Shown here piece by piece: positions 1 through 64,000 of a stretch of 64,000 bases of DNA. Each line of letters starts with the position of its first letter. Within the stretch, counting starts at the first letter, position 1. The DNA comes from Bergeyella cardium. GTDB lineage: Bacteria > Bacteroidota > Bacteroidia > Flavobacteriales > Weeksellaceae. The stretch lies in assembly GCF_003614945.1 (NCBI RefSeq), contig NZ_QYCZ01000001.1, positions 142,001-206,000 on the forward strand, given 5' to 3'. A model generated the notes under the pieces. The model saw nothing but the letters and a program-made list of their open reading frames with translations. It was not told the DNA's origin and did no database searches. The translations under genes and the position numbers were made by a program.

Positions 1-677
1 ATTATCAGAATCTCTTTAAGCTCGACCCAAAAGACTATAAAGCTTGGGCTCACGGTCTGAAAAGAGCAGGCTATGCTACCAACCCGAGATATGCCTACAT
101 CCTCATCAGTAAAATTGAAAAGCATAAGCTCTACGAGTTTGATAATATCGCTGCAAAAGAAGTGAAATATACCCTTCAAAAGCTTTATCCAAATGTTGAT
201 TATAAGGAAGAAGCTATTGCAGAGGCTACGCCAAAAACCAATACACCACCGAAGAAGGAAATCAATCCTTTTAATTCTTCACCCATTGCAGCTTCTCAGC
301 CATCTATAAAGAAAGAGAAAACCGCAGACAGGGATCTTCTTGCTACAATTTCAGTAAAGAATCATCCTAATGGTGACAGGAAATACATCATCATCCCTGA
401 AGATACAACGCTGGATTTTATCTCTGAGAAGTTTGGACTAAGAAAAGCAAGGCTTATTAAATATAATGAACTCGGCACAGACCTCCTTAGAAAGAATGAT
501 ATTATCTTCCTTGAGAGTAAAGCAGGCTCGGGGAATATTAAAACCTATAAATCCAAGGGGGAAACAATGCATCAGATAGCGCAGAAGTTTGCCATTAAAC
601 TGAAAAAACTTTACAGAAAGAATGATATGGAGTACGGTTCTCAGCCCAAATACGGTCAGATTATCAAACTGAAATAA
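1..677 (+). CDS. Glucosaminidase (GH73) with LysM repeats, 3' part only
   Basis: The gene enters from the left edge; the reading frame begins at base 3 and about 224 residues are visible. The first ~48 residues (YQNLFKLDP, then WAHGLKRAGYATNPRYAY) match the end of a FlgJ/GH73-type N-acetylglucosaminidase domain, which cuts peptidoglycan glycan strands. A low-complexity Pro/Thr/Lys linker follows, then two LysM-like modules (roughly residues 118-170 and 178-224) that would hold the enzyme on the cell wall. A GTG at 162 lies inside the frame and is not the start. The catalytic Glu and any signal peptide are outside the window. hemL follows after 26 bp and may be co-transcribed. Confidence 0.85.
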   Translation, partial: YQNLFKLDPKDYKAWAHGLKRAGYATNPRYAYILISKIEKHKLYEFDNIAAKEVKYTLQKLYPNVDYKEEAIAEATPKTNTPPKKEINPFNSSPIAASQPSIKKEKTADRDLLATISVKNHPNGDRKYIIIPEDTTLDFISEKFGLRKARLIKYNELGTDLLRKNDIIFLESKAGSGNIKTYKSKGETMHQIAQKFAIKLKKLYRKNDMEYGSQPKYGQIIKLK

Positions 678-703
678 ACTTATAGATTTTTAAATTCATC
701 ATT

Positions 704-1993
704 ATGTTATACCAAAGAAGTAGTGCTTTGTTTAGCGAAGCTCAGCAATATATACCAGGGGGAGTCAATTCCCCTGTTCGTGCTTTTAAGTCCGTAGGTG
801 GCGTTCCGCTATTTATGAAAGAGGCAAAAGGGGCTTACCTCACCGATGCGGATGGCAGGCAATATATTGATTATATCAATTCTTGGGGGCCAGCCATTGT
901 AGGGCATACCCACCCTACAGTGCTGGAAGCAGTACAAAAACAGGCAGAAAAAGGGTTTTCCTTTGGGACGCCTACCGAGCTGGAAACCGAAATTGCCAAA
1001 CTCATTATAGAGAATGTCCCGAATATCGACCAGATAAGAATGGTATCTTCAGGTACAGAAGCGTGTATGAGTGCAGTACGCCTTGCACGAGGCTTTACAG
1101 GGAGAGATAAAATTATCAAGTTTGAAGGTTGCTATCACGGGCATTCAGATGCATTTCTTATAAAAGCGGGGAGTGGTGCGGCTACCTTTGGAAACCCAAA
1201 CTCACCAGGAGTAACGCAAGGGACAGCCAAAGATACTTTGCTCGCCAGATATAATGATATAGCGCAAGTAAAGGATATTTTTAGCAAGTTCGGAGCTGAG
1301 ATTGCTGCCGTAATTGTAGAGCCCATAGCTGGGAATATGGGGTGTGTGCTTCCAGAGAACGACTTCCTTAAAGAACTTAGAAAGGTTTGTGATGAGTATT
1401 CATCTCTACTCATCTTCGATGAGGTAATGACAGGTTTCAGACTTTCATTCGGTGGAGCTCAGGAGGCATTAGGGATAGAGGCAGATTTGGTTACCTATGG
1501 TAAAGTTATTGGCGGAGGAATGCCCGTAGGAGCCTTTGCTGGGCGACAGGAAATTATGAACTGCCTCGCTCCAAAAGGTGCGGTGTATCAGGCGGGAACC
1601 CTCAGTGGGAACCCTCTGGCAATGCGTGCCGGGCTTACTACGCTTCAGCTTATTAGAGGGGATGATTCGTTCTATAACAGAATAAATCAAACAACTGAGA
1701 CTCTGGATATAGAAGTTTCCAAACTATTAACAGCCAAAGGCATAGAGCATACGATCAACAGAAAAGGCTCTATGATGTCCATTTTCTTTGGGATAAACAA
1801 GGTTTCCAACTTTGATGATGCCGCGAGGGCAGACCACACGGCATTCAATCATTTCTTTCATTACCTCTTAGAAAGGGGAATTTACCTGCCCCCAAGTGGC
1901 TTTGAGACTTGGTTTATCTCCGATGCGGTAAAGGGAGAGGAAGTCAGCAAAACCCTTGAAGCAGTGGAAAAATGGGAATATAAAAAGGATTAA
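704..1993 (+). CDS. hemL: Glutamate-1-semialdehyde 2,1-aminomutase
   Basis: HemL converts glutamate-1-semialdehyde to 5-aminolevulinate in the C5 route to heme and is a cytosolic PLP enzyme. The 429-residue length is normal for the family. Visible signatures are [11 protein letters not shown] near the N-terminus, [16 protein letters not shown] for cofactor phosphate binding, FDEVMTGFR, and the PLP lysine K267 in [14 protein letters not shown]. The ATG at 704 gives the usual N-terminus. Its stop codon lies inside a perfect hairpin shared with the convergent SIMPL gene. No riboswitch or other leader is visible in the 26 bp before it. Confidence 0.97.
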
Positions 1994-2011
1994 ACCCCAC
2001 GGGGTTTAATC
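1988..2011. terminator. Bidirectional hairpin containing both stop codons
   Basis: Arms GATTAAACCCC and GGGGTTTAATC are perfectly complementary (11 bp) with a 2-nt loop. The hemL stop (TAA, 1991-1993) lies in one arm and the SIMPL stop (2006-2008, minus strand) in the other. The hairpin can serve either direction, although neither side has a long T tract. Confidence 0.6.
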
Positions 2012-2737
2012 TACTTCATACTCGAGTTTTATGGTGATGGTCGCTTCTTTCTCCTTAGAAGAAGTGTTGAAAGTACCACCATAAGAGTATTCTTCATCAG
2101 AATAAGGAGCGGTAATCTGGATTACGCCCATATTTGCTTTTTTCAAATTTCCGAGGCTACTGCCTGCATTTTCAGCAATTTTTTCGGCTCTTTGCTTTGC
2201 ATCTTTGGTAGCATCTGCTATCATTTCCTGCTTTACATCGGCGAGTTTTGTGTAGAAATAGCTCGGCGCTGAGGAGGTAAATTCTATACCGAGGTTGATG
2301 ATTTCGGTAATGTTTCTGGAAAGTTTCTCCACCTTGCTTACATCTTTACTTTTAATAGATACTGATTGAGAGAGTTGATAGCCTGCAAATGTCTGCCTGC
2401 TATATCCGCTCGCATCTGTATTGTAGTTATAAAGCCGCTCCATATTCACAGCGGAGAACACAAGCTCTTCCTTTTTTATTCCCTGCGAAGTCAGGTATTT
2501 TTCTATAACTTTTCTGTCATTTACCAGTGCGTCATAGGCTTCTTTTAGTTCGTAGCTGTTTCGGCTAAAGTTGCCTGACCAGGTAATCAGGTCAGAGGTA
2601 AATTTCTTTGAGCCCAGCCCTGTTACAGAGATAGTGTTTTCAGCCTTGTTTCTGTTCTTTACAGCACTTCCGAGCACTGCCAGCCCACTCACAAAACCTA
2701 TGGAGGCAATGGCAATTACGATAATGTTTTTGTTCAT
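2006..2737 (-). CDS. SIMPL-domain (DUF541) periplasmic protein
   Basis: The 243-residue protein opens with a single hydrophobic segment (residues ~4-24), either a signal anchor or an uncleaved signal. The SIMPL/DUF541 fold follows: ISVTGLGSKKFTSDLITWSG, then repeated aligned beta-alpha units and AKQRAEKIAENAGSSLG, ending in TITIKLEYEVD. SIMPL proteins are envelope proteins (related to BP26 and YggE) linked to oxidative stress or surface assembly; the biochemical role is unclear. It is convergent with hemL. A 450-bp AT-rich gap separates it from the stress-protein gene on the other side. Confidence 0.85.
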   Translation of the reverse strand: MNKNIIVIAIASIGFVSGLAVLGSAVKNRNKAENTISVTGLGSKKFTSDLITWSGNFSRNSYELKEAYDALVNDRKVIEKYLTSQGIKKEELVFSAVNMERLYNYNTDASGYSRQTFAGYQLSQSVSIKSKDVSKVEKLSRNITEIINLGIEFTSSAPSYFYTKLADVKQEMIADATKDAKQRAEKIAENAGSSLGNLKKANMGVIQITAPYSDEEYSYGGTFNTSSKEKEATITIKLEYEVD

Positions 2738-2952
2738 AATGATAATAATTTTTTATTTAAAACAAGCTGATGCTTTTCAAAAATCATACCGATATTTAAG
2801 AAAAATTTAACATTTGTTAAAAATTCTCTAAAAGTCATCTTTTAATAAGAATATCAGGGTGATAAAAATTAATCCTTATTAAAATATAATAAACTGTATT
2901 ATAGTATGATATAAAGTGTCTTATTGTTTTAAGAAATATAAAAACAGGAAAT
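2738..2952. other. AT-rich intergenic stretch with no visible gene
   Basis: This is the first half of the gap between the divergent SIMPL and stress-protein genes. It is very AT-rich with stops in all frames. No clear TAnnTTTG box is placed correctly for the SIMPL gene. The 22-bp array begins after it. Confidence 0.6.
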
Positions 2953-3105
2953 TCTTATTTCGTACAGATGAAAATATAATTTCATACTGATAAAAAAGAA
3001 ATTTTGTAGTGATGAAAATATAATTTCGTAGTGATGAAAAAAAATTATGACAGCACGAAATAGAGATTTCATACAGATGAAAATAGGAATTATCACGCGT
3101 GAAAG
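2953..3105. repeat. Degenerate 22-bp tandem array, about seven units
   Basis: Units start at 2953, 2975, 2997, 3019, 3041, 3063 and 3084; all are 22 bp except the 21-bp sixth unit. The consensus is close to ATTTCGTAnnGATGAAAA. The best unit contains TTTCATACAGATGAAA (3067-3082), a dyad with TTTCAT/ATGAAA arms. Twenty-two bp is about two helical turns, so the dyads would face the same side of the DNA. The array ends ~80 bp before the stress-protein ATG. A protein-binding array is inference. Confidence 0.65.
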
Positions 3106-3186
3106 AATATTTCAGGAGTATGCGCTTGGCTACTTGGGTAGATATTTGTAACTTTACTACCGATAAATCAATAAAAAATTACAGAT

Positions 3187-3633
3187 ATGATTAGTATTAT
3201 TTTGCCAGTAGATTTTTCTGAGGCAACCGACAAATTAGTGGCAGGAGCCGTGAAATTTGCAAAGGAAGTGGGTGGGCAGTTGTGCGTTATCCATATTGCA
3301 CCGGCAGATTTAGGCTTCGCGATGAGTGATATAGGCGTGCAGTACTATCCAGAGGTAGAGAAATCCGAGACCCAAGAGAGCCAGAGACTACTCCAAAGAA
3401 TTGAGGAAACTATCAGTCAGGAAGGGATAGCCTGTGAAACTGAGCTGAGACAGGGAGTGGCTAAAGACCTTATTCTGGACTATGCTGAAGAGAAAAACGC
3501 TTCTTATATTGTGATGGGCTCCCACGGAAGAAGTGGTATTTATGATGTTTTTGTGGGTAGTCTTACTAAGGAACTCACCAAAAACTGCCCACTCCCAGTG
3601 CTCGTAATCCCGATACACGGCAAAGGGAAATAA
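3187..3633 (+). CDS. Universal stress protein, UspA family
   Basis: This is a single-domain UspA-type protein of 148 residues. The C-terminal nucleotide-binding motif G-x2-G-x9-G-S is intact (MGSHGRSG then VGS), placing it in the ATP-binding subgroup. DFSE near the N-terminus is also typical. The protein is cytosolic and presumably acts in stress or stasis survival. It is monocistronic: a 22-bp dyad array lies upstream and the helicase gene ends 10 bp downstream on the opposite strand. The array suggests tight transcriptional control, but no regulator gene is adjacent. Confidence 0.93.
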   Translation: MISIILPVDFSEATDKLVAGAVKFAKEVGGQLCVIHIAPADLGFAMSDIGVQYYPEVEKSETQESQRLLQRIEETISQEGIACETELRQGVAKDLILDYAEEKNASYIVMGSHGRSGIYDVFVGSLTKELTKNCPLPVLVIPIHGKGK

Positions 3634-3642
3634 GGCATTGGG

Positions 3643-6600
3643 CTAATCATTCAGGTAGATGATTTCCACTGTGGAAACCTTTCTACCCATAGATTTTAGC
3701 AGATGCTCGTAATGTTTTATCTGGCTCAGGTGTTCCTTTTTAGGAGCACCTGTTTTGAAATCGAGTATCGCCCAGCCATCGCTTAGCTTTACCAACCTAT
3801 CGGGGCGGTAGGTTTCTGCTTTTCCATTACCTCTATAGATGAGGTCTCTTTCGGAAAGAGTGTTGAGCCCTTCAGCAAAATATTTGCTGTATCTGCTATC
3901 GGATACAATAGCATTTATCTTATTTTCAATCTGGTTTTTCTCAGTTTTTGTAATGCTCCCACTCAGGAGGTAGCTTTGGAGAACTTTGGAGATATCCGCC
4001 TTTGAATTGATTTTTGATAATATTTCGTGCGTAAGTATACCTTCTCTTACTTTGGCTTTCGTCTGCTGATAGTTTTTAGAAGGGGTGGCTATTTTTATGC
4101 TCTCTGCTTTTTTCTCCTTGTGGCTCAGGTCTTTTATTTGGAGAGAGAGGTGGGTGTTTTCTTTCTCTTTACCTGTTTTTCGGATGAGGTAGCTATCGGT
4201 AGGGTAGAGGTCTATGCTGTCTTCATTAGGTTCTATTGGGAAATGAGACTCTATGAAGCGCAAGATTTCTGTAGGTTCTCCTGTTTTTGAAGGTTTTTGA
4301 AGATAGAGATAAAGATGCTCTACGGCTCGGGTAGTAGCTACATAGAGTACGCAAAGCCTGTCGATTCTGTTTTTGTAGGCATTTTCTTCATTAAAATCTC
4401 GGATTTCTTTGTCGTATGAGTTGAGTTTTTTATCAAAATTATTTAGGTTGATGGACTTTAGCTCCTGCTCATCTCCTAAGCTGAACCACTGCTGGAAGTC
4501 GTTATCTTTATTGCTACTCTGCATTGGGAGGAGCACTACGGGAAACTCCAAACCCTTTGCTGCGTGTATAGTCATCAGCTTGATGGCATCGGTATTATCG
4601 CTCGCCTGTATGGAGATGTTCTGTGCTTCTTCGTTCCAATACTTGATGAAGTCTTTTAAGGTTGCCCCTGAATTTTGGCTAAAAGCATAGAGATTTTCGA
4701 GGAAGTTGAGGATAAATTCCGTTTCCTTTCCCACTACTGAAAACTCTTGTGCGAAGTACTCTATATAGTTATACAGGTTGAGGTTAAGCTCTATTTGCAA
4801 ATTGAGGTGATATCTTTTCTGTAGCTCATTTTCTATGTTGTGGGGTGGCAAGCTGAGGATTTGAGACATTTCTAATGTGAAATCATCAATTTTAATTCTG
4901 TTCAGTTTGTTCAGATAATACAGCATTTTTACCAGGTACTGCCTGTTTTCTGGCTCTAGTTTCCAGTTGAGGAAATCGGCAAGAGCCTTTAGAGTATAGG
5001 AAATCCCCAGAGTAAGCCCTTTTTCGGAAATGGTTTTTATGTTTTGCTCTGCTCCGTTGTAGGAGATTTTCTGCTGTCCTAAAAGCGAAGAGTATTCCCT
5101 GATTTCTTTACCTGTACGGCAAATAATGGTGATGTCTGAGAGTTTAAATCCTAAATCTATGCAGTTTTGTATATCATTTTTCATCTGCAGAGCCGAGTTT
5201 TCAAAGAAGACTTCAGAGCGTTTCTCGTAGTCGGTCAGGCTTGCTTTTACCCTGCCTGGGAAGTCTTTTATGGCATTTTGCTTGCCATCTATGGCAAAGA
5301 GCTTCTGGTGCTCTTCTCTCAATTCATTACCGATGAATTCATATAAGTCATTATTAAACTGTACGATATTCTTTGCCGAGCGCCAGTTATTCTCCAGATT
5401 TTCAATGCTTACAGGGGTGTTTGTGTATTCTTTTTGGTTGAGGATATTGAGCATTATTTCACTCTCTCCACCACGGAAACGGTAGATGCTCTGCTTAGGG
5501 TCTCCCACGATAGTGAAAGAATTACCACTTTCGGAGATATTATTATCCCTTAATGGCAGCAGGTTTTCCCATTGCATAAGGGAGGTATCTTGAAATTCAT
5601 CAATAAAAAAATGATGGAATTTGGTACCGATTTTTTCATAGAGAAAGTTGGAAGGCTCGTTTTTAAGGTTTTCATTTATAATGATATTAAATTTGGAGAG
5701 CAGTACCAGGTCGTTTTCAGTTTCTATAATATTCAGCTGGTCTTGTATTTCTTTGTTGAACTTAAAAGGGAGGAGCTCCTTGAGGATTTTTTCATTTTTT
5801 ATCCTATATATATACAGGTGTATGATTTGCTCACGCTTGCTGATGAGCTCTTCTATAATGCTGAGTACGGTAGATTTTATGAGTTCGTTCTTGGAAGCAC
5901 TTCCTTTTCTAAAGTTCTCAAGGGCTTTGTCTTCATCATCTGGGAAAGGGAAGTCTCTTTGTCCATCACAGAAATTCAGGATTTTTTTGAAGAAAACAGC
6001 AATTCCTCTACTACTCCCTCCTTGGAAGTCTTTTTCATCTAAATCCTTATCTGCAATGAGTTTTAAGGCAGATTTTGCTATTTCTTCCATCTTCTCTTTA
6101 CTGATAGCTATTCTCTTCCTGATGTTTTCCTTTGTATTTTTATAGGCTTCCCAATCGAAGTTTTTATTTTTTTTCAACTCAGAGTAGTGTACATCGTTTA
6201 TATAAGTTTTTGCTTTGTTGTATAGTGTTTTGTTGATATTAACCCTTTCGTCATTCTCAAAATTGTAATCTATCAAATCCATAAATGCAGATGAAATTTG
6301 CTCATCACTGCCGATTTCATCCAATAGCCTGTCAACGGCTTCTATTAAATAAGGCTCGTTTTGTATTTCAAGATTAAACTGATGGGGTAGCCCCAGCTCG
6401 TATGAAAAGGAACGCACCAGCTTGGAATTAAACTTATCAATTGTGCTGATATTAAGTGTAGAATAATGGTGGAGGATATAATCCAGCACCTCTTTCGCTC
6501 TGTGATGCAGTTCCTCTATACTTACTTTTATTCCGAGTTTTTCTAATTTTTCTTTTATTCCTTGAAGGTCTTTGTTCTGTGCATAATCTTCATCTGTAAA

Positions 6601-6795
6601 GCCTTTTAGCCAGTCTATGAGGCGTTTTTTCATTTCATTAGCTGCTTTATTCGTAAAAGTAAGTGCTAATATGTTTTTTATAGTGTCGTACCTTTTGGGA
6701 TGGCTAAGGCAAATGATGAGTATCTTCTGAACCAGTGCATAAGTCTTCCCGGAGCCAGCAGAGGCATTAATCGCGGTATAAGGATGAAAAATCAT
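3643..6795 (-). CDS. UvrD/Rep-type helicase with C-terminal nuclease domain (AddA/RecB-like)
   Basis: A 1050-residue SF1A helicase. Walker A is ASAGSGKTYALV (residues ~8-20), followed by LTFTNKAANEMKKRL, the Walker B region FIDEFQDTSLMQW (~398), GDPKQSIYRFRGG (~427), TIHAAKGLEFPVVLLP (~738) and YVATTRAVEHLYLY. The C-terminus has a PD-(D/E)XK-type core: EGILTHEI and, near residue 1008, AILDFKTG. This layout matches AddA/RecB-type proteins that resect double-strand breaks for RecA. No AddB-like partner is adjacent. The ATG at 6795 sits directly before the glycine-rich loop, as expected. Confidence 0.92.
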   Translation of the reverse strand: MIFHPYTAINASAGSGKTYALVQKILIICLSHPKRYDTIKNILALTFTNKAANEMKKRLIDWLKGFTDEDYAQNKDLQGIKEKLEKLGIKVSIEELHHRAKEVLDYILHHYSTLNISTIDKFNSKLVRSFSYELGLPHQFNLEIQNEPYLIEAVDRLLDEIGSDEQISSAFMDLIDYNFENDERVNINKTLYNKAKTYINDVHYSELKKNKNFDWEAYKNTKENIRKRIAISKEKMEEIAKSALKLIADKDLDEKDFQGGSSRGIAVFFKKILNFCDGQRDFPFPDDEDKALENFRKGSASKNELIKSTVLSIIEELISKREQIIHLYIYRIKNEKILKELLPFKFNKEIQDQLNIIETENDLVLLSKFNIIINENLKNEPSNFLYEKIGTKFHHFFIDEFQDTSLMQWENLLPLRDNNISESGNSFTIVGDPKQSIYRFRGGESEIMLNILNQKEYTNTPVSIENLENNWRSAKNIVQFNNDLYEFIGNELREEHQKLFAIDGKQNAIKDFPGRVKASLTDYEKRSEVFFENSALQMKNDIQNCIDLGFKLSDITIICRTGKEIREYSSLLGQQKISYNGAEQNIKTISEKGLTLGISYTLKALADFLNWKLEPENRQYLVKMLYYLNKLNRIKIDDFTLEMSQILSLPPHNIENELQKRYHLNLQIELNLNLYNYIEYFAQEFSVVGKETEFILNFLENLYAFSQNSGATLKDFIKYWNEEAQNISIQASDNTDAIKLMTIHAAKGLEFPVVLLPMQSSNKDNDFQQWFSLGDEQELKSINLNNFDKKLNSYDKEIRDFNEENAYKNRIDRLCVLYVATTRAVEHLYLYLQKPSKTGEPTEILRFIESHFPIEPNEDSIDLYPTDSYLIRKTGKEKENTHLSLQIKDLSHKEKKAESIKIATPSKNYQQTKAKVREGILTHEILSKINSKADISKVLQSYLLSGSITKTEKNQIENKINAIVSDSRYSKYFAEGLNTLSERDLIYRGNGKAETYRPDRLVKLSDGWAILDFKTGAPKKEHLSQIKHYEHLLKSMGRKVSTVEIIYLND

Positions 6796-6862
6796 AAGAA
6801 GAAAATTAGAGGCACAATTTATATATTTTTTTGAAATATCTACTAAAATAATGGGTAGTGTT

Positions 6863-6892
6863 TTGCGTGTTAAAAATAAACCTATATATTTG
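6863..6892 (+). promoter_or_regulatory. Bacteroidota-type promoter of rpsU
   Basis: TTG at 6863-6865 and TATATTTG at 6885-6892, separated by 19 bp. This matches the -33/-7 pattern of the Bacteroidota primary sigma factor. Transcription would start near 6898, leaving a short leader. Confidence 0.7.
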
Positions 6893-6915
6893 CACCCGAA
6901 AATGAGATGTAAACT

Positions 6916-7113
6916 ATGCTAATAATTCCAGTAAAAGACGGAGAGTCTATTGATAGAGCTCTTAAAAAGTACAAAAGAAAATTTGACAAAACAGGTGTTG
7001 TTAAGAAACTTAGAGCAAGACAGCAATTCATTAAGCCGTCTGTAATTTTAAGACAAGGAAAACTAAGAGCAGCTCATAAGCAAAGAGCATTAAGCAAAGA
7101 AGAACAGGCTTAA
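6916..7113 (+). CDS. rpsU: 30S ribosomal protein S21
   Basis: A 65-residue basic protein with the S21 signature (PVKDGESIDRALKKYKRKFD, then LRARQQFIKPS). It binds the 30S platform near the anti-Shine-Dalgarno end of 16S rRNA. It has its own promoter and a terminator 34 bp after the stop. The order rpsU-xerC-hpf-tRNAs-tuf is the usual one in Bacteroidota. Confidence 0.97.
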   Translation: MLIIPVKDGESIDRALKKYKRKFDKTGVVKKLRARQQFIKPSVILRQGKLRAAHKQRALSKEEQA

Positions 7114-7146
7114 TATTTAAGTTGTAATAATTAATTTTTTATAGTG

Positions 7147-7184
7147 ATCACTTTCTGAATATCAATTTAGGAAGTGATTTTTTT
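7147..7184 (+). terminator. Terminator of rpsU
   Basis: Stem ATCACTTTCT (7147-7156) with AGGAAGTGAT (7169-7178), one wobble pair, followed by a T run to 7184. The T run merges with the -7 box of the next gene. Confidence 0.75.
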
Positions 7185-7185
7185 A

Positions 7186-7193
7186 TATATTTG
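7186..7193 (+). promoter_or_regulatory. -7 box (TATATTTG) just before the recombinase start
   Basis: TATATTTG ends only 4 bp before the ATG at 7198, so a start ~6 nt downstream of the box would give an almost leaderless mRNA. No good -33 TTG is visible because the upstream DNA is the rpsU terminator. Confidence 0.45.
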
Positions 7194-7197
7194 GTCT

Positions 7198-8082
7198 ATG
7201 ATAGATCGATTTTTAGATTACATAAAAGTTGAAAAACGCTACTCAGACAATACCATCGTTAGTTATAAAAGAGATTTGAAAGATTTCATTTCTTTTCTAA
7301 ACGAAACAGAAAGCACCGATGATACTTTGAGTGTGGATAAGAGGATTATCCGCAATTTTATGGTGCACCTCAATAAACATAAACTCGCAGAAAACAGCAT
7401 CAATAGAAAGCTAACCACCCTGAGGGGGTATTATAATTTTTTATTAAAGATTGGAGAGATTAAAGTTTCTCCTTTAGAGAGTATTAAGTCTTTAAAATTC
7501 AACCCTAAGAAACAAATTCCATTATCGGTAGAAGAAATGGAAAGACTTTCAAAATTAGAATTTCAGGGAGAGCATTCTCTTTTAGAGATACTGATTATTG
7601 AAACGCTTTACCAAACAGGAATGCGGAGGTTTGAGCTTTGTAATATGGAGTTGCAAAATGTAGATTTGTCTAAAAATGAAATCAAAATATCGGGGAAAGG
7701 AAATAAAACAAGGGTGGTTCCCATTGCGGAAGACCTGTCTCGGTTAATGAGAGATTATACAGAAAAAGAGCGTAACCCCCTTGAAGCCTGCGAAAAGTAT
7801 TTTTTTGTAAGCACAAAAGGTAAAAAAATTACTGAAAACTTTGTCTATGTAACTGTAAACTCATATCTTAGTGCCGTTACTTGTAAGGAGAAAAAAAGCC
7901 CTCATATATTGAGGCATACATTTGCTACACATATCTTAAATAATGGAGCAGAGATATCAAAGGTGAAAGCGATATTGGGGCATTCGAGTCTTGCGAGTAC
8001 TCAAGTGTATACCAATGCAGATATTGAGCAAATGAAAAGGATTTTTAATACCTCTCATCCAAGGGCAAAGAAGAAAAATTAA
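7198..8082 (+). CDS. xerC: Tyrosine recombinase XerC/XerD
   Basis: Site-specific recombinase of 294 residues, of the type that resolves chromosome dimers at dif. An N-terminal SAM-like core-binding domain (FLDYIKVEKRYSDNTIVSYK) is followed by the catalytic domain: TGMRRFEL (Arg ~142), the HxxR box HILRHTFATHIL (~235), the LGHSS histidine and the nucleophile Tyr in TQVYTNAD (~270). I prefer the ATG at 7198 over the GTG at 7174 because the latter lies in the rpsU terminator and adds eight atypical residues. Context between rpsU and hpf is the conserved chromosomal one, so it is not a phage integrase. XerC versus XerD cannot be settled here. Confidence 0.92.
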   Translation: MIDRFLDYIKVEKRYSDNTIVSYKRDLKDFISFLNETESTDDTLSVDKRIIRNFMVHLNKHKLAENSINRKLTTLRGYYNFLLKIGEIKVSPLESIKSLKFNPKKQIPLSVEEMERLSKLEFQGEHSLLEILIIETLYQTGMRRFELCNMELQNVDLSKNEIKISGKGNKTRVVPIAEDLSRLMRDYTEKERNPLEACEKYFFVSTKGKKITENFVYVTVNSYLSAVTCKEKKSPHILRHTFATHILNNGAEISKVKAILGHSSLASTQVYTNADIEQMKRIFNTSHPRAKKKN

Positions 8083-8106
8083 TGTTTAATATAAAAAAGT
8101 TGTCGT

Positions 8107-8397
8107 ATGAAAATTTCCGTTCAGGCAATAGGTCTTACACCTCATCAGCCATTAGAAGAGTTTATTGATAAAAAATTAAGCAAATTAGACACATTCTATG
8201 ATAAGATTATAGAATGTAAAGTAACTTTAAGATTAGAAAACAGCCACGATAAAGAAAATAAAACCGCAGAAGTTAGAGTAGTTGTCCCTGGTGATGATAT
8301 TGTAGTAAAGAAGACTTCCACAAGTTTTGAAGAAAGTTTGGATTTATGTTCAGAAGCTGCTAAAAAATTACTAATCAAAAGGAAAGAGAAATTATAA
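8107..8397 (+). CDS. hpf: Ribosome hibernation promoting factor, short HPF/RaiA type
   Basis: A 96-residue cytosolic protein of the HPF/RaiA family (MKISVQAIGLTPHQPLEEFI, then KVTLRLENSHDKENKTAEVR). It binds the 30S decoding centre in stationary phase and silences ribosomes. It lacks the C-terminal dimerisation domain of long HPF. It follows xerC by 24 bp, probably in one transcript. No terminator is seen before the tRNA promoter at 8429. Confidence 0.93.
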   Translation: MKISVQAIGLTPHQPLEEFIDKKLSKLDTFYDKIIECKVTLRLENSHDKENKTAEVRVVVPGDDIVVKKTSTSFEESLDLCSEAAKKLLIKRKEKL

Positions 8398-8428
8398 TTG
8401 ATAAGAAATAAAATTTTAATAGAAATAT

Positions 8429-8460
8429 TTGTAGATTTCAGAAAAAACTCCATATATTTG
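8429..8460 (+). promoter_or_regulatory. Promoter of the tRNA cluster
   Basis: TTG at 8429-8431 and TATATTTG at 8453-8460 with a 21-bp spacer. The start would fall near 8466, directly before a terminator-like hairpin. Confidence 0.65.
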
Positions 8461-8467
8461 CAACCGC

Positions 8468-8491
8468 AAAACGGAAAAGAGTTCCGTTTTT
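8468..8491 (+). other. 5' leader hairpin of the tRNA transcript
   Basis: AAAACGGAA (8468-8476) pairs perfectly with TTCCGTTTT (8482-8490) around a 5-nt loop, and a T run follows. It starts about where transcription should begin. It resembles a terminator but lies upstream of tRNA-Thr, so it may be an attenuator, a 5' cap structure or a processing signal. Confidence 0.55.
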
Positions 8492-8519
8492 GAGATAAGA
8501 GTTCTTTTTGAAATCTAAT

Positions 8520-8593
8520 GCCTCCATAGCTCAGTTGGCCAGAGCACGTGATTTGTAATCTCGGGGTCGTGGGTTCGAATCCCTCTGGAGGCT
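8520..8593 (+). tRNA. tRNA-Thr (anticodon TGT)
   Basis: 74-nt cloverleaf. Acceptor GCCTCCA pairs with TGGAGGC, the anticodon loop is TTTGTAA, and the T arm contains GGTTCGAATCC. CCA is not encoded. It reads ACA (and ACG by wobble). Confidence 0.95.
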
Positions 8594-8606
8594 CTTTAAA
8601 AAGTTT

Positions 8607-8687
8607 GGGGAGATTCCAGAGTGGCTAAATGGGACTGACTGTAACTCAGTTGCTTCGGCTTCGTAGGTTCGAATCCTGCTCTCCCCA
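8607..8687 (+). tRNA. tRNA-Tyr (anticodon GTA)
   Basis: 81-nt class II tRNA with a long variable arm. Acceptor GGGGAGA pairs with TCTCCCC, and the anticodon GTA is at 8641-8643. CCA is not encoded. It lies 13 nt after tRNA-Thr. Confidence 0.95.
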
Positions 8688-8705
8688 CTTTTTTTACTAA
8701 AAGGC

Positions 8706-8735
8706 TTGCGGTATTAAAAAGTTTTATTAATTTTG
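8706..8735 (+). promoter_or_regulatory. Internal promoter before tRNA-Gly
   Basis: TTG at 8706-8708 and TAATTTTG at 8728-8735 with a 19-bp spacer, 43 bp before tRNA-Gly. The tRNA cluster therefore appears to have two promoters. Confidence 0.65.
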
Positions 8736-8778
8736 CAGCCAATTATACCAGCTATCCTTTCTAAGGATAATAAAAAAT

Positions 8779-8851
8779 GCGGAAGTAGCTCAGTTGGTAG
8801 AGCGTCAGCCTTCCAAGCTGAATGTCGCGGGTTCGAACCCCGTCTTCCGCT
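8779..8851 (+). tRNA. tRNA-Gly (anticodon TCC)
   Basis: 73-nt cloverleaf. Acceptor GCGGAAG pairs with CTTCCGC, stem TCAGC/GCTGA, loop CTTCCAA giving anticodon TCC. CCA is not encoded. Confidence 0.95.
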
Positions 8852-8853
8852 CT

Positions 8854-8883
8854 AAAGTCACACTGGTTGGTGTGGCTTTTTTT
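8854..8883 (+). terminator. Hairpin with T run between tRNA-Gly and tRNA-Thr
   Basis: AAAGTCACAC (8854-8863) pairs with GTGTGGCTTT (8870-8879), one wobble, followed by a T run. tRNA-Thr(GGT) begins only 8 bp later with no promoter between, so the hairpin must be leaky or act in processing. Confidence 0.6.
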
Positions 8884-8890
8884 AGAGATT

Positions 8891-8962
8891 GCCGTTATAG
8901 CTCAGCGGTAGAGCGCTTCCTTGGTAAGGAAGAGGTCTCGGGTTCAAGTCCCGATAATGGCT
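8891..8962 (+). tRNA. tRNA-Thr (anticodon GGT)
   Basis: 72-nt cloverleaf. Acceptor GCCGTTA pairs with TAATGGC (one G-T), and the anticodon loop is TTGGTAA. CCA is not encoded. It reads ACC and ACU. Confidence 0.95.
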
Positions 8963-8972
8963 CAAAGCAAAT

Positions 8973-8997
8973 TCCCGAAGTTCTCTCGGGATTTTTT
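8973..8997 (+). terminator. Terminator of the tRNA cluster
   Basis: Stem TCCCGA (8973-8978) with TCGGGA (8986-8991) and T6 after it. Confidence 0.6.
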
Positions 8998-9098
8998 AGT
9001 AATAGGAAACTGGTGTTTGCTTGGTATGATGATGAAAAGTCGGATTTGCCAGGTAGATCCTCAAATCAGAATATTAAACTTTTTTTAATAAAATAGTT

Positions 9099-9125
9099 TT
9101 GGTATTCAAAAAAATATTATATTTG
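9099..9125 (+). promoter_or_regulatory. Promoter of tuf
   Basis: TATATTTG at 9118-9125, with TTG at 9099-9101 (a short 16-bp spacer). A ~40-nt leader precedes the ATG. Confidence 0.55.
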
Positions 9126-9169
9126 CAGACCGAAAATAGAAATAAATAATTTAAAATAACTTAGAAATC

Positions 9170-10357
9170 ATGGCAAAGGAAACGTTTAATCGTAACAAAC
9201 CGCACTTGAACATTGGTACTATTGGTCACGTAGACCATGGTAAAACTACTTTAACTGCAGCGATCAGTAAAGTATTATCTGATAAAGGTCTTGCTGAGAA
9301 AAAAGACTTCTCTGCTATTGACTCTGCTCCAGAGGAGAAAGAAAGAGGTATTACTATTAATACTGCTCACATTGAATATGAAACTGAAAATAGACACTAT
9401 GCTCACGTAGACTGTCCAGGTCACGCCGACTATGTAAAAAACATGGTAACTGGTGCTGCTCAAATGGATGGAGCTATCTTAGTATGTGCTGCAACTGATG
9501 GTCCGATGCCTCAAACAAGAGAGCACATCCTTCTTTGCCGTCAGGTAAATGTGCCAAGAATTGTGGTGTTTATGAATAAAGTAGATATGGTAGATGATGC
9601 TGAGCTTCTTGAGCTTGTTGAGCTTGAGCTTAGAGATCTCCTTTCTTCTTATGAGTATGATGGTGATAACTCTCCAGTGATTCAAGGTTCTGCTCTTGGT
9701 GCACTTAATGGTGAACCAAAATGGGTAGAGACTGTAGAAAAATTAATGGAAGCAGTAGATAACTGGATCGAGCAACCAGTAAGAGATCAAGATAAACCAT
9801 TCTTGATGCCGATCGAAGATGTATTCTCTATTACAGGTAGAGGTACTGTAGCAACTGGTAGAATCGAGTCTGGTGTTATCAATACTGGTGATCCAGTAGA
9901 TATCGTAGGTATGGGTGAAGAGAAACTTACTTCAACTGTAACTGGGGTAGAGATGTTTAGAAAAATCCTTGACAGAGGTGAGGCTGGTGATAATGTAGGT
10001 CTACTTCTTAGAGGTATTGAGAAAACCGATATCAGAAGAGGTATGGTTATCGCTAAACAAGGTTCTGTAACTCCACACAAAAAATTCAAAGCAGAGGTAT
10101 ATATCCTTTCTAAAGAAGAAGGTGGTCGTCACACCCCATTCCACAACAAATATCGTCCTCAGTTCTATGTAAGAACTACTGATGTAACAGGTGAAATCTT
10201 CTTACCAGATGGTGTAGAGATGGTAATGCCTGGTGATAACTTGACTATTACAGTAGAATTGCTTCAACCAATCGCTCTTAATGTAGGTCTTAGATTTGCG
10301 ATTAGAGAAGGTGGTAGAACAGTAGGTGCTGGTCAGGTAACTGAAATCTTAGACTAA
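9170..10357 (+). CDS. tuf: Translation elongation factor EF-Tu
   Basis: A 395-residue GTPase that delivers aminoacyl-tRNA to the ribosome. G motifs are GHVDHGKTT (residues ~18-26), [12 protein letters not shown] and NKVDMVDD. Domains 2 and 3 are complete ([31 protein letters not shown]). The coding sequence is unusually uniform in codon choice (GGT, GTA, CTT), as expected for a very highly expressed gene. A strong terminator follows, then tRNA-Trp and secE-nusG. Confidence 0.99.
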
Positions 10358-10374
10358 TTATTTAGTATAATAAT

Positions 10375-10408
10375 AAAAGTTTCCGTAAGGAAATTACGGA
10401 AACTTTTT
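10375..10408 (+). terminator. Terminator of tuf
   Basis: A perfect 14-bp stem, AAAAGTTTCCGTAA (10375-10388) with its complement (10394-10407), 5-nt loop and T tract. It lies 6 bp before tRNA-Trp. Confidence 0.85.
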
Positions 10409-10413
10409 AATTT

Positions 10414-10484
10414 ACGGGCATCGTCCAATGGTAGGATACCGGTCTCCAAAACCGTTGATCTGGGTTCGAATCCTAGTGCCCGTG
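10414..10484 (+). tRNA. tRNA-Trp (anticodon CCA)
   Basis: 71-nt cloverleaf. Acceptor ACGGGCA pairs with TGCCCGT, anticodon loop CTCCAAA. The 3' CCA end is not encoded. It precedes secE by 13 bp in the conserved tuf-trnW-secE-nusG order. Confidence 0.95.
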
Positions 10485-10497
10485 CAAATTAAAATTT

Positions 10498-10704
10498 ATG
10501 AGTTCATTAGTAGAATTTATAAAAGGCTCTTACAGTGAATTTAGAAATAAAGTAGAATGGCCTAAATGGGCAGACCTGCAATCTTCCACTATTGTGGTTA
10601 CTGTGGGTACTGTTGTTTTAGCTTTATTTACTTTTGGTGTAGATTCTCTTTTTAGCAAAGCTATATCTAATATTCTTACTGGGCTGATTAACCTTTTCAA
10701 CTAA
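10498..10704 (+). CDS. secE: Preprotein translocase subunit SecE
   Basis: A 68-residue single-span form of SecE. An amphipathic N-terminal helix (FIKGSYSEFRNKVEWPKW) with the conserved EWPKW-type motif leads into one membrane segment (residues ~29-52). It clamps SecY in the inner-membrane Sec channel. It lies between tRNA-Trp and nusG, as is usual in bacteria. Confidence 0.95.
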   Translation: MSSLVEFIKGSYSEFRNKVEWPKWADLQSSTIVVTVGTVVLALFTFGVDSLFSKAISNILTGLINLFN

Positions 10705-10720
10705 TAGTATTAATTAATCA

Positions 10721-11266
10721 ATGAGCGAACTGAAGTGGTATGTGCTGAAAGCCATCAGCGGGCAGGAAAATAAAGTCAAAAATTATATTGAGAATGAAAT
10801 TAAAAGATTAAATCTTGACGCTTTCGTTACTCAAGTAATTATTCCTATGGAAAAAGTTATCCAGATGAAAAATGGTAAGAAAGTTCCAAAGGAGAGACCT
10901 TATTATCCAGGCTATCTAATGGTAGAAGCTAATCTGGTAGGAGAAGTTCCTCATATTATAAAGAATATTCCAGGTGTAATTTCATTTCTGAGTCTTACAA
11001 AAGGAGGAGATCCAGTACCAATGAGAAAATCAGAGGTCAATAGAATGCTCGGGAAAATGGATGAGCTTGCAGAATTTGCTACCGATGTAGAGATTCCATT
11101 CATAGTAGGGGAGAATGTAAAAGTAATAGACGGACCATTCAATGGATTTACAGGTACAATAGAAAAAATCCTTGAAGACAAGAAGAAAGTGGAAGTTTCA
11201 GTTCTTATTTTTGGTAGAAAAACCCCTATGGAGCTAAGTTTTATGCAAGTAGAAAAAATTGTATAG
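10721..11266 (+). CDS. nusG: Transcription termination/antitermination factor NusG
   Basis: A 181-residue protein with an N-terminal NGN domain (KWYVLKAISGQENKVKNYIE, then RPYYPGYLMVE) and a C-terminal KOW domain (VIDGPFNGFTGTIEKI). It binds RNA polymerase across the clamp and links it to Rho or ribosomal protein S10. It is co-transcribed with secE (16-bp gap). A strong terminator follows at once. rplK, its usual downstream neighbour, is absent. Confidence 0.97.
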   Translation: MSELKWYVLKAISGQENKVKNYIENEIKRLNLDAFVTQVIIPMEKVIQMKNGKKVPKERPYYPGYLMVEANLVGEVPHIIKNIPGVISFLSLTKGGDPVPMRKSEVNRMLGKMDELAEFATDVEIPFIVGENVKVIDGPFNGFTGTIEKILEDKKKVEVSVLIFGRKTPMELSFMQVEKIV

Positions 11267-11291
11267 GTAATAATTTATTAGATCTCAATAT

Positions 11292-11320
11292 CCTCACTCT
11301 TATTCGGAGTGAGGTTTTTT
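11292..11320 (+). terminator. Terminator of secE-nusG
   Basis: CCTCACTC (11292-11299) pairs with GAGTGAGG (11307-11314), 7-nt loop, then T6. Confidence 0.85.
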
Positions 11321-11363
11321 ATGCCAGCGCATTACGAACTTTATTAGTCTTTCAAAAAAGCTG

Positions 11364-11371
11364 TACATTTG
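11364..11371 (+). promoter_or_regulatory. -7 box (TACATTTG) of sufS
   Basis: TACATTTG, 25 bp before the ATG at 11397. No clear -33 TTG is seen. Confidence 0.5.
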
Positions 11372-11396
11372 GGCTTCAATTCATAAATGATAAGAT

Positions 11397-12620
11397 ATGC
11401 TTAATATAAATGATATACGAGCTCAGTTTCCTATACTTAGCCAAAAGGTAAATTCCAAGCCCTTGATTTATTTGGATAATGCAGCATCGTCTCAGAAGCC
11501 CGCCTCTGTGCTTGAAACTTTACAGAGATACTATACCGAGTATAATGCTAATGTCCACCGTGGAATACATACCCTAAGCCAGATGGCTACTGAGGAAATG
11601 GAGCTTGCAAGAAAGAAAATCCAGAAGTTTATTAATGCAAAGCACGATTATGAGGTGATTTTCACAAAGGGAACTACTGAGGGGCTGAATTTATTGGCGT
11701 ATTCCCTCACTCAGCAGATTCAGAAGGGGGATGAGATTATTATTTCTCACCTTGAGCATCATTCTAATATCGTCCCTTGGCAGCTACTCTGCGAGCGTAC
11801 AGGAGCGGTACTGAAAGTCATTCCCATTGATGAAAACGGTATCCTTCAGCTGGATTTTTTGGATAAAAATCTGAGTGAAAAGACCAAAATAGTTTCCGTA
11901 AATCAGGTTTCTAATGCCTTAGGCGTTATCAACCCTATTCAAGAAATCATCTCCAAAGTCAGAAAGAATACGAATGCGTATATTATTATTGACGGAGCAC
12001 AATCGGCACCGCATTTTAAGATTGATGTACAGGCGATGGACTGTGATTTCTTTGTGTTTTCTGGGCATAAAATGTACGCTCCTATGGGTACAGGTATCCT
12101 CTATGGAAAGGAGGAAGCGCTTAGGGCTATTCAGCCGTTTCACGGAGGTGGAGAGATGATTGCCACTTGCTCTTTCGATAAGACCACTTATGCCGACTTG
12201 CCCTTTAAGTTTGAGGCAGGCACGCCCAATGTAGGGGGGAATATCGCTCTTGGTGCAGCAGTAGATTTTATGGAGAATATCGGGCAGGAAGCCTTGCAGA
12301 CCTATGAACATCAGCTACTGGAATACGCTCAGAAAAAGCTATTGGAGATAGATGGGCTTACAATCTACGCCCTTAAAGCACCGCGTGCAGGCGCTATCTC
12401 TTTCAACCTTGAAGGCGCAGGGATTTCCTCTGATGTAGGGATGATTCTCGATAAGCTCGGGATTGCCGTACGCACAGGGCACCACTGCACCCAGCCGATT
12501 ATGAACTTCTTTAATATTGCAGGTACCGTAAGAGCCAGCTTTGCAATCTATAACACCTTTGAAGAAATAGACACCCTTGCCGAAGGAGTGAAAAAAGCCA
12601 AAAAAATGCTCTCTCACTAA
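11397..12620 (+). CDS. sufS: Cysteine desulfurase, SufS type
   Basis: PLP enzyme (407 residues) that removes sulfur from cysteine for Fe-S cluster assembly. Signatures are YLDNAASSQKP, HLEHHSNIVPW, the PLP lysine K225 in SGHKMYAP, and the persulfide cysteine C364 in RTGHHCTQP. The short loop around the Cys marks the SufS/CsdA subgroup rather than IscS. sufBCD are not nearby; the neighbours are nusG and pckA. A composite palindromic repeat starts one base after the stop and may serve as its terminator. Confidence 0.95.
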   Translation: MLNINDIRAQFPILSQKVNSKPLIYLDNAASSQKPASVLETLQRYYTEYNANVHRGIHTLSQMATEEMELARKKIQKFINAKHDYEVIFTKGTTEGLNLLAYSLTQQIQKGDEIIISHLEHHSNIVPWQLLCERTGAVLKVIPIDENGILQLDFLDKNLSEKTKIVSVNQVSNALGVINPIQEIISKVRKNTNAYIIIDGAQSAPHFKIDVQAMDCDFFVFSGHKMYAPMGTGILYGKEEALRAIQPFHGGGEMIATCSFDKTTYADLPFKFEAGTPNVGGNIALGAAVDFMENIGQEALQTYEHQLLEYAQKKLLEIDGLTIYALKAPRAGAISFNLEGAGISSDVGMILDKLGIAVRTGHHCTQPIMNFFNIAGTVRASFAIYNTFEEIDTLAEGVKKAKKMLSH

Positions 12621-12621
12621 C

Positions 12622-12720
12622 CCCACCTTGCAGGTGACGCACTTAGCCTCACCGGCTACGGTGAGGCGATTATTTTTAAGTACCTCCTCACGCTAGTGGG
12701 CTAATAGCCAGAAGCCAATA
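12622..12720. repeat. Composite palindromic repeat after sufS
   Basis: Contains the CACCTTGCAGGTG dyad, GCACTTA, a perfect 9-bp hairpin GCCTCACCG/CGGTGAGGC (12646-12667, loop GCTA), GCGATTATT, and a right arm like TAAGTACCTCCTCACGC. The heptamer-type sequence TAGCCAGAAGCCAATA follows. The same modules recur at gene ends across the window. Confidence 0.7.
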
Positions 12721-12737
12721 AATTAAGGAGACTAATT

Positions 12738-12925
12738 CCTAAAAAAGGGGCAGTGCCCCCTTCAATTAGGGATAATGAAAGAGATGAATCCCTAAAAAAG
12801 GGGCGATGCCTCTAAAATTGACCCAACAGGATGTAAAGTTGACCCCATAGAGGAGGATGTAGTAGGTAGTGGAGATTAGTTTGTGGGCTAAAAGCCAATA
12901 GCCAGTTGCTAGCAGCTAAATTATG
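12738..12925. repeat. Short direct repeats and heptamer repeat upstream of pckA
   Basis: CCTAAAAAAGGGGC occurs at 12738-12751 and 12791-12804. TTGACCC also occurs twice (~12820-12855). At ~12885-12920 there is a degenerate heptamer run of GGCTAAA/AGCCAAT/AGCCAGT type. No coding capacity is apparent. Confidence 0.55.
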
Positions 12926-12937
12926 ATTTATATCATA
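12922..12937. promoter_or_regulatory. Dyad TATGAT-N4-ATCATA upstream of pckA
   Basis: A perfect 6+6 dyad lies ~33 bp upstream of the pckA -7 box. The form resembles CRP/FNR-family operators (TTGAT-N4-ATCAA), with one base changed per half. The same dyad occurs at 39995-40010. The function is inferred. Confidence 0.4.
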
Positions 12938-12969
12938 GTCTCATCAAGGGGTAAAACCTCTATTTATCG

Positions 12970-12977
12970 TAGCTTTG
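12970..12977 (+). promoter_or_regulatory. -7 box (TAGCTTTG) of pckA
   Basis: TAGCTTTG, giving a leader of ~30 nt before the ATG at 13014. Confidence 0.5.
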
Positions 12978-13013
12978 TAGGACTTAAACAAAAAAATTAA
13001 TTATATCATTGTT

Positions 13014-14615
13014 ATGAAAAATCCGAACATTATTCAAGCATTGCAGAAGTTAGGGATTAAAGGTAATCCAGAGGTAGTGTATAATCCGAGCTTTGAGGAG
13101 CTTTATCAGGCAGAGGTTTCTCCGGAGAATAAAGGTTACGAGGTAGGAGAGGAAACCAACCTCGGTGCTGTGTCTGTAAAAACAGGAATCTTTACAGGGC
13201 GCTCTCCTAAGGACAGGTTCATTGTTTTAGATGATACTACCAAAGATACTATCCACTGGGGCAAAGTAAACCTGCCTACTTCTCCTGAGGTGTTCAACCA
13301 CTGTAAAGACCTTGTACTAAAACAGCTCTCTACATCTAATAAACTCTATGTGGTAGATGCCTACTGCGGTACCAACCCAGATACCAGACTTAAAGTAAGG
13401 TTTATAATGGAGGTAGCTTGGCAGGCACACTTCGTTACGAATATGTTTATCCGCCCTTCCAGCTATGAGTTAGAAAACTTCGGAGAGCCAGATTTCATTA
13501 TTATGAATGGCTCCAAGACAACCAACCCTAATTGGAAAGAGCAAGGCTTAAACTCCGAAAACTTTGTGATGTTTAACCTTACCGATAGAGTACAAATCAT
13601 CGGGGGTACTTGGTATGGCGGTGAGATGAAGAAAGGAATGTTCTCCATAATGAACTACTACCTTCCACTCAAAGGTATGGCATCTATGCACTGCTCTGCC
13701 AATGTAGGTGAGAAAGGAGATGTAGCTCTTTTCTTCGGACTTTCTGGAACGGGGAAAACTACCCTTTCTGCCGACCCTAAACGATACCTCATCGGTGATG
13801 ATGAGCACGGCTGGGACGATAGCGGAGTCTTCAACTTTGAGGGAGGATGCTATGCGAAAGTAATAGACCTCTCCGCAGAGAAAGAGCCAGACATCTACGG
13901 TGCTATCAGAAGAGATGCACTGCTTGAAAATGTAGTTGTAAATAAAGATGGAGAGCCAGATTTCACCGATAAGTCCATTACCGAAAATACAAGGGTTTCC
14001 TACCCAATCTATCACATCAATAAAATCGTTCTCCCTTCAAAAGCAGGGCACGCTAAGAAAGTTATCTACCTCTCTGCTGATGCTTTCGGAGTATTGCCTC
14101 CTGTTTCTGTACTCAATGAAGACCAGGCTCAGTACTACTTCCTCAGTGGTTATACTTCTAAATTAGCAGGTACCGAGAGGGGCATCACCGAGCCTCAGCC
14201 GTCATTCTCTCCAGCTTTTGGTGAGGCATTCCTTACCCTGCATCCAACGGCTTACTCCAAAACCCTTATCGGGAAAATGAAAGAGCACGGTGCAAAAGCA
14301 TACCTCGTAAATACAGGATGGAACGGTACAGGTAAGAGAATCTCCCTGAAAGACACCCGCGCGATTATTGATGCAATTATAGATGGCTCAATAGAATCTG
14401 CACCTAAGCAGACTATCCCGGTGCTCAATCTTGAAATTCCTACGGCATTGCCAAATGTTTCCGAAGGTATCCTTGACCCAAGAAATACTTATGCTTCTGC
14501 TTCTGAATGGGAGGCTAAAGCAAAAGACCTTGCTGCGAAATACATTGCTAACTTCGAGAAATATACCGACAACGAAGAAGGTAAGAGACTTGTACCAGCA
14601 GGTCCTCAGTTGTAA
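13014..14615 (+). CDS. pckA: Phosphoenolpyruvate carboxykinase (ATP)
   Basis: A 533-residue cytosolic enzyme that converts oxaloacetate to PEP with ATP, the entry step of gluconeogenesis. Signatures are [10 protein letters not shown] near residue 65, the kinase-1a P-loop [12 protein letters not shown] (~242), and the metal/substrate block [18 protein letters not shown]. The length is typical of the ATP-dependent bacterial family. It is monocistronic with its own -7 box, an upstream CRP/FNR-like dyad and a terminator. Control by a global carbon or oxygen regulator is plausible but inferred. Confidence 0.97.
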
Positions 14616-14637
14616 TTACTTATTACTTCATAAATTC

Positions 14638-14674
14638 AAAAGCCACTACAAAATTTTTGCAGTGGCTTTATTTT
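14638..14674 (+). terminator. Terminator of pckA
   Basis: AAAGCCACTACAAAA pairs with TTTTGCAGTGGCTTT apart from one mismatch, followed by a T-rich tail. Confidence 0.75.
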
Positions 14675-14824
14675 CTTGGGAGATTATAGGGCTATTCTTT
14701 TTTTGTAAGAGGAGAGTTTCTTCTGTTTCCTTTTTAGAGACAGACAATAATCTCTTAGCTCTTCTGTATTCATTTTATTATAAGATAATTTTTTAATAGG
14801 TAAGAGTATTTAGGGGTATAATAT

Positions 14825-16354
14825 CTATCTCTTTTTCTTTAATCCCAGCATACCGAAAATTACTTTTGCCCCCTCCCTCATTAGAGTGTTGGTAAAGGTC
14901 TTCCCGGCACTGCTCTTCATTATTTGCTCAAAGATGCTTGGTTCTTCTTTTGTTTTAGGAGAATTTGTCTTTGTCTTTTCGGCAGGAGAGGCTGTCTGGT
15001 TTTCCATCCTTTTTGAAAGGAGCTCGTAGGCAGATTCTTTATTTATCGCTACTTCATATTTTTTCACCAGAGAGGAACTTTGCGTAAGCTGTAATACTTC
15101 GGTTTCTGTGAGTACGTCCATTCGAGATTCTGGGGAGATGAGGTAGGTATGTACCAATGGTGTAGGTATTCCCTTTTCATCTAATGCCGTTGTGAATGCC
15201 TCGCCAATTCCAAGGTTCTGTATAAGGTTAGATGCATTATAAAACTCGGTTATAGGATAGTTTTCTACTGCTTTGGAGATTTCCTTTCTGTCTTTTGCAG
15301 TAAAGCCTCTTAGTGCGTGCTGTATTTTCAGCCCTAATTGTGCCAGTACATTTTCTGGTACATCACCAGGGATTTGAGTAATGAAGTATATGCCCACACC
15401 TTTGGAGCGAATGAGTTTTACCATTGTCTCTATCTGAGAGAGTAGTGCCTTGGAGGCTTCATTAAAGATAAGGTGAGCTTCGTCTATAAACAATGCAAGT
15501 TTTGGTTTTCCAGAATCTCCTTCTTCTGGAAAGGTAAGGTAGATTTCTGCAAAGAGAGAAAGCATAAATGTGGAGAATAGCTGTGGTTTTGTTTGTATAT
15601 TAGCAACCCTTAGAATATTGATGACACCTTTGCCATTTCTTGTTTTTAGCAAATCTTCTACATCAAAGCTGGGCTCTCCGAAGAAGTTCGCCCCTCCCTG
15701 TTGTTCTAATGCTACAATAGCCCGAAGAATAGCTCCGAGAGATGAGGAAGCTATTGAGCCATAACCATTGAGGAGTTCCTCTTTACCGTTTTTATCGCTG
15801 GTTACATATTGCAGTACTTTTTTCAGGTCTTCGAGGTCTATCAGTGGTAAGCCTTTATCATCACAATATTTGAAGATAATAGACATTATACTGCTTTGGG
15901 TATCGTTTAGTTCCAATATTTTGCTTAGCAATACAGGCCCAAACTCCGTTACCGTAGCTCTAAGTTTTACGCCTGCTTCTCCCGAGATGCTCATTAGCTC
16001 TACTGGGAAGCCCTGAGGGTCATACGTCAGCCCTGTTTTGGAGTATCTCTCATCTATTATCGTATTTCGGCTTCCTGCCATTGCAATACCTGAGAAGTCG
16101 CCCTTTATATCTAATACCAATGAAGGAACTCCTGCATGTGAGAGCTGCTCTACAAATACTTGAAGGGTTTTTGTTTTTCCTGTACCTGTAGCCCCCGCAA
16201 TAAGCCCGTGCCTATTAATCGTCTTCAAAGGGATATTTACATCTACTTCCCTAACTACCTCACCATTGAGCATTCCCTTTCCTAATGTGATGAACTCCCC
16301 CTTAGGGCTGTATTTAGCATTAAGCTCCTGTATAAATTTTTCTCTATCTGCCAT
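14825..16354 (-). CDS. HerA/DUF853-type ATPase (helicase HerA-like)
   Basis: About 509 residues from the preferred start at 16354 (MADREKFIQEL). The frame stays open to 16420, but those residues are atypical. The Walker A motif is GLIAGATGTGKTKTLQVF and Walker B is LALFIDEAHLIF, with a sensor stretch GVGIYFITQ. The family is the DUF853/HerA-FtsK ATPases, predicted to translocate or process DNA; its physiological role is not settled. The C-terminal ~60 residues are Lys/Thr/Pro-rich before a short hydrophobic end. There is no NurA-like nuclease next to it. A heptamer repeat lies upstream. Confidence 0.85.
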   Translation of the reverse strand: MADREKFIQELNAKYSPKGEFITLGKGMLNGEVVREVDVNIPLKTINRHGLIAGATGTGKTKTLQVFVEQLSHAGVPSLVLDIKGDFSGIAMAGSRNTIIDERYSKTGLTYDPQGFPVELMSISGEAGVKLRATVTEFGPVLLSKILELNDTQSSIMSIIFKYCDDKGLPLIDLEDLKKVLQYVTSDKNGKEELLNGYGSIASSSLGAILRAIVALEQQGGANFFGEPSFDVEDLLKTRNGKGVINILRVANIQTKPQLFSTFMLSLFAEIYLTFPEEGDSGKPKLALFIDEAHLIFNEASKALLSQIETMVKLIRSKGVGIYFITQIPGDVPENVLAQLGLKIQHALRGFTAKDRKEISKAVENYPITEFYNASNLIQNLGIGEAFTTALDEKGIPTPLVHTYLISPESRMDVLTETEVLQLTQSSSLVKKYEVAINKESAYELLSKRMENQTASPAEKTKTNSPKTKEEPSIFEQIMKSSAGKTFTNTLMREGAKVIFGMLGLKKKR

Positions 16355-16429
16355 ATCCATAATTTTAAGTGGTAAAGATAAAATATTTTCAGTGACTGGT
16401 TGGAAAGCTGTAGGCAGCAAGCTTAATTA

Positions 16430-16536
16430 GCGACTGGCTATTGGCTTTTAGCTGGTAGCCGTTAGTTTGTGCTAAGTGCGCCACCTGCAAGGTATACCTG
16501 TCATGCTGTGGCTAAGTGCCCGACCAGCTACGGTCA
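16430..16536. repeat. Heptamer plus composite palindromic repeat at the 3' end of lptD
   Basis: Contains GACTGGCTATTGGCTTTTAG, GTTAGTTTGTGCTAAGTGC, CACCTGCAAGGT, TGTGGCTAAGTGC and GACCAGCTACGGTC (16522-16535). The lptD stop codon (16534-16536, minus strand) lies in the last dyad. Confidence 0.65.
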
Positions 16537-19164
16537 GAATTTTTGGGTTCTGCCGGTGTTGAAGCTTCGGTCTTTGTATTTTATGGCGTCTTGGAGGATG
16601 TTTGCTTTTATCCCGATATAGAAATCGTAGGTTTTATAGGCTCCGAAGGGTACCCAGTTAAAGTTTATGATAAAGCTCCGCTGGTCTCGGGAGAAGCCGA
16701 GAGTGGTGTAGGCGAGTTGTTTATTGACGATATCGTAATTGGTAGAACCTTGTATATTCCAGAAAGGGGTGAGTTTTATGTTTCCACTGATGCCGAGGGA
16801 GGCTACTTTGGTACCGAAACGGCTGAGGGTATTTCGTGTGTAGGCATAGTTGGCATTGAGGTTGAGCGTCCAGGGTTGTTCAAAATGTGAGTAGTGGTCA
16901 TCATCAAAGTAATAGTTTTCATTCATTATATCGCCTTTGATGTGGTATTTCTTCTCGTCTTTTTTCTCATCTTTTTTTGTAAAGAGCTCGTTGCTTAGCG
17001 GGATGCTCATTTGTACATTGAAGCCTTGTATGCCGAAGCCTCCGATTTTCTCGTGCCTTGTACCTATGCCTTGGTGGTCAAAGGTTACTTTGTAGGGGTC
17101 GAGGGTAAGGCTGGTGTTGAGGCTTACTTTATCGTTGAAGAAGCTGGTTTGCCCAGAGATATTGATGATGGAGAGTTTGAAGTTCTCTGCTGCGAAGTTG
17201 TAATTTCCAGAGATATTTAAGCTCTCGAAGATTTTGACTTTTTTTACGCCAGTAGAGTCAGACTTCGAGCGAACTTTCATCTGTATATTGTTATTAATAC
17301 TTATCCCCAGAGCTTGTGTAAGCCCAGAGGAAGGTATGCCGTAGGTACTCCCCTCAAAGATGGAGTAGGGTGTCATAGCTCCAGTAGCGTCTGTATAGTT
17401 TTTATAGTATCCCCACTTTGGGTCTCCGAAGTCTGGTGAGTAGGTAAAGCTGAGGCTGGGCATCATTATATGCCTGATAGCTTTAATGAGGAATTTATCA
17501 CCGAAGTTTTTATCTCCATAGAGGGTCGTCTGCAAGCTGGCACTCGTGCTAAAAGTGGAGAATCCAGCAATAGTATTGTGACGGGTAGTTTCTACTCTAT
17601 TGGTGGTAGGGTTGTAGCTTTTGCTTACGGTTTTGTTGGTGAGTACATTATTTGCTGTAGCGGATAGGGTAAATGTGAAGTACTTCATCACATTAGTGTT
17701 TGTGGAGAGCGATAGAGGGATTTGCATACCTGTTTGCATATTGTCCCACATCTCCTTTTGGAAGAGCTCTCCCTGTTTTGTATTTACATAATTAGAGAAG
17801 TTGAGCCCTGTATTTACATTGATATTTTCTAATAATCCTTCGCGTATGCCACCATTTTTTGGTTTGAGGAGATAGAATTGATTGATAGCTACATTGAGCT
17901 GAGGCAATCGGAGATTGACCAGTCCTGTATTCAGATTTTGAGAATAGGATGCAGAGCCCGTTATGGTAAAGGGGAGTTTCAGAAATCTTTTTGTAAAGCT
18001 GATACTGGAGTTTTGCTGTGTGTTTAGTACATTTTTATTAAAGATATAATTGTTGTTGAGCGACTGGTTATAGAATGTAGAGCTGCTCACCATATCTACA
18101 GATGCAGAGAAGTTAAAGTACGGATTTGCTTTGGAATCCTGAGTGTGCCTCCACGATATACGGTAGTTATTGGTCTTGGAGTAGTCGCTTAATCCTTTTA
18201 TCCCCTGCACTACGGTACCTATATCAGCACTGAAAGTCCCAGAATATCGGTAGTTTTTTTTGTAATTTACCTCTGGTCGGAAGTTCCAGCTCCCCTTGGT
18301 ATAGATATCGGTGAGAATCTTTAAATCAAAATGCTCCCCAAGAGGTTGGTAATAGCCTAGCCCATTGAGATAGAAACCTACGGCTTCCCTCTCCCCAAAA
18401 CTTGGAACCAAGATTCCCGCAGAGCGCTTATCCGAAAAGGGAAGTATGGCAAATGGTAGTACAAAAGGTGTAGGTACTTTCTCAATATACATCTGTATAG
18501 GTCCTGTGATGATTGAGGAGTTTTTCTTCCCTTTTAGTAGTTTGATATGAGGAGCCAAAAGGTAATAGTCGGCAATAGTATCTTTTTTCTGGATGAAGTA
18601 TTCGTCTGTGGTATATCTCCCCCTCCGAAAGTAGAAAACCGTGTCGCTTACTTTCTTTGTTTTATCAGCTACGATTACTCCGCCAGATTCCTCTGTACGG
18701 GTGTTATAGGCTATTGCTTTTTTATCTTTAAAGTTAAAATTAAAGCTATCGGTTTCGTAGGTTTTACCGCCTTGGGTAGTCTTTACAGTTTCTGTGAGTT
18801 TGCCGTTTTCATCCAGTTTCCCTCGTGCGAAGATATTTCCTGTATCCCAATCCACAGAGATATAATCTGCCTCTATGGTCATATCCTGATAGTTGATTTT
18901 TGCATTATGATTCAGGTAACTCATTCTCTTAGGGATATCTGAGCGGATATTGTCTGCAGAATATCTTACGATAGCCTCTAATGCTTCTTTCTTTTTAGGT
19001 AGGCTGTCAGTCTTTGGAATAGTGTCATTAATAACCTCATTTTTAGTAGTCTCTTGTGCAAAGCAAATTACTAAAAAACTGTTAAAAATTAGGAATATTA
19101 AAATATGTAATCTATTTTTGGACACTATTTTTGGCTTGAATGAGTTAAAGATTAACGGCGTCAA
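16534..19164 (-). CDS. lptD: LPS-assembly outer-membrane protein, LptD-like
   Basis: An 876-residue beta-barrel protein. The hydrophobic signal (LHILIFLIFNSFLVICFAQ) ends near residue 37. An N-terminal OstA/LptA-like domain follows (residues ~65-190: INYQDMTIEADYISVDW, then KKAIAYNTRTEESGG), then the LptD barrel (IEKVPTPFVLPFAILPFSDK, PSFGEREAVGFYLNGLGYY). It should insert LPS in the outer leaflet with LptE. A GTG start at 19125 (VSKNRLH) is a credible alternative to the ATG at 19164. It diverges from the amidase gene with 26 bp between starts. The stop codon falls within a palindromic repeat. Confidence 0.88.
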   Translation of the reverse strand: MTPLIFNSFKPKIVSKNRLHILIFLIFNSFLVICFAQETTKNEVINDTIPKTDSLPKKKEALEAIVRYSADNIRSDIPKRMSYLNHNAKINYQDMTIEADYISVDWDTGNIFARGKLDENGKLTETVKTTQGGKTYETDSFNFNFKDKKAIAYNTRTEESGGVIVADKTKKVSDTVFYFRRGRYTTDEYFIQKKDTIADYYLLAPHIKLLKGKKNSSIITGPIQMYIEKVPTPFVLPFAILPFSDKRSAGILVPSFGEREAVGFYLNGLGYYQPLGEHFDLKILTDIYTKGSWNFRPEVNYKKNYRYSGTFSADIGTVVQGIKGLSDYSKTNNYRISWRHTQDSKANPYFNFSASVDMVSSSTFYNQSLNNNYIFNKNVLNTQQNSSISFTKRFLKLPFTITGSASYSQNLNTGLVNLRLPQLNVAINQFYLLKPKNGGIREGLLENINVNTGLNFSNYVNTKQGELFQKEMWDNMQTGMQIPLSLSTNTNVMKYFTFTLSATANNVLTNKTVSKSYNPTTNRVETTRHNTIAGFSTFSTSASLQTTLYGDKNFGDKFLIKAIRHIMMPSLSFTYSPDFGDPKWGYYKNYTDATGAMTPYSIFEGSTYGIPSSGLTQALGISINNNIQMKVRSKSDSTGVKKVKIFESLNISGNYNFAAENFKLSIINISGQTSFFNDKVSLNTSLTLDPYKVTFDHQGIGTRHEKIGGFGIQGFNVQMSIPLSNELFTKKDEKKDEKKYHIKGDIMNENYYFDDDHYSHFEQPWTLNLNANYAYTRNTLSRFGTKVASLGISGNIKLTPFWNIQGSTNYDIVNKQLAYTTLGFSRDQRSFIINFNWVPFGAYKTYDFYIGIKANILQDAIKYKDRSFNTGRTQKF

Positions 19165-19190
19165 AAATAATATATTTTTAAATTCTGATA

Positions 19191-20483
19191 ATGGATATTA
19201 AAACAAATTCTTTTAAAAAATATTTTTCAGTTGTTTTATTATTAGTCTTTTTGCTGGCAGGAGCCCAGAAAAAATTTGTTTTAGTCTTAGATGCTGGTCA
19301 CGGTGGTACAGACACAGGTGCTAAGAGAAGTTATTCAGACTTAGGAATGGTGATGGAGAAAGAGATCACCCTTGCCGTAACCTTGAAAGTAGGGAGAATG
19401 CTCGAGAAGAGTAAAGATTTTAAGGTAATCTATACCCGAAAGATAGATACTTATCCATCTCTTACCGAGCGTACCAACCTCGCCAATAAGAGCAATGCAG
19501 ATTTGTTTGTATCCATACATGTGAACGCTTCCAAAGGGAGTACTGCTAATGGTACGGAAATCTTTGTGCAAGGTCCTAATCAAAATAAAGAAAATCTCGA
19601 AGTAGCAAAAGCAGAGAATGATGTAATCTTCCTGGATGAGCAGGACAGGCAGACCTTTGCTTCCTATGACCCCAACTCCCCAGAATCTCTCATCGCTCTG
19701 AGGATACAGCAGAGTAAATACTTGGAAAAGAGTTTAATCTTAGGAGGTTTGGTAGAAGAGAACTTCGTAAAGAAAGATAATCGCTACTCTCGTGGGGTAA
19801 AACAGCATAACCTCCATGTCCTTCGCAGGAATGCAATGCCATCTATCCTTATAGAGATGGGTTTCCTCAGCAATTATGAGGATGCAGCGTATATGACTTC
19901 CGAAAAGGGGCAGAAAGAAATAGCAGAGAGCATTTATAATGCAATTATCAGCTATAAAAAAATTATTGACAGGAAAGGAAACATAGCACAGCAAGATAAG
20001 CAACCAGAAAAGCCAGCAGAAGTTCCATTAAAGAATGATTTCAGGATTTTATTGATGACCTCTCCTTATCGTTATCAGAGCAATGACCCTGCATTGAAAG
20101 GGCTCAACTATATCCTCACAATAAAAGAAGGGAATATATACAAGTATTATTATGCTACTACCAATCTAGCCTCTGTGAGGGATAGCAACTTGAAAACCGC
20201 TAAAGATGCTGGCTTCCGAAATGCAATTGCTGTAGGTTTTATCCCTGGGCAGAAGATGGCTACGGGCTATTATACTATTGAACTTGCTGTAACTAAGGAA
20301 AAGCTGAGCTCTAATTCGCCTCTCCTTCAAATCCTTGGTAAAGAAGTACAACGAAAAAAGGAGAGCGGGACATTCTATTATACCTATGGTAAATTTTCCT
20401 CTTTGGAAGAAGTTGTCACTGCTATTAAAGAGTTAGAAAATAAGGGTATAAAAGATGTAGTGATTCAAAAAGTATATAAATAA
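19191..20483 (+). CDS. N-acetylmuramoyl-L-alanine amidase with C-terminal SPOR-like region
   Basis: A 430-residue secreted zinc amidase (Amidase_3/AmiC family) that cuts the amide bond between MurNAc and the stem peptide during cell separation. There is a hydrophobic signal at residues ~10-26. The catalytic domain shows VLDAGHGGTDTGA (Zn His and Glu region), SIHVNASKGS and ILIEMGFLSNYED. A Lys/Gln/Pro linker (~265-285) leads to a repeat-like C-terminal part (FRILLMTSPYRYQSN to the end) resembling a SPOR-type septal glycan-binding fold. Divergent from lptD. Confidence 0.9.
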   Translation: MDIKTNSFKKYFSVVLLLVFLLAGAQKKFVLVLDAGHGGTDTGAKRSYSDLGMVMEKEITLAVTLKVGRMLEKSKDFKVIYTRKIDTYPSLTERTNLANKSNADLFVSIHVNASKGSTANGTEIFVQGPNQNKENLEVAKAENDVIFLDEQDRQTFASYDPNSPESLIALRIQQSKYLEKSLILGGLVEENFVKKDNRYSRGVKQHNLHVLRRNAMPSILIEMGFLSNYEDAAYMTSEKGQKEIAESIYNAIISYKKIIDRKGNIAQQDKQPEKPAEVPLKNDFRILLMTSPYRYQSNDPALKGLNYILTIKEGNIYKYYYATTNLASVRDSNLKTAKDAGFRNAIAVGFIPGQKMATGYYTIELAVTKEKLSSNSPLLQILGKEVQRKKESGTFYYTYGKFSSLEEVVTAIKELENKGIKDVVIQKVYK

Positions 20484-20495
20484 TATAGCTGTCTA

Positions 20496-20525
20496 TTGCA
20501 GGAATAAAAAAAAGATTTATTTTTG
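20496..20525 (+). promoter_or_regulatory. Promoter of tRNA-Glu
   Basis: TTG at 20496-20498 and TATTTTTG at 20518-20525, 19-bp spacer. Confidence 0.65.
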
Positions 20526-20543
20526 CACTCGCAAAATAAAGCT

Positions 20544-20618
20544 GGCCTATTCGTCTAGTGGTTAGGACTCAAGATTTTCATTCTTGCAACAGGGGTTCGA
20601 TTCCCCTATAGGCTACCA
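20544..20618 (+). tRNA. tRNA-Glu (anticodon TTC), CCA encoded
   Basis: Acceptor GGCCTAT pairs with ATAGGCT (one G-T at the end). The anticodon loop is TTTTCAT and the T arm has GGTTCGATTCC. The discriminator A is followed by genomic CCA, unlike the other five tRNAs here. Confidence 0.93.
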
Positions 20619-20650
20619 CAAGCCCCTAAAAAGGCATTAAAAGAAATAAG

Positions 20651-20699
20651 CAATCTATTGAACTGATATAATGAGGTTTTAATAGGTTGTTTTTTTATT
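20651..20699 (+). terminator. Probable terminator of tRNA-Glu
   Basis: CAATCTATT pairs with AATAGGTTG (one wobble) across a ~26-nt loop, followed by T7. Confidence 0.5.
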
Positions 20700-20769
20700 A
20701 TATAAATTTTGAAAACCTCCTTTACTTTTAGTACTTTATTTCTTAGTGAAGAGAAAGAATTAGATATAA

Positions 20770-21414
20770 TTAATGAGATTTCTCTTGATGTTCTTTCCAC
20801 TCTTTTGGTATATTGAGGGGAAATTTATTTTCTCTTTTTAGAATAACGATATCTTCAAATAGAGATTTTTTAAATCTGGACTCATATTTTGTTAAATCAA
20901 TAGATTTACCATTAGAGATTAAATCAAGACTATTAGACCACTGATCCGGTGGGAAATATACAAATACCTTTGTGCCGTTTTCTTGGGCTAATTCTATTGC
21001 TGGAATCATATCACTATCAGCCGAGACTATAATAGCAATATCACATTTCTTTTTATAAGAGTCAGCAACAATTTGAGTAGCAATTCTTACATCAGTCTCC
21101 TTTTCTTCATAAGTATATCGCTTATCATTACAATTAAAGCAGCGTATTTCTTTCTTTATATATTTTCCAAGTATTAGTTGAAATTTAGGATTTTCTTTAT
21201 TCGCTTGAAAAAATGCATTTTGACGAAGTCCTTGTTTGCTATCTGTAGATCTTGCAGAAAAATATTTTATACAAACCAATTCTTGATTATCTCTAATAAA
21301 TTGCTCAAATAGTTTTACAATATTTAGCCAATAATACCTTTTCCAGCCTTTCCTCCTAAGACCATAGTAGAAATTAAACCCATCAATATAGATAATAACC
21401 TTTTGCTTTTCCAT
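20770..21414 (-). CDS. NYN-domain (LabA/DUF88-like) putative ribonuclease
   Basis: A 214-residue protein of the NYN/PIN-like nuclease superfamily. Acidic residues in the expected places are D11 (YIDGFNFYYG), D108 (KETDVRIATQIV) and D133/D135 (SADSDMIPAIEL). A CxxC pair (C92, C95) may bind zinc or stabilise the fold. GC is low by hand count (about 20-30% per line) against ~40-50% in flanking genes, suggesting horizontal gain. It sits alone beside tRNA-Glu, with its own promoter and a leader with two perfect hairpins. The RNA substrate and biological role are unknown. Confidence 0.85.
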   Translation of the reverse strand: MEKQKVIIYIDGFNFYYGLRRKGWKRYYWLNIVKLFEQFIRDNQELVCIKYFSARSTDSKQGLRQNAFFQANKENPKFQLILGKYIKKEIRCFNCNDKRYTYEEKETDVRIATQIVADSYKKKCDIAIIVSADSDMIPAIELAQENGTKVFVYFPPDQWSNSLDLISNGKSIDLTKYESRFKKSLFEDIVILKRENKFPLNIPKEWKEHQEKSH

Positions 21415-21429
21415 TGGCTAAAAAAATAA

Positions 21430-21473
21430 GCCCATTATAGTAATGGGCGGGCCTTAGTATTTTCCAACTAAGG
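21430..21473 (-). promoter_or_regulatory. Two consecutive hairpins in the NYN-gene leader
   Basis: Hairpin 1: GCCCATTA/TAATGGGC (21430-21448, loop 3). Hairpin 2: CCTTAGT/ACTAAGG (21452-21473, loop 8). Both are perfect and lie between the minus-strand promoter and the ATG, so the mRNA leader would carry both. Confidence 0.6.
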
Positions 21474-21487
21474 GGGATTGTATAGTG

Positions 21488-21518
21488 CAAATCTACCAAT
21501 AATAATTTATATATACAA
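21488..21518 (-). promoter_or_regulatory. Promoter of the NYN gene
   Basis: On the minus strand, TTG (21518-21516) and TAGATTTG (21495-21488) are separated by 20 bp. Confidence 0.65.
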
Positions 21519-21563
21519 ATTTTTAATAATGAGTGAATAGAGCATACAGTACTCAAAATTCAT

Positions 21564-21571
21564 TACTTTTG
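21564..21571 (+). promoter_or_regulatory. -7 box (TACTTTTG) of glyS
   Basis: TACTTTTG lies 17 bp before the ATG at 21589, leaving a leader of only ~11 nt. Confidence 0.5.
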
Positions 21572-21588
21572 CGGGAAATTTAAAAACG

Positions 21589-23130
21589 ATGGCAAAACAG
21601 GAAGATGTTTTCAAAAAAGTGGTTTCCCACGCTAAAGAATATGGTTTTATTTTCCCGTCAAGTGAAGTGTATGACGGGCTTTCGGCGGTCTATGATTATG
21701 GGCAGAACGGCGCCGAGCTTAAAAATAACATAAAACAATACTGGTGGAAGGCTATGGTGCAGCTTAATGAGAATATTGTGGGCATAGACTCCGCAATTCT
21801 GATGCACCCCACCGTCTGGAAAGCATCAGGGCATGTGGATGCTTTTAATGACCCTTTGATTGATAATAAAGACTCAAAAAAAAGGTTCAGAGCAGATGTT
21901 TTAATAGAAGATTACTGTGCAAAACTCGAAGATAAAGCACAAAAAGAGATAGAAAAAGCCGCGAAAAGATTCGGTGAAGCGTTTGATAAAGCCCAGTTTG
22001 AGGCAACCAATCCAAGGGTTATCGAATACAGGGAAAAGCAGCAGAAAATCCTTTCCAGAATGGCAAAATCTCTTGATGATAACAACCTCGCCGATGTAAA
22101 ATCCCTAATAGAAGAGCTCGGTATAGCAGACCCTGATACAGGTTCTAAAAATTGGACGGATGTACGCCAGTTTAACCTGATGTTCGGTACAAAACTCGGT
22201 GCATCTGCCGAAAATGCAATGGAAATCTACCTAAGACCAGAAACTGCACAAGGGATTTTCGTGAATTTCCTCAATGTACAAAAAACCTCAAGGCATAAAC
22301 TCCCGTTTGGGATTGCACAAATCGGAAAAGCATTCAGAAATGAGATTGTCGCAAGGCAGTTCATCTTCCGTATGCGAGAGTTTGAGCAAATGGAGATGCA
22401 GTTCTTCGTGCCACCAGGTACGGAGCTGGATTTCTACAAACAGTGGAAGGAAAAACGGATGAACTGGCACCTTGCCCTTGGTCTTGGTGAGGAGAATTAT
22501 AAGTTTCACGACCACGAAAAGCTCGCGCACTACGCCAATGCTGCTACTGATATCGAGTTTAAGTTTCCTTTCGGGTTTAAGGAGCTCGAAGGCATACATT
22601 CAAGAACGAATTTTGACCTCTCTGCTCACGAAAAGCACTCGGGAAGAAAGCTCCAGTTCTTCGATCCAGAGAGAAACGAAAGCTATGTGCCGTATGTTGT
22701 AGAAACTTCCATCGGTTTAGACCGAATGTTCCTCGCGCTCTTCTCCCATTGCCTTAAAGATGAGGTGCTTGAGGACGGCTCCGAGCGTACCGTACTCTCC
22801 CTCCCACCGGCATTGGCACCGGTGAAGGCTGCCATCCTTCCGCTTGTGAAAAAGGACGGACTTCCAGACTTTGCTGAGAAGATTTTTAATGACTTGAAGT
22901 TTGATTTTAATGTGATTTCTGAGGAGAAAGACAGCATTGGTAAGCGATACAGAAGGCAGGATGCCATCGGTACGCCGTTCTGCATCACAGTGGATCACGA
23001 TTCGCTGGCAGACAATACCGTTACCCTCCGCGAGAGAGATTCTATGGCTCAGGAGCGCGTAAAAGTAGAAGACCTCAGAAGAATCATCGATGAAAAAGTG
23101 AATTTCCGAACCCTATTAGCCAAGTTGTAG
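21589..23130 (+). CDS. glyS: Glycine--tRNA ligase, single-chain (alpha2) class II type
   Basis: A 513-residue class II synthetase that charges tRNA-Gly, in the alpha2 form found in eukaryotes, archaea and some bacteria rather than the GlyQ/GlyS heterotetramer. Motif 2 is FRNEIVARQFIFRMREFEQM and motif 3 is ETSIGLDRMFLALF. RPETAQGIFVNFLNV and the C-terminal anticodon-binding domain (APVKAAILPL to the end) are intact. An insertion rich in Lys/Glu (residues ~95-175) follows motif 1. It is monocistronic, with hairpins downstream. Confidence 0.96.
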   Translation: MAKQEDVFKKVVSHAKEYGFIFPSSEVYDGLSAVYDYGQNGAELKNNIKQYWWKAMVQLNENIVGIDSAILMHPTVWKASGHVDAFNDPLIDNKDSKKRFRADVLIEDYCAKLEDKAQKEIEKAAKRFGEAFDKAQFEATNPRVIEYREKQQKILSRMAKSLDDNNLADVKSLIEELGIADPDTGSKNWTDVRQFNLMFGTKLGASAENAMEIYLRPETAQGIFVNFLNVQKTSRHKLPFGIAQIGKAFRNEIVARQFIFRMREFEQMEMQFFVPPGTELDFYKQWKEKRMNWHLALGLGEENYKFHDHEKLAHYANAATDIEFKFPFGFKELEGIHSRTNFDLSAHEKHSGRKLQFFDPERNESYVPYVVETSIGLDRMFLALFSHCLKDEVLEDGSERTVLSLPPALAPVKAAILPLVKKDGLPDFAEKIFNDLKFDFNVISEEKDSIGKRYRRQDAIGTPFCITVDHDSLADNTVTLRERDSMAQERVKVEDLRRIIDEKVNFRTLLAKL

Positions 23131-23148
23131 ATGAAATAGAGCACTGTA

Positions 23149-23226
23149 ATAATGCCTTTGTATAGGGCATTATGGTGATAAAAGGTTAATAAACTGATAA
23201 AAGGAGCTAACTTGGCTCCTTTTTTA
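23149..23226 (+). terminator. Two hairpins after glyS, second with a T tract
   Basis: ATAATGCC/GGCATTAT (23149-23173), then AAAAGGAGC/GCTCCTTTT (23199-23223) with a following T run. The second is the likely terminator. Confidence 0.7.
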
Positions 23227-23257
23227 TTTTATAGATGAAATGGGATTTAAATATAAT

Positions 23258-23292
23258 ATAAAAAAACCTCTCCGTACAGAGAGAGAGGTTTG
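23258..23292 (-). terminator. Terminator of accD
   Basis: On the minus strand AACCTCTC pairs with GAGAGGTT, followed by a T run (A7 on the plus strand). Confidence 0.65.
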
Positions 23293-23312
23293 GAAAATAT
23301 ACCATTTAAAGT

Positions 23313-24167
23313 TTATTTATTCTCGTAGAGTAGGTTGACGGTTTTAGAGACCACGGCTTTAATTTCGGTTCGCCTTACGATGAAATCTACGAAACCTTTT
23401 TCGAGTAAAAATTCGGAGGTTTGGAAGCCTTCTGGAAGGTCTTTACCGATGGTTTCGCGGATAACTCTTGGCCCCGCAAAGCCTATCAGCGCACCAGGCT
23501 CTGCCATTATGATGTCTGCCGTCATCGCAAATGATGCGGTAATCCCACCAAAGGTAGGGTCGCTAAGGTAGGAGATGTATGGGAGCCCTGCACAGGAGAG
23601 CTGTGCGAGTTTTGCCTGTACTTTTGCCATTTGCATTAGTGAGAAGGCGGCTTCTTGCATTCTTGCACCGCCTGACTGGCTGATAATCATAAACGGGAGG
23701 CGGTTTTGTATCGCGTGGTCTATAGCTCTGGCGATTTTCTCGCCCATTACGGAGCCGAGAGACCCGCCGATAAAGGCGAAGTCCATACACGAAATCACCA
23801 TTTCTGTACCTCCGACTTTACCCACTGCACAGCGCACGGAATCGTTTAGTTTGGTTTTGGCTTTTACCTCTTTTAGCCTGTCGGAATAGGCTTTTGTGTC
23901 TTTAAATTTCAGGAAGTCGATACTCTGTACTTTGGCATCGAGCTCTGTATATTTTTCGTCATCAAATAAGAGGGAGAAGTACTCATTACTCCCGATTCTT
24001 ACATGGAAACCATCCTCTGGAGATACATAGTTATTGGCTTTGAGTTCATCATATTCTATAATCTTTCCCGTAGGGGTCTGGTGCCATAAACCTTTTGGTA
24101 CATCCTTCTTCTCGGTAGTGGAAGTGGTGATGTTTTTATTCTTTCGTTTAAACCATTCGAATGCCAT
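23313..24167 (-). CDS. accD: Acetyl-CoA carboxylase carboxyltransferase subunit beta, without zinc ribbon
   Basis: A 284-residue beta subunit of the carboxyltransferase that makes malonyl-CoA for fatty-acid synthesis. The crotonase-like core is complete ([61 protein letters not shown]). The N-terminal four-cysteine zinc ribbon of typical AccD is gone: where CPxCG and CPKCG would be, it has TPTGK and SPEDG. I recall the same replacement in other flavobacterial AccD proteins, so it is probably a lineage trait. accA is not in the window. Confidence 0.95.
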
Positions 24168-24229
24168 ATTCTCTAAATTTAATTTTTGAAAATCGCCGAT
24201 AATAAAGAGTTTCGGCTCTAAATAGGGGA

Positions 24230-24237
24230 CAAAAGTA
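24230..24237 (-). promoter_or_regulatory. -7 box (TACTTTTG) of accD
   Basis: TACTTTTG on the minus strand, giving a ~55-nt leader before the accD ATG. Confidence 0.5.
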
Positions 24238-24281
24238 GAGTATTTATTTTAAATGAAAAAATGCCGTTGCGCTCGGTTTTT

Positions 24282-24959
24282 TCAGGGGGTTGGGTCGGCA
24301 TCTATTTCTTTCAGCTGTTCGAGGTTTCTTTTGAGCCTGCCGATGATGAATCCATAGACGATTTTGTAGTAGAGCCACGCGATAAATGTCCCGATGCAGA
24401 GCATAGCGAGGAAAAATAGCCCTATGGCGAGTATCTCGGTGCGGTGCCCTTGTGATCCGCTCTGCAAGACGATACTCAGCACGAAAAAGAAGATGAGAAT
24501 AATGACGAGGACAAACCACGCGATGTTAAAGATAATGAAGGTATTGACCGTCCGTTTAAAGCTGATGATTTGTAAGATGAAATTTTTGAGGTTTTCTTCT
24601 ATATTAATCCTCTTGTAGCTCTTGTAAAACTTGAAAATGAAGTAGAAGGTTGTAATCACCATACCGATTTTCATCAGCCAGTAAAAGCTATTGAAGTAGA
24701 GGTCTAAGGTTTCATTATGTGCTATATTGATGGTATTAACGATTTGGATGATATTATCGTTCCCGTTATCATAGATGATATCGTAGGCATTGAGGAGGAA
24801 AACCAAGATGGACTCTACAATACTGATGTAGAGGATGTATTTAATGTAGTTTCTGGATTTTCGGTTGAGCATAGAGCGGATGTCCTCCGATGCGTATTGG
24901 GAGGTGGCATTCTGCTGTTGCCATTGTTTTTTTAGGTTGTCAATATCAAAATCAGCCAT
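24282..24959 (-). CDS. Integral membrane protein paired with an ECF sigma factor
   Basis: A 225-residue protein. The soluble N-terminus (DFDIDNLKKQWQQQ to RSMLNRKSRNY) precedes about four hydrophobic segments (residues ~38-58, 88-108, 140-168, 178-205). Its start overlaps the end of the sigma-factor gene by 8 bp, so the two are translationally coupled. That layout suggests an anti-sigma factor or membrane sensor, but I see no zinc-anti-sigma motif and do not recognise a named family. The short acidic/polar tail is ELKEIDADPTP. Confidence 0.7.
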   Translation of the reverse strand: MADFDIDNLKKQWQQQNATSQYASEDIRSMLNRKSRNYIKYILYISIVESILVFLLNAYDIIYDNGNDNIIQIVNTINIAHNETLDLYFNSFYWLMKIGMVITTFYFIFKFYKSYKRINIEENLKNFILQIISFKRTVNTFIIFNIAWFVLVIILIFFFVLSIVLQSGSQGHRTEILAIGLFFLAMLCIGTFIAWLYYKIVYGFIIGRLKRNLEQLKEIDADPTP

Positions 24960-25446
24960 ACTTTTCCATTAGTTCTTTTAGGGTTTTCTTTAGTCGGTTC
25001 ATTTTCACTCTGGCATTTCCTTCGGTTATCCCGAGGTTTGCTGCGATTTCCTTGTAAGGTAGGTCGTCCAGATACATCATTACGATGGCTCTCTCGGTAT
25101 CTGGTAGCATTTTGATGACGCTGTACAGTGTGGAAATCTGCTGTGCCTGCTCGCTATCGTCTTCCTCCGTTTCCTTTTTGTAGTGGAAGTCTTGTAGCTC
25201 ATCGGTTTTTATGGTTCTGGATTTTTTTCGGAAGAGGGTTATTGCCGTGTTGAGGGCTATTCTGTACATCCAAGTGGTGATTTTGGAGTTTCCCTTAAAG
25301 CTACCATAGCTCCTCCACAGCTGGAGGACAATCTCCTGAAAGAGGTCCTTCTCATCCTCCTGAGAGTGGGTATACATACGGGAGATTTTAATAATCAAAC
25401 CTTGATTATCCTTTATTAAATCTGAAAACTCCCTTTCTTTCGTCAT
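24952..25446 (-). CDS. ECF-type RNA polymerase sigma factor
   Basis: A 164-residue sigma-70 family protein with only regions 2 and 4. Region 2 runs about 20-85 (SQEDEKDLFQEIVLQLWRSY, then KITTWMYRIALNTA), an acidic linker about 90-110, and region 4 about 112-160 (LPDTERAIVMMYLDDLPYKE, then LGITEGNARVKMNRLKKTL). It directs polymerase to alternative promoters in response to a signal probably relayed by the membrane protein downstream. No TAnnTTTG box is evident upstream, consistent with autoregulation, though this is only inference. Confidence 0.9.
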   Translation of the reverse strand: MTKEREFSDLIKDNQGLIIKISRMYTHSQEDEKDLFQEIVLQLWRSYGSFKGNSKITTWMYRIALNTAITLFRKKSRTIKTDELQDFHYKKETEEDDSEQAQQISTLYSVIKMLPDTERAIVMMYLDDLPYKEIAANLGITEGNARVKMNRLKKTLKELMEKYG

Positions 25447-25509
25447 CTATTATTTTGTCTAATCTCCCACTTTTTTACACAGGCGAAGATAAGATTTTTA
25501 AAGAAATCC

Positions 25510-25655
25510 TCCACCCCCACCCACTGGCGTGGGGAGCACTTAGCTAATAGCGTGGCAGGTGATTATTCACAAACTAATCACGCACTGCCCATCGCCTACT
25601 GCCTGAAGCGTATAGCGCGAAGCTAGTTGCTATTTGCCACTCGCCAGAAGTCAAT
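25510..25655. repeat. Composite palindromic repeat and heptamer repeat after bshC
   Basis: Left arm CCCACTGGCGTGGGGAGCAC with TTA (25520-25542), then CACAAACTAATC (shared with two other copies), AAGCGTATAGCGCGAAGC (compare 48211) and CTAGTTGCTATTTGCCACTC. The end of bshC reaches into its edge. Confidence 0.6.
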
Positions 25656-27237
25656 TGCTGCTTATAGCACAAACCGCTGCTTTCTCTACATTCATTTTTT
25701 CGTAGCAGGTCTTTAGCCATTGTTGCCCTTCATCTGCGTAGAAGGAGCTGAAGTTGATAACCCTCTCTTGCCAGTTTTGCATTGGGTGGACTTCCAAGAA
25801 GAGGCGCTCCAGCTGTTCTAAGCGCTCGCTTTGTTTTATTTTTTCGGCTTTTAGAAGTCGTTTTTGCATTCGGAGAAAGGACTTTGTTTGCCTTTTTTCC
25901 TCCGCCTCTAATAGGTTTCTAAAGCTGATATCGGTGAGAGATGCCTTTGTTTTTAGCTCACCAAAGAGGTTTTTTAGTGTATTTTCTTTTTCCTTTAAGA
26001 GGGCTTCTAAGGGTTGGTTTTTCAGGAGCTGTTCGCTGATGACTTGTGCAAAGTTTCGGAAAAAATCATTAATACTAAGCCCGAGTTTATGGATTTTTTT
26101 TAGGGTTTTTTCTGTGAGGAAAAGCATTGAGTTGCGGGGGATGAGGATAGGGTAGGGCAGGTTTAGGTACTGGAAATAGTCTTTGAGCTCGAGCCAGTAC
26201 ATTATCTCTGCATTCCCCCCGATATAGGCGAGGTTGGGCAGTACCGTCTCCTGGTATATCGGGCGCATTAGAGCATTGGGGCTGATGCGTTCTGGATGGC
26301 TCAGCTCTGCCAGCATTTCTTTTTTTGTAAAGCTCAATTCTGTATCTACAACCTTAAAATTTTCATTCTGTGGCTCAATTCTGTTTCGTGTATTGGTAAG
26401 GTAGAAGAGGTTGATGTCGCGAGGATTTACCTGTACTTTTTTGTAATCTTGGGAGAGGAAATCTACCAGTCTTTGGCTCTCTCTCTTTAAGGATTGATGG
26501 AGGAGCTCGTCTCGGAATATACCGGTCATTTGCTGCTTCAGTTGCGGATGGTCGCCGTCTATACAGAGCAGTCCGTAGCTGGCAAAAAGCCGCTGGGCAA
26601 TGCTTCTTGTTGCCTTGCTCAGGGTATTGCCTTTGGCATAGGCTTCCTTCATCCAGAGGATGAGCTCCGTACCGAAGATGGAGTCTTTAAACTCCTTTTC
26701 AAATTCGGAGATAAAGGACTGGTCTTCCACTTTTATCCTCCCCACAGCTCCACCAGAAGGGGCTTTAAATTCATAATAATGAGAAGGTGTTTTGAAATGG
26801 TTGATTTCCTCGAAATCGTGGTCTTCGCTTGCCATCCAGAATACAGGTACAACCTTTTCTCCGAGCTTTTGGTTGAGGTATTCCGCTGTTTTTATAGTTT
26901 GGAGAATCTTGTAAATAAAGAAACTCGGACCTGTAAATAAATTCAGCTGATGTCCCGTAGTAATGCTAAAAGTATCCGCTTCTTTTAGTGCTTCTAAGTT
27001 CTGCGTTTGGGCTTGGGTCAGTTCAAAATCTTGGTATTGCTCGGCTAAGACCTGACTAAGTATCTGTCTTTTTTCTGTGCTAAATGCCTCCTTTTTCTCT
27101 TTTATTCTCTCTTTTATATTCTCTAAGCTGAAGGTATAGTTGCTGAAGTCGGATAGCTTATGATTAAGAAAATCTTTAATTAAGAGGGGGATGCTATCTA
27201 TATCTTGAAAGGGAATTTCTATGGATTGAGCTTGCAT
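25651..27237 (-). CDS. bshC: Bacillithiol biosynthesis cysteine-adding enzyme
   Basis: BshC adds cysteine to GlcN-malate, the last step to bacillithiol, the low-molecular-weight thiol of Firmicutes and many Bacteroidota. 528 residues from the preferred ATG at 27237 (MQAQSIEIPFQDI). The frame extends to 27279 but would overlap the upstream gene. Typical features are FSITTGHQLNLFTGPSFFIYK, FWMASEDHDFEEINHF, the PNxAYIGGNAEIMYWLELK-type stretch and a long C-terminal coiled coil (residues ~415-500). bshA and bshB are elsewhere. Confidence 0.93.
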   Translation of the reverse strand: MQAQSIEIPFQDIDSIPLLIKDFLNHKLSDFSNYTFSLENIKERIKEKKEAFSTEKRQILSQVLAEQYQDFELTQAQTQNLEALKEADTFSITTGHQLNLFTGPSFFIYKILQTIKTAEYLNQKLGEKVVPVFWMASEDHDFEEINHFKTPSHYYEFKAPSGGAVGRIKVEDQSFISEFEKEFKDSIFGTELILWMKEAYAKGNTLSKATRSIAQRLFASYGLLCIDGDHPQLKQQMTGIFRDELLHQSLKRESQRLVDFLSQDYKKVQVNPRDINLFYLTNTRNRIEPQNENFKVVDTELSFTKKEMLAELSHPERISPNALMRPIYQETVLPNLAYIGGNAEIMYWLELKDYFQYLNLPYPILIPRNSMLFLTEKTLKKIHKLGLSINDFFRNFAQVISEQLLKNQPLEALLKEKENTLKNLFGELKTKASLTDISFRNLLEAEEKRQTKSFLRMQKRLLKAEKIKQSERLEQLERLFLEVHPMQNWQERVINFSSFYADEGQQWLKTCYEKMNVEKAAVCAISSN

Positions 27238-27260
27238 AGTTTGTAGGTTTAATGAGTAGA

Positions 27261-29159
27261 CTAGTGGAAGAGATACCAAATAATCCCGATATTTAATCTA
27301 AAATCATAGAGCGGATAATACGGTGCTGTAAAAGCCTTGTTTTTTGCAAAAGTAGTACTGATATTCTGCCCTTCCAGGTAGATTTGCATTCGTTTTACTT
27401 TCATATTAAAGTAGGCTTCTACTATGGGCTGTCCACCGATATTATATCCATTAGCGGGTAGGATAAATTCGTTTAATATCGGTGCGTATTCCCTTGAGGC
27501 AAACTTTGTAAAGTAGTACAGTTTTATGCCTCCCATAATCTCTGCTGCCTTTTTAAATGCTGGGGTTTTGTAGTACAGATTTGCCCTACCGATGAATTTT
27601 GGGCTGGGGAATAATGCGTTCTCCGATAGGTTATGCTGGAAGTGCAACCGCATATTCAGGTGAAATTTATTATAGCTTAGTGTAGCTTCGCCTCCTATTT
27701 GGGAAATGTTGAGAGGGGAACTGCTCTGGGCAGACTGCCCCTCGGAGGTGAAATACGCAAAATTCTCTATCCTAAAATATCGAGCAAAAAATTCTGCATC
27801 AAACCATTTAATCCCAGCTCTACCGCCTATTTCTAATATATTTTCATTCTTAAAATCTCTAAAACCATAGTTAAAACCATTCACTGGTGAGAGATTTACC
27901 AAATAATTAAAACTCGGTGCTGAACTTTGGAATAGCAGTTTCCCATCTACAAAGAAATCTTTTACAGGTTCAAATTTCAGTTGGTTATCGGTTCTTAGGA
28001 AGTTTCCAAAAGATTTTCCATTGGAGTATTCCAAAGAAGAATGCAGTCCTACTTTATCCCAGAGATTGATTTTTAGGTTTCCTATAATCCCCAGCCTGTT
28101 TTCTTTTTTCTCTTCATTGTAAGGCGTATCTGCTGTATAGCTCTCCGCTCCCAAAATAATATTCTGGTGCCTCAACCCTGCATCCAAATAAAATGCAGGT
28201 CTGTCAAACACAAGACTAAAAGTATTGCTTAGCTGGTTGTAGTATTTCTTCGTATTTCCGTTTTTGGTGGTGTTATAGTCGTTAAAGACAGCTGTATCTG
28301 TACTTCCTATGTTGAAATAGTACTTGTTGATTTGGTAGTACAGCTTGTGCGACAGTTTAAAGGGCAGTTTCTCCCTGTCAAAAGGTGAAAAGCTATGGCT
28401 AAGGTAGTACCTCCTGTACGAGAATTGGGAGTGAGAGTCCGTCAGTTTTACAGGGATTGTCTGCCGGTTGGTATAGTTATCATCGCTGAGGAGTTCGGGG
28501 TTTTTCATTCCGCCGTTTTCCTCATTATCCACATTCTGATGTATAAAATGACCATAAAGCTGATACTTTTCGTCTTTGGACAAGTACCTTCCAGATAAGG
28601 TGATATTGTTATTAGATGCCAGGCTGTTGGTATAAAATCCCTGAGACCTCAGCCCTGTATATTCTATTGCGAGGTTCAGCCTTTTCCCGAAGTTTTGAGT
28701 GTAAAGCGTTTGCAATGCTCCTCCATTTTTCATTGAATTATGGTAGATAAATGCCGTTGTAGGGGTCTTTACATCGTAGTATTTTATATCGTCGATGCCT
28801 TGTATTGCGTAGCTTTTATTCGTCGGTAGCAGGCTGAGGTTTTGCTCTTTGCGCAGTCTAAATATGAGGTCATTAAAGCCCGACCCGATGTTATTAAACT
28901 GCATTTTTCCGAAATTATCTCTGCTGTTATATTGAGGGCAGGCATAGCTTTTATTCACTGTAAATGCAGTATCTATACTTTGGAAATCCGCCGTTTCGGT
29001 TCTGAATTTATAGTCCTCAATCGTCGGTCGGAATATCGTTATTGAGTCCTTCCCACCGTTGTCTATCACTATTGAGTCCTTTCCTGTTGGTAGGCTTCTT
29101 TCTTCTTGTGCTTTTGCTGTAGCTCCCAGTATGATAAGTATAAAAAATAGGTACTTCAT
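27261..29159 (-). CDS. Putative outer-membrane porin
   Basis: A 632-residue protein with a cleavable signal (MKYLFFILIILGATAKAQ). The mature part alternates short hydrophobic and polar beta strands with many aromatic residues and ends in RLNIGIIWYLFH, as expected for a transmembrane beta barrel. It belongs to the broad 'putative porin' family of Bacteroidota; the substrate is unknown. It lies 23 bp upstream of bshC on the same strand and probably shares a transcript from the -7 box at 29177-29184. Confidence 0.8.
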   Translation of the reverse strand: MKYLFFILIILGATAKAQEERSLPTGKDSIVIDNGGKDSITIFRPTIEDYKFRTETADFQSIDTAFTVNKSYACPQYNSRDNFGKMQFNNIGSGFNDLIFRLRKEQNLSLLPTNKSYAIQGIDDIKYYDVKTPTTAFIYHNSMKNGGALQTLYTQNFGKRLNLAIEYTGLRSQGFYTNSLASNNNITLSGRYLSKDEKYQLYGHFIHQNVDNEENGGMKNPELLSDDNYTNRQTIPVKLTDSHSQFSYRRYYLSHSFSPFDREKLPFKLSHKLYYQINKYYFNIGSTDTAVFNDYNTTKNGNTKKYYNQLSNTFSLVFDRPAFYLDAGLRHQNIILGAESYTADTPYNEEKKENRLGIIGNLKINLWDKVGLHSSLEYSNGKSFGNFLRTDNQLKFEPVKDFFVDGKLLFQSSAPSFNYLVNLSPVNGFNYGFRDFKNENILEIGGRAGIKWFDAEFFARYFRIENFAYFTSEGQSAQSSSPLNISQIGGEATLSYNKFHLNMRLHFQHNLSENALFPSPKFIGRANLYYKTPAFKKAAEIMGGIKLYYFTKFASREYAPILNEFILPANGYNIGGQPIVEAYFNMKVKRMQIYLEGQNISTTFAKNKAFTAPYYPLYDFRLNIGIIWYLFH

Positions 29160-29176
29160 CTATTGAAAATAGTACG

Positions 29177-29184
29177 CAAATGTA
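29177..29184 (-). promoter_or_regulatory. -7 box (TACATTTG) of the porin-bshC pair
   Basis: TACATTTG on the minus strand, 17 bp before the porin ATG. Confidence 0.5.
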
Positions 29185-29398
29185 AGCAAAAACTTTTTTC
29201 AGTTTTGATAATGAATAGCCCTTCTCAAAGCTGAATTTTATTTAATAAAATAAGGGAAAATACGGATGAATTTTTGAGATAATCTAGTATCCAAAAGAGA
29301 AATGAGCAAAGAGAAAATAGAAATAGAGGTTTAGCACTAAGAAAAGTAATAAAAGGGTCTCTGACCCCTCAGCCCCCTAGATAATATTTAGAATAGAT

Positions 29399-29406
29399 TA
29401 TATTTG
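29399..29406 (+). promoter_or_regulatory. -7 box (TATATTTG) of feoAB
   Basis: TATATTTG ends 45 bp before the feoA ATG. It shows that the TTG at 29404 belongs to the promoter and is not a start codon. Confidence 0.6.
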
Positions 29407-29451
29407 CAGTTCATTAAATCATCAGTTTTGGAAAAGAATACAGACACTAAA

Positions 29452-29682
29452 ATGAGCACATTTCCCCTTAACCAAGACGGTATTATCACTGGGTATGATA
29501 ATGACTCCCTGCAAATGCCCTCAAAAATTATAGAAATGGGGCTCTTGCCCAATACCGCATTTCGGATTCTCTATCAGGCACCTTTTGGCGGACCGCTGTA
29601 TATAGAGTTTGGGCAGGAAAAGAGCCGAATCGCTCTTAGAAAAACCGAAGCCGAGTTCATCATCGTTCAAGAAAAACGATAA
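29452..29682 (+). CDS. feoA: Ferrous iron transport accessory protein FeoA
   Basis: A 76-residue SH3-like FeoA-domain protein (IIEMGLLPNTAFRILYQAPF, then GGPLYIEFGQEKSRIALRKTEA). It is a cytosolic partner of the FeoB iron channel. The ATG at 29452 is chosen because a longer frame would start inside the -7 box. feoB starts 31 bp downstream in the same transcript. Confidence 0.92.
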   Translation: MSTFPLNQDGIITGYDNDSLQMPSKIIEMGLLPNTAFRILYQAPFGGPLYIEFGQEKSRIALRKTEAEFIIVQEKR

Positions 29683-29712
29683 GCCTTCCAAAACGACGAT
29701 AAATAAAAGATA

Positions 29713-31707
29713 ATGCAACCAAATACCACCTCAAATACCAAAAAATTTCTCCTCGTAGGTAATCCAAATGTGGGTAAATCTACCCTCTTTAATGCCCTCT
29801 GCAACCGAAAACAAAAAACAGGGAACTATGCGGGGGTTACCGTATCCAGCCTTACGGGGGACTATATTTATAAGGGAGAGAAAGTCATCATTACAGATCT
29901 CCCAGGTTCGTACAGTGTCTATCCGACTTCTAAAGATGAAGCGGTTTTTAGCGAGAAGCTCCTCTCTTCCCAAAACGAATACAATGGCGTTATCTACCTC
30001 CTCGAAGCACTCAGCATCAAGCGAGGTTTGCTCCTCTTTCGCCAGATTCAGGACTTGGGCATTCCCCTTATCCTCGTCATTAACCAAATAGACCAAGCGA
30101 AAAAACGAGGTATAGACATAAATATCGATATGCTGGAGCAAAAGCTCGGTGTAAAGGTCATTACCACCAATGCCAAAGATAATATCGGAGTAGATGAGCT
30201 CAGAGAATCCCTCTTCAATGCAGAATATACATCTGCCGATGCTCCATCTTTCCACATTCCTTTGGAGCAAAAGAGATTTATCTCAGAATCTGTATTAGAC
30301 ACTTCGAATGAATACCGTGCGTGGGTAGATTATGCCTCCTCGCTATCAAAAGATAAGGGTGTTAATATCAAAAGGCTTCAGGTACAGGAGACCGTAAGGC
30401 GCTATCAGAATATAGATGAAATCCTCACGGGGATAATCACCAAAAAAGCTGGCTTTAAGGAGCTCCTCACCGAGAAGCTCGACAAAGTTCTCGTGCATAA
30501 GTTCTGGGGTTATATCATCTTTACTATGCTCCTTTTGCCCATCTTTCAGCTGGTATTTACAATTGCTCAATATCCTATGGAATGGATTGAAGATGGCTTT
30601 GGAGCTATACAGGAGCTTACAGAAAGTCTCCTCCCCGAAGGTCCTATCAATAGCCTTATCACCAGCGGCATCATACCAGGTATAGGTGCTATTGTGGTCT
30701 TTGCACCCCAGATTTTCATCCTCCTTTATCTCCTCTATGTGCTCGAAGATTCGGGCTATATGGCAAGGGTTGTCTTCTTGATGGATAGACTCCTCCGTCC
30801 CTTTGGGCTCAATGGCAAGAGTATTGTGCCCCTTGTCTCTGGAACTGCCTGTGCCGTGCCTGCGATTATGGCAGCAAGGAATATCGAGAATGTAAAAGAA
30901 AGGCTCATCACGATTTTAGTAACGCCTTTTATGGCGTGCTCTGCTCGTCTCCCGATTTATAGCATCATCATCAGCCTTATTATCCCAGATGAAAGTTTTC
31001 TCGGTATTAGTTACAAGGCATTAATGCTCCTGCTGATGTATTTCCTTGGGTTTGCAATGGCGCTCATCTCTGCATTCGTGCTAAAGAAAGTCATTAAGCC
31101 TAACCAACCCTCTTTCCTCGTGATGGATTTGCCAACCTATAAAATGCCCCTCTGGTGGGAGGATTTAAAGCTCACACTGAGCAAAGTCTGGGCATTTATC
31201 ACTGGGGCGGGTAAGGTTATCTTCACCGTAAGCGTTATCCTATGGGTGCTGAGCTATTTCGGGGAGAGTAAAAACCAAGATGAATGGGTCGCTACCGATG
31301 TAGAACTTAAAGACTCTTACCTCTCACAGGTCGGAGCCGTGATACAGCCCGCAATAGAACCTCTCGGCTACGATTGGAAGATGGGTATCGGTATCTTGAC
31401 CAGCTTTGCAGCAAGGGAAACTTTCGTGGCAACGATCTCCACCCTCTACAGCTTAGATGAAGACGCCCCCGAAGGTAAGATTATAGAAAAAATGCAAGCC
31501 GACCTCAAACCCGATGGTACAAAGGTCTTCAGTTTCGCTACAGGGCTCTCCATCCTGATGTTTTATGCCTTTGCAATGCAGTGTATTTCTACCATTGCCA
31601 TCGTCTATAAGGAAACGAAGAGCATAAAGCTCACCCTCCTTCAGCTGGTCGGGATGACGGGGATTGCCTACATCGCCTCTCTCTTCGTCTATCAGATTTT
31701 TAAATAA
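29713..31707 (+). CDS. feoB: Ferrous iron transporter FeoB
   Basis: A 664-residue inner-membrane Fe(II) importer. The N-terminal G domain has VGNPNVGKSTLFN (G1), TDLPGSYS (G3) and LVINQIDQAKK (G4). A GDI-like helical spacer follows, then the membrane part from residue ~255 with two Gate motifs (LPLVSGTACAVPAIMAARNI and AARETFVATISTLY). Complete length for the family. Operon: feoA, feoB, then a small Cys-rich membrane protein 18 bp on. Confidence 0.97.
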   Translation: MQPNTTSNTKKFLLVGNPNVGKSTLFNALCNRKQKTGNYAGVTVSSLTGDYIYKGEKVIITDLPGSYSVYPTSKDEAVFSEKLLSSQNEYNGVIYLLEALSIKRGLLLFRQIQDLGIPLILVINQIDQAKKRGIDINIDMLEQKLGVKVITTNAKDNIGVDELRESLFNAEYTSADAPSFHIPLEQKRFISESVLDTSNEYRAWVDYASSLSKDKGVNIKRLQVQETVRRYQNIDEILTGIITKKAGFKELLTEKLDKVLVHKFWGYIIFTMLLLPIFQLVFTIAQYPMEWIEDGFGAIQELTESLLPEGPINSLITSGIIPGIGAIVVFAPQIFILLYLLYVLEDSGYMARVVFLMDRLLRPFGLNGKSIVPLVSGTACAVPAIMAARNIENVKERLITILVTPFMACSARLPIYSIIISLIIPDESFLGISYKALMLLLMYFLGFAMALISAFVLKKVIKPNQPSFLVMDLPTYKMPLWWEDLKLTLSKVWAFITGAGKVIFTVSVILWVLSYFGESKNQDEWVATDVELKDSYLSQVGAVIQPAIEPLGYDWKMGIGILTSFAARETFVATISTLYSLDEDAPEGKIIEKMQADLKPDGTKVFSFATGLSILMFYAFAMQCISTIAIVYKETKSIKLTLLQLVGMTGIAYIASLFVYQIFK

Positions 31708-31725
31708 CAAAAAACCCTAAACAAG

Positions 31726-31866
31726 ATGGAAATTTCATTAGTTTTTCAGTACATATTGCTCGCATTGGTCGTTATTTTCGCGTGCTACTCCATTTACAGG
31801 AAGATTAAAAACACTTTTTCCTCAAAAAATAATAAAGGTTGCGACAAAGGCTGTGGATGCTCATAA
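31726..31866 (+). CDS. FeoB-associated Cys-rich membrane protein
   Basis: A 46-residue protein with one N-terminal membrane helix (residues ~5-24) and a basic stretch, ending in a Cys-rich tail (GCDKGCGCS). This is the pattern of the small FeoB-associated proteins found in Bacteroidota and Firmicutes, which may function like FeoC or hand over iron. It lies 18 bp after feoB. Confidence 0.82.
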   Translation: MEISLVFQYILLALVVIFACYSIYRKIKNTFSSKNNKGCDKGCGCS

Positions 31867-31894
31867 AACTTTGCCCTAAACTCTCACCCCTAAA

Positions 31895-32040
31895 CCCTCT
31901 CCCACCCACTGGCGTGGGGCGCACTTAAAAATAATCGCCCCATCCACCCACTGCATAGAGCATACTTAGAAATAATCGCTTGCCACACCGTGGCTAAGTG
32001 CCTGCCACGCTGTAGCTGCCTCACCGGCTACGGTGCGGAG
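31895..32040. repeat. Composite palindromic repeats after the feo operon
   Basis: Arm CCCACTGGCGTGGGGCGCAC with TTA (31905-31927), then AATAATCGCCCC, a partial second arm (CCCACTGCATAGAGCATACT), CTTGCCACACCGTGGCTAAG, CTGCCACGCTGTAGCTGC and CTCACCGGCTACGGTGCGG. At least two elements appear to be nested or joined here. Confidence 0.65.
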
Positions 32041-32473
32041 GAAAATTCGCGTGAATCTTGTCAATATTTTTCTCATTGGAGGAAAATTCGCGTGAATCTT
32101 GTCAATATTTTTCTCATCGGAAGAAAATTCGCGTGAATCTTGTCAATATTTTTCTCATCGGAAGAAAATTCGCGTGAATCTTGTTAATATTTTTCTCATC
32201 GGAAGAAAATTCGCGTGAATCTTGTCAATATTTTTTTCATTGGAGGAAAATTCGCGTGAATCTTGCCAATATTTTTCTCATCGGAAGAAAATTCGCGTGA
32301 ATCTTGTCAATATTTTTTTTATTGAAGGAAAATTCGCGTGAATCTTGTCAATATTTTTTTCATTGAAGGAAAATTCGCGTGAATCTTGTTAATATTTTTC
32401 TCATCGGAAGAAAATTCGCGTGAATCTTGTCAATATTTTTCTCATCGGAGGAAAATTCGCGTGAATCTTGTTA
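32041..32473. repeat. 41-bp tandem repeat array, ten full units plus a partial
   Basis: Units begin at 32041 and every 41 bp to 32451 (eleven starts, last one ~23 bp long). The unit is GAAAATTCGCGTGAATCTTG followed by TCAATATTTTTCTCATCGGA plus one base. Variation is limited to a few positions (T/C, G/A). The unit has stop codons in every phase over three copies, so it is not coding, and it has no spacers, so it is not CRISPR. It contains a small dyad ATTC-GCGT-GAAT. Its function is unknown. Confidence 0.92.
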
Positions 32474-32553
32474 CTTTTAAGTTTCCGATAATCAATATTC
32501 ACTTGAAAACAGGTTGTTTTATTTATATAGCTTATAAATATCAAAAGTTTTTA

Positions 32554-32561
32554 TACCTTTG
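32554..32561 (+). promoter_or_regulatory. -7 box (TACCTTTG) of the DUF6261-like gene
   Basis: TACCTTTG, ~80 bp after the 41-bp array and 66 bp before the ATG. Confidence 0.5.
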
Positions 32562-32627
32562 TACTGTGAGTTAATGGAAATACTCAAAGAAAATTTTCAT
32601 ATCTAACTTTTTTTAAATGATACTATT

Positions 32628-33341
32628 ATGAATGACATCAATGACATCAGTTTAGTAAGACTAAACAACGGAGCGCATTTCATGTTTATTAAGAATGTGA
32701 ATGATAGGGTGCAAAGCAATAACACCCTCAAAACAAAATTGGGCGCGCTGGCAACTAACCTGAACGATGCCCTGAACAAAGAAGACGAGGCAATGCTCCT
32801 CTCTCAGAAATCCCTCACTACAGACGATATCGCCGCCGCTGATGAGCTGAGAGATAGCATCTACTCGGGCTATAAAAAAGTGGTGGATGGCTATAGAAAA
32901 CTCCCCGTAGCCTCCATAGAAGTCGCTGCAAAGGAACTGTGGCAGCACATTAAGGACTACTCCATAAACCCTCAAGACCAGTTGGATAAAGAGACAGGAA
33001 TGCTCCTCAACTTTATCGATGATTTGGAGACGAAATACGCCCCGCAAATCACTACCCTCTCGCTTACAGCATTCGTGGCCGAACTGAAAATAGCAAACGA
33101 GAAAGTCCGCAGGCTGACCAGCAAACGAACCGACGAACGCTCAACCCAAGCAGTAGGCGCACTGAAACAAGCCAGAAAAAACTCTGACAACGCCTACCGA
33201 GAACTCGTAAAAATGGTCAATGCCCTTGCCCTGATAGAAGGAATTGCCCCTTACGAGGACTTTATCGACTACCTAAACACCGAGATAGCCCACTTTAAAC
33301 GAGAGGTAATCCCCAGCAAAAAGAAAGACCCAAAACCCTAA
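32628..33341 (+). CDS. DUF6261-like protein of unknown function
   Basis: A 237-residue mostly helical, charged protein with no signal peptide or membrane segment. The start ISLVRLNNGAHFMFIKNV and the helical body (residues ~30-215) look like the DUF6261 family of Bacteroidota, recognised from memory. The C-terminus is Lys-rich (PSKKKDPKP). Monocistronic: its own -7 box and a terminator at 33369. It lies directly downstream of the 41-bp array, which may be its regulatory region or coincidental. Confidence 0.7.
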   Translation: MNDINDISLVRLNNGAHFMFIKNVNDRVQSNNTLKTKLGALATNLNDALNKEDEAMLLSQKSLTTDDIAAADELRDSIYSGYKKVVDGYRKLPVASIEVAAKELWQHIKDYSINPQDQLDKETGMLLNFIDDLETKYAPQITTLSLTAFVAELKIANEKVRRLTSKRTDERSTQAVGALKQARKNSDNAYRELVKMVNALALIEGIAPYEDFIDYLNTEIAHFKREVIPSKKKDPKP

Positions 33342-33368
33342 GGGGATTGCGAACAAATGAAACTCAGC

Positions 33369-33402
33369 CTCCCTGTTTACCATAAAAAAGGGAGTTTTTT
33401 TT
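33369..33402 (+). terminator. Terminator of the DUF6261-like gene
   Basis: CTCCCT (33369-33374) pairs with AGGGAG (33389-33394), then T8. Confidence 0.7.
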
Positions 33403-33452
33403 CTCAGGCAACCCAAAAACTACGAACAACACCTACTATTAATCAATAAATA

Positions 33453-35183
33453 ATGAAACGGCTCTTAGAAATAGCAGGCGAGCGCAAAGGGCTCCTCATC
33501 GGCTCCTGTATTTTAGCGGGAGTATTCGTCCTCCTCAGCTTGGTTCCTTATATATTAGTGCTCTATATTTTGCGCGAGATTACCCACGGCAGTCCAGACT
33601 TTAGCACAATAAACCATTACCTATGGTGGGCAGCATTTGCAGTGCTCATCAGTATGCTTGCCTTTCTGTTCTCGGGTGTGCTCTCGCATATTGCAGCATT
33701 TAATATCCTCTTCGGTTTGCGAAAACGAATCACTGAAAAAGTGGGCAAATTGCCGATGGGATACTTGACCCACCGCAACTCGGGCGTGTTTAAGAAAATC
33801 CTTTCCGATGATGTAGAGCGCATCGAGACCTTCATCGCTCATCAAATTCCTGATTTTGTAAAGGCTATTGTACTGCCACTTGTAACGATTGCTTATCTTT
33901 TTAGTGAGGACTGGCGGTTGGCGCTCGCAAGCCTCTTCCCCTTAGTCCTGCTGGGGATACTGCTACCGCTCTTCGCTTCCAAGAAAGAGCGACAGCTCGT
34001 GGATCAATACAACGCCTCGCTCGAGGAGATGAATGCGGGCATCGTGGAGTATGTACGCGCTATCCCCGTGATGAAGATCTTCCAGCAGTCTGCCGAAAGT
34101 TTTGAGAAATACGGCATAAAGGTGAAGAATTTCCACTATTTCGTCAGCGAATGGATTCGCACGAGCTCCACACCTTTCGCTGTCTTTATGAGCTTTGCAA
34201 GCAATGCCATACTTCCTGTATTAGCGGTGGGGCTCTACCTCTACTTCCACAATGGGCTTAGCCTCGCGACCCTGATGCTCTTCCTTATCTTGGGTACGGG
34301 CTATATCCGCCCTGTGCTGGTGATGAGCAATATGGTGATGCAGCTGGAGCTCATCAAGCGGGGAGTACAGCAGATCGATGGTATTCTTAATGAGCCAGAG
34401 CTCAGCTATTCTAATGAGGGTCATCCGCCTGCAGAGGGGCATAATATCCGTTTTGAGAATGTAAGTTTTGCCTACGATGGTGAGCATAAAGTACTCCACA
34501 ACCTCAGTTTTGAGTGCAAAGAAGGTACGCTTACCGCTTTGGTAGGCCCATCAGGTGCAGGGAAGAGCACAGTAGCACAGCTCCTGCTACGGTTTTGGGA
34601 CATACAAGAGGGAAGGATTTGTATTGGAGGAGTGGATATACGCTCGCTTCCTCCCGAACAACTGATGCAGCAGGTTTCTTTTGTTTTTCAGGACAGCTTT
34701 ATGTTTCAGCAGACAATGTATGAGAACATCCGTATGGGAATGGATAAAAGCCGCGAAGAGATAGAGAATGCTGCCCGCTCGGCACAAATTCACGACCTGA
34801 TACTCAGCCTCCCTCAGGGCTATGATACGCCTTTCGGGGCAGATGGAGTGCACCTGAGCGGAGGTGAGCAGCAACGCTTCCAGCTTGCACGAGCTATGCT
34901 CAAAGATGCTCCTATTCTTATCTTGGATGAAGCCACTGCCTTTGCCGACCCAGAGAATGAGCACAAGATACGGCAGGTCATTAGAAAGCTGATTCATCAT
35001 AAGACGGTAATGATTATTGCGCATCGCCTCAGTACGATTACAGATGCAGATCAGATTATCGTTTTTGATAAAGGGGAAATAAACAGCACAGGTACGCACA
35101 CCGAGCTTTTAGAAAATTCAGCGCTGTACCGCAGAATGTGGGAGGCACATCAAAGGGCATCGAGCTGGCAAATGGGACAATAG
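33453..35183 (+). CDS. ABC half-transporter (permease-ATPase), first of a pair
   Basis: A 576-residue exporter-fold (type IV) half-transporter. There are six membrane segments in residues ~15-310. The nucleotide-binding domain shows Walker A VGPSGAGKSTVAQLLLRFW, signature LSGGEQQRFQLARA and Walker B ILILDEATAFADPENE. With the next gene it should form a heterodimer. DEATAxADPE is a form I associate with siderophore-linked YbtP/YbtQ- and IrtA/IrtB-type pairs, and feoAB lies upstream, so iron-siderophore transport is a fair guess. The substrate is not provable from sequence. Confidence 0.85.
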   Translation: MKRLLEIAGERKGLLIGSCILAGVFVLLSLVPYILVLYILREITHGSPDFSTINHYLWWAAFAVLISMLAFLFSGVLSHIAAFNILFGLRKRITEKVGKLPMGYLTHRNSGVFKKILSDDVERIETFIAHQIPDFVKAIVLPLVTIAYLFSEDWRLALASLFPLVLLGILLPLFASKKERQLVDQYNASLEEMNAGIVEYVRAIPVMKIFQQSAESFEKYGIKVKNFHYFVSEWIRTSSTPFAVFMSFASNAILPVLAVGLYLYFHNGLSLATLMLFLILGTGYIRPVLVMSNMVMQLELIKRGVQQIDGILNEPELSYSNEGHPPAEGHNIRFENVSFAYDGEHKVLHNLSFECKEGTLTALVGPSGAGKSTVAQLLLRFWDIQEGRICIGGVDIRSLPPEQLMQQVSFVFQDSFMFQQTMYENIRMGMDKSREEIENAARSAQIHDLILSLPQGYDTPFGADGVHLSGGEQQRFQLARAMLKDAPILILDEATAFADPENEHKIRQVIRKLIHHKTVMIIAHRLSTITDADQIIVFDKGEINSTGTHTELLENSALYRRMWEAHQRASSWQMGQ

Positions 35184-35209
35184 AAATCACTCAAAGAAAA
35201 AAGAAAATT

Positions 35210-36946
35210 ATGTATAAAAACATTAAATATATTACTTCGTTAGACCCTAAGGGTACGCGCAAAACGATACTTTTACAGATTATCCACAGCTGGTTTGTGG
35301 CAGCGCCTTCAGGATTTTTACTCGTAGTACTCTGGGAGCTCTTTTCTCCTCAACCCCGAATGTGGGTGATGTATTCTGTACTCCTCTCAATGCTCGTTTT
35401 GCTTATCGCGCAGCTTTTCGTAGCCGCTCGTGCTATGATAAGCTCTAACCTTTGGGTATATGGCATAGGTAAAACGGTACGCATACTTCTGGGGAATAAG
35501 TTACAAGGCTTTTCACTCGGATTTTTCAAGAAACGAGACCCAGGTGAGATTGGAGCCGTTATTTTACAAGATGTAGCTACTTTTGAGCATATCTTTAGCC
35601 ATAGTTTTGGGAATCTCTGTGCAGCCATCTTCGGTACTGTAATGCTCTCGGTCTTCCTTTTCTTTTGCAATTGGCAACTGACGCTCTGCCTACTGGCAGC
35701 CCTACCGCTGCTCTACCCATTCATCAAAGGTGGTGCTTATATCGTAGATAAGCTACAGCTGAGTAAAGGGCAAGTGCAGGCACGAAATAAATCTGCCGCA
35801 CAATTTTTAGAGTATGTACAGGGCATACGCCACCTGAAATCTTATGGATACACAGGAGAGAATTATAAACATCTTATAGCGATGTATGCCGACCTTAAGC
35901 GTAAGAGCATTCGATTGGAAACCATACCAGGACCGAGCGTTACCCTCTCGTTTATCCTATTGGAATTTGCTTTTTTGGTGATGATTGTACTCGGAATCTA
36001 TTATCTTACCCATCATCAGATTACGGTGCCTGTACTGCTCACTTTCCTTATCTTAGGCTATACGCTTTATAGCCCAATCAAAGTACTGCTGGTAGATTAC
36101 CTAATGATTCGCTATATGAACGAGAGTATGACACGGGTGATTAGCGTACTGAACGAACCAACGATGCAAGCTGCTAAAGATGATTTCCCAACAGGCTATG
36201 ATATTAGTTTTGAGGATGTAGATTTTGGCTATTTAGATGATAAACTAACGGTGAAAGGGCTTAATTTTAGCGTACCTGAGCACTCAATGACGGCACTTGT
36301 AGGGCATTCAGGTTCGGGAAAGACGACCATCGCTTCTCTTATTGCTCGCTTCTGGGATGTGAATAGCGGAACGATACGCATTGGAGGCATTGATGTGCGA
36401 AACATACGCCAAGAGAAGTTCTATGGGCTTATCAGCGAAGTATTCCAAGAGGTCTATCTCTTTGATGATACTATTTATAATAATATTAAGGTCGGCAAAC
36501 CCACTGCTACCGAAGCTGAAATACACTCAGCCGCTGAGCGAGCACAAGTCCTCTCCTTTGCAGAGGAGCTACCACAGGGGCTACATACCCCCGTAGGCGA
36601 AGGAGGAAGTAAGCTGTCAGGCGGACAAAAACAACGCATCAGCATCGCAAGAGCACTCCTAAAAGATGCTCCTATCGTACTCTTAGATGAAGCTACCGCA
36701 AGCCTTGACCCAGAAAATGAAGTCTATATACAGCAGGCAATAGAAGAACTCGTAAAGGAAAAGACCGTAGTAGTCATCGCACATAAGCTATCTACCATCA
36801 GTAAAGCCCAACAAATACTCGTACTTGAAGAAGGAAGTATTGCCGAACGAGGCACTCACCAAGAACTCCTTGCCCAGCAGGGCATCTACCATCGCCTCTG
36901 GACACTGCAGCAATCCCCCACTGCGTGGGGAGCACTTACACCGTAG
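35210..36946 (+). CDS. ABC half-transporter (permease-ATPase), second of a pair
   Basis: About 578 residues from the preferred ATG at 35210, 26 bp after the first half-transporter. The longer frame would overlap it. Six membrane segments in residues ~20-310; Walker A VGHSGSGKTTIASLIARFW, signature LSGGQKQRISIARA, Walker B IVLLDEATASLDPENE. The last ten residues (SPTAWGALTP) and the stop are encoded by a palindromic repeat beginning at 36917, so the native C-terminus has been replaced or extended. The function of the pair is as for the previous entry. Confidence 0.85.
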   Translation: MYKNIKYITSLDPKGTRKTILLQIIHSWFVAAPSGFLLVVLWELFSPQPRMWVMYSVLLSMLVLLIAQLFVAARAMISSNLWVYGIGKTVRILLGNKLQGFSLGFFKKRDPGEIGAVILQDVATFEHIFSHSFGNLCAAIFGTVMLSVFLFFCNWQLTLCLLAALPLLYPFIKGGAYIVDKLQLSKGQVQARNKSAAQFLEYVQGIRHLKSYGYTGENYKHLIAMYADLKRKSIRLETIPGPSVTLSFILLEFAFLVMIVLGIYYLTHHQITVPVLLTFLILGYTLYSPIKVLLVDYLMIRYMNESMTRVISVLNEPTMQAAKDDFPTGYDISFEDVDFGYLDDKLTVKGLNFSVPEHSMTALVGHSGSGKTTIASLIARFWDVNSGTIRIGGIDVRNIRQEKFYGLISEVFQEVYLFDDTIYNNIKVGKPTATEAEIHSAAERAQVLSFAEELPQGLHTPVGEGGSKLSGGQKQRISIARALLKDAPIVLLDEATASLDPENEVYIQQAIEELVKEKTVVVIAHKLSTISKAQQILVLEEGSIAERGTHQELLAQQGIYHRLWTLQQSPTAWGALTP

Positions 36947-36987
36947 CCGGTGGGGCGATTATTCCTAAGTGCTCCCTACGCAGTGGG
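36917..36987. repeat. Best complete copy of the composite palindromic element (71 bp)
   Basis: Left arm 36917-36938 (CCCACTGCGTGGGGAGCAC, TTA) and right arm 36966-36987 are inverted repeats of 22 bp with one mismatch, around a 27-bp centre containing CACCGTAGCCGGTG and GCGATTATT. The left arm is translated as the end of the ABC gene. A CACCTGCAAGGTG dyad follows at ~36994-37006. It looks like a non-autonomous mobile or REP-type element. Confidence 0.75.
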
Positions 36988-37019
36988 TACGACACCTGCA
37001 AGGTGTGGAGTTTTTTAAG

Positions 37020-37027
37020 TACTTTTG
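37020..37027 (+). promoter_or_regulatory. -7 box (TACTTTTG) of glmM
   Basis: TACTTTTG, 25 bp before the ATG at 37053. The -33 region would fall within the palindromic element's downstream dyad. Confidence 0.5.
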
Positions 37028-37052
37028 CATACATTTTAAAAGCAATATTTTT

Positions 37053-38438
37053 ATGTCTTTAATAAAATCTATTTCAGGAATACGAGGTACGATTGGCGGG
37101 AGAGTAGATGAGAACCTCACCCCTCTCGATGTGGTGAAGTTCAGCTCTGCGTTTGGTACTTGGCTTCAAAACAAAAAAGGAAAGAAAGCACTGAGCCTCG
37201 TTATTGGGCGAGATGCGAGAATCTCAGGGCAAATGGTCTCTGCATTGGTTTCCTCTACTTTGCAAGGGTTGGGGATTAATGTGATTGACCTTGGGCTATC
37301 CACCACACCAACGGTAGAAGTGATGGTTCCAGAGCTAAAAGCCGATGGGGGGATTATCCTCACCGCTTCCCATAACCCAAAACAATGGAATGCACTGAAA
37401 CTCCTCAACGAGAAAGGTGAGTTTATCAATGCTGAAAACGGCGCTGAGGTATTAGCCCTCGCCGAAAGCGAAGATTTTAATTATGCCGAAGTAGATGCTC
37501 TTGGTAAGTACGAAAATAGAGAAGATGGCTTTGATATTCATATTCAGAAAATCCTTGCCCTGCCGATGGTAGATGCAGTGGCTGTGAAGCAAAAGACATT
37601 CAAGGTAGTCCTTGATGCCGTTAATTCCACTGGTGGGCTGGCGCTCCCTCCGCTGCTTGAAAAGCTCGGCTGCGAAGTTGTGAAACTCTACTGCGAGCCC
37701 AATGGAGACTTCCCACACAATCCAGAGCCGCTAAAAGAGCACCTGACAGACATCTGCGAACGGGTGAAGAAGGAGAAAGCAGACCTCGGCATCGTGGTAG
37801 ACCCCGATGTGGATAGATTAGCACTTATAGACGAGACGGGCGAGATGTTCGGTGAGGAATATACGCTGGTAGCCGTAGCCGATTATCTATTGAGGCATAA
37901 AAAAGGTGTGGCGGTATCTAATCTCTCCTCGAGCCGAGCGCTGAGAGATGTGGCGAGCGGTCTTGGGTCTGGCTATTTTGCCAGTGCCGTTGGCGAGGTA
38001 AATGTAGTCCACCTAATGAAAGAGAAAAACGCCGTTATCGGTGGTGAAGGCAATGGTGGGATTATCTATCCTGACTTGCATTATGGAAGGGATTCGCTCG
38101 TAGGGGTGGCATTATTCCTCACCCACTTGGCAAAGGAGAACAAAACAGTATCGGCGCTTAGGGCGACTTATCCCGCTTATTTTATGGGCAAGAAGAAAAT
38201 AGAACTGACCCCAGAAATCAATGTAGATAAGGTATTAGAAAGACTGAAAACAAAGTACAGCAATGAGGAAATCTCCACAATAGACGGCGTGAAGATAGAC
38301 TTTGCTGACGGTTGGGTGCATCTTAGAAAGTCCAACACAGAGCCGATTATCCGCATCTACACCGAAGCGAAAACCCAAAAAGAAGCCGATGAGCTGGCGG
38401 ATCGCTTTATTAATGAAATCAAACTTATCATAGCGTAG
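37053..38438 (+). CDS. glmM: Phosphoglucosamine mutase (GlmM-like phosphohexomutase)
   Basis: A 461-residue alpha-D-phosphohexomutase that interconverts glucosamine-6-P and glucosamine-1-P on the path to UDP-GlcNAc. The start at 37053 gives MSLIKSISGIRGTIGG, the classic N-terminus; the upstream extension is repeat DNA. The phosphoserine loop is TASHNPKQWNALK, the metal loop DPDVDRLALIDE, the sugar loop GEGNGGIIYPDLHYGRDS, and the C-terminal phosphate loop RKSNTEPIIRIYTEA. A related phosphomannomutase activity cannot be excluded. Confidence 0.9.
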   Translation: MSLIKSISGIRGTIGGRVDENLTPLDVVKFSSAFGTWLQNKKGKKALSLVIGRDARISGQMVSALVSSTLQGLGINVIDLGLSTTPTVEVMVPELKADGGIILTASHNPKQWNALKLLNEKGEFINAENGAEVLALAESEDFNYAEVDALGKYENREDGFDIHIQKILALPMVDAVAVKQKTFKVVLDAVNSTGGLALPPLLEKLGCEVVKLYCEPNGDFPHNPEPLKEHLTDICERVKKEKADLGIVVDPDVDRLALIDETGEMFGEEYTLVAVADYLLRHKKGVAVSNLSSSRALRDVASGLGSGYFASAVGEVNVVHLMKEKNAVIGGEGNGGIIYPDLHYGRDSLVGVALFLTHLAKENKTVSALRATYPAYFMGKKKIELTPEINVDKVLERLKTKYSNEEISTIDGVKIDFADGWVHLRKSNTEPIIRIYTEAKTQKEADELADRFINEIKLIIA

Positions 38439-38462
38439 GCATCGCGAGATTTTTCTTAATAT

Positions 38463-38506
38463 ATTAATTGAGCTATCACTGTTTAGGGATAGCTCAATTA
38501 ATTTTT
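38463..38506 (+). terminator. Terminator of glmM
   Basis: A perfect 15-bp stem, ATTAATTGAGCTATC (38463-38477) with its complement (38488-38502), then T-rich. Confidence 0.8.
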
Positions 38507-38543
38507 AAATATTCATTTAAGAGAGTATTAATTTTAATCTGCT

Positions 38544-38551
38544 TACATTTG
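38544..38551 (+). promoter_or_regulatory. -7 box (TACATTTG) of the TPR gene
   Basis: TACATTTG, 53 bp before the TTG start at 38605. Confidence 0.5.
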
Positions 38552-38604
38552 CAGCATTGATAAAGAAATTTTACATCTCTTATCATTGATTTAAAACAAA
38601 TAAT

Positions 38605-39990
38605 TTGGAAGAAGAATTTTTAGAAAATGGGCTCGTTCAACGTTTTGAGGAAATGCTGGGGAATAATGACGAGTATTATTTTGATACGGATGAGCTGGAA
38701 GATATTATCATCTATTACCTTGAAATAGGAGATATAAACTATGCTGAGCTTGCTGTGCGGTATGCCACCAGGCTACACCCAAACTCTATTGAAATCAAAA
38801 CAAAACGCCTGGAAGTACTGCTGGAATTGGAGCAATATTCTGAGGCAAAAAAATTAATCAACGAATTGCAGGAAATCTCTATGGACAGTATGGATTTCTT
38901 GGTTTGCTGTGCAAAATATTATTCCAGCCTTGGAAACCCAAAACGCTCGATAGATTATTGCAAAAAAGCATTGGAATATGGTGAGGAAGAAAATTTCCTC
39001 TACAACTTCATCGCTGATGAGTATATAAATTTAGATGAACCTTTTCTTGCATTAAACTACTATAAAAACGCTTTGGAAGCAGACCCAAATGATGCCTACC
39101 CACTCGAAAACATAATGTCTTGCTATGCAAAACTGAAAAGACCCAAAGAGGCAATAGAATTTTTAAATTCCTATCTCGATAAATACCCTTATTCCGAGAC
39201 TGCTTGGTTTGAGTATGGGCAGTTCTACTTCAACAGGAAGAATTACAGAGAAGCGATCAAAGGGTTTAATTATATTTTAGCCATCAACAGTGAAGCAGTA
39301 GGTATCTACTCTAATAAAGCAGCTTGCTACGAAGCGATGAAAGATTGGGAGAAAGCAATAGAAACCTATCAGGAAATGCTACTCCAAGAATACACAAAAG
39401 CGTATACCTTCTACCGAATAGGGCTCTGCTATAAAGAGATGAAAAGCACTCTCAACGCCATACATGCCTTTCAGGAATCCCTAAAAGAAGATCCTCAGTT
39501 TTATCTTTCTATGGTAGAGCTTTCGTTTTTGTATGAACAAATAGGAAGTGTGGCAGAAGCGATTTATTATACAGAAGAAGCGATCTCTCTCAATGAAAAT
39601 AATATTGAGTATTACAAGAGGCTGGCATTTCTTTATATTGATTCTAACCGCTTTGAAGACAGTTTGAAATGCCTTAAAAAAATCACTGAAACCGAACCCG
39701 AAGGCTTCTATAACTGGTATGCCTACGCAGAAGTATTAATGCTTATAGAGGAATATGAAGAAGCAGTAACGGTTATTAATATGGCGCTTAACCTGCATCA
39801 GCGGGCGGAGCTTTACTATCAGCTGAGCAATGCTTATTACAACTTGAATAATAAGTCTGAGGGTAAACAATCTTTAGAAAAAGCATTAAAACTGGATGAT
39901 AACCTCTTTGAAGATATGCTTAGAAAGTATCCTAACATTAGCAGAGAGGATAAAAAAGGAAAGAAAAATCTAAAAGATGATATAAAATAA
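38605..39990 (+). CDS. Tetratricopeptide repeat protein
   Basis: A 461-residue protein made almost entirely of TPR helical pairs (about ten, residues ~40-440; for example AVGIYSNKAACYEAMKDWEK and YTFYRIGLCYKEMKSTLNA). No signal peptide or membrane span, so it is a cytosolic scaffold. The start codon is probably TTG at 38605 (MEEEFLENG), because no ATG lies near the conserved acidic N-terminus. The C-terminus is Lys-rich. Partner proteins are unknown. Confidence 0.85.
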   Translation: MEEEFLENGLVQRFEEMLGNNDEYYFDTDELEDIIIYYLEIGDINYAELAVRYATRLHPNSIEIKTKRLEVLLELEQYSEAKKLINELQEISMDSMDFLVCCAKYYSSLGNPKRSIDYCKKALEYGEEENFLYNFIADEYINLDEPFLALNYYKNALEADPNDAYPLENIMSCYAKLKRPKEAIEFLNSYLDKYPYSETAWFEYGQFYFNRKNYREAIKGFNYILAINSEAVGIYSNKAACYEAMKDWEKAIETYQEMLLQEYTKAYTFYRIGLCYKEMKSTLNAIHAFQESLKEDPQFYLSMVELSFLYEQIGSVAEAIYYTEEAISLNENNIEYYKRLAFLYIDSNRFEDSLKCLKKITETEPEGFYNWYAYAEVLMLIEEYEEAVTVINMALNLHQRAELYYQLSNAYYNLNNKSEGKQSLEKALKLDDNLFEDMLRKYPNISREDKKGKKNLKDDIK

Positions 39991-39991
39991 G

Positions 39992-40013
39992 GACTATGAT
40001 TTAAATCATAGTC
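39992..40013. promoter_or_regulatory. Perfect 22-bp palindrome after the TPR gene
   Basis: GACTATGATTT joined directly to its complement AAATCATAGTC, with the inner dyad TATGAT-N4-ATCATA (39995-40010) matching the one upstream of pckA. It may be an operator for the following gene or a simple terminator; the T tract is weak. Confidence 0.45.
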
Positions 40014-40110
40014 TTTGATTTACTATGCACTCAACCCCGTTGATTACCGTGTATTCATACATTCATAACCCATTACGTCCAAATAATTAGACTAATGTAA
40101 GATTATTATG

Positions 40111-40118
40111 TACATTTG
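40111..40118 (+). promoter_or_regulatory. -7 box (TACATTTG) of the HmuY-like gene
   Basis: TACATTTG, 29 bp before the ATG at 40148. Confidence 0.5.
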
Positions 40119-40147
40119 TACCCATTATTAAAAAAAATTAAAAGACA

Positions 40148-41452
40148 ATGAAATTAAACTTATTTTATTCTATTGCTCTTGTAGCAAGTACTTCTATTAG
40201 CGCATTTGCACAAAATACAGACGAGAATGGCTACTCTACTGTAAATCTTTCTCTTAAACAGAATTACTATGAAAGAGCATACTTTAATTTTGATAATGGA
40301 GCTATTGAAAATAGAAGAGCAAAAAACTGGGATATTGCTTTCTATAGAGGTAAGGAAGTGGGTACAAGGCTTAATGATATGAATGGAATGTCTGCCTATC
40401 TGGTAAGTAATGATATAAGCGATTGGGATAAAATAGGAAATGCAGAAGATATAGTTGCTGGTAAGGAAAAGGAGGCGCTATATAACCCAAATGAAACCGA
40501 TAAAGTCTATAACGGAGCTCTACAGCAAGTAAAATGGTGGGAAGAAAAGGAGAATACAATAAAAGGAAATAAGATTTTCATCATTAAGCATAATTACAGC
40601 CAATACCCAGAATACAGAAAGTTTATGATTGAAGAGAGAAGTGAAAAAGGAGACTATCTTATTAAATATGCTTTTTGGACTGGTGCTGGGATAAATGAAT
40701 GGGGAGCAACAAGAACATTTACTATTCCGAAAGGAGAGGGAAAAGCATTGTTTGATTATTACCAGTTTTATAAACATAGTACTAGGGAAAGAGACCTCAT
40801 TATTAATAATGCAGAGCCTAATGATACCACTTGGGACTTAATGTTTGAAAGATACCATTTGAATGACATAGGATTATATGCTGTAGGAGCTGTGCAAAAT
40901 CTTAACCTTAGAGTTGCCAAACATACAGATGAAACTCAAGCAACCGTTAAATTTGATGAGCCTAAGGAATCTGAATTTTCTGATATGATTACCACAATCG
41001 GGCATGACTGGAAAAATTTTGATAGTAATTCTTTTCAATTCATATTAAAAGATCGCTATGTCTATTATGTAAAAAAAGGTGCTAATTACTATAGAATGTA
41101 CTTTACCAGAATGAGTGGTTCAGTTACGGGTAACCTATCCTTTAAATATAAAAACATCACTGAAGAGCTCGGTGTACAAGACTTAAATAAAAAAGCTGAT
41201 TTTGGTATCTATCCAAATCCTACTGTAGATAAAAAAGCTACCCTACTTTTTGATGTAAAAGAAAAGGATAACAATAAAGGTACAGCAGAACTCTACGACT
41301 TCAGTGGTAAAAAAGTATATGAAACTACTCTTTCTAACCAAACAGGGCTTTATAAAAAGGAAATCAACCTCCAATCTCTATCCACAGGGACTTATATTTT
41401 AAAAGTATCTTACGGTGGAGCCTCTCAAACCAGAAAGATTATCGTTAAATAG
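40148..41452 (+). CDS. HmuY-like protein with T9SS type A sorting domain
   Basis: A 434-residue secreted protein. The signal peptide (residues 1-21) ends at AFAQ. The body has paired HmuY-like beta modules (YFNFDNGAIENRRAKNWDIAF and a second WDLMFERYHLND near residue 228), as in the heme-binding HmuY lipoprotein of Porphyromonas. The C-terminal ~80 residues form a type IX secretion sorting domain (FGIYPNPTVDKKATLLFD, ELYDFSGKKVYETTL, GTYILKVSYGG). It should be exported by T9SS and anchored on the surface, perhaps capturing heme. Heme ligands cannot be assigned. Monocistronic. Confidence 0.82.
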   Translation: MKLNLFYSIALVASTSISAFAQNTDENGYSTVNLSLKQNYYERAYFNFDNGAIENRRAKNWDIAFYRGKEVGTRLNDMNGMSAYLVSNDISDWDKIGNAEDIVAGKEKEALYNPNETDKVYNGALQQVKWWEEKENTIKGNKIFIIKHNYSQYPEYRKFMIEERSEKGDYLIKYAFWTGAGINEWGATRTFTIPKGEGKALFDYYQFYKHSTRERDLIINNAEPNDTTWDLMFERYHLNDIGLYAVGAVQNLNLRVAKHTDETQATVKFDEPKESEFSDMITTIGHDWKNFDSNSFQFILKDRYVYYVKKGANYYRMYFTRMSGSVTGNLSFKYKNITEELGVQDLNKKADFGIYPNPTVDKKATLLFDVKEKDNNKGTAELYDFSGKKVYETTLSNQTGLYKKEINLQSLSTGTYILKVSYGGASQTRKIIVK

Positions 41453-41478
41453 ATGAGTATTTAGAACTCAAGTTTTAG

Positions 41479-41512
41479 AAATCCCTTTTTCTTTGCTGAA
41501 AAAGGGATTTTT
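41479..41512 (+). terminator. Terminator of the HmuY-like gene
   Basis: AAATCCCTTTTTC (41479-41491) pairs perfectly with GAAAAAGGGATTT (41498-41510). Confidence 0.8.
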
Positions 41513-41524
41513 ATAATATATTTG
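41493..41524 (+). promoter_or_regulatory. Promoter of aspS, overlapping the preceding terminator
   Basis: TATATTTG at 41517-41524 and TTG at 41493-41495 (21-bp spacer). The TTG is in the terminator loop. Confidence 0.55.
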
Positions 41525-41566
41525 CATTTACTTTCTTAAAAAGAGGGAGATAAAAAATAATCAATT

Positions 41567-43312
41567 ATGTTCCGAACACATACTAATGGAGAGCTGTCTC
41601 TAAAAAATCTAAATCAGACCGTTAGCCTTGCTGGTTGGGTGCAGACCATCAGAGACAAAGGCTTTATGATTTGGGTAGATTTGAGAGACCGATATGGCAT
41701 CACTCAGCTTGTTTTAGATGAAGAAAGGTCGTCCAAAGACTTACTCGAAAAAGCAAAAAAACTCGGGCGCGAGTTTGTTATTCAAGTAGAAGGTAAAGTA
41801 ATAGAAAGAACTTCTAAAAACCCTAAAATCCCAACGGGGGAAATTGAAATATTAGTTGAAAATCTACATATTCTTAATGAATCTCAGCTTCCACCTTTTA
41901 CCATAGAAGACGAAACCGATGGCGGTGAGGAGCTCCGAATGAAATACAGATATCTGGACATCAGGAGAAATCCCGTAAAGGATAAATTAATTTTCAGACA
42001 TCAAATCGCTCAAAAAGTTAGAAATTACCTTTCAGAGCAGGGTTTCATAGAAGTTGAAACTCCCGTATTAATTAAATCTACTCCCGAAGGAGCAAGGGAT
42101 TTTATCGTACCGAGTAGGATGAATCAGGGGCAGTTCTACGCCTTGCCACAGTCTCCGCAGACCTTTAAGCAGCTGCTTATGGTAGGAGGGATGGATAAGT
42201 ATTTTCAGATTGTGAAATGCTTCCGAGATGAGGATTTGCGTGCCGATCGCCAGCCCGAATTTACACAGATAGACTGCGAAATGGCATTTGTGGAGCAGGA
42301 AGATATTATGAAAGTCTTTGAAGGTTTGGCTAAAAAACTTTTAGAAGAAATTACAGGCAACACCATTGGTGACTTTCCAAGAATGACCTTTGATGAGGCA
42401 ATGAAAAGATATGGTAATGACAAACCAGACATTCGTTTTGGAATGGAATTCATTGAGCTCAATGAAGTTGTAAAAGGTAAAGATTTCAAAATATTTGATG
42501 AAGCAGAACTCGTAGTAGGTATCAATGTAGAAGGAAAAGCGGACTACACAAGGAAGCAAATAGATGAGCTTATCGACTGGGTAAAGCGCCCACAAATCGG
42601 CGCAAGCGGAATGGTTTGGGTTAAGTATCAAGAAGATGGAACCCTCACTTCCTCTGTGAATAAATTCTATAACGAGGAGGATTTAAAGGGTATAGCGGAT
42701 AAGTTTAATGCTAAAAAAGGAGATTTAATTCTCGTAATGAGTGGAGAAACCAATAAGGTTCGTGCTCAGCTTTCGGCTCTTAGAATGGAGCTTGGGAACA
42801 GATTGGGATTGAGAAAGGACAATGAATTCGCTCCGCTTTGGGTTGTGGATTTCCCTCTTCTCGAATGGGATGAAGAAACAGGAAGGTACCACGCTATGCA
42901 CCATCCATTTACCTCACCAAAAGAGGAGGATATTCGTCTTTTGGAAACAGAGCCCGGGAAAGTTAGAGCCAATGCTTATGATTTGGTTCTCAACGGAAAT
43001 GAAATCGGTGGTGGCTCAATCAGAATCTTTAATCAAGAGCTTCAATCCAAAATGTTTGATTTATTAGGTTTTACCAAAGAAGATGCTGAAGCTCAGTTTG
43101 GCTTCCTGATGAATGCCTTTAAATACGGAGCGCCTCCACACGGTGGCTTGGCCTTTGGTTTTGATAGATTGGTTGCTATTTTAGATGGAAATGAGGTGAT
43201 TCGTGATTATATCGCTTTCCCGAAAAACAATTCAGGAAGAGATGTGATGATAGACGCTCCGTCGCCTGTACATAAAGAACAATTGGATGAATTGAGTATT
43301 CAAGTAAAATAA
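41567..43312 (+). CDS. aspS: Aspartate--tRNA ligase
   Basis: A 581-residue class IIb synthetase. The N-terminal OB anticodon-binding domain covers residues ~1-105 ([20 protein letters not shown]). The catalytic core has [48 protein letters not shown] (motif 2) and [13 protein letters not shown] (motif 3). The bacterial GAD insertion lies between (residues ~285-420). Complete. A discriminating or non-discriminating role cannot be told by eye. Confidence 0.97.
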
Positions 43313-43360
43313 AAATATTATTATAGAGTTTTTAAAGAAAGTAATTAAAAAACAAATGAT

Positions 43361-44161
43361 ATGAGACAGTTATTATTAATTTTAGGTATATTCTCTTTTG
43401 TGTTTATGGGTGCTCAGAGCCAAAAGAAAAACTATCGTAATATTATGAAGAGCTATAATATTTATGAACTAGATGCCTTTTTAAGAGATGCAGCACCTAA
43501 CGACCAAAGGAGAGCTGTATTAAAACCAAGACTCATGCAACTCCTTGAGGAGTACATACAGAATGCTTTTCCTTTTGACCAAAGGGTTTCACAAATGCAG
43601 GATATGCTTGCTACACTAAAAAAGCATCCATCTACCAAGATGACTTTTCAGGAATTCAGTGCAAAAATCCGTGAAAGACAAGTTGCCAAGATAAAAGAAG
43701 ACCTCATTAACAGTAGTAATATGACCGAAGATGATGCTAAGAATATCTATAAGCAATATCAGCACGGAAACTCTGGTTCAGCAGCAGCTATGGCAGCAGG
43801 TACAGCAAATTATGTAAATCCAGAAGAAGCAGAGTTTAATAAGCTTATCTCCATATCTCCTGCAGAGCAGAAGAAAAAATCTGTGAACCTACTTAACTCC
43901 CTATTTGATAATGACCCATCTTCTAAAGAAGCGGTTGTTATGATAGAAAACACTTCCGACTGTAATATTATTGTGCGTATGGAAGGAGCTGGAGGTAAGA
44001 AATACAGCCTTCCTGTCCCTACTAAAAAAGAAAACTCTATAGTAGTAGAAAAAGGGAGCTATTTATTCACAAGTTTGGTATGCGGTGCTCAATATGCTTC
44101 ACAGAAGAAAATAGACAAGGCCTTAATGCTTTCATTAGGTAATCCTGAACCTGTAAAATAA
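43361..44161 (+). CDS. Secreted protein of unknown function (possibly DUF6759)
   Basis: A 266-residue protein with a signal peptide (MRQLLLILGIFSFVFMGAQS). The helical, charged N-terminal half (KSYNIYELDAFLRDAAPNDQ, then EEYIQNAFPFDQRVSQMQDM) is followed by a Gly/Ala-rich linker. The C-terminal beta-rich module (IENTSDCNIIVRMEGAGGKK, then YLFTSLVCGAQYASQKKI) has two cysteines that could form a disulfide. I associate the C-terminal part with DUF6759 of Weeksellaceae, but from memory only. It follows aspS by 48 bp and ends at a strong terminator. Confidence 0.75.
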   Translation: MRQLLLILGIFSFVFMGAQSQKKNYRNIMKSYNIYELDAFLRDAAPNDQRRAVLKPRLMQLLEEYIQNAFPFDQRVSQMQDMLATLKKHPSTKMTFQEFSAKIRERQVAKIKEDLINSSNMTEDDAKNIYKQYQHGNSGSAAAMAAGTANYVNPEEAEFNKLISISPAEQKKKSVNLLNSLFDNDPSSKEAVVMIENTSDCNIIVRMEGAGGKKYSLPVPTKKENSIVVEKGSYLFTSLVCGAQYASQKKIDKALMLSLGNPEPVK

Positions 44162-44226
44162 AGATATAAAGACTTAAATATCTTTTATTTATGTAGAGTA
44201 TAGCATAATAAAAAATGATGATATTT

Positions 44227-44269
44227 AGCATATCACTTCCCTCTAAGAGAGAAGTGATATGCTTTTTTT
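44227..44269 (+). terminator. Terminator after the secreted protein gene
   Basis: A perfect 13-bp stem, AGCATATCACTTC (44227-44239) with GAAGTGATATGCT (44251-44263), then T7. The rest of the gap to ccoS (44270-44467) is AT-rich with no visible feature. Confidence 0.85.
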
Positions 44270-44467
44270 ATGAAGCTGTATTTTCATTCGATTTTTCCTT
44301 TATTATAATATAATTAGCAGTATATCATTATTTTAAATTTATCGATTTCATTAATCATAAAATAGACTAAAAATAATTAATAATTCATATAGATTATCCC
44401 TATTTTCGTTATAGTTTATATCAATTAATCAAGGTTTTATTACCTTTAATAAAATCAATTCTTTCAT

Positions 44468-44475
44468 TAATTTTG
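44468..44475 (+). promoter_or_regulatory. -7 box (TAATTTTG) of the cco operon
   Basis: TAATTTTG, 21 bp before the ccoS ATG at 44497. A TTG start at 44473 would fall inside it. Confidence 0.5.
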
Positions 44476-44496
44476 CCACGAAATACTCTGAAACAG

Positions 44497-44679
44497 ATGG
44501 ATATTCTATACTTAATGATATTGTGTAGCGTGTCATTAGCTTTAATCTTCCTTATCGTATTTATTATAAATGTGAAAAAAGGGCAGTTTGAAGATGATGA
44601 ATCTCCTGCTGTGAGAATTTTATTTGATGATGAATCAAAACAAAATGAAAACCAAGAATTAAACAACGAGAAAAAATAA
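44497..44679 (+). CDS. ccoS: cbb3 oxidase assembly protein CcoS
   Basis: A 60-residue protein with one N-terminal membrane helix (MDILYLMILCSVSLALIFLI), then KKGQFEDDESPAVRILFDDE, the typical CcoS stretch. It is needed for cofactor insertion into cbb3 oxidase. It is the first gene of the cco operon, with ccoN 11 bp on. The copper ATPase gene ccoI, often placed upstream of ccoS, is absent; a terminated unrelated gene is there instead. Confidence 0.9.
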   Translation: MDILYLMILCSVSLALIFLIVFIINVKKGQFEDDESPAVRILFDDESKQNENQELNNEKK

Positions 44680-44690
44680 AATAGATTTAT

Positions 44691-46979
44691 ATGGAAGTAC
44701 AAAAGTTTAGTTACGACAACAGCATTGTGCGAGCTTTCCTCTATGCTACAATCATTTTTGGGGTTGTAGGCTTCTTGTTAGGACTCACGGCTGCACTTAT
44801 GCTTTTCTATCCTGAATTACCAGAGTTTATTTTTGGTACTGATGACCCTACGATTAAGAGTTTAAGGGAAATCGGCTCAGGAGGGCTTCAAGGATTAATT
44901 GACACTCACGGTGCATTTGGCTTTGGAAGAATTCGAATGCTGCATACTTCGGCAGTGATTTTTGCATTCGTTGGGAACTGCATTTTTGCAGGGGCTTATT
45001 ACTCAATGCAGAGGCTGCTCAAAACAAGAATGTTTAGTGATACGCTTTCTTGGGTACATTTCTGGAGCTGGCAAATTATGATTGTTGCTGTGGTGATTAC
45101 TTTCTTAATGGGGATTAATACCTCTAAGGAATATGCTGAGCACGAATGGCCTATCGATATTCTCATCACTATATCCTGGGTTCTTTTCGGTATCAATATG
45201 TTTGGAACCATTGCCAAGAGGAGGGTTCGCCACTTGTATGTTGCTATCTGGTTCTACATAGGTACTTGGATTGCTGTAGCAATGCTTCATATTTTTAATA
45301 ATTTGGAAGTTCCATTATCCTTTACTGGCTGGAAATCCTATTCTGCATACGCAGGGGTAAAAGATGCCTTGGTACAATGGTGGTATGGGCATAATGCTGT
45401 GGCATTCTTCCTTACTACGCCTATCTTGGGGCTGATGTACTACTTTGTTCCAAAGGCAGCCAATAGACCTGTATTCTCTTATAAATTATCTATCATCCAC
45501 TTCTGGTCATTAATATTCGTATATATCTGGGCAGGGCCTCACCACCTTCAGTATACGGCTTTACCAGGCTGGGCTCAAGCATTGGGAACAGGTTTTTCAG
45601 TAATGCTTATCGCTCCTTCTTGGGGAGGTATGCTTAATGGTCTCCTTACCCTGAGAGGCGCTTGGGATAAGGTGAGGGATAATCCTATTCTTAAATTCTT
45701 TGTAGTGGCGATTACCTGCTATGGTATGGCTACATTTGAAGGACCTATTCTGGCAACTAAAACTTTAAATAAGATTGGGCACTATACGGACTGGGTTATC
45801 GGGCATGTGCATCTTGGTGCACTCGGCTGGAATGGCTTTATAGCATTCGGTATGATTTACTACCTCATTCCTATTATGTGGAGAACCAAACTCTGGTCTA
45901 CTAAACTGGCAAACTGGCATTTCTGGTTAGGTACATTGGGGATTATATTCTATGCTATTCCGCTTTATATCGCTGGATTTACTCAGGGCTTGATGTGGAA
46001 AGAGTTTAATGACGATGGTACCCTTGTATGGAAAAACTGGTTAGATACAGTCTCTGCAATTCTCCCTTATTATAAGATGAGATTCTTAGGTGGAGTACTT
46101 TATCTCTCAGGGTCTATTCTAATGGTAGTTAATGTCATTGCTACTGTAAGAGCGGGCTCTTTCCAGAAAGAAGTTCCTGCGGAAGCTCCTGCATTGGCTC
46201 GAATCAGTAAAAACAGAAAACAAAGCGAAGGCTATCACCTTTGGTTAGAGAGAACGCCTTTTCTTTTCAGTATTCTTTCATTTGTTGCATTGGCTATTGG
46301 TGGTTTCTTAGAGATTGTTCCTACTTTGCTCGTAAAGGAAAATGTGCCTACCATCACAGCGGTGAAGCCTTATACTCCTCTCGAGCTGGAAGGCAGAGAC
46401 CTCTACATCCGTGAGGGTTGTAATTCTTGCCACTCTCAGATGATTCGTCCATTCCGTGATGAAGTGGTAAGATTTAATGGTAAAAACGGACAATATTCCA
46501 AAGCAGGTGAATTCGTCTATGACCGACCATTCCTTTGGGGCTCTAAAAGAACAGGGCCAGACTTACACAGACAAGGAGGTAAGAACCCAAGTTCTTGGCA
46601 CTTCAAGCATATGTATAACCCAAGATTAACATCTCCTCGTTCTATTATGCCGAGATACCCTTGGCTGATAGCTCACAAGCTGGACAGGTCGCTTACCCAA
46701 GATAAAATCCAGTTTATGAAAGATGTTTATGATATACCTTATACTCAAGCCGAGATAGACTCTGCAAACACTTGGGCTAATAATCAAGCAGCAGGTATTG
46801 TAAGAGATATTTACAAAGAAGCGCCAGATATCAAGGAAGCAATAGAAAAAGAAAAGGCTAAAAAAGGTGCAGACTTTATCCCATTAGAGGAAAGAGAAAT
46901 CACCGCTCTTATCGCTTACCTCCAAAGGCTTGGTACAGATATTAAAACAACTGAAATAAAAACAGCAAGTAATAACTAA
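44691..46979 (+). CDS. ccoN: Fused cbb3 cytochrome c oxidase subunits I and II (CcoN-CcoO)
   Basis: A 762-residue fusion. Residues ~1-500 are the CcoN heme-copper subunit with ~12 membrane helices and ligand histidines in MLHTSAVIFAF, WYGHNAVAFFL, GPHHLQYTALPGW and GHVHLGALGW. After a last helix (~525-545) comes CcoO with a c-type heme site CNSCH at 577-581 (EGCNSCHSQMIRPFRDEVV) and the Met ligand region SIMPRYPWL. It reduces O2 at low oxygen tension and pumps protons. The N-O fusion is common in Bacteroidota. Confidence 0.96.
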   Translation: MEVQKFSYDNSIVRAFLYATIIFGVVGFLLGLTAALMLFYPELPEFIFGTDDPTIKSLREIGSGGLQGLIDTHGAFGFGRIRMLHTSAVIFAFVGNCIFAGAYYSMQRLLKTRMFSDTLSWVHFWSWQIMIVAVVITFLMGINTSKEYAEHEWPIDILITISWVLFGINMFGTIAKRRVRHLYVAIWFYIGTWIAVAMLHIFNNLEVPLSFTGWKSYSAYAGVKDALVQWWYGHNAVAFFLTTPILGLMYYFVPKAANRPVFSYKLSIIHFWSLIFVYIWAGPHHLQYTALPGWAQALGTGFSVMLIAPSWGGMLNGLLTLRGAWDKVRDNPILKFFVVAITCYGMATFEGPILATKTLNKIGHYTDWVIGHVHLGALGWNGFIAFGMIYYLIPIMWRTKLWSTKLANWHFWLGTLGIIFYAIPLYIAGFTQGLMWKEFNDDGTLVWKNWLDTVSAILPYYKMRFLGGVLYLSGSILMVVNVIATVRAGSFQKEVPAEAPALARISKNRKQSEGYHLWLERTPFLFSILSFVALAIGGFLEIVPTLLVKENVPTITAVKPYTPLELEGRDLYIREGCNSCHSQMIRPFRDEVVRFNGKNGQYSKAGEFVYDRPFLWGSKRTGPDLHRQGGKNPSSWHFKHMYNPRLTSPRSIMPRYPWLIAHKLDRSLTQDKIQFMKDVYDIPYTQAEIDSANTWANNQAAGIVRDIYKEAPDIKEAIEKEKAKKGADFIPLEEREITALIAYLQRLGTDIKTTEIKTASNN

Positions 46980-47045
46980 TTATAAGGCAAAGGGCTGTGG
47001 CAGTACTTTCCTCAGCTCTTCCCTTTCACTTAACCAATATATACA

Positions 47046-47258
47046 ATGATTCCTCAAAGTTTTAAAGATATTGTCGCTGGTGGTGAGTATTCAGGTCTGT
47101 TTCAGACTTTGGCAATGATACTTTTCATCCTTGTGTTTATGGCGCTGGTGTGGTATGTTATCAGCCGACCGAAGAAATACTACCAAGAGGAGCAGAATAT
47201 CCCTTTGGAAGACGAAAAACAGGAAGAGAATACAGATATTGGTTTAACTAAATTATAA
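47046..47258 (+). CDS. ccoQ: Small cbb3 oxidase subunit, CcoQ-like
   Basis: A 70-residue protein with one membrane helix (residues ~18-40: FQTLAMILFILVFMALVWYV), followed by the basic-then-acidic cytosolic tail RPKKYYQEEQ typical of CcoQ. It stabilises the oxidase. It lies between ccoNO and ccoP, 5 bp before the latter. Confidence 0.85.
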   Translation: MIPQSFKDIVAGGEYSGLFQTLAMILFILVFMALVWYVISRPKKYYQEEQNIPLEDEKQEENTDIGLTKL

Positions 47259-47263
47259 CGAAA

Positions 47264-48148
47264 ATGAAACAAAGAACACCCCTTATCATCAATATTTTAG
47301 TAGTGCTTTCATTGCTATTTATGTTGTTCTATATGATTATTCAGAACTTATCGTTTCTACTCTCGCCTTACTTTATCGGTACTGCGGTATTCGGTATCTT
47401 GATGGCGCTTATCAGCCACTCTATTGGCAATAAAATGGAAAAAGAGAGGCTAAGCAGACTCTCCGATGCAGAAAAGCAGGCTTACCTCGCAGAGAAAAAG
47501 ATTCCTTACTTCGTAAGAATGTACAGAAGTGCATTTAAACAGCAATCTGCTGCGGAGGAAAAAGATATCCTTATAGACCACGGCTTTGACGGTATTATGG
47601 AACTCGATAATCAGCTCCCGAAATGGTGGCTCGGGCTATTCTGGATAGGAGTAGTATACTGCGTAGTCTATATTATATTCTACTTTGGAGGTGTAGGAGA
47701 TTTTGCCAATGCAGATAAAGAATATGAGCAAGAATATAAACATCAGCTTGCAAGTATCGCTGCGTATGAAGCAGACCCTAAAAACATCATTACCATAGAT
47801 AATGCTACCTATTCTCAGGACAACATTAGCGCTGGTGAAGAGCTTTTTAAAGCCAACTGTGTATCCTGCCACTTGGAAGGAGGCAAGGGAGGTATAGGAC
47901 CTAACCTTACCGATAACTACTGGATAAACCAACCAGAGAAAACCCTCTTTAAGAATATCTTTAATGTGGTAGAGAATGGCTCGCCCAACAACCCTTCTAT
48001 GCAGGCTTTTGGTAAGAATGGCGTGCTCACGGGTAAAGACATTCAGAATGTAGCAGCCTATGTCTATCACATCAACCAAGAGCAGCCTCCCGTTACTCAG
48101 GATAAAGGCGGTGCTGCACCACAAGGTAAGGAAGCTCACTGGCAGTAG
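47264..48148 (+). CDS. ccoP: cbb3 oxidase subunit III, mono-heme CcoP
   Basis: A 294-residue protein. Two N-terminal membrane helices (residues ~8-50) and a third at ~122-145, preceded by DHGFDGIMELDNQLPKWWLG, the CcoP N-terminal domain. The periplasmic cytochrome domain carries a single c-type site CVSCH (199-203), with GPNLTDNYW and a Met ligand later. Many proteobacterial CcoP proteins are di-heme; one heme is usual in Bacteroidota as far as I know. It passes electrons to CcoO. Confidence 0.93.
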   Translation: MKQRTPLIINILVVLSLLFMLFYMIIQNLSFLLSPYFIGTAVFGILMALISHSIGNKMEKERLSRLSDAEKQAYLAEKKIPYFVRMYRSAFKQQSAAEEKDILIDHGFDGIMELDNQLPKWWLGLFWIGVVYCVVYIIFYFGGVGDFANADKEYEQEYKHQLASIAAYEADPKNIITIDNATYSQDNISAGEELFKANCVSCHLEGGKGGIGPNLTDNYWINQPEKTLFKNIFNVVENGSPNNPSMQAFGKNGVLTGKDIQNVAAYVYHINQEQPPVTQDKGGAAPQGKEAHWQ

Positions 48149-48149
48149 T

Positions 48150-48235
48150 AGCTCATCCGCGTACTGCCGCTCTCAGCAGAGCGCATAACTTATGCAATGG
48201 GCTTAAAGCGTAGCGCATTAAGCCCGTTTGCTTTC
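48150..48235. repeat. Palindromic repeat inside the cco operon
   Basis: GGGCTTAA and TTAAGCCC (~48201-48230) form a hairpin around AAGCGTAGCGC, a core similar to AAGCGTATAGCGC at ~25607. GCCGCTCTCAGCAGAGCG upstream adds a smaller hairpin. Both are in the 155-bp gap between ccoP and ccoG and could reduce expression of the distal genes. Confidence 0.5.
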
Positions 48236-48303
48236 ACAATAAATCAAATCTAATTTCTTAGCCTCAAACAGATGTTTCAGGCTAATGATTAACAAGATTA
48301 ACA

Positions 48304-49758
48304 ATGGAAGAATCAGAAATAAAAGGCGGACAAGGGCAAGTACTCAACCCCGAAACTTTCAGAGATTCCGTAGGTACTATGGAGCAATCTGGAAAGAGGA
48401 AATGGGTATACCCAAGGAAACCGAAAGGGAAGTATACCGATTACAGAACCATAGTCGCAATAGGATTGCTTACGGTGTTTTTCGTTACTCCATTTATTCG
48501 GATTAGCGGCAACCCTTTCCTGATGATTAACATACTCGACAGGCAGTTTTACATCTTCGGTCAGCCTTTCTATCCGCAGGACTTTTTCATCTTAGCATTA
48601 GGAGCTATCGCTTCTCTGGTATTCATTATCTTATTTACGGTAGCGTACGGAAGGATATTCTGTGGCTGGATTTGTCCTCAAACCATATTTATGGAAATGG
48701 TATTCCGCAAGATAGAATACTGGATAGAGGGCGACAGAAACAAGCAAATAAAGCTCGATAAACAGAAGTGGGACTGGGAGAAAATCCGTAAGCGAGGGCT
48801 TAAATGGAGCATCTATATCACCATCTCTCTTATCATCACCCACTTTATGTTTATGTATGTAGTGGGCTACGCGGAAGTCTTCCGAATAATGAAAGAAGGT
48901 CCTTTCGTACGCACGACCAACTTTGTGGTAATGGTTCTATTCACTGCTACTTTCTACTTCGTTTTTGCGTGGTTCAGAGAGCAGGCGTGCACCCTCGTTT
49001 GCCCTTACGGAAGATTGCAGGGAGTGCTCATTGATAAAGAAACCATCAATGTATATTACGACTTCAAGAGAGGAGAAGGTACCGCTGGGCGCGCTAAGTG
49101 GAAAAAGAATGAAGACCGCCAAGCACTCGGTAAAGGAGACTGTATAGACTGCAACCAGTGTGTAGTGGTATGCCCTACGGGGATAGACATTCGCAATGGT
49201 CAGCAGCTCGAGTGTGTGAATTGCACTGCTTGTATCGACGCCTGCGATGAGGTGATGGAGAAAGTCGGCTTCCCCAAAGGGCTCATCCGTTATGCTACAG
49301 AGGCAGAGATAGAATCCGAAACCAAATTCCATTTTACCCTTAGGATGAAACTCTATGCCCTCGTCCTTGTGGGGCTTATCGCTTTCCTCGGCTATCTTCT
49401 TTATGACAGAGGCATTATGGAGGCGAAGTTCATCAAACCTGCGGGCAGCACCTATGTCATCAGAGACGGTAAGGTAAATAATACTTATGATTATACCTTG
49501 CTGAATAAATCCAACCGAGATATTACCGTATCATTCAAGGTGCTCTCGCCAGCTAATGGTACTGTGCTCTACAGCGGTAGCGATAAAATCACCGTAAAAC
49601 GAGACGCCATATTAAAAGGAACTATCAATATTCAGTTCCCAGAGAAAGAGATTAGCCTCGCCAAGCAAAGCATTCTAATTGGGGTATTTGATGCTAATGG
49701 CGAGATGATAGATTCTTACGAAACCTATTACGAAGGGCCATTTAAGATGCAGTTCTAG
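48304..49758 (+). CDS. ccoG: cbb3 oxidase accessory ferredoxin CcoG (FixG/RdxA)
   Basis: A 484-residue membrane ferredoxin. Helices lie at ~55-75, 100-120, 165-185, 205-225 and 355-375. CGWICPQTIFMEMVFRKIEY and ACTLVCPYGRLQGVL lie in the NapH/FixG core, and two 4Fe-4S motifs follow (GDCIDCNQCVVVCPTGID and CVNCTACIDACDEVM). The C-terminal Ig-like domain (residues ~385-484) is periplasmic. It is thought to reduce Cu(II) for copper delivery to cbb3. Confidence 0.95.
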   Translation: MEESEIKGGQGQVLNPETFRDSVGTMEQSGKRKWVYPRKPKGKYTDYRTIVAIGLLTVFFVTPFIRISGNPFLMINILDRQFYIFGQPFYPQDFFILALGAIASLVFIILFTVAYGRIFCGWICPQTIFMEMVFRKIEYWIEGDRNKQIKLDKQKWDWEKIRKRGLKWSIYITISLIITHFMFMYVVGYAEVFRIMKEGPFVRTTNFVVMVLFTATFYFVFAWFREQACTLVCPYGRLQGVLIDKETINVYYDFKRGEGTAGRAKWKKNEDRQALGKGDCIDCNQCVVVCPTGIDIRNGQQLECVNCTACIDACDEVMEKVGFPKGLIRYATEAEIESETKFHFTLRMKLYALVLVGLIAFLGYLLYDRGIMEAKFIKPAGSTYVIRDGKVNNTYDYTLLNKSNRDITVSFKVLSPANGTVLYSGSDKITVKRDAILKGTINIQFPEKEISLAKQSILIGVFDANGEMIDSYETYYEGPFKMQF

Positions 49759-49803
49759 CTGCCCATAGAGTACAAAACAAAATCATTAATAGAAATTATA
49801 AGT

Positions 49804-50250
49804 ATGAAATTCAATTGGGGGCACGGCATATTGGTAGCATTGACTTCGTTCATCATCTTCATCGTGGGGCTTGTGGTCTATTTCACCCAAACGATGCAAA
49901 ATTCAGAACTTATCACGGATAACTACTATCAGGAAGAGCTAATGTACCAGCAAGTAATCGATGCTAAAAACCGTGCAGCAGCATTGGAAGAGATTCCTTC
50001 CGTACAGCTCCAGAGCAGTGGTATAGAAATCTCCTTTCCAGAGGATATTAATAATGATAACGCCCATTTTAGCTTCTATCTGTACAGAACCGATGACAAA
50101 AACCTCGATGTACAGCAGCATTTTAAGCTCAATGCCCATCGCTACACCATACCCTCTGCTGTATTGAAGAGAGGGAGCTATACCTTAAAGCTCAGCTGGA
50201 ATAAAGACGGAGAAAGCTATCAAGTAGATTACGATATACAATGGAAATAG
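49804..50250 (+). CDS. ccoH: FixH/CcoH-family protein
   Basis: A 148-residue protein with one N-terminal membrane helix (residues ~8-28), NSELITDNYYQEELMYQQVI, the typical FixH stretch, and a small periplasmic beta domain. It is required for cbb3 assembly. It follows ccoG by 45 bp and overlaps the next gene by 10 bp. Confidence 0.9.
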   Translation: MKFNWGHGILVALTSFIIFIVGLVVYFTQTMQNSELITDNYYQEELMYQQVIDAKNRAAALEEIPSVQLQSSGIEISFPEDINNDNAHFSFYLYRTDDKNLDVQQHFKLNAHRYTIPSAVLKRGSYTLKLSWNKDGESYQVDYDIQWK

Positions 50251-50975
50251 GGCTTATCATATCAGCATTAGGGCTCGGCTTTGCGTCGGGCTTTCACTGC
50301 ATTGGTATGTGTGGTCCCATAGCGCTTTCGCTTGGTCTTACGGGTAGGCGAGCGCTCGGTTTCTACCTGCAAAACCTCAGTTATCAGCTTGGGCGTATCA
50401 CGACCTATGCCCTACTCGGAGCGGTCTTCGGTATCCTCGGCGAGGGGCTCAGCATCGTAGGGCTTCAGCAGTACCTCAGCCTCTTTGCTGGCGTAGCGCT
50501 TATCCTTATGGCGATTTTCTCCTTCGGCAGTGCCGATTTCTCAGCCAAAATACCGCTTCTGCATCGCCTTCTTCTAAGGATTAAAATCAATTTAGGTAAA
50601 ATGATGCATCGCTCGGGCTACTCCTCTCGATACCTCACAGGGGTGCTCAACGGTCTCCTGCCCTGCGGAATGGTCTATATGGCGCTTACCGCATCGCTTG
50701 CCTACGGCGGAGTGAAGGAGGGTGCCGTCTTTATGGCGCTCTTTGGTCTTGGCACCTTACCTTTTATGTTTGTCATCGTGTTCCTCGGCAATCTAATGAC
50801 ACAAGCATTGAGGATTAAAATCCTCAAGCTCATCCCTATCCTAATGCTCATTATGGGAGCGTTATTCATCCTTCGGGGCTTGCAGCTTGGCATTCCCTAC
50901 CTTTCCCCAAAATCCGAAGTGCTACACATCCACCAGCCTAATGCCTCCCCCCATACCCAACCCACCTGCCACTAG
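50241..50975 (+). CDS. SafE/UreH-like transmembrane protein with His-rich tail
   Basis: A 244-residue six-helix membrane protein of the sulfite exporter TauE/SafE (DsbD-like) superfamily. GFHCIGMCGPIALSLGL at the N-terminus and NGLLPCGMVYMAL in the middle carry cysteines that could bind copper. The C-terminal tail is rich in His/Pro (HIHQPNASPHTQPTCH). In Bacteroidota it ends the cco operon and may export or insert copper (inference). Its start overlaps ccoH by 10 bp. Its stop codon directly abuts a palindromic repeat at 50976. Confidence 0.85.
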   Translation: MEIGLIISALGLGFASGFHCIGMCGPIALSLGLTGRRALGFYLQNLSYQLGRITTYALLGAVFGILGEGLSIVGLQQYLSLFAGVALILMAIFSFGSADFSAKIPLLHRLLLRIKINLGKMMHRSGYSSRYLTGVLNGLLPCGMVYMALTASLAYGGVKEGAVFMALFGLGTLPFMFVIVFLGNLMTQALRIKILKLIPILMLIMGALFILRGLQLGIPYLSPKSEVLHIHQPNASPHTQPTCH

Positions 50976-51064
50976 CCCACTGTGTGGGGATCACATCTTG
51001 CAGGTGAGGCAATTGTTTTTAATTGCCCCACCGGCTACGGTGTAAGTATTCCCCACGCAGTGGG
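50976..51064. repeat. Composite palindromic element after the cco operon (89 bp)
   Basis: Left arm CCCACTGTGTGGGGATCAC at 50976 and right arm ending CCCCACGCAGTGGG at 51064 are inverted. The centre holds CTTGCAGGTGAGG, AATTGTTTTTAATT, and CACCGGCTACGGTG. It is a longer version of the 71-bp copy at 36917. Confidence 0.7.
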
Positions 51065-51275
51065 TTGGATGAAGCTAGAAATGCTGTATTCTTCCTCCGA
51101 TGAAATAATAAAAGAGGCAATGCCTCTAATCAATGCCTCCGATGAGAAAAAAAGTAATAAACCTCCTTCAATGAGTAGAATATCCTCCTTCAAAAAGGAT
51201 ATGTATATGCCTAAAAGTTACTGTCCATTATTAGAACTATCGGGTATGAGCCAAAAGCCAGTAGCCACAGGATAA
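51065..51275. other. Intergenic remainder before the oxidoreductase
   Basis: Non-coding by context. It contains AAGCCAGTAGCCACAG (heptamer type) at ~51254-51270 and a partial TCACCAGCTATGATG dyad at ~51281. A frame open from 50982 to 51275 runs through the repeat and is not credible as a gene. Confidence 0.5.
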
Positions 51276-51306
51276 TTGTCTCACCAGCTATGATGCTCTA
51301 TATTTG
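51276..51306 (+). promoter_or_regulatory. Promoter of the quinone oxidoreductase, partly inside repeat DNA
   Basis: TTG at 51276-51278 and TATATTTG at 51299-51306, 20-bp spacer. The spacer contains the repeat-like CTCACCAGCTATGATG. Confidence 0.6.
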
Positions 51307-51330
51307 CACCTGTTTTAATAAGTTGAAACA

Positions 51331-52140
51331 ATGAAAGCAATACACTTTAATGGAGCAGGTGGTGCAGAGGTTATAGCGCTTGTAGAGGTACCTATACCTA
51401 CTCCTCAGCACGATGAGCTCCTTATCAAGGTGCATACGGCGGGGATTAATGGTCCAGATGTAATGCAAAGAAAAGGGCTTTATGCCCCTCCGAAGGGGGT
51501 AACCGAAATCCCAGGGCTTGAGGTTTCGGGTACGGTGGTGCAGTCCGATAGTGCTGGGACTTTTGCTGTAGGGCAGGAGGTTTGCGCCCTTATACAAGGC
51601 GGAGGCTATGCCGAATATGCCGTTGCCAAAGCAGAAAATACGGTTCCCATTCCTACGGGCTTGTCTCTCACGGAAGCTGGAGGTTTCTTAGAAACTTTTA
51701 TGACGGTCTGGGCACACCTCTTTCAATTTGCGGGCTTTACGGAGGGTAAATCTATCCTTATCCACGGGGGTGCATCGGGGATTGGTACTACGGCTACGAT
51801 GCTTGCAAAGGCTTTTGGTGCTAGTCAGATTTTTACTACTGTATCGAATAAAGAAAACCAAATCCGTAGCATTGAATTAGGAGCCGATATAGCCATTAAT
51901 TACCGAGAAGAGGATTTTGTGCAGGTAGTGAAACAGCATACCGAAGGTAGAGGGGTAGATTATGTGCTCGACTTGATAGCGGGGACTTATGTACAGCGAA
52001 ATTATGATGTAGCGGCAATGTACGGAACCATCGTTCAAATAGGCGTGATGCAAGGCAAAGCTCCAGAAGTAGATCTCTTCCCAATGCTCGACAAAGGTGG
52101 GCACTTCGGTAAGTTTGTACTTAATATAAGTGAGCCCTAG
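51331..52140 (+). CDS. NAD(P)H:quinone oxidoreductase (PIG3/QOR type), internally shortened
   Basis: A zinc-independent MDR-family protein. The N-terminal GroES-like part (MKAIHFNGAGGAEVIALVEV, NGPDVMQRKGLY, PGLEVSGTV) and Rossmann domain (ILIHGGASGIGTTATMLAKA) are intact. It is 269 residues long, whereas relatives are ~325. The gap is near the end: VDLFPML is joined to DKGGHFGKFVLNI, so about 55 residues that normally lie between (the return to the catalytic domain) are missing, in frame. Activity is doubtful. Monocistronic. Confidence 0.85.
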   Translation: MKAIHFNGAGGAEVIALVEVPIPTPQHDELLIKVHTAGINGPDVMQRKGLYAPPKGVTEIPGLEVSGTVVQSDSAGTFAVGQEVCALIQGGGYAEYAVAKAENTVPIPTGLSLTEAGGFLETFMTVWAHLFQFAGFTEGKSILIHGGASGIGTTATMLAKAFGASQIFTTVSNKENQIRSIELGADIAINYREEDFVQVVKQHTEGRGVDYVLDLIAGTYVQRNYDVAAMYGTIVQIGVMQGKAPEVDLFPMLDKGGHFGKFVLNISEP

Positions 52141-52215
52141 GTCAAGGAAAATGAACCTTAGGTCAATGAAAATGAATAAGTGCCCCACCGGCTACGGTGT
52201 TGGGTCAAGGAAAAT
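52139..52215. repeat. Three GGTCAAGGAAAATG-type repeats around a palindromic fragment
   Basis: GGTCAAGGAAAATG occurs at ~52140 and ~52202, with GGTCAATGAAAATG between at ~52161. Between the second and third copies lies TAAGTGCCCCACCGGCTACG with GTG after it, a fragment of the dispersed element. Confidence 0.55.
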
Positions 52216-52269
52216 GGAGATTAAGGCCGTACAGCTTTTATGATGGCTTTCAATATTATTCTAAAATAT

Positions 52270-52277
52270 TAAATTTG
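52270..52277 (+). promoter_or_regulatory. -7 box (TAAATTTG) of leuS
   Basis: TAAATTTG, 19 bp before the leuS ATG at 52297. Confidence 0.5.
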
Positions 52278-52296
52278 TATCTTAAATAACCAAAAA

Positions 52297-55200
52297 ATGT
52301 TTTACAATCACCAAGAGATAGAGAAAAAATGGCAGAAGTATTGGCAGGAGCACCAGACCTTTAATGCCAGCCAACCCACCAACAGCGAGAAACCCAAGTA
52401 CTATGTGCTGGATATGTTCCCCTATCCGTCGGGTGCAGGGCTGCATGTGGGGCATCCGTTGGGGTATATTGCGAGTGATATTTATGCGAGGTTTAAAAGG
52501 CATCAGGGCTATAATGTGCTGCATCCTGTGGGGTACGACAGCTTTGGTCTCCCTGCCGAGCAGTATGCGATACAGACAGGGCAGCACCCAGCCATTACCA
52601 CTAAAGAGAATATCAACCGATACGAGCAGCAGCTCCGTAAGATAGGCTTTTCCTTTGATTGGAGCAGGGAGCTTCGCACATCAGATGCTTCGTATTATCA
52701 ATGGACGCAATGGATATTTATTCAGCTCTTCCACTCTTGGTACAATAAGGCGAATGATAGGGCGGAGTGCATCAGCACGCTCGTTCAGCACTTGGAGAAG
52801 CACGGTACTGAGGGGCTTTTCGCAGCACAATCTGAGGCACTTGATTTCTCTGCCGAGCAGTGGAAAGCCTACACCGAAACCACAAAGCAGGAAATCCTAC
52901 TCAATTATCGTATGGCGTATCGTGCCGAGACTACTGTTAATTGGTGCCCTGCGCTCGGTACTGTACTCGCAAATGATGAGGTGAAAGATGGTAAGTCCGA
53001 ACGAGGAGGCTATCCCGTATTCCAAAAGAAAATGATGCAGTGGTCTATGCGCATCACAGCGTATTCCGATAGATTATTAAAAGGTCTTGAGGGCTTGGAC
53101 TGGTCAGAAGCCGTGAAAGAAAGCCAAAGGAACTGGATCGGGAAATCCGAAGGAGCATCAGTGAGATTCAAGGTGCAAGGTACGGAGGAGTATATAGAGG
53201 TCTTCACCACTCGACCAGATACGATTTTCGGGGTGTCATTCATTACCCTCGCTCCCGAGCACCAGCTTGTAAAATTCATTACCTCTCCCGAGCAGAAGCA
53301 GGCGGTGGAGGAATATATTGAAGCCACCTCCAAACGCTCCGAGCGCGAAAGAATGGCAGATGTGAAGAACATCTCCGGGGTCTTTACTGGGGCGTATGCC
53401 GAGCATCCGATTACCCAAGAGCCTATTCCTATTTGGCTGGGAGATTATGTGCTTGCGGGCTATGGTACAGGTGCCGTAATGGCTGTCCCTTGCGGTGATG
53501 ATAGAGACTATGCCTTTGCTCAACACTTTAATATCAGTATTAAAAATATATTTGATAAAGACCTTTCTGACGGGGCTTATACGAATAAGGAGGGGATGAT
53601 TTATCAGAACTCCGACTTCCTCAATGGAGAAACCGATTTTAATAAAGCTACCGATACCGTGCTTAAGTATTTGGAGAGCCATAATGCAGGGAAACGACAA
53701 ACCAATTACCGACAAAGAGATGCGATATTCTCCCGCCAAAGGTATTGGGGAGAGCCCGTGCCTGTCTATTACGAAGATGGTGTGCCTTATACTCTGCCTG
53801 TTTCAGCCCTCCCTCTCGAGCTTCCAGAGGTGGAGAAATACCTTCCAACAGAAGATGGAGACCCGCCACTCGGCAATGCAAAAGCGTGGTATTGGGATGA
53901 GATTAATCAATGTGTAGTTCCCGCTCCACAAGACCCATCAAAGGCAGGGGATAGGGTTTTCCCATTAGAACTCTCCACGATGCCAGGCTGGGCAGGGAGC
54001 TCTTGGTACTTCCTCCGATATATGGACGCTCATAACGAGGATTCGTTTTGTAATAAGGCGATTTCTGATTATTGGGGGCAGGTAGATCTCTACATTGGCG
54101 GAAGCGAGCACGCTACGGGGCATCTTCTTTATTCTCGTTTTTGGACTATGTTCCTGAAAGACAGAGGATTCATCAGCCACGAAGAACCTTTCCAAAAGAT
54201 GATAAACCAAGGGATGGTTTTGGGAATGAGTGCTTTTGTGTATCGGATAGACTTTCATTATGTCATAAAATTGTATAAGAATTTTGATGGTGAATTAAAA
54301 TATATTGGGTATTTTGATAATCATAAACAATATGAATTAAAAAACAGATATATTTCTTATGGGCTATTAAAAGATATCGTGGATGAAGGATATATTTTAC
54401 AGAAAAAAGGTACTTTTGACCCAGATATTTTGAATGACGAAATTAGACAAAATTTTATAAAAAATACAAACATAAAAAATATATGTGATTCTTTTGAGGT
54501 AGAATGGGTTTACAAAGATGTCACTCCTATTCACATCGATATTTCTTTATTAAAAGGAACTTCGGACGAGCTGGATTTGGATAAGTTCAAGGCTTGGCGA
54601 CCAGAGTTTAAGGATGCCGAATTTATCTTGGAAGACGGTAAATACATTACCGAGAGAGAGGTAGAAAAGATGTCTAAATCCAAGTATAATGTAGTAAATC
54701 CCGATGATATTTGCGAAGAATATGGAGCCGACTGCTTGCGGCTGTATGAGATGTTCCTCGGGCCACTCGAGCAGTCAAAACCTTGGAATACTCAGGGGCT
54801 AAGCGGGGTATATGGCTTCCTTAAAAAGTTCTATAACCTCTATTTTGATGGGGATGCGTTCTCTGTTTCCGACGAAGCACCTACCAAACCCGAACTGAAA
54901 GTCCTCCACACGCTCATCAAGAAAGTGGTGTATGATATAGAGCATTTCTCCTTTAATACCTCAGTATCGCAGTTTATGATTGCGGTTAACGAACTTCAAA
55001 AGATGAAATGCAACAAACGAGAGATATTAGAGCCCTTGGCTGTACTTATATCGCCGTATGCACCGCATCTTTGCGAGGAGCTTTGGAGCCTTTTGGGGCA
55101 TAGCGAAAGCGTGGATTTTGTGCCTTTCCCTGTGCTTAACGAAAGCTATCTTGTGGAAGATGAGATAGAATATCCAGTGAGTTTTAATGGTAAGATGAGG

Positions 55201-55347
55201 TTTAAACTGCCTTTCTCTGCTGCACTTTCCAAAGAAGAAATAGAGGCATTGGTAGTGAAAGACGATCGGGTTATTCAGCAGTTAAACGGTAATCAACCCA
55301 AGAAAATCATCGTAGTTCCTAAGAAGATTATCAATATTGTGGTATAA
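52297..55347 (+). CDS. leuS: Leucine--tRNA ligase with an AT-rich insertion
   Basis: A 1016-residue class I synthetase. The HIGH-type motif is SGAGLHVGHPLGY (residues ~46-58), the CP1 editing domain has TTRPDTIFGVSF, and the KMSKS motif is VEKMSKSKYN (~790). The anticodon-binding domain and C-terminus are complete. Between SAFVYR (~650) and PIHIDISLL (~743) lies about 90 residues rich in Asn, Lys, Tyr and Ile where relatives, as I recall them, have ~30. The DNA there (54241-54480) is about 22% GC by hand count, against 40-53% just upstream. The reading frame is preserved. Confidence 0.95.
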   Translation: MFYNHQEIEKKWQKYWQEHQTFNASQPTNSEKPKYYVLDMFPYPSGAGLHVGHPLGYIASDIYARFKRHQGYNVLHPVGYDSFGLPAEQYAIQTGQHPAITTKENINRYEQQLRKIGFSFDWSRELRTSDASYYQWTQWIFIQLFHSWYNKANDRAECISTLVQHLEKHGTEGLFAAQSEALDFSAEQWKAYTETTKQEILLNYRMAYRAETTVNWCPALGTVLANDEVKDGKSERGGYPVFQKKMMQWSMRITAYSDRLLKGLEGLDWSEAVKESQRNWIGKSEGASVRFKVQGTEEYIEVFTTRPDTIFGVSFITLAPEHQLVKFITSPEQKQAVEEYIEATSKRSERERMADVKNISGVFTGAYAEHPITQEPIPIWLGDYVLAGYGTGAVMAVPCGDDRDYAFAQHFNISIKNIFDKDLSDGAYTNKEGMIYQNSDFLNGETDFNKATDTVLKYLESHNAGKRQTNYRQRDAIFSRQRYWGEPVPVYYEDGVPYTLPVSALPLELPEVEKYLPTEDGDPPLGNAKAWYWDEINQCVVPAPQDPSKAGDRVFPLELSTMPGWAGSSWYFLRYMDAHNEDSFCNKAISDYWGQVDLYIGGSEHATGHLLYSRFWTMFLKDRGFISHEEPFQKMINQGMVLGMSAFVYRIDFHYVIKLYKNFDGELKYIGYFDNHKQYELKNRYISYGLLKDIVDEGYILQKKGTFDPDILNDEIRQNFIKNTNIKNICDSFEVEWVYKDVTPIHIDISLLKGTSDELDLDKFKAWRPEFKDAEFILEDGKYITEREVEKMSKSKYNVVNPDDICEEYGADCLRLYEMFLGPLEQSKPWNTQGLSGVYGFLKKFYNLYFDGDAFSVSDEAPTKPELKVLHTLIKKVVYDIEHFSFNTSVSQFMIAVNELQKMKCNKREILEPLAVLISPYAPHLCEELWSLLGHSESVDFVPFPVLNESYLVEDEIEYPVSFNGKMRFKLPFSAALSKEEIEALVVKDDRVIQQLNGNQPKKIIVVPKKIINIVV

Positions 55348-55604
55348 GAATGCAGGGGTTTTGGTGATTGCTTAATCAATAAAAATAAGCCGTAATATTT
55401 TTAATTTTATACTGATTATTGTCTAATTGACAAAAGTTAGAAAAAAAAGAGGATTAAATTGTAGATATAATAATGGGTTTTTAAGTATTTGTTAGGTAAA
55501 ATTATCTGAATATTGCTTTAAATATTTGGAGTATAAGTTTTTTTTTACTTTACTTTACGCCCTCAAAAAAAGATAAAAATAATAATTATAATTTTAGTTT
55601 AACT

Positions 55605-56468
55605 ATGGAAATGAATGTTTCAAACGAGCTTGTAGAAGTGGCTCAAAAGAAAAAAGGAGGTCTTAACCCCGCGATTATTTTACCAATACTTTATGTAATT
55701 GCATTATCTATTTATGTTTTCGTATTAGGTAATCCAGGAAACTTTAAAGCTGATCCAAGACTTACAGGTGCTTCTGTAGCTTTGGCTGATGTGGAATCTA
55801 AGGAATTAACACCTGAAGGCTTTATGGGGATTATCTATATGGGGGGGCCTGTTGTACACATCCTTATTCTCTTTATGATTACCGTAATTGTATTCTCTTT
55901 CGAAAGATTTTTCGTTTTAAATAGAGCACAAGGTAAAGGTAATCTTGATGCTTTCGTAATAAAAGTAAGGTCTTTACTTAATCAAAACAAAGTTGATGAA
56001 GCTCTTGAAGAATGCGACAGACAGCAAGGCACTGTGGGAAATGTGGTGAGAGAAGGGCTTACAACTTATAAGGCATTAGCTAAAGACACAACCCTAAATA
56101 AAGAACAAAAAATGGCTGCACTTAATAAGTCTATTGAGGAAGCTACAACCCTTGAAATGCCAATGCTTGAAAAGAATATGATGATTCTTTCCACTCTTGG
56201 TACAGTGGCTACGCTTGTGGCGCTACTCGGTACCGTAATCGGTATGATTAAGGCGTTTCACGCATTAGGTTCAGGTGGTGGTACGCCAGATGCAGCAGCT
56301 CTTTCTATCGGTATCTCAGAAGCATTGATTAATACTGCATTAGGTATTGGTACTTCTGCGATTGCGATTATCCTTTATAACTTCTTTACTTCTAAAATTG
56401 ATGGAATGACTTATAAAATTGATGAAATATCAATGTCTATCCAGCAATCTTTTGCAGAATTCAACTAA
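55605..56468 (+). CDS. exbB: MotA/TolQ/ExbB proton channel protein
   Basis: A 287-residue inner-membrane protein with three helices (residues ~22-42, 84-108, and 195-250 as two close segments). The TolQ/ExbB core is LEKNMMILSTLGTVATLVAL, then GTVIGMIKAFHALGSGGG and ALINTALGIGTSAIAIILYN. It forms the proton-driven motor with ExbD that powers TonB-dependent import. It is the first gene of exbB-exbD-exbD-tonB. The 257 bp upstream are AT-rich with no clean TAnnTTTG box. Confidence 0.94.
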   Translation: MEMNVSNELVEVAQKKKGGLNPAIILPILYVIALSIYVFVLGNPGNFKADPRLTGASVALADVESKELTPEGFMGIIYMGGPVVHILILFMITVIVFSFERFFVLNRAQGKGNLDAFVIKVRSLLNQNKVDEALEECDRQQGTVGNVVREGLTTYKALAKDTTLNKEQKMAALNKSIEEATTLEMPMLEKNMMILSTLGTVATLVALLGTVIGMIKAFHALGSGGGTPDAAALSIGISEALINTALGIGTSAIAIILYNFFTSKIDGMTYKIDEISMSIQQSFAEFN

Positions 56469-56517
56469 GAATCTGCCTACTTGAAGTTTATAAGTTAAAT
56501 AAAAATCCAAAAGAATA

Positions 56518-57114
56518 ATGGCGAGAATAAAACCAAAAAGACACGGTGTAGTAACAGATATGACGGCGATGTGTGATGTTGCCTTCCTGTTACTGACCTT
56601 CTTTATCCTCACCACACAGTTTAAAAAACCTGATGTGGAGCAGATAAAACCGCCATCTTCTATTTCAGAAAAGCTACTCCCAGATGCGAGTTTGATGACC
56701 ATTAATATAACCCCAGAAGGGAAATTCTACTTCCAGCCTGTGGAAAATGGTTCAGAAAGGATAAAACTCCTGGAAGCTATGGGAGAGAAATATAAAGTGA
56801 ATTTTACAGATGAAAATAAAGTAGCATTCACTAAGGTTACAGCTATTGGAGTACCAATGTCTAAACTAAAAGGCTTTTTAGAGCTTTCAGAAGATGAGCA
56901 GAAAAATGTGAAAGCGGACGGAATTCCGCTCGATAGTACAAAGAGAGAATTAATCGACTGGGTACAGCAAAGCCTTAATGTAAATGGCAGCTATAAAATG
57001 GCAGTAAAAGGCGATGTAAATACCAAATACCCTAAGGTAAAAGACCTCTTTGAAGGCTTGAGAGAGATTAACTTCCTCCAGTTTTGGTTGATTACAACTC
57101 AGGAATCTAACTAA
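56518..57114 (+). CDS. exbD: Biopolymer transport protein ExbD, first copy
   Basis: A 198-residue protein. A short cytosolic N-terminus leads to one membrane helix carrying the conserved Asp (MTAMCDVAFLLLTFFILTTQ), followed by a periplasmic domain (residues ~45-198). The periplasmic part is longer than in E. coli ExbD, as usual in Bacteroidota. It starts 49 bp after exbB. Confidence 0.93.
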   Translation: MARIKPKRHGVVTDMTAMCDVAFLLLTFFILTTQFKKPDVEQIKPPSSISEKLLPDASLMTINITPEGKFYFQPVENGSERIKLLEAMGEKYKVNFTDENKVAFTKVTAIGVPMSKLKGFLELSEDEQKNVKADGIPLDSTKRELIDWVQQSLNVNGSYKMAVKGDVNTKYPKVKDLFEGLREINFLQFWLITTQESN

Positions 57115-57129
57115 ATAAAGAATTGAGAA

Positions 57130-57687
57130 ATGGCAGAAGTACAAGTAAAAGAAGATAGCGGAAAGGGCGGTAAAGTCCGCTCCAAGAAGCAGAGCACGAG
57201 GGTAGATATGACCCCGATGGTAGACTTGGGTTTCCTATTGATTACATTCTTTATGTTTACCACTACATTTAGCAAACCTAATGTAATGGACTTAGGATTA
57301 CCTGCAAAACCAAAAGATGAAACTCAACAATTGGAAAAGAAAGAAATTGATTTATCAAATTCCATATCTCTGATTTTGGGTAAAGACGATAGAATTTTCT
57401 ACCACCAGCAAGACAAAGAAAGTCTAAATGAGCAAAACCTTATGGAGACCAACTTTGACCGTGAGGGGGTAAGAAAAGTAATTGAGCAAGCTAAGGCTAA
57501 GGCTAAAGATAAAAGTATATTTACAGTTATCATTAAGCCTACAGATGATGCGGTATATAAAAACTTTGTAGATCTTTTAGATGAAATGGCGATTACAGGT
57601 AATGAAAGATACGGTGTAACCGAAATCAAGACTTGGGAAAAGCCAATTTATGATAAAAAAGCAGGAAATCCTGCATCTGCAAACTAA
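57130..57687 (+). CDS. exbD: Biopolymer transport protein ExbD, second copy
   Basis: A 185-residue paralog of the preceding gene. The basic N-terminus (KGGKVRSKKQSTRVD) precedes the helix with the conserved Asp (MTPMVDLGFLLITFFMFTTT), then a Lys/Asp-rich periplasmic domain. Two ExbD proteins probably occupy one ExbB pore as a heteromer; this is inferred from the tandem layout. Confidence 0.93.
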   Translation: MAEVQVKEDSGKGGKVRSKKQSTRVDMTPMVDLGFLLITFFMFTTTFSKPNVMDLGLPAKPKDETQQLEKKEIDLSNSISLILGKDDRIFYHQQDKESLNEQNLMETNFDREGVRKVIEQAKAKAKDKSIFTVIIKPTDDAVYKNFVDLLDEMAITGNERYGVTEIKTWEKPIYDKKAGNPASAN

Positions 57688-57705
57688 TCTTAATTATAGA
57701 CGATT

Positions 57706-58563
57706 ATGGCTAATGATATACAATACAATGAACAAAATCTGTCTTTAGATGAAATTGTATTTGAAAACAGAAATAAAGACTATGGTGCATACGACCTTAG
57801 ATTTAATTATGCTAAGATATTGACCAAGTCATTTATTATCGGTACGGTTCTTTTCCTCGTATTGGCGCTTACTCCTCTTATCTATGTAACGATTGAGAGA
57901 CTTACAGCTCCAGCAGCAAAGGAGGTAGATTCTGTATTAATCAATATAGAAGATGACCTGCCAGAAGAGGAGGAAATTATAGAAGAACCAGAGGATACTC
58001 CGCCGCCACCACCACCTCAGCAGGAGGAACCACCTCAGCAGGAGATTATTCAGAACTTGGTTCCAGAACCTACAAAAGCTCCTAACGTAGAAACTCCACC
58101 GCCACCAATCAGTGTGCAGACCCAAACCACTACTGGAGCGGTGAATCAAGAGGGGGTAAAAGCGCCATCAAGCTATACACCACCGCCACCACCGCCATCC
58201 GGTACAGGAAAAGGCACTACAGTGGAAGTAAAACCACAAGTTTCTACTACTGAAGTTTATCAAACCGTAGATCAGGAGGCGGAATTTACAGGTGGAGGGC
58301 TCAATGGCTTCCGTAGAAAGTTCCAAGAGAATTTTAATAATGAATCTATGGAAGGTGAGGGTACCGTAAAAACAGAAATCACCTTCGTGGTAGAAAGAGA
58401 TGGAACTATTTCCAGCGTAAAGGCTACGGGTTCAAATACGGCATTTAATAAAGAAGCAGAAAGAACCATTAAGTCCATTAAGCAGAAGTGGAATCCAGGT
58501 AAAGTAAATGGGCAAGCGGTAAGATCGCGATACAGATTCCCAATTACAATGCAGTTTGAATAA
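57706..58563 (+). CDS. tonB: Energy transducer TonB
   Basis: A 285-residue protein. A cytosolic N-terminus with ENRNKDYGAYDLRFNY (typical of Bacteroidota TonB) leads to a membrane helix (residues ~43-65) and a Pro/Glu-rich periplasmic spacer with several runs of four to six prolines (residues ~85-165). The C-terminal TonB domain (EGTVKTEITFVVERDGTISS, then RYRFPITMQFE) contacts TonB boxes of outer-membrane receptors. It ends the operon before a terminator. No TonB-dependent receptor gene is in the window. Confidence 0.95.
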   Translation: MANDIQYNEQNLSLDEIVFENRNKDYGAYDLRFNYAKILTKSFIIGTVLFLVLALTPLIYVTIERLTAPAAKEVDSVLINIEDDLPEEEEIIEEPEDTPPPPPPQQEEPPQQEIIQNLVPEPTKAPNVETPPPPISVQTQTTTGAVNQEGVKAPSSYTPPPPPPSGTGKGTTVEVKPQVSTTEVYQTVDQEAEFTGGGLNGFRRKFQENFNNESMEGEGTVKTEITFVVERDGTISSVKATGSNTAFNKEAERTIKSIKQKWNPGKVNGQAVRSRYRFPITMQFE

Positions 58564-58584
58564 TTTTTATAATTATTTATAGAG

Positions 58585-58613
58585 AGAGAAGTCTTAGGGC
58601 TTCTCTTTTTTTA
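58585..58613 (+). terminator. Terminator of the exbB-tonB operon
   Basis: AGAGAAG (58585-58591) pairs with CTTCTCT (58600-58606), then a T run. Confidence 0.7.
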
Positions 58614-58614
58614 T

Positions 58615-58622
58615 TATTTTTG
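58615..58622 (+). promoter_or_regulatory. -7 box (TATTTTTG) for the small membrane protein
   Basis: TATTTTTG ends 5 bp before the ATG at 58628, so the mRNA would be nearly leaderless. Confidence 0.4.
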
Positions 58623-58627
58623 TGGCT

Positions 58628-58840
58628 ATGATGTTTAACTGGTTATCATTGGTAACGGGCTTTTTCTATATCGTAATGGGAGTCGTCGTTATCACATACA
58701 AATTTTTTATCAATCGTTTGGAAACCACCACAGCCTATGCTTTGGGGGCATTGCTTATCGCCTATGGTATTTTCAGAATACTCAGAGCTATTTATAAAAT
58801 TAGGAAAAACAAAAATGAAAAAAATTCTTCCCGTTTTTAG
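58628..58840 (+). CDS. Small two-helix membrane protein
   Basis: A 70-residue protein with two hydrophobic helices (residues ~6-26 and ~35-55) and a basic tail (RAIYKIRKNKNEKNSSRF). Function not recognised. The frame opens at a GTG inside the -7 box, so the ATG at 58628 (or 58631) is the start. Its 3' end overlaps the next gene by 26 bp, suggesting translational coupling to the lipoprotein. Confidence 0.65.
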   Translation: MMFNWLSLVTGFFYIVMGVVVITYKFFINRLETTTAYALGALLIAYGIFRILRAIYKIRKNKNEKNSSRF

Positions 58841-59684
58841 TCTCATCTTCCTCCTCATCATTTCCTGTTCAAAAAAAGAAGAGAAAATGATAGATTTCAA
58901 TAAAGGGAAAATTACCATACTTACAGATGACTCCTTTAAAAGTGTGGTAGAAGCATTGGCAGATGCCTATATGATACGCTACCCACAAACAGAAGTAAGT
59001 GTAGAGGTAATGAAAGAAGACTTAGCTCTTTCAAGGCTAATGAAAAATGAAGCCAAGCTCATCGCTATTTCAAAACCATTGACTGAGAAAGAAAAATCGG
59101 AGTATGAACAGATTATGGAGACGAAGTTTCAACCTGATTATTTCGCTGCCGATGCAGTGCTTTTCATTACCCATAAAAATTCTGACCGAGAGAGTATTTC
59201 ATTAGAGGAAATAAAGGCAGAACTGCTTTCAGATAAGAAGAATTTTGTATTTGATGGGAATAATTCCAGCAATCTGAATTTTATTTCGGACAAAATTGGG
59301 CATAGACCTTCCGAATTGAAGTATTATGTGATGAATGGTAATGAAAATGTAATCCAAACTTTGGAAAAGCACCCCGATAAGATTGGAGTTATAAGCCTGA
59401 ATACCATCAGCAGGCAATATAATAAGCAAATGCAAGAGCTCAGAAACTCAGTGAAAATCTTACCCGTGCAGTCTGAGGGGCAGCGTATCTTCCCAGAGGG
59501 GAAAAACCTTACCGAGATGAAGTACCCTTTTACAAGGCTTATCTATTTCCTCTATAATGAAGGAGGCTTTGGTATAGCAAAAGGTATTGTTCGTTTTTCT
59601 TGTACTCAAAAGGGACAGTTGGTAGTAGAGAAAGAGGGGCTTCAGCCCTACAACCTCTATAAGAGAGAGGTGAGAATGAATTAG
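58815..59684 (+). CDS. PstS-like periplasmic-binding lipoprotein
   Basis: A 289-residue lipoprotein (preferred ATG at 58815). The signal ends in a lipobox, LIFLLIISC, with Cys as the lipidation site. The body is a PstS-type substrate-binding fold (ITILTDDSF, EALADAYMIRYPQTEVSVEV, YFAADAVLFITHKNSD, YPFTRLIYFLYNEG). No Pst permease or ATPase genes are near, so it may serve as a sensor or scavenger rather than an ABC transport subunit. It often follows exbBD-tonB in related genomes, as I recall. Confidence 0.8.
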   Translation: MKKILPVFSLIFLLIISCSKKEEKMIDFNKGKITILTDDSFKSVVEALADAYMIRYPQTEVSVEVMKEDLALSRLMKNEAKLIAISKPLTEKEKSEYEQIMETKFQPDYFAADAVLFITHKNSDRESISLEEIKAELLSDKKNFVFDGNNSSNLNFISDKIGHRPSELKYYVMNGNENVIQTLEKHPDKIGVISLNTISRQYNKQMQELRNSVKILPVQSEGQRIFPEGKNLTEMKYPFTRLIYFLYNEGGFGIAKGIVRFSCTQKGQLVVEKEGLQPYNLYKREVRMN

Positions 59685-59714
59685 CAGAGGCTTTTCCTCG
59701 CTTAAAAACCACAA

Positions 59715-60332
59715 ATGATAGATTTAGTAAAGAAAATAAAAGAGCAGGAACTTTTGGGAGAGGAGGCGCATCGGTTGTATTCGCCACCGTACCGACCCGT
59801 CTATACCTATGATGAGATTCTGCAAAGAAATCCGAAGCAGGCAGCCGTCAATATCTTATTTTATTTAAAGGATGGTGAGTGGTACTTCCCACTAATGCTC
59901 CGATCAAAGAATATACACGATACCCATAGCGGGCAGGTATCTCTCCCTGGTGGGCAGTATGAGGAGGGAGACCTTAGCTTTGAGGAGACCGCCATCCGAG
60001 AGACAAATGAGGAGATGGGGATAGACAGGCACTACATCCGTATTATTAGGCGTCTTTCGCCTATTTATGTGCAGCCGAGCAACTTCTATGTGCATACTTT
60101 TATTTCTTATACCAAGCGAAACCCTATTTTCAAACTCCAAAAATCCGAAGCCGTAGAGCTGATAGAATTTCCCGTTTCTGAGCTACTCATACAGCCAGAA
60201 CCTCCAACATTAATGGAGCTTCCTTCTGAGGGAAATACCGAAGTACCCGCTATTCGATTTAAAAATCATATCATCTGGGGAGCGACTTCTATGATACTCT
60301 CCGAGCTTAGGCACTTGCTTAAAAATTTGTAA
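59715..60332 (+). CDS. Nudix hydrolase, CoA pyrophosphatase-like
   Basis: A 205-residue protein with a full Nudix box (GGQYEEGDLSFEETAIRETN, then EEMGI) preceded by HSGQVSLPGGQ, a pattern close to the NudL/CoAse group that hydrolyses CoA to phosphopantetheine and adenosine diphosphate. The substrate is inferred. It starts 30 bp after the PstS-like gene. A -7 box for the next gene overlaps its stop codon. Confidence 0.85.
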   Translation: MIDLVKKIKEQELLGEEAHRLYSPPYRPVYTYDEILQRNPKQAAVNILFYLKDGEWYFPLMLRSKNIHDTHSGQVSLPGGQYEEGDLSFEETAIRETNEEMGIDRHYIRIIRRLSPIYVQPSNFYVHTFISYTKRNPIFKLQKSEAVELIEFPVSELLIQPEPPTLMELPSEGNTEVPAIRFKNHIIWGATSMILSELRHLLKNL

Positions 60333-60337
60333 ATTTG
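60330..60337 (+). promoter_or_regulatory. -7 box (TAAATTTG) overlapping the Nudix stop
   Basis: TAAATTTG includes the TAA stop of the Nudix gene and lies 17 bp before the acyltransferase ATG. Confidence 0.45.
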
Positions 60338-60354
60338 GCACTCTAATTATTCTA

Positions 60355-61161
60355 ATGGCTAAGAAAAATATCTTTTTTGATGCATTTGGTACGCCTTATT
60401 TCTTGAAAAGGTTAATCATTTTCATCTTTGGGCTTATTTCCTATCGTAGGTTCAATGGTTTTAATAAACTGAAAATATCAGGAAGCGAAAATTTGGTGGA
60501 TTTACCCGATACCAATGTACTCTTCGTTTCTAATCATCAAACCTATTTTGCCGATGTGGCAGCTATGTATCACGCGTTTTGTGCAGTGAATAATGGCTAT
60601 CTCAATACCATAAAAAACCCAATCTACCTTCTTAATCCAAAGGTTGATTTTTATTATGTAGCAGCAAAGGAAACGATGAATAACGGCCTGCTGGCGCGGA
60701 TTTTTAAGGTCGCAGGAGCCGTTACCGTAAAGAGAACCTGGCGCTCCGAAGGTAAAAATGTAAATCGTATGGTAGATATGAGCGAGGTGGAGAATATTAT
60801 GAAAGCCCTTGATAATGGCTGGGTGATTACCTTCCCACAGGGGACTACTTCTGCTTTTGCACAGGGCAGAAAGGGAACAGCCAAGCTCGTAAAAAGCCAG
60901 AAACCCATCGTAGTGCCGATTAAAATTAATGGCTTCAGAAGGGCGTTTGATAAAAAAGGCCTCAAACTGAAAGTTACAGGCGTAAAACCGACAATGGAGT
61001 TTAAAAAACCTTTAGAACTAGACTATGAAAACGAATCTACGCAGGATATTTTAGATAAAATAATGATTGCCATAGAGCAAACCGAAGACTTCAATCTACT
61101 GCACCAGTACGATAAGGAGCAAGAACTAAAAAAACAACAGGAAACTCAAATACAACCTTAA
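60355..61161 (+). CDS. Lysophospholipid acyltransferase family protein (PlsC-like)
   Basis: A 268-residue membrane-associated acyltransferase, likely making phosphatidic acid or a related lipid. There is a hydrophobic segment at residues ~18-32. The catalytic block is SNHQTYFADVAAMY: the His and Asp are five residues apart (H-x5-D) instead of the usual H-x4-D. The second motif is FPQGTTSAF rather than FPEGTR. These variants may mark a distinct clade. It is 6 bp before the next gene. Confidence 0.82.
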   Translation: MAKKNIFFDAFGTPYFLKRLIIFIFGLISYRRFNGFNKLKISGSENLVDLPDTNVLFVSNHQTYFADVAAMYHAFCAVNNGYLNTIKNPIYLLNPKVDFYYVAAKETMNNGLLARIFKVAGAVTVKRTWRSEGKNVNRMVDMSEVENIMKALDNGWVITFPQGTTSAFAQGRKGTAKLVKSQKPIVVPIKINGFRRAFDKKGLKLKVTGVKPTMEFKKPLELDYENESTQDILDKIMIAIEQTEDFNLLHQYDKEQELKKQQETQIQP

Positions 61162-61166
61162 TAAAA

Positions 61167-61715
61167 GTGGATTATAAACAACTCTCAGCGCTTTCGGAAG
61201 GCAAAACCCGAGTGATACTTTTCGGCTTGCATCCCAAAATCTCACAGCTTATACGCTATGTTTTGGACTATCACGAAAAAGAATATGATTATGTGAGTTC
61301 GGGAGAGGCTATCCTCAATGGAAAAGATTTTTTCATCTTGGAAACCGATGATGCTAATGCTCCTCAGCATTTCCCACCTACGATTATCTTTATAGGGAGC
61401 CAATCGCAGACAGAGAACTATTCGGATATGCTTGCCGGTATCACCCAAGGGGGAATATTGGTCTATCCAGACTTTGTAATGCCTTTGGAGCACGCCGTAT
61501 ATCAGTCCCTCAATTATTTCAGGAAGATGGGCTACAAAGCTCCAGATGCTCAAATTTCAGATTCTTCCTCCGTATTGAATACCGACTTTGGTAAGGTTAA
61601 AATCGCATTATCAGATAAAGAGATTTTAAAAGACATAGATGGTGCAAAGTATTTCTGCCAGCAATTGGGTATTATGGAAGATGAATTTTATGATGCCGTT
61701 TCGGTATGGGAGTGA
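61167..61715 (+). CDS. Conserved hypothetical protein, Mur-ligase-like N-terminal fold possible
   Basis: A 182-residue protein probably starting with GTG at 61167 (MDYKQLSALSEGKTRVILFG), 6 bp after the acyltransferase gene and so co-transcribed. GLHPKISQLIRYVLDYHEKE and FILETDDANAPQHFPPTIIF resemble the alternating beta/alpha start of Mpl/Mur-type proteins, but there is no ATP loop. A true Mur ligase gene lies nearby on the opposite strand. Function unknown. Confidence 0.7.
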   Translation: MDYKQLSALSEGKTRVILFGLHPKISQLIRYVLDYHEKEYDYVSSGEAILNGKDFFILETDDANAPQHFPPTIIFIGSQSQTENYSDMLAGITQGGILVYPDFVMPLEHAVYQSLNYFRKMGYKAPDAQISDSSSVLNTDFGKVKIALSDKEILKDIDGAKYFCQQLGIMEDEFYDAVSVWE

Positions 61716-61736
61716 GTTAATATATAAGGATTTGGC

Positions 61737-61770
61737 TTATTGGGATAAATTTGTATATTTATCCCAATAA
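61737..61770. terminator. Perfect 14-bp inverted repeat before the CoA-transferase
   Basis: TTATTGGGATAAAT (61737-61750) and its complement (61757-61770) flank TTGTAT; a T6 run follows. It can terminate the upstream operon. A TAAATTTG box (61746-61753) lies across the left arm and loop, so it could also be an operator over the promoter of the next gene. Confidence 0.6.
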
Positions 61771-61783
61771 TTTTTTACGCATT

Positions 61784-63058
61784 ATGATAAATTATTCAAC
61801 CATTGAAGAAGCTGTCTCCGAAATTAGGAGCGGAGAGAGGGTATTCCTCCACGGATCAGCTTGTACGCCTACCGTTATCATAGATGAAATGGCAAGACAG
61901 GCACCGCGTTTGAAAGATGTAGAAGTAGTCTCCATTACCTTGCAAGGGGACATAGAGATTGCTAAGCCTCAGTATGGGGATAGTTTTATAATGAATTCTT
62001 TTTTTGTTTCCTCACCCCTTCGCGAGGGCGTTAATCAAGGTAAGGGCAATTTTATCCCCGCATTCCTTAGCGAGATACCGCTTATTTTCCAGAATGTAAT
62101 GCCTCTGGATGTGGCGGTAGTTACCGTTTCCCCGCCAGATAAGCACGGCTATTGTACTTTGGGAACTTCGGTAGATGTTACCAGAAGTGCAGTAGATCTT
62201 GCCAAAAAGATTATCGCAGTGGTCAATCCTAAAATGCCGAAGACCCACGGTCAGGGCTTGATTCATTATACAAAATTTACTAAGGCTGTCCTCCACGAAT
62301 CCGAGCTTCTCACCATAGACTATCGCTCAAAAATCACCGATATAGAAATGAAAATTGGGCAAAATATTGCGGGGCTTATAGACGACAGGGCTACCCTACA
62401 AATGGGTATCGGTACTATTCCAGACGCTACTTTGCTCTATTTAAACAACCATAAAGACCTCGGGATACATACAGAGATGCTCAGCAATGGGGCGATAGAT
62501 CTCATTAAAAACGATATCGTAAATAATAAGTATAAGGGGCTTCATAATAACCGTACGGTAACCTCATTCTGCTTTGGCGAGAGGGAGCTCTACGATTATG
62601 TGGATGATAACCCAGCCGTAGTATTTATGGATGTAAGGCATACCAATGACCCTATCCAAATTATGAAAAATAAGAAGCTCCACGCCATTAATTCTGCGAT
62701 AGAGATAGATATTACGGGGCAGGTATGTGCAGATTCTATTGGGACTTATCAGTACAGCGGTATCGGGGGTCAGGTAGATTTTATGCGCGGTGCAGCACTG
62801 AGCGAGGGCGGTAAGCCGATTATGGCAATCACCTCCCGAACCAAAAAAGGCCTCCCAAGAATTGTCCCAACCCTCAAAGAAGGTGCAGGGGTAGTTACCA
62901 CCCGAGGGCATATCCACTATGTAGTTACTGAGTATGGCGTAGCCTACCTCTATGGTAAGAATTTCAGGCAAAGGGCAAAGGCGCTTATAGACATCGCTCA
63001 CCCAGACGACAGGGAATACCTTACCGAGCAAGCCTTCAAACGATACAGAACACTTTAA
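61784..63058 (+). CDS. Acetyl-CoA hydrolase/CoA-transferase family protein
   Basis: A 424-residue family I-type CoA-transferase related to 4-hydroxybutyrate/acetate CoA-transferase. Start at 61784 (MINYSTIEEAVSEIRSGERV); the longer frame begins in the upstream inverted repeat. Features: GSACTPTVIIDEM, VSPPDKHGYCTLGTSVD, LQMGIGTIPDATL, and the glutamate region INSAIEIDITGQVCADSIG, with the loop GIGGQVDFMRGA. It moves CoA between acetate and another short acyl group; the exact acid is unknown. A terminator follows at 63091. Confidence 0.88.
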   Translation: MINYSTIEEAVSEIRSGERVFLHGSACTPTVIIDEMARQAPRLKDVEVVSITLQGDIEIAKPQYGDSFIMNSFFVSSPLREGVNQGKGNFIPAFLSEIPLIFQNVMPLDVAVVTVSPPDKHGYCTLGTSVDVTRSAVDLAKKIIAVVNPKMPKTHGQGLIHYTKFTKAVLHESELLTIDYRSKITDIEMKIGQNIAGLIDDRATLQMGIGTIPDATLLYLNNHKDLGIHTEMLSNGAIDLIKNDIVNNKYKGLHNNRTVTSFCFGERELYDYVDDNPAVVFMDVRHTNDPIQIMKNKKLHAINSAIEIDITGQVCADSIGTYQYSGIGGQVDFMRGAALSEGGKPIMAITSRTKKGLPRIVPTLKEGAGVVTTRGHIHYVVTEYGVAYLYGKNFRQRAKALIDIAHPDDREYLTEQAFKRYRTL

Positions 63059-63090
63059 GCTATCATTGGTAGCACCTTTACTTCTTGATA

Positions 63091-63116
63091 AAAGCCCTCT
63101 ATGAGGGCTTTTTTTT
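63091..63116 (+). terminator. Terminator of the CoA-transferase gene
   Basis: AAAGCCCTC (63091-63099) pairs with GAGGGCTTT (63103-63111), TAT loop, T run. Confidence 0.85.
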
Positions 63117-63118
63117 CG

Positions 63119-63187
63119 GTACACCTTGCAGGTGATGCACTCGTTAGCACGAGGGGCAATTATTTTACACCTTATATATATAAGGTA
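63119..63187. repeat. Composite palindromic repeat at the right end
   Basis: ACACCTTGCAGGTGATGCAC, CTCGTTAGCACGAG, GGGGCAATTATTTT, then the palindrome ACCTTATATATATAAGGT. The modules are shared with the other copies. Confidence 0.6.
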
Positions 63188-63204
63188 TAGAAATTTGAAA
63201 ATTC

Positions 63205-63292
63205 ATTACAAGGTGAATCAACATTGTCGGAGACCTCCGATGATGTTAGCGAGGTGAATCAAGATGTTCGCAGGTCTGTGAATTACACACGC
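63205..63292. repeat. Two diverged copies of a 41-bp unit
   Basis: AGGTGAATCAACATTGTC and AGGTGAATCAAGATGTTC start 41 bp apart (GGTGAATC at 63211 and 63252). The period equals that of the array at 32041, and GTGAATC is shared. Relatedness is uncertain. The remaining ~120 bp to the next gene show nothing else but a heptamer run. Confidence 0.45.
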
Positions 63293-63411
63293 AATATGGG
63301 CAAGATTAAAAATATAAATTATTACGCTGTTTCAGCTTGTTTTATTATTAATTTCGCAAAAAATTGATGAAAAACTTGATGATTTGAGCGGTTGAAAACA
63401 CGCATTTTTTT

Positions 63412-63446
63412 AGCCAAAAGCTAAAAGCTATTAGCCAGAAGCCCAT
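63412..63446. repeat. Heptamer repeat at the end of the Mur ligase gene
   Basis: Reads as successive 7-mers TAGCCAA, AAGCTAA, AAGCTAT, TAGCCAG, AAGCCCA. The Mur ligase stop codon (63421-63423, minus strand) and its last residues (GLLANSF) lie in it. Confidence 0.6.
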
Positions 63447-64000
63447 TAAAAACCTCTTTTGCAAAATCTTCTAAGCTCGGGTCTCTGGCACCCATTAGGA
63501 GGAGGATGTCGCCACTGTGTAGGTGCTGGGAAAGGTAAGGGATAATCTCTGCTCTGTGCTCTATAAAGCATGCTTTTTTTCCTTTTTCTTTAATGCCTAA
63601 GATGAGGTCATTGGCAGAAATATCTTTTACGGCAGTGCCGCCAGCGTAGAATATTTCACTCATCAGGATTTCATCTTGTGGGCGGAGGGCTGCGGATATT
63701 TCATCTATAAAATCCTGTTTTAGGAATCGGGTAGGTTTGTAGCCGTGTGGCTGAAACCAAGTGATAAGCCTGCCCTCACCAGCAACGAGCTGGCAAGCCT
63801 TAATGCTGGAAGCGCATTTTGCAGGATTATGGGCATAGTCATCAATTACCCAAACGCCATTCTTCTGCCCCAGAATCTGATGTCTGCGGTAGATACCCTC
63901 GTACTGGGCAAGGCTTTGGGCACAGACCTCCAAACTCACACCTACGCTGTGGGCAACGGCTATGGCTGCAGCAGCATTTTCCGCCGAGTGCCTACCGATA
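63421..64000 (-). CDS. Mur ligase (Mpl/MurC-like), C-terminal part
   Basis: The gene runs off the right edge; about 192 residues of the C-terminal glutamate-ligase domain are visible. The visible part starts with GRHSAENAAAAIAVAHSVG, the conserved link to domain 3, then YRRHQILGQKNGVWVIDDYA, HNPAKCASSIKACQ and FQPHGYKPTRFLKQDF. DDYAHNP and QPH are typical of MurC and Mpl. Mpl attaches recycled tripeptide to UDP-MurNAc; MurC adds L-alanine. I cannot separate them without the N-terminus. The last seven residues are encoded by the heptamer repeat. Confidence 0.85.
   Translation of the reverse strand, partial: IGRHSAENAAAAIAVAHSVGVSLEVCAQSLAQYEGIYRRHQILGQKNGVWVIDDYAHNPAKCASSIKACQLVAGEGRLITWFQPHGYKPTRFLKQDFIDEISAALRPQDEILMSEIFYAGGTAVKDISANDLILGIKEKGKKACFIEHRAEIIPYLSQHLHSGDILLLMGARDPSLEDFAKEVFNGLLANSF

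Follow-up and report, generated by a model that had tools for sequence, protein, structure and literature searches.

A 41-bp intergenic tandem array beside the feo genes of Bergeyella cardium is probably a dispersed, species-restricted minisatellite of an approximately 21-bp period class

In the F plasmid, the sopC site is made up of 43-bp repeats, about a dozen in number, while the iterons of plasmids measure about 19-22 bp; each forms a single site recognized by its own protein, whose gene lies nearby. Among the Bacteroidota, Porphyromonas gingivalis carries tandem repeats of 41, 23, and 22 nt, and the 41-nt repeats, which lie inside MITE464/PgRS between repetitive flanks, are reported to have no matches outside that species (PMC4596501). 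REP/BIME sequences are short, GC-rich, extragenic palindromes present in many copies, each with a conserved unpaired foot (PMC3733652). The array that we describe here, in the genome of Bergeyella cardium, resembles sopC and the iterons in its tandem organization and in a period close to two or four turns of the helix, and resembles bacterial VNTRs or minisatellites in its non-coding, spacer-free units with few substitutions. With MITE464/PgRS and BrickBuilt, which are likewise intergenic minisatellites of Bacteroidota, it shares repetitive flanks, dispersed copies, and restriction to one species or its closest kin (PMC4596501). We consider it probable that this non-coding array is a minisatellite restricted to the species and embedded in mosaic intergenic repeats, and one member of a class of arrays with periods of about 21 bp.

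The window, a stretch of 64,000 nucleotides, holds the array between the feo operon and a DUF6261-like gene, where a preliminary description had placed it and where Pfam matches agree. The features of this interval are as follows.

29404-29682, + strand: feoA (PF04023; Pfam)
29713-31707, + strand: feoB (PF02421, PF07664; Pfam)
31726-31866, + strand: putative small Cys-rich protein associated with FeoB (PF12669; 25.5 bits, slightly below the cut-off of 27)
31905-31918, - strand: palindromic module with stem CCCAC and loop GCCA (family A[GT]T[GC]C-NN-stem5-GCNA-stem5')
31982-32016, + strand: two degenerate modules like that at 31905-31918, GCCACACCGTGGC and GCCACGCTGTAGC (read from the sequence; this mosaic is repeated elsewhere)
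32022-32035, + strand: palindromic module CACCG-GCTA-CGGTG, abutting the first unit of the array
32036-32471, + strand: tandem array of the 41-bp unit CGGARGAAAATTCGCGTGAATCTTGTYAATATTTTTYTCAT, with ten full units and a partial eleventh (TRF and unit dissection)
32554-32561, + strand: TACCTTTG, candidate -7 box (TAnnTTTG), outside the array
32628-33341, + strand: DUF6261 gene (PF19775; E 1.4e-48)

TRF assigned this array a period of 41, 10.6 copies, 93% matches, 0% indels and a score of 746, and the ten steps from one unit to the next each measure exactly 41 bp, with zero spacers. Both TRF and dissection thus agree with the preliminary count of ten full units and a partial one at an exact 41-bp period with few variable positions; its account of the array as non-coding and spacer-free also stands, as no reading frame is open across the array and the units are contiguous. 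Head-to-tail units of roughly 10-100 bp without spacers, by which minisatellites and VNTRs are recognized, are precisely what is found here. A CRISPR was ruled out, as contiguous units leave no unique spacers between repeats. Seven columns vary among the units, every change being a transition, and the core AATTCGCGTGAATCTTG is invariant within the array. Against the minisatellite reading, this invariant core and the restriction of changes to transitions could mean constraint.

The nearest relatives of FeoB, from Soonwooa, Cruoricaptor and a Flavobacteriaceae MAG, are 61-62% identical to it. Flavobacterial promoters carry the -7 motif TAnnTTTG, of which a single instance occurs near the DUF6261 gene; this candidate box has no TTG 17-23 bp upstream. 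The 41-bp unit is far from peculiar to this gap. Arrays of it occupy at least four sites in the genome (C1:174041, which is the window array, 384102, 469711, and, on the other strand, 1355326), with about 3 to 10 copies at each, and 25 unit matches were recovered in total, against 0 for a reversed control pattern. The flanking genes, namely feo and DUF6261, DsbD and an exonuclease, DUF4876 and a T9SS-tail protein, and a 2-oxoacid dehydrogenase E2 and an MFS transporter, have no common theme. Because the unit recurs beside unrelated genes, we reject locus-specific regulation of feo or DUF6261 as the main reading. The preliminary description would have counted the same array at random loci, with no bound protein or transcript, against its proposals, and the three further chromosomal sites bear this out in part. 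Beyond B. cardium, no array of the unit was found among 319 other genomes of the family, six of which hold single matches of 24-32 bp that look like chance; the one inspected sits at an apparent gene start. There was no match in 394 other sampled genomes across the phylum, nor in an exact-pattern scan of genome contigs other than those of this genome. Plasmid and phage collections likewise yielded no match, and a plasmid or phage origin was accordingly rejected. The array is therefore not specific to the feo/DUF6261 gap, and the repeat is species-specific among the genomes searched.

The low divergence of the units had been taken as a sign of recent expansion, a view which the distribution of unit variants does not sustain. 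Identical variants occur at distant loci (W.1 = L2.6 and W.2 = L3.1), the window array itself holds one separated pair (W.3 = W.10), and nearby units within it are no more alike than others (Mantel r -0.20, p 0.90). Variants common to distant loci, together with this lack of an adjacency effect, point to copying or exchange between loci, and not to one recent local expansion; a simple model of recent slippage from a single unit fails to account for the pattern. Local duplication happens too, given that adjoining units of the sister array L003 are identical (2 = 3 and 4 = 5). As read from the sequence, the sister loci L002 and L004 also carry diverged 41-bp units near their arrays.

The surroundings of the four arrays are built from short palindromic modules, in which A[GT]T[GC]C is followed, after two bases, by a 5-bp stem whose two arms enclose a GCTA-like loop. 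The stems vary widely yet pair (CCCAC, CACCG, CAGCT, CACCT, GCCAC, CTCGT, GCCGT, CACTG and others), and 48 strict copies occur in 864 kb, where eight other, similarly degenerate flanks gave 0-5. Members of the family were seen at window positions 25533, 31918, 36929, 51029, 52186, and 63153, and also in L031-L060 and L157. In three of the four arrays (window, L003, and L004) the first unit is directly preceded by the module CACCG-GCTA-CGGTG, which L002 lacks; three of the four end in a tail related to TAGCTCCAnCCAAG (TAGCTCC-like; CAGCTCC in L004 and TAGTTTC in L003), followed by a CCCAC..GTGGG module, which is missing from the window array. Despite this sharing, the outer ends are not constant among the four loci. 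Shared modules border three of the four arrays, which suggests that the arrays spread as parts of mosaic intergenic repeats. In being short, GC-rich, extragenic, multicopy palindromes with a conserved unpaired foot, the modules are REP-like; unlike REP, their foot is A[GT]T[GC]C in place of GTAG or CGTC, neither of which was found beside the modules, their stems vary around a GCTA-like loop, and no RAYT accompanies them (PMC3733652). The 41-mer itself, unlike REP/BIME, is not strongly palindromic. A search for a RAYT/Y1 transposase (PF01797) gave 0 matches in this genome, the control search being positive in 5 of 14 known genomes, and RAYT-driven REP was rejected as the genome is without RAYT.

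Given about four or more dispersed intergenic copies, repetitive flanks and shared flanking modules, these loci might be copies of a non-autonomous transposable element with an internal minisatellite, in the manner of MITE464/PgRS (41-nt) or BrickBuilt (23-nt), and PgRS likewise has 41-nt repeats between repetitive flanks (PMC4596501). Intact copies of PgRS and BrickBuilt, however, carry IS5-like 12-bp terminal inverted repeats (PMC4596501), whereas no inverted repeats of at least 11 bp surround any of the four arrays, and MITE ends of that length were rejected on that basis, though shorter terminal repeats may exist. Further, the flanks are a mosaic of short modules and not one element with fixed ends, with the left module missing from L002 and the right one from the window array, so that we regard a transposable element as quite unlikely. 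The failure to find a transposition mechanism (no Y1/RAYT, and no inverted repeats of at least 11 bp at the arrays) also counts against spread as a mosaic, which we nonetheless favor.

The period of the array gains significance from the remainder of the genome. We surveyed 864 kb of it, comprising the window and L172-L211 (41 stretches), of which three were picked to cover the sister arrays; the latter were counted as one family. TRF detected 46 non-coding arrays, 34 of them with periods of 20-23, 41-44 or 63. When arrays scoring at least 80 in TRF were clustered by sequence, 37 arrays fell into 28 unrelated families, and in 23 of the 28 the period lies between 21k-1 and 21k+2 (binomial p about 1e-12, p-values being approximate because gene positions come from simple ORF calling and the score decided the representative periods). 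The five exceptions include a CRISPR-like array and an apparently coding 18-mer. Repeated non-coding 10-mers, a measure independent of TRF, recur at distances of 21 (13 loci), 42 (18), 63 (6) and 84 (11), over a background between peaks of about 0.5-0.8 loci per distance, with no peak at 31-32 or 52-53. None of 3000 random period sets was as concentrated as that observed, in which no period falls at 29-34 or 50-55. The modulus, which was not pre-registered, came to notice in the first 404 kb; the second 400 kb and a related genus (G001) then served as the check. Lacking peaks at three or five turns, the distribution argues for a quantum of about 21 bp, and not for helical phase alone. It is in this concentration of unrelated arrays at multiples of about 21 bp that the locus departs from VNTRs as described in the papers searched. 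The earlier remark that 41 bp is about four helical turns, which would keep sites in phase, also proved more apt than was foreseeable, since unrelated arrays of this genome share a two- or four-turn period.

Four units of 42/43 bp consist of two similar 21-22-mers (p below 0.01), so that some members of the class may fairly be taken to have re-amplified as dimers. Within the 41-mer, half-half similarity is not significant (p 0.22), and a dimer origin would here be argued from the period class alone, the 41-mer itself carrying no such trace. Coding arrays were set aside as a test of a mutational quantum, as most 'coding' cases at 21/42 are non-coding arrays left open, which stay in frame because the period is a multiple of three; true coding arrays are too few, or are two-copy cases. 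Unrelated intergenic arrays with periods of 21-23, 41-44, 63 or 84 bp include those at window positions 2957-3085 and 52131-52176, L189 13780-14226, L174 18540-18732, and L187 12721-12937. At L186 14269-14422, a 42-bp array has two different palindromes, TCGTCATATGACGA and TCGGCACGCCCCGA, in alternate units and in the same frame, the stem being swapped and the spacer kept. L207 17403-18648 holds a CRISPR-like array with the repeat GTTGGAACTGCCCTTATTTTTGGAGGGTAAATACAAC at a spacing of about 67 bp.

A shared period of two or four turns invites the proposal of a phased landing array, iteron- or sopC-like, that would present the same face of the DNA every four turns to an architectural, silencing or partition protein. 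The invariant core of the window array is compatible with such a role, as are the many intergenic arrays of unrelated sequence with two- or four-turn periods and a modest enrichment of palindromes over shuffles across the period class (Fisher p 1.3e-5). We consider it unlikely, however, because the array sequences are unrelated, 37 arrays making 28 families, and no single sequence-specific protein fits them; moreover, pure phasing would permit periods of 31-32 and 52-53 bp, which are absent. Unlike sopC and the iterons, the arrays are several, dispersed beside unrelated genes, with no gene for such a protein next to them. The dyad ATTC-GCGT-GAAT (4-bp arms, loop of 4), previously noted in each unit, occurs at chance level relative to shuffled 41-mers (p 0.79), and its left half is swapped for GAAAC in units of the sister arrays L002 and L004. 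At chance in the 41-mer and broken in sister arrays, it was rejected as an operator or as a partition/iteron protein-binding site.

The suggestion of an RNA with repeated modules finds partial encouragement in folding, in that the + strand of the window array folds better than shuffles (z -2.98) and eight of nine junction-centred units form a similar hairpin. On such a reading, the feo transcript would carry repeated copies of an imperfect hairpin in its 3' region, with an effect on mRNA stability or termination. This appears very unlikely, as the - strand is not significant (z -1.72), Rfam gave no significant match for the array, and 7 of 27 arrays of the period class lie between divergent genes, where no 3' end exists. 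Covariation or compensatory changes among array units do not exceed those in shuffles, and the RNA module was rejected on this ground.

Taken as a minisatellite within mosaic intergenic repeats, the array would need neither cargo nor a locus-specific job. Pieces of the mosaic would be copied between intergenic sites, copy number would shift by slippage or unequal recombination, and units would be exchanged between loci by recombination. Arrays of the class may begin when a segment of about two helical turns is duplicated, and then re-amplify as dimers (41-44), with the quantum perhaps set by something acting on the double helix, be it the duplication machinery or a protein tiling the DNA at two-turn intervals.

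The period class is also seen in two related genera. In 400 kb of G001, 10-mers recur at distances of 21 (7 loci), 42 (9), 63 (6) and 84 (5), and a second related genus, G024, has arrays with periods of 21, 44, 44 and 63; other family members and other Bacteroidota, when pooled, show a weak excess at 21-22. E. coli has one locus at 41 and none at 21-23 in 200 kb, a contrast limited by a small sample, with 28 kb of non-coding DNA. The array at L219 717-1213 of G001 comprises eleven 44-bp units, CCCTTCAGAAGGGGGTAACGACCATTAAAGAAGGGGTATCCGAC, of the same period class and unrelated sequence, and L269 2630-3820 of G024 holds a probable CRISPR array with the repeat ATTCTAATCGCACCATAAGGAATTGAAAC. The 41-, 23- and 22-nt repeats of P. 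gingivalis fit the same series of about 21 bp. No account of a two-turn concentration of bacterial array periods was found in the literature searched, which covers a minority of subscription papers.

On its own, the feo-adjacent array is an ordinary dispersed minisatellite; the period which it shares with unrelated arrays is not ordinary. Tentatively, and as a possibility that we hold with less confidence than the reading of the array itself, intergenic arrays in this lineage of at least three related genera may form or survive only at multiples of about 21 bp, whatever their sequence. If so, a process on the double helix shapes intergenic DNA in these bacteria, for which the candidates would be a duplication machine, the geometry of a topoisomerase or recombinase, or sequence-blind tiling by a protein every two turns. 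Were the pattern family-wide, it would offer a handle on how bacterial tandem duplications start, and on a possible limit set to them by helical geometry or a DNA-tiling protein.
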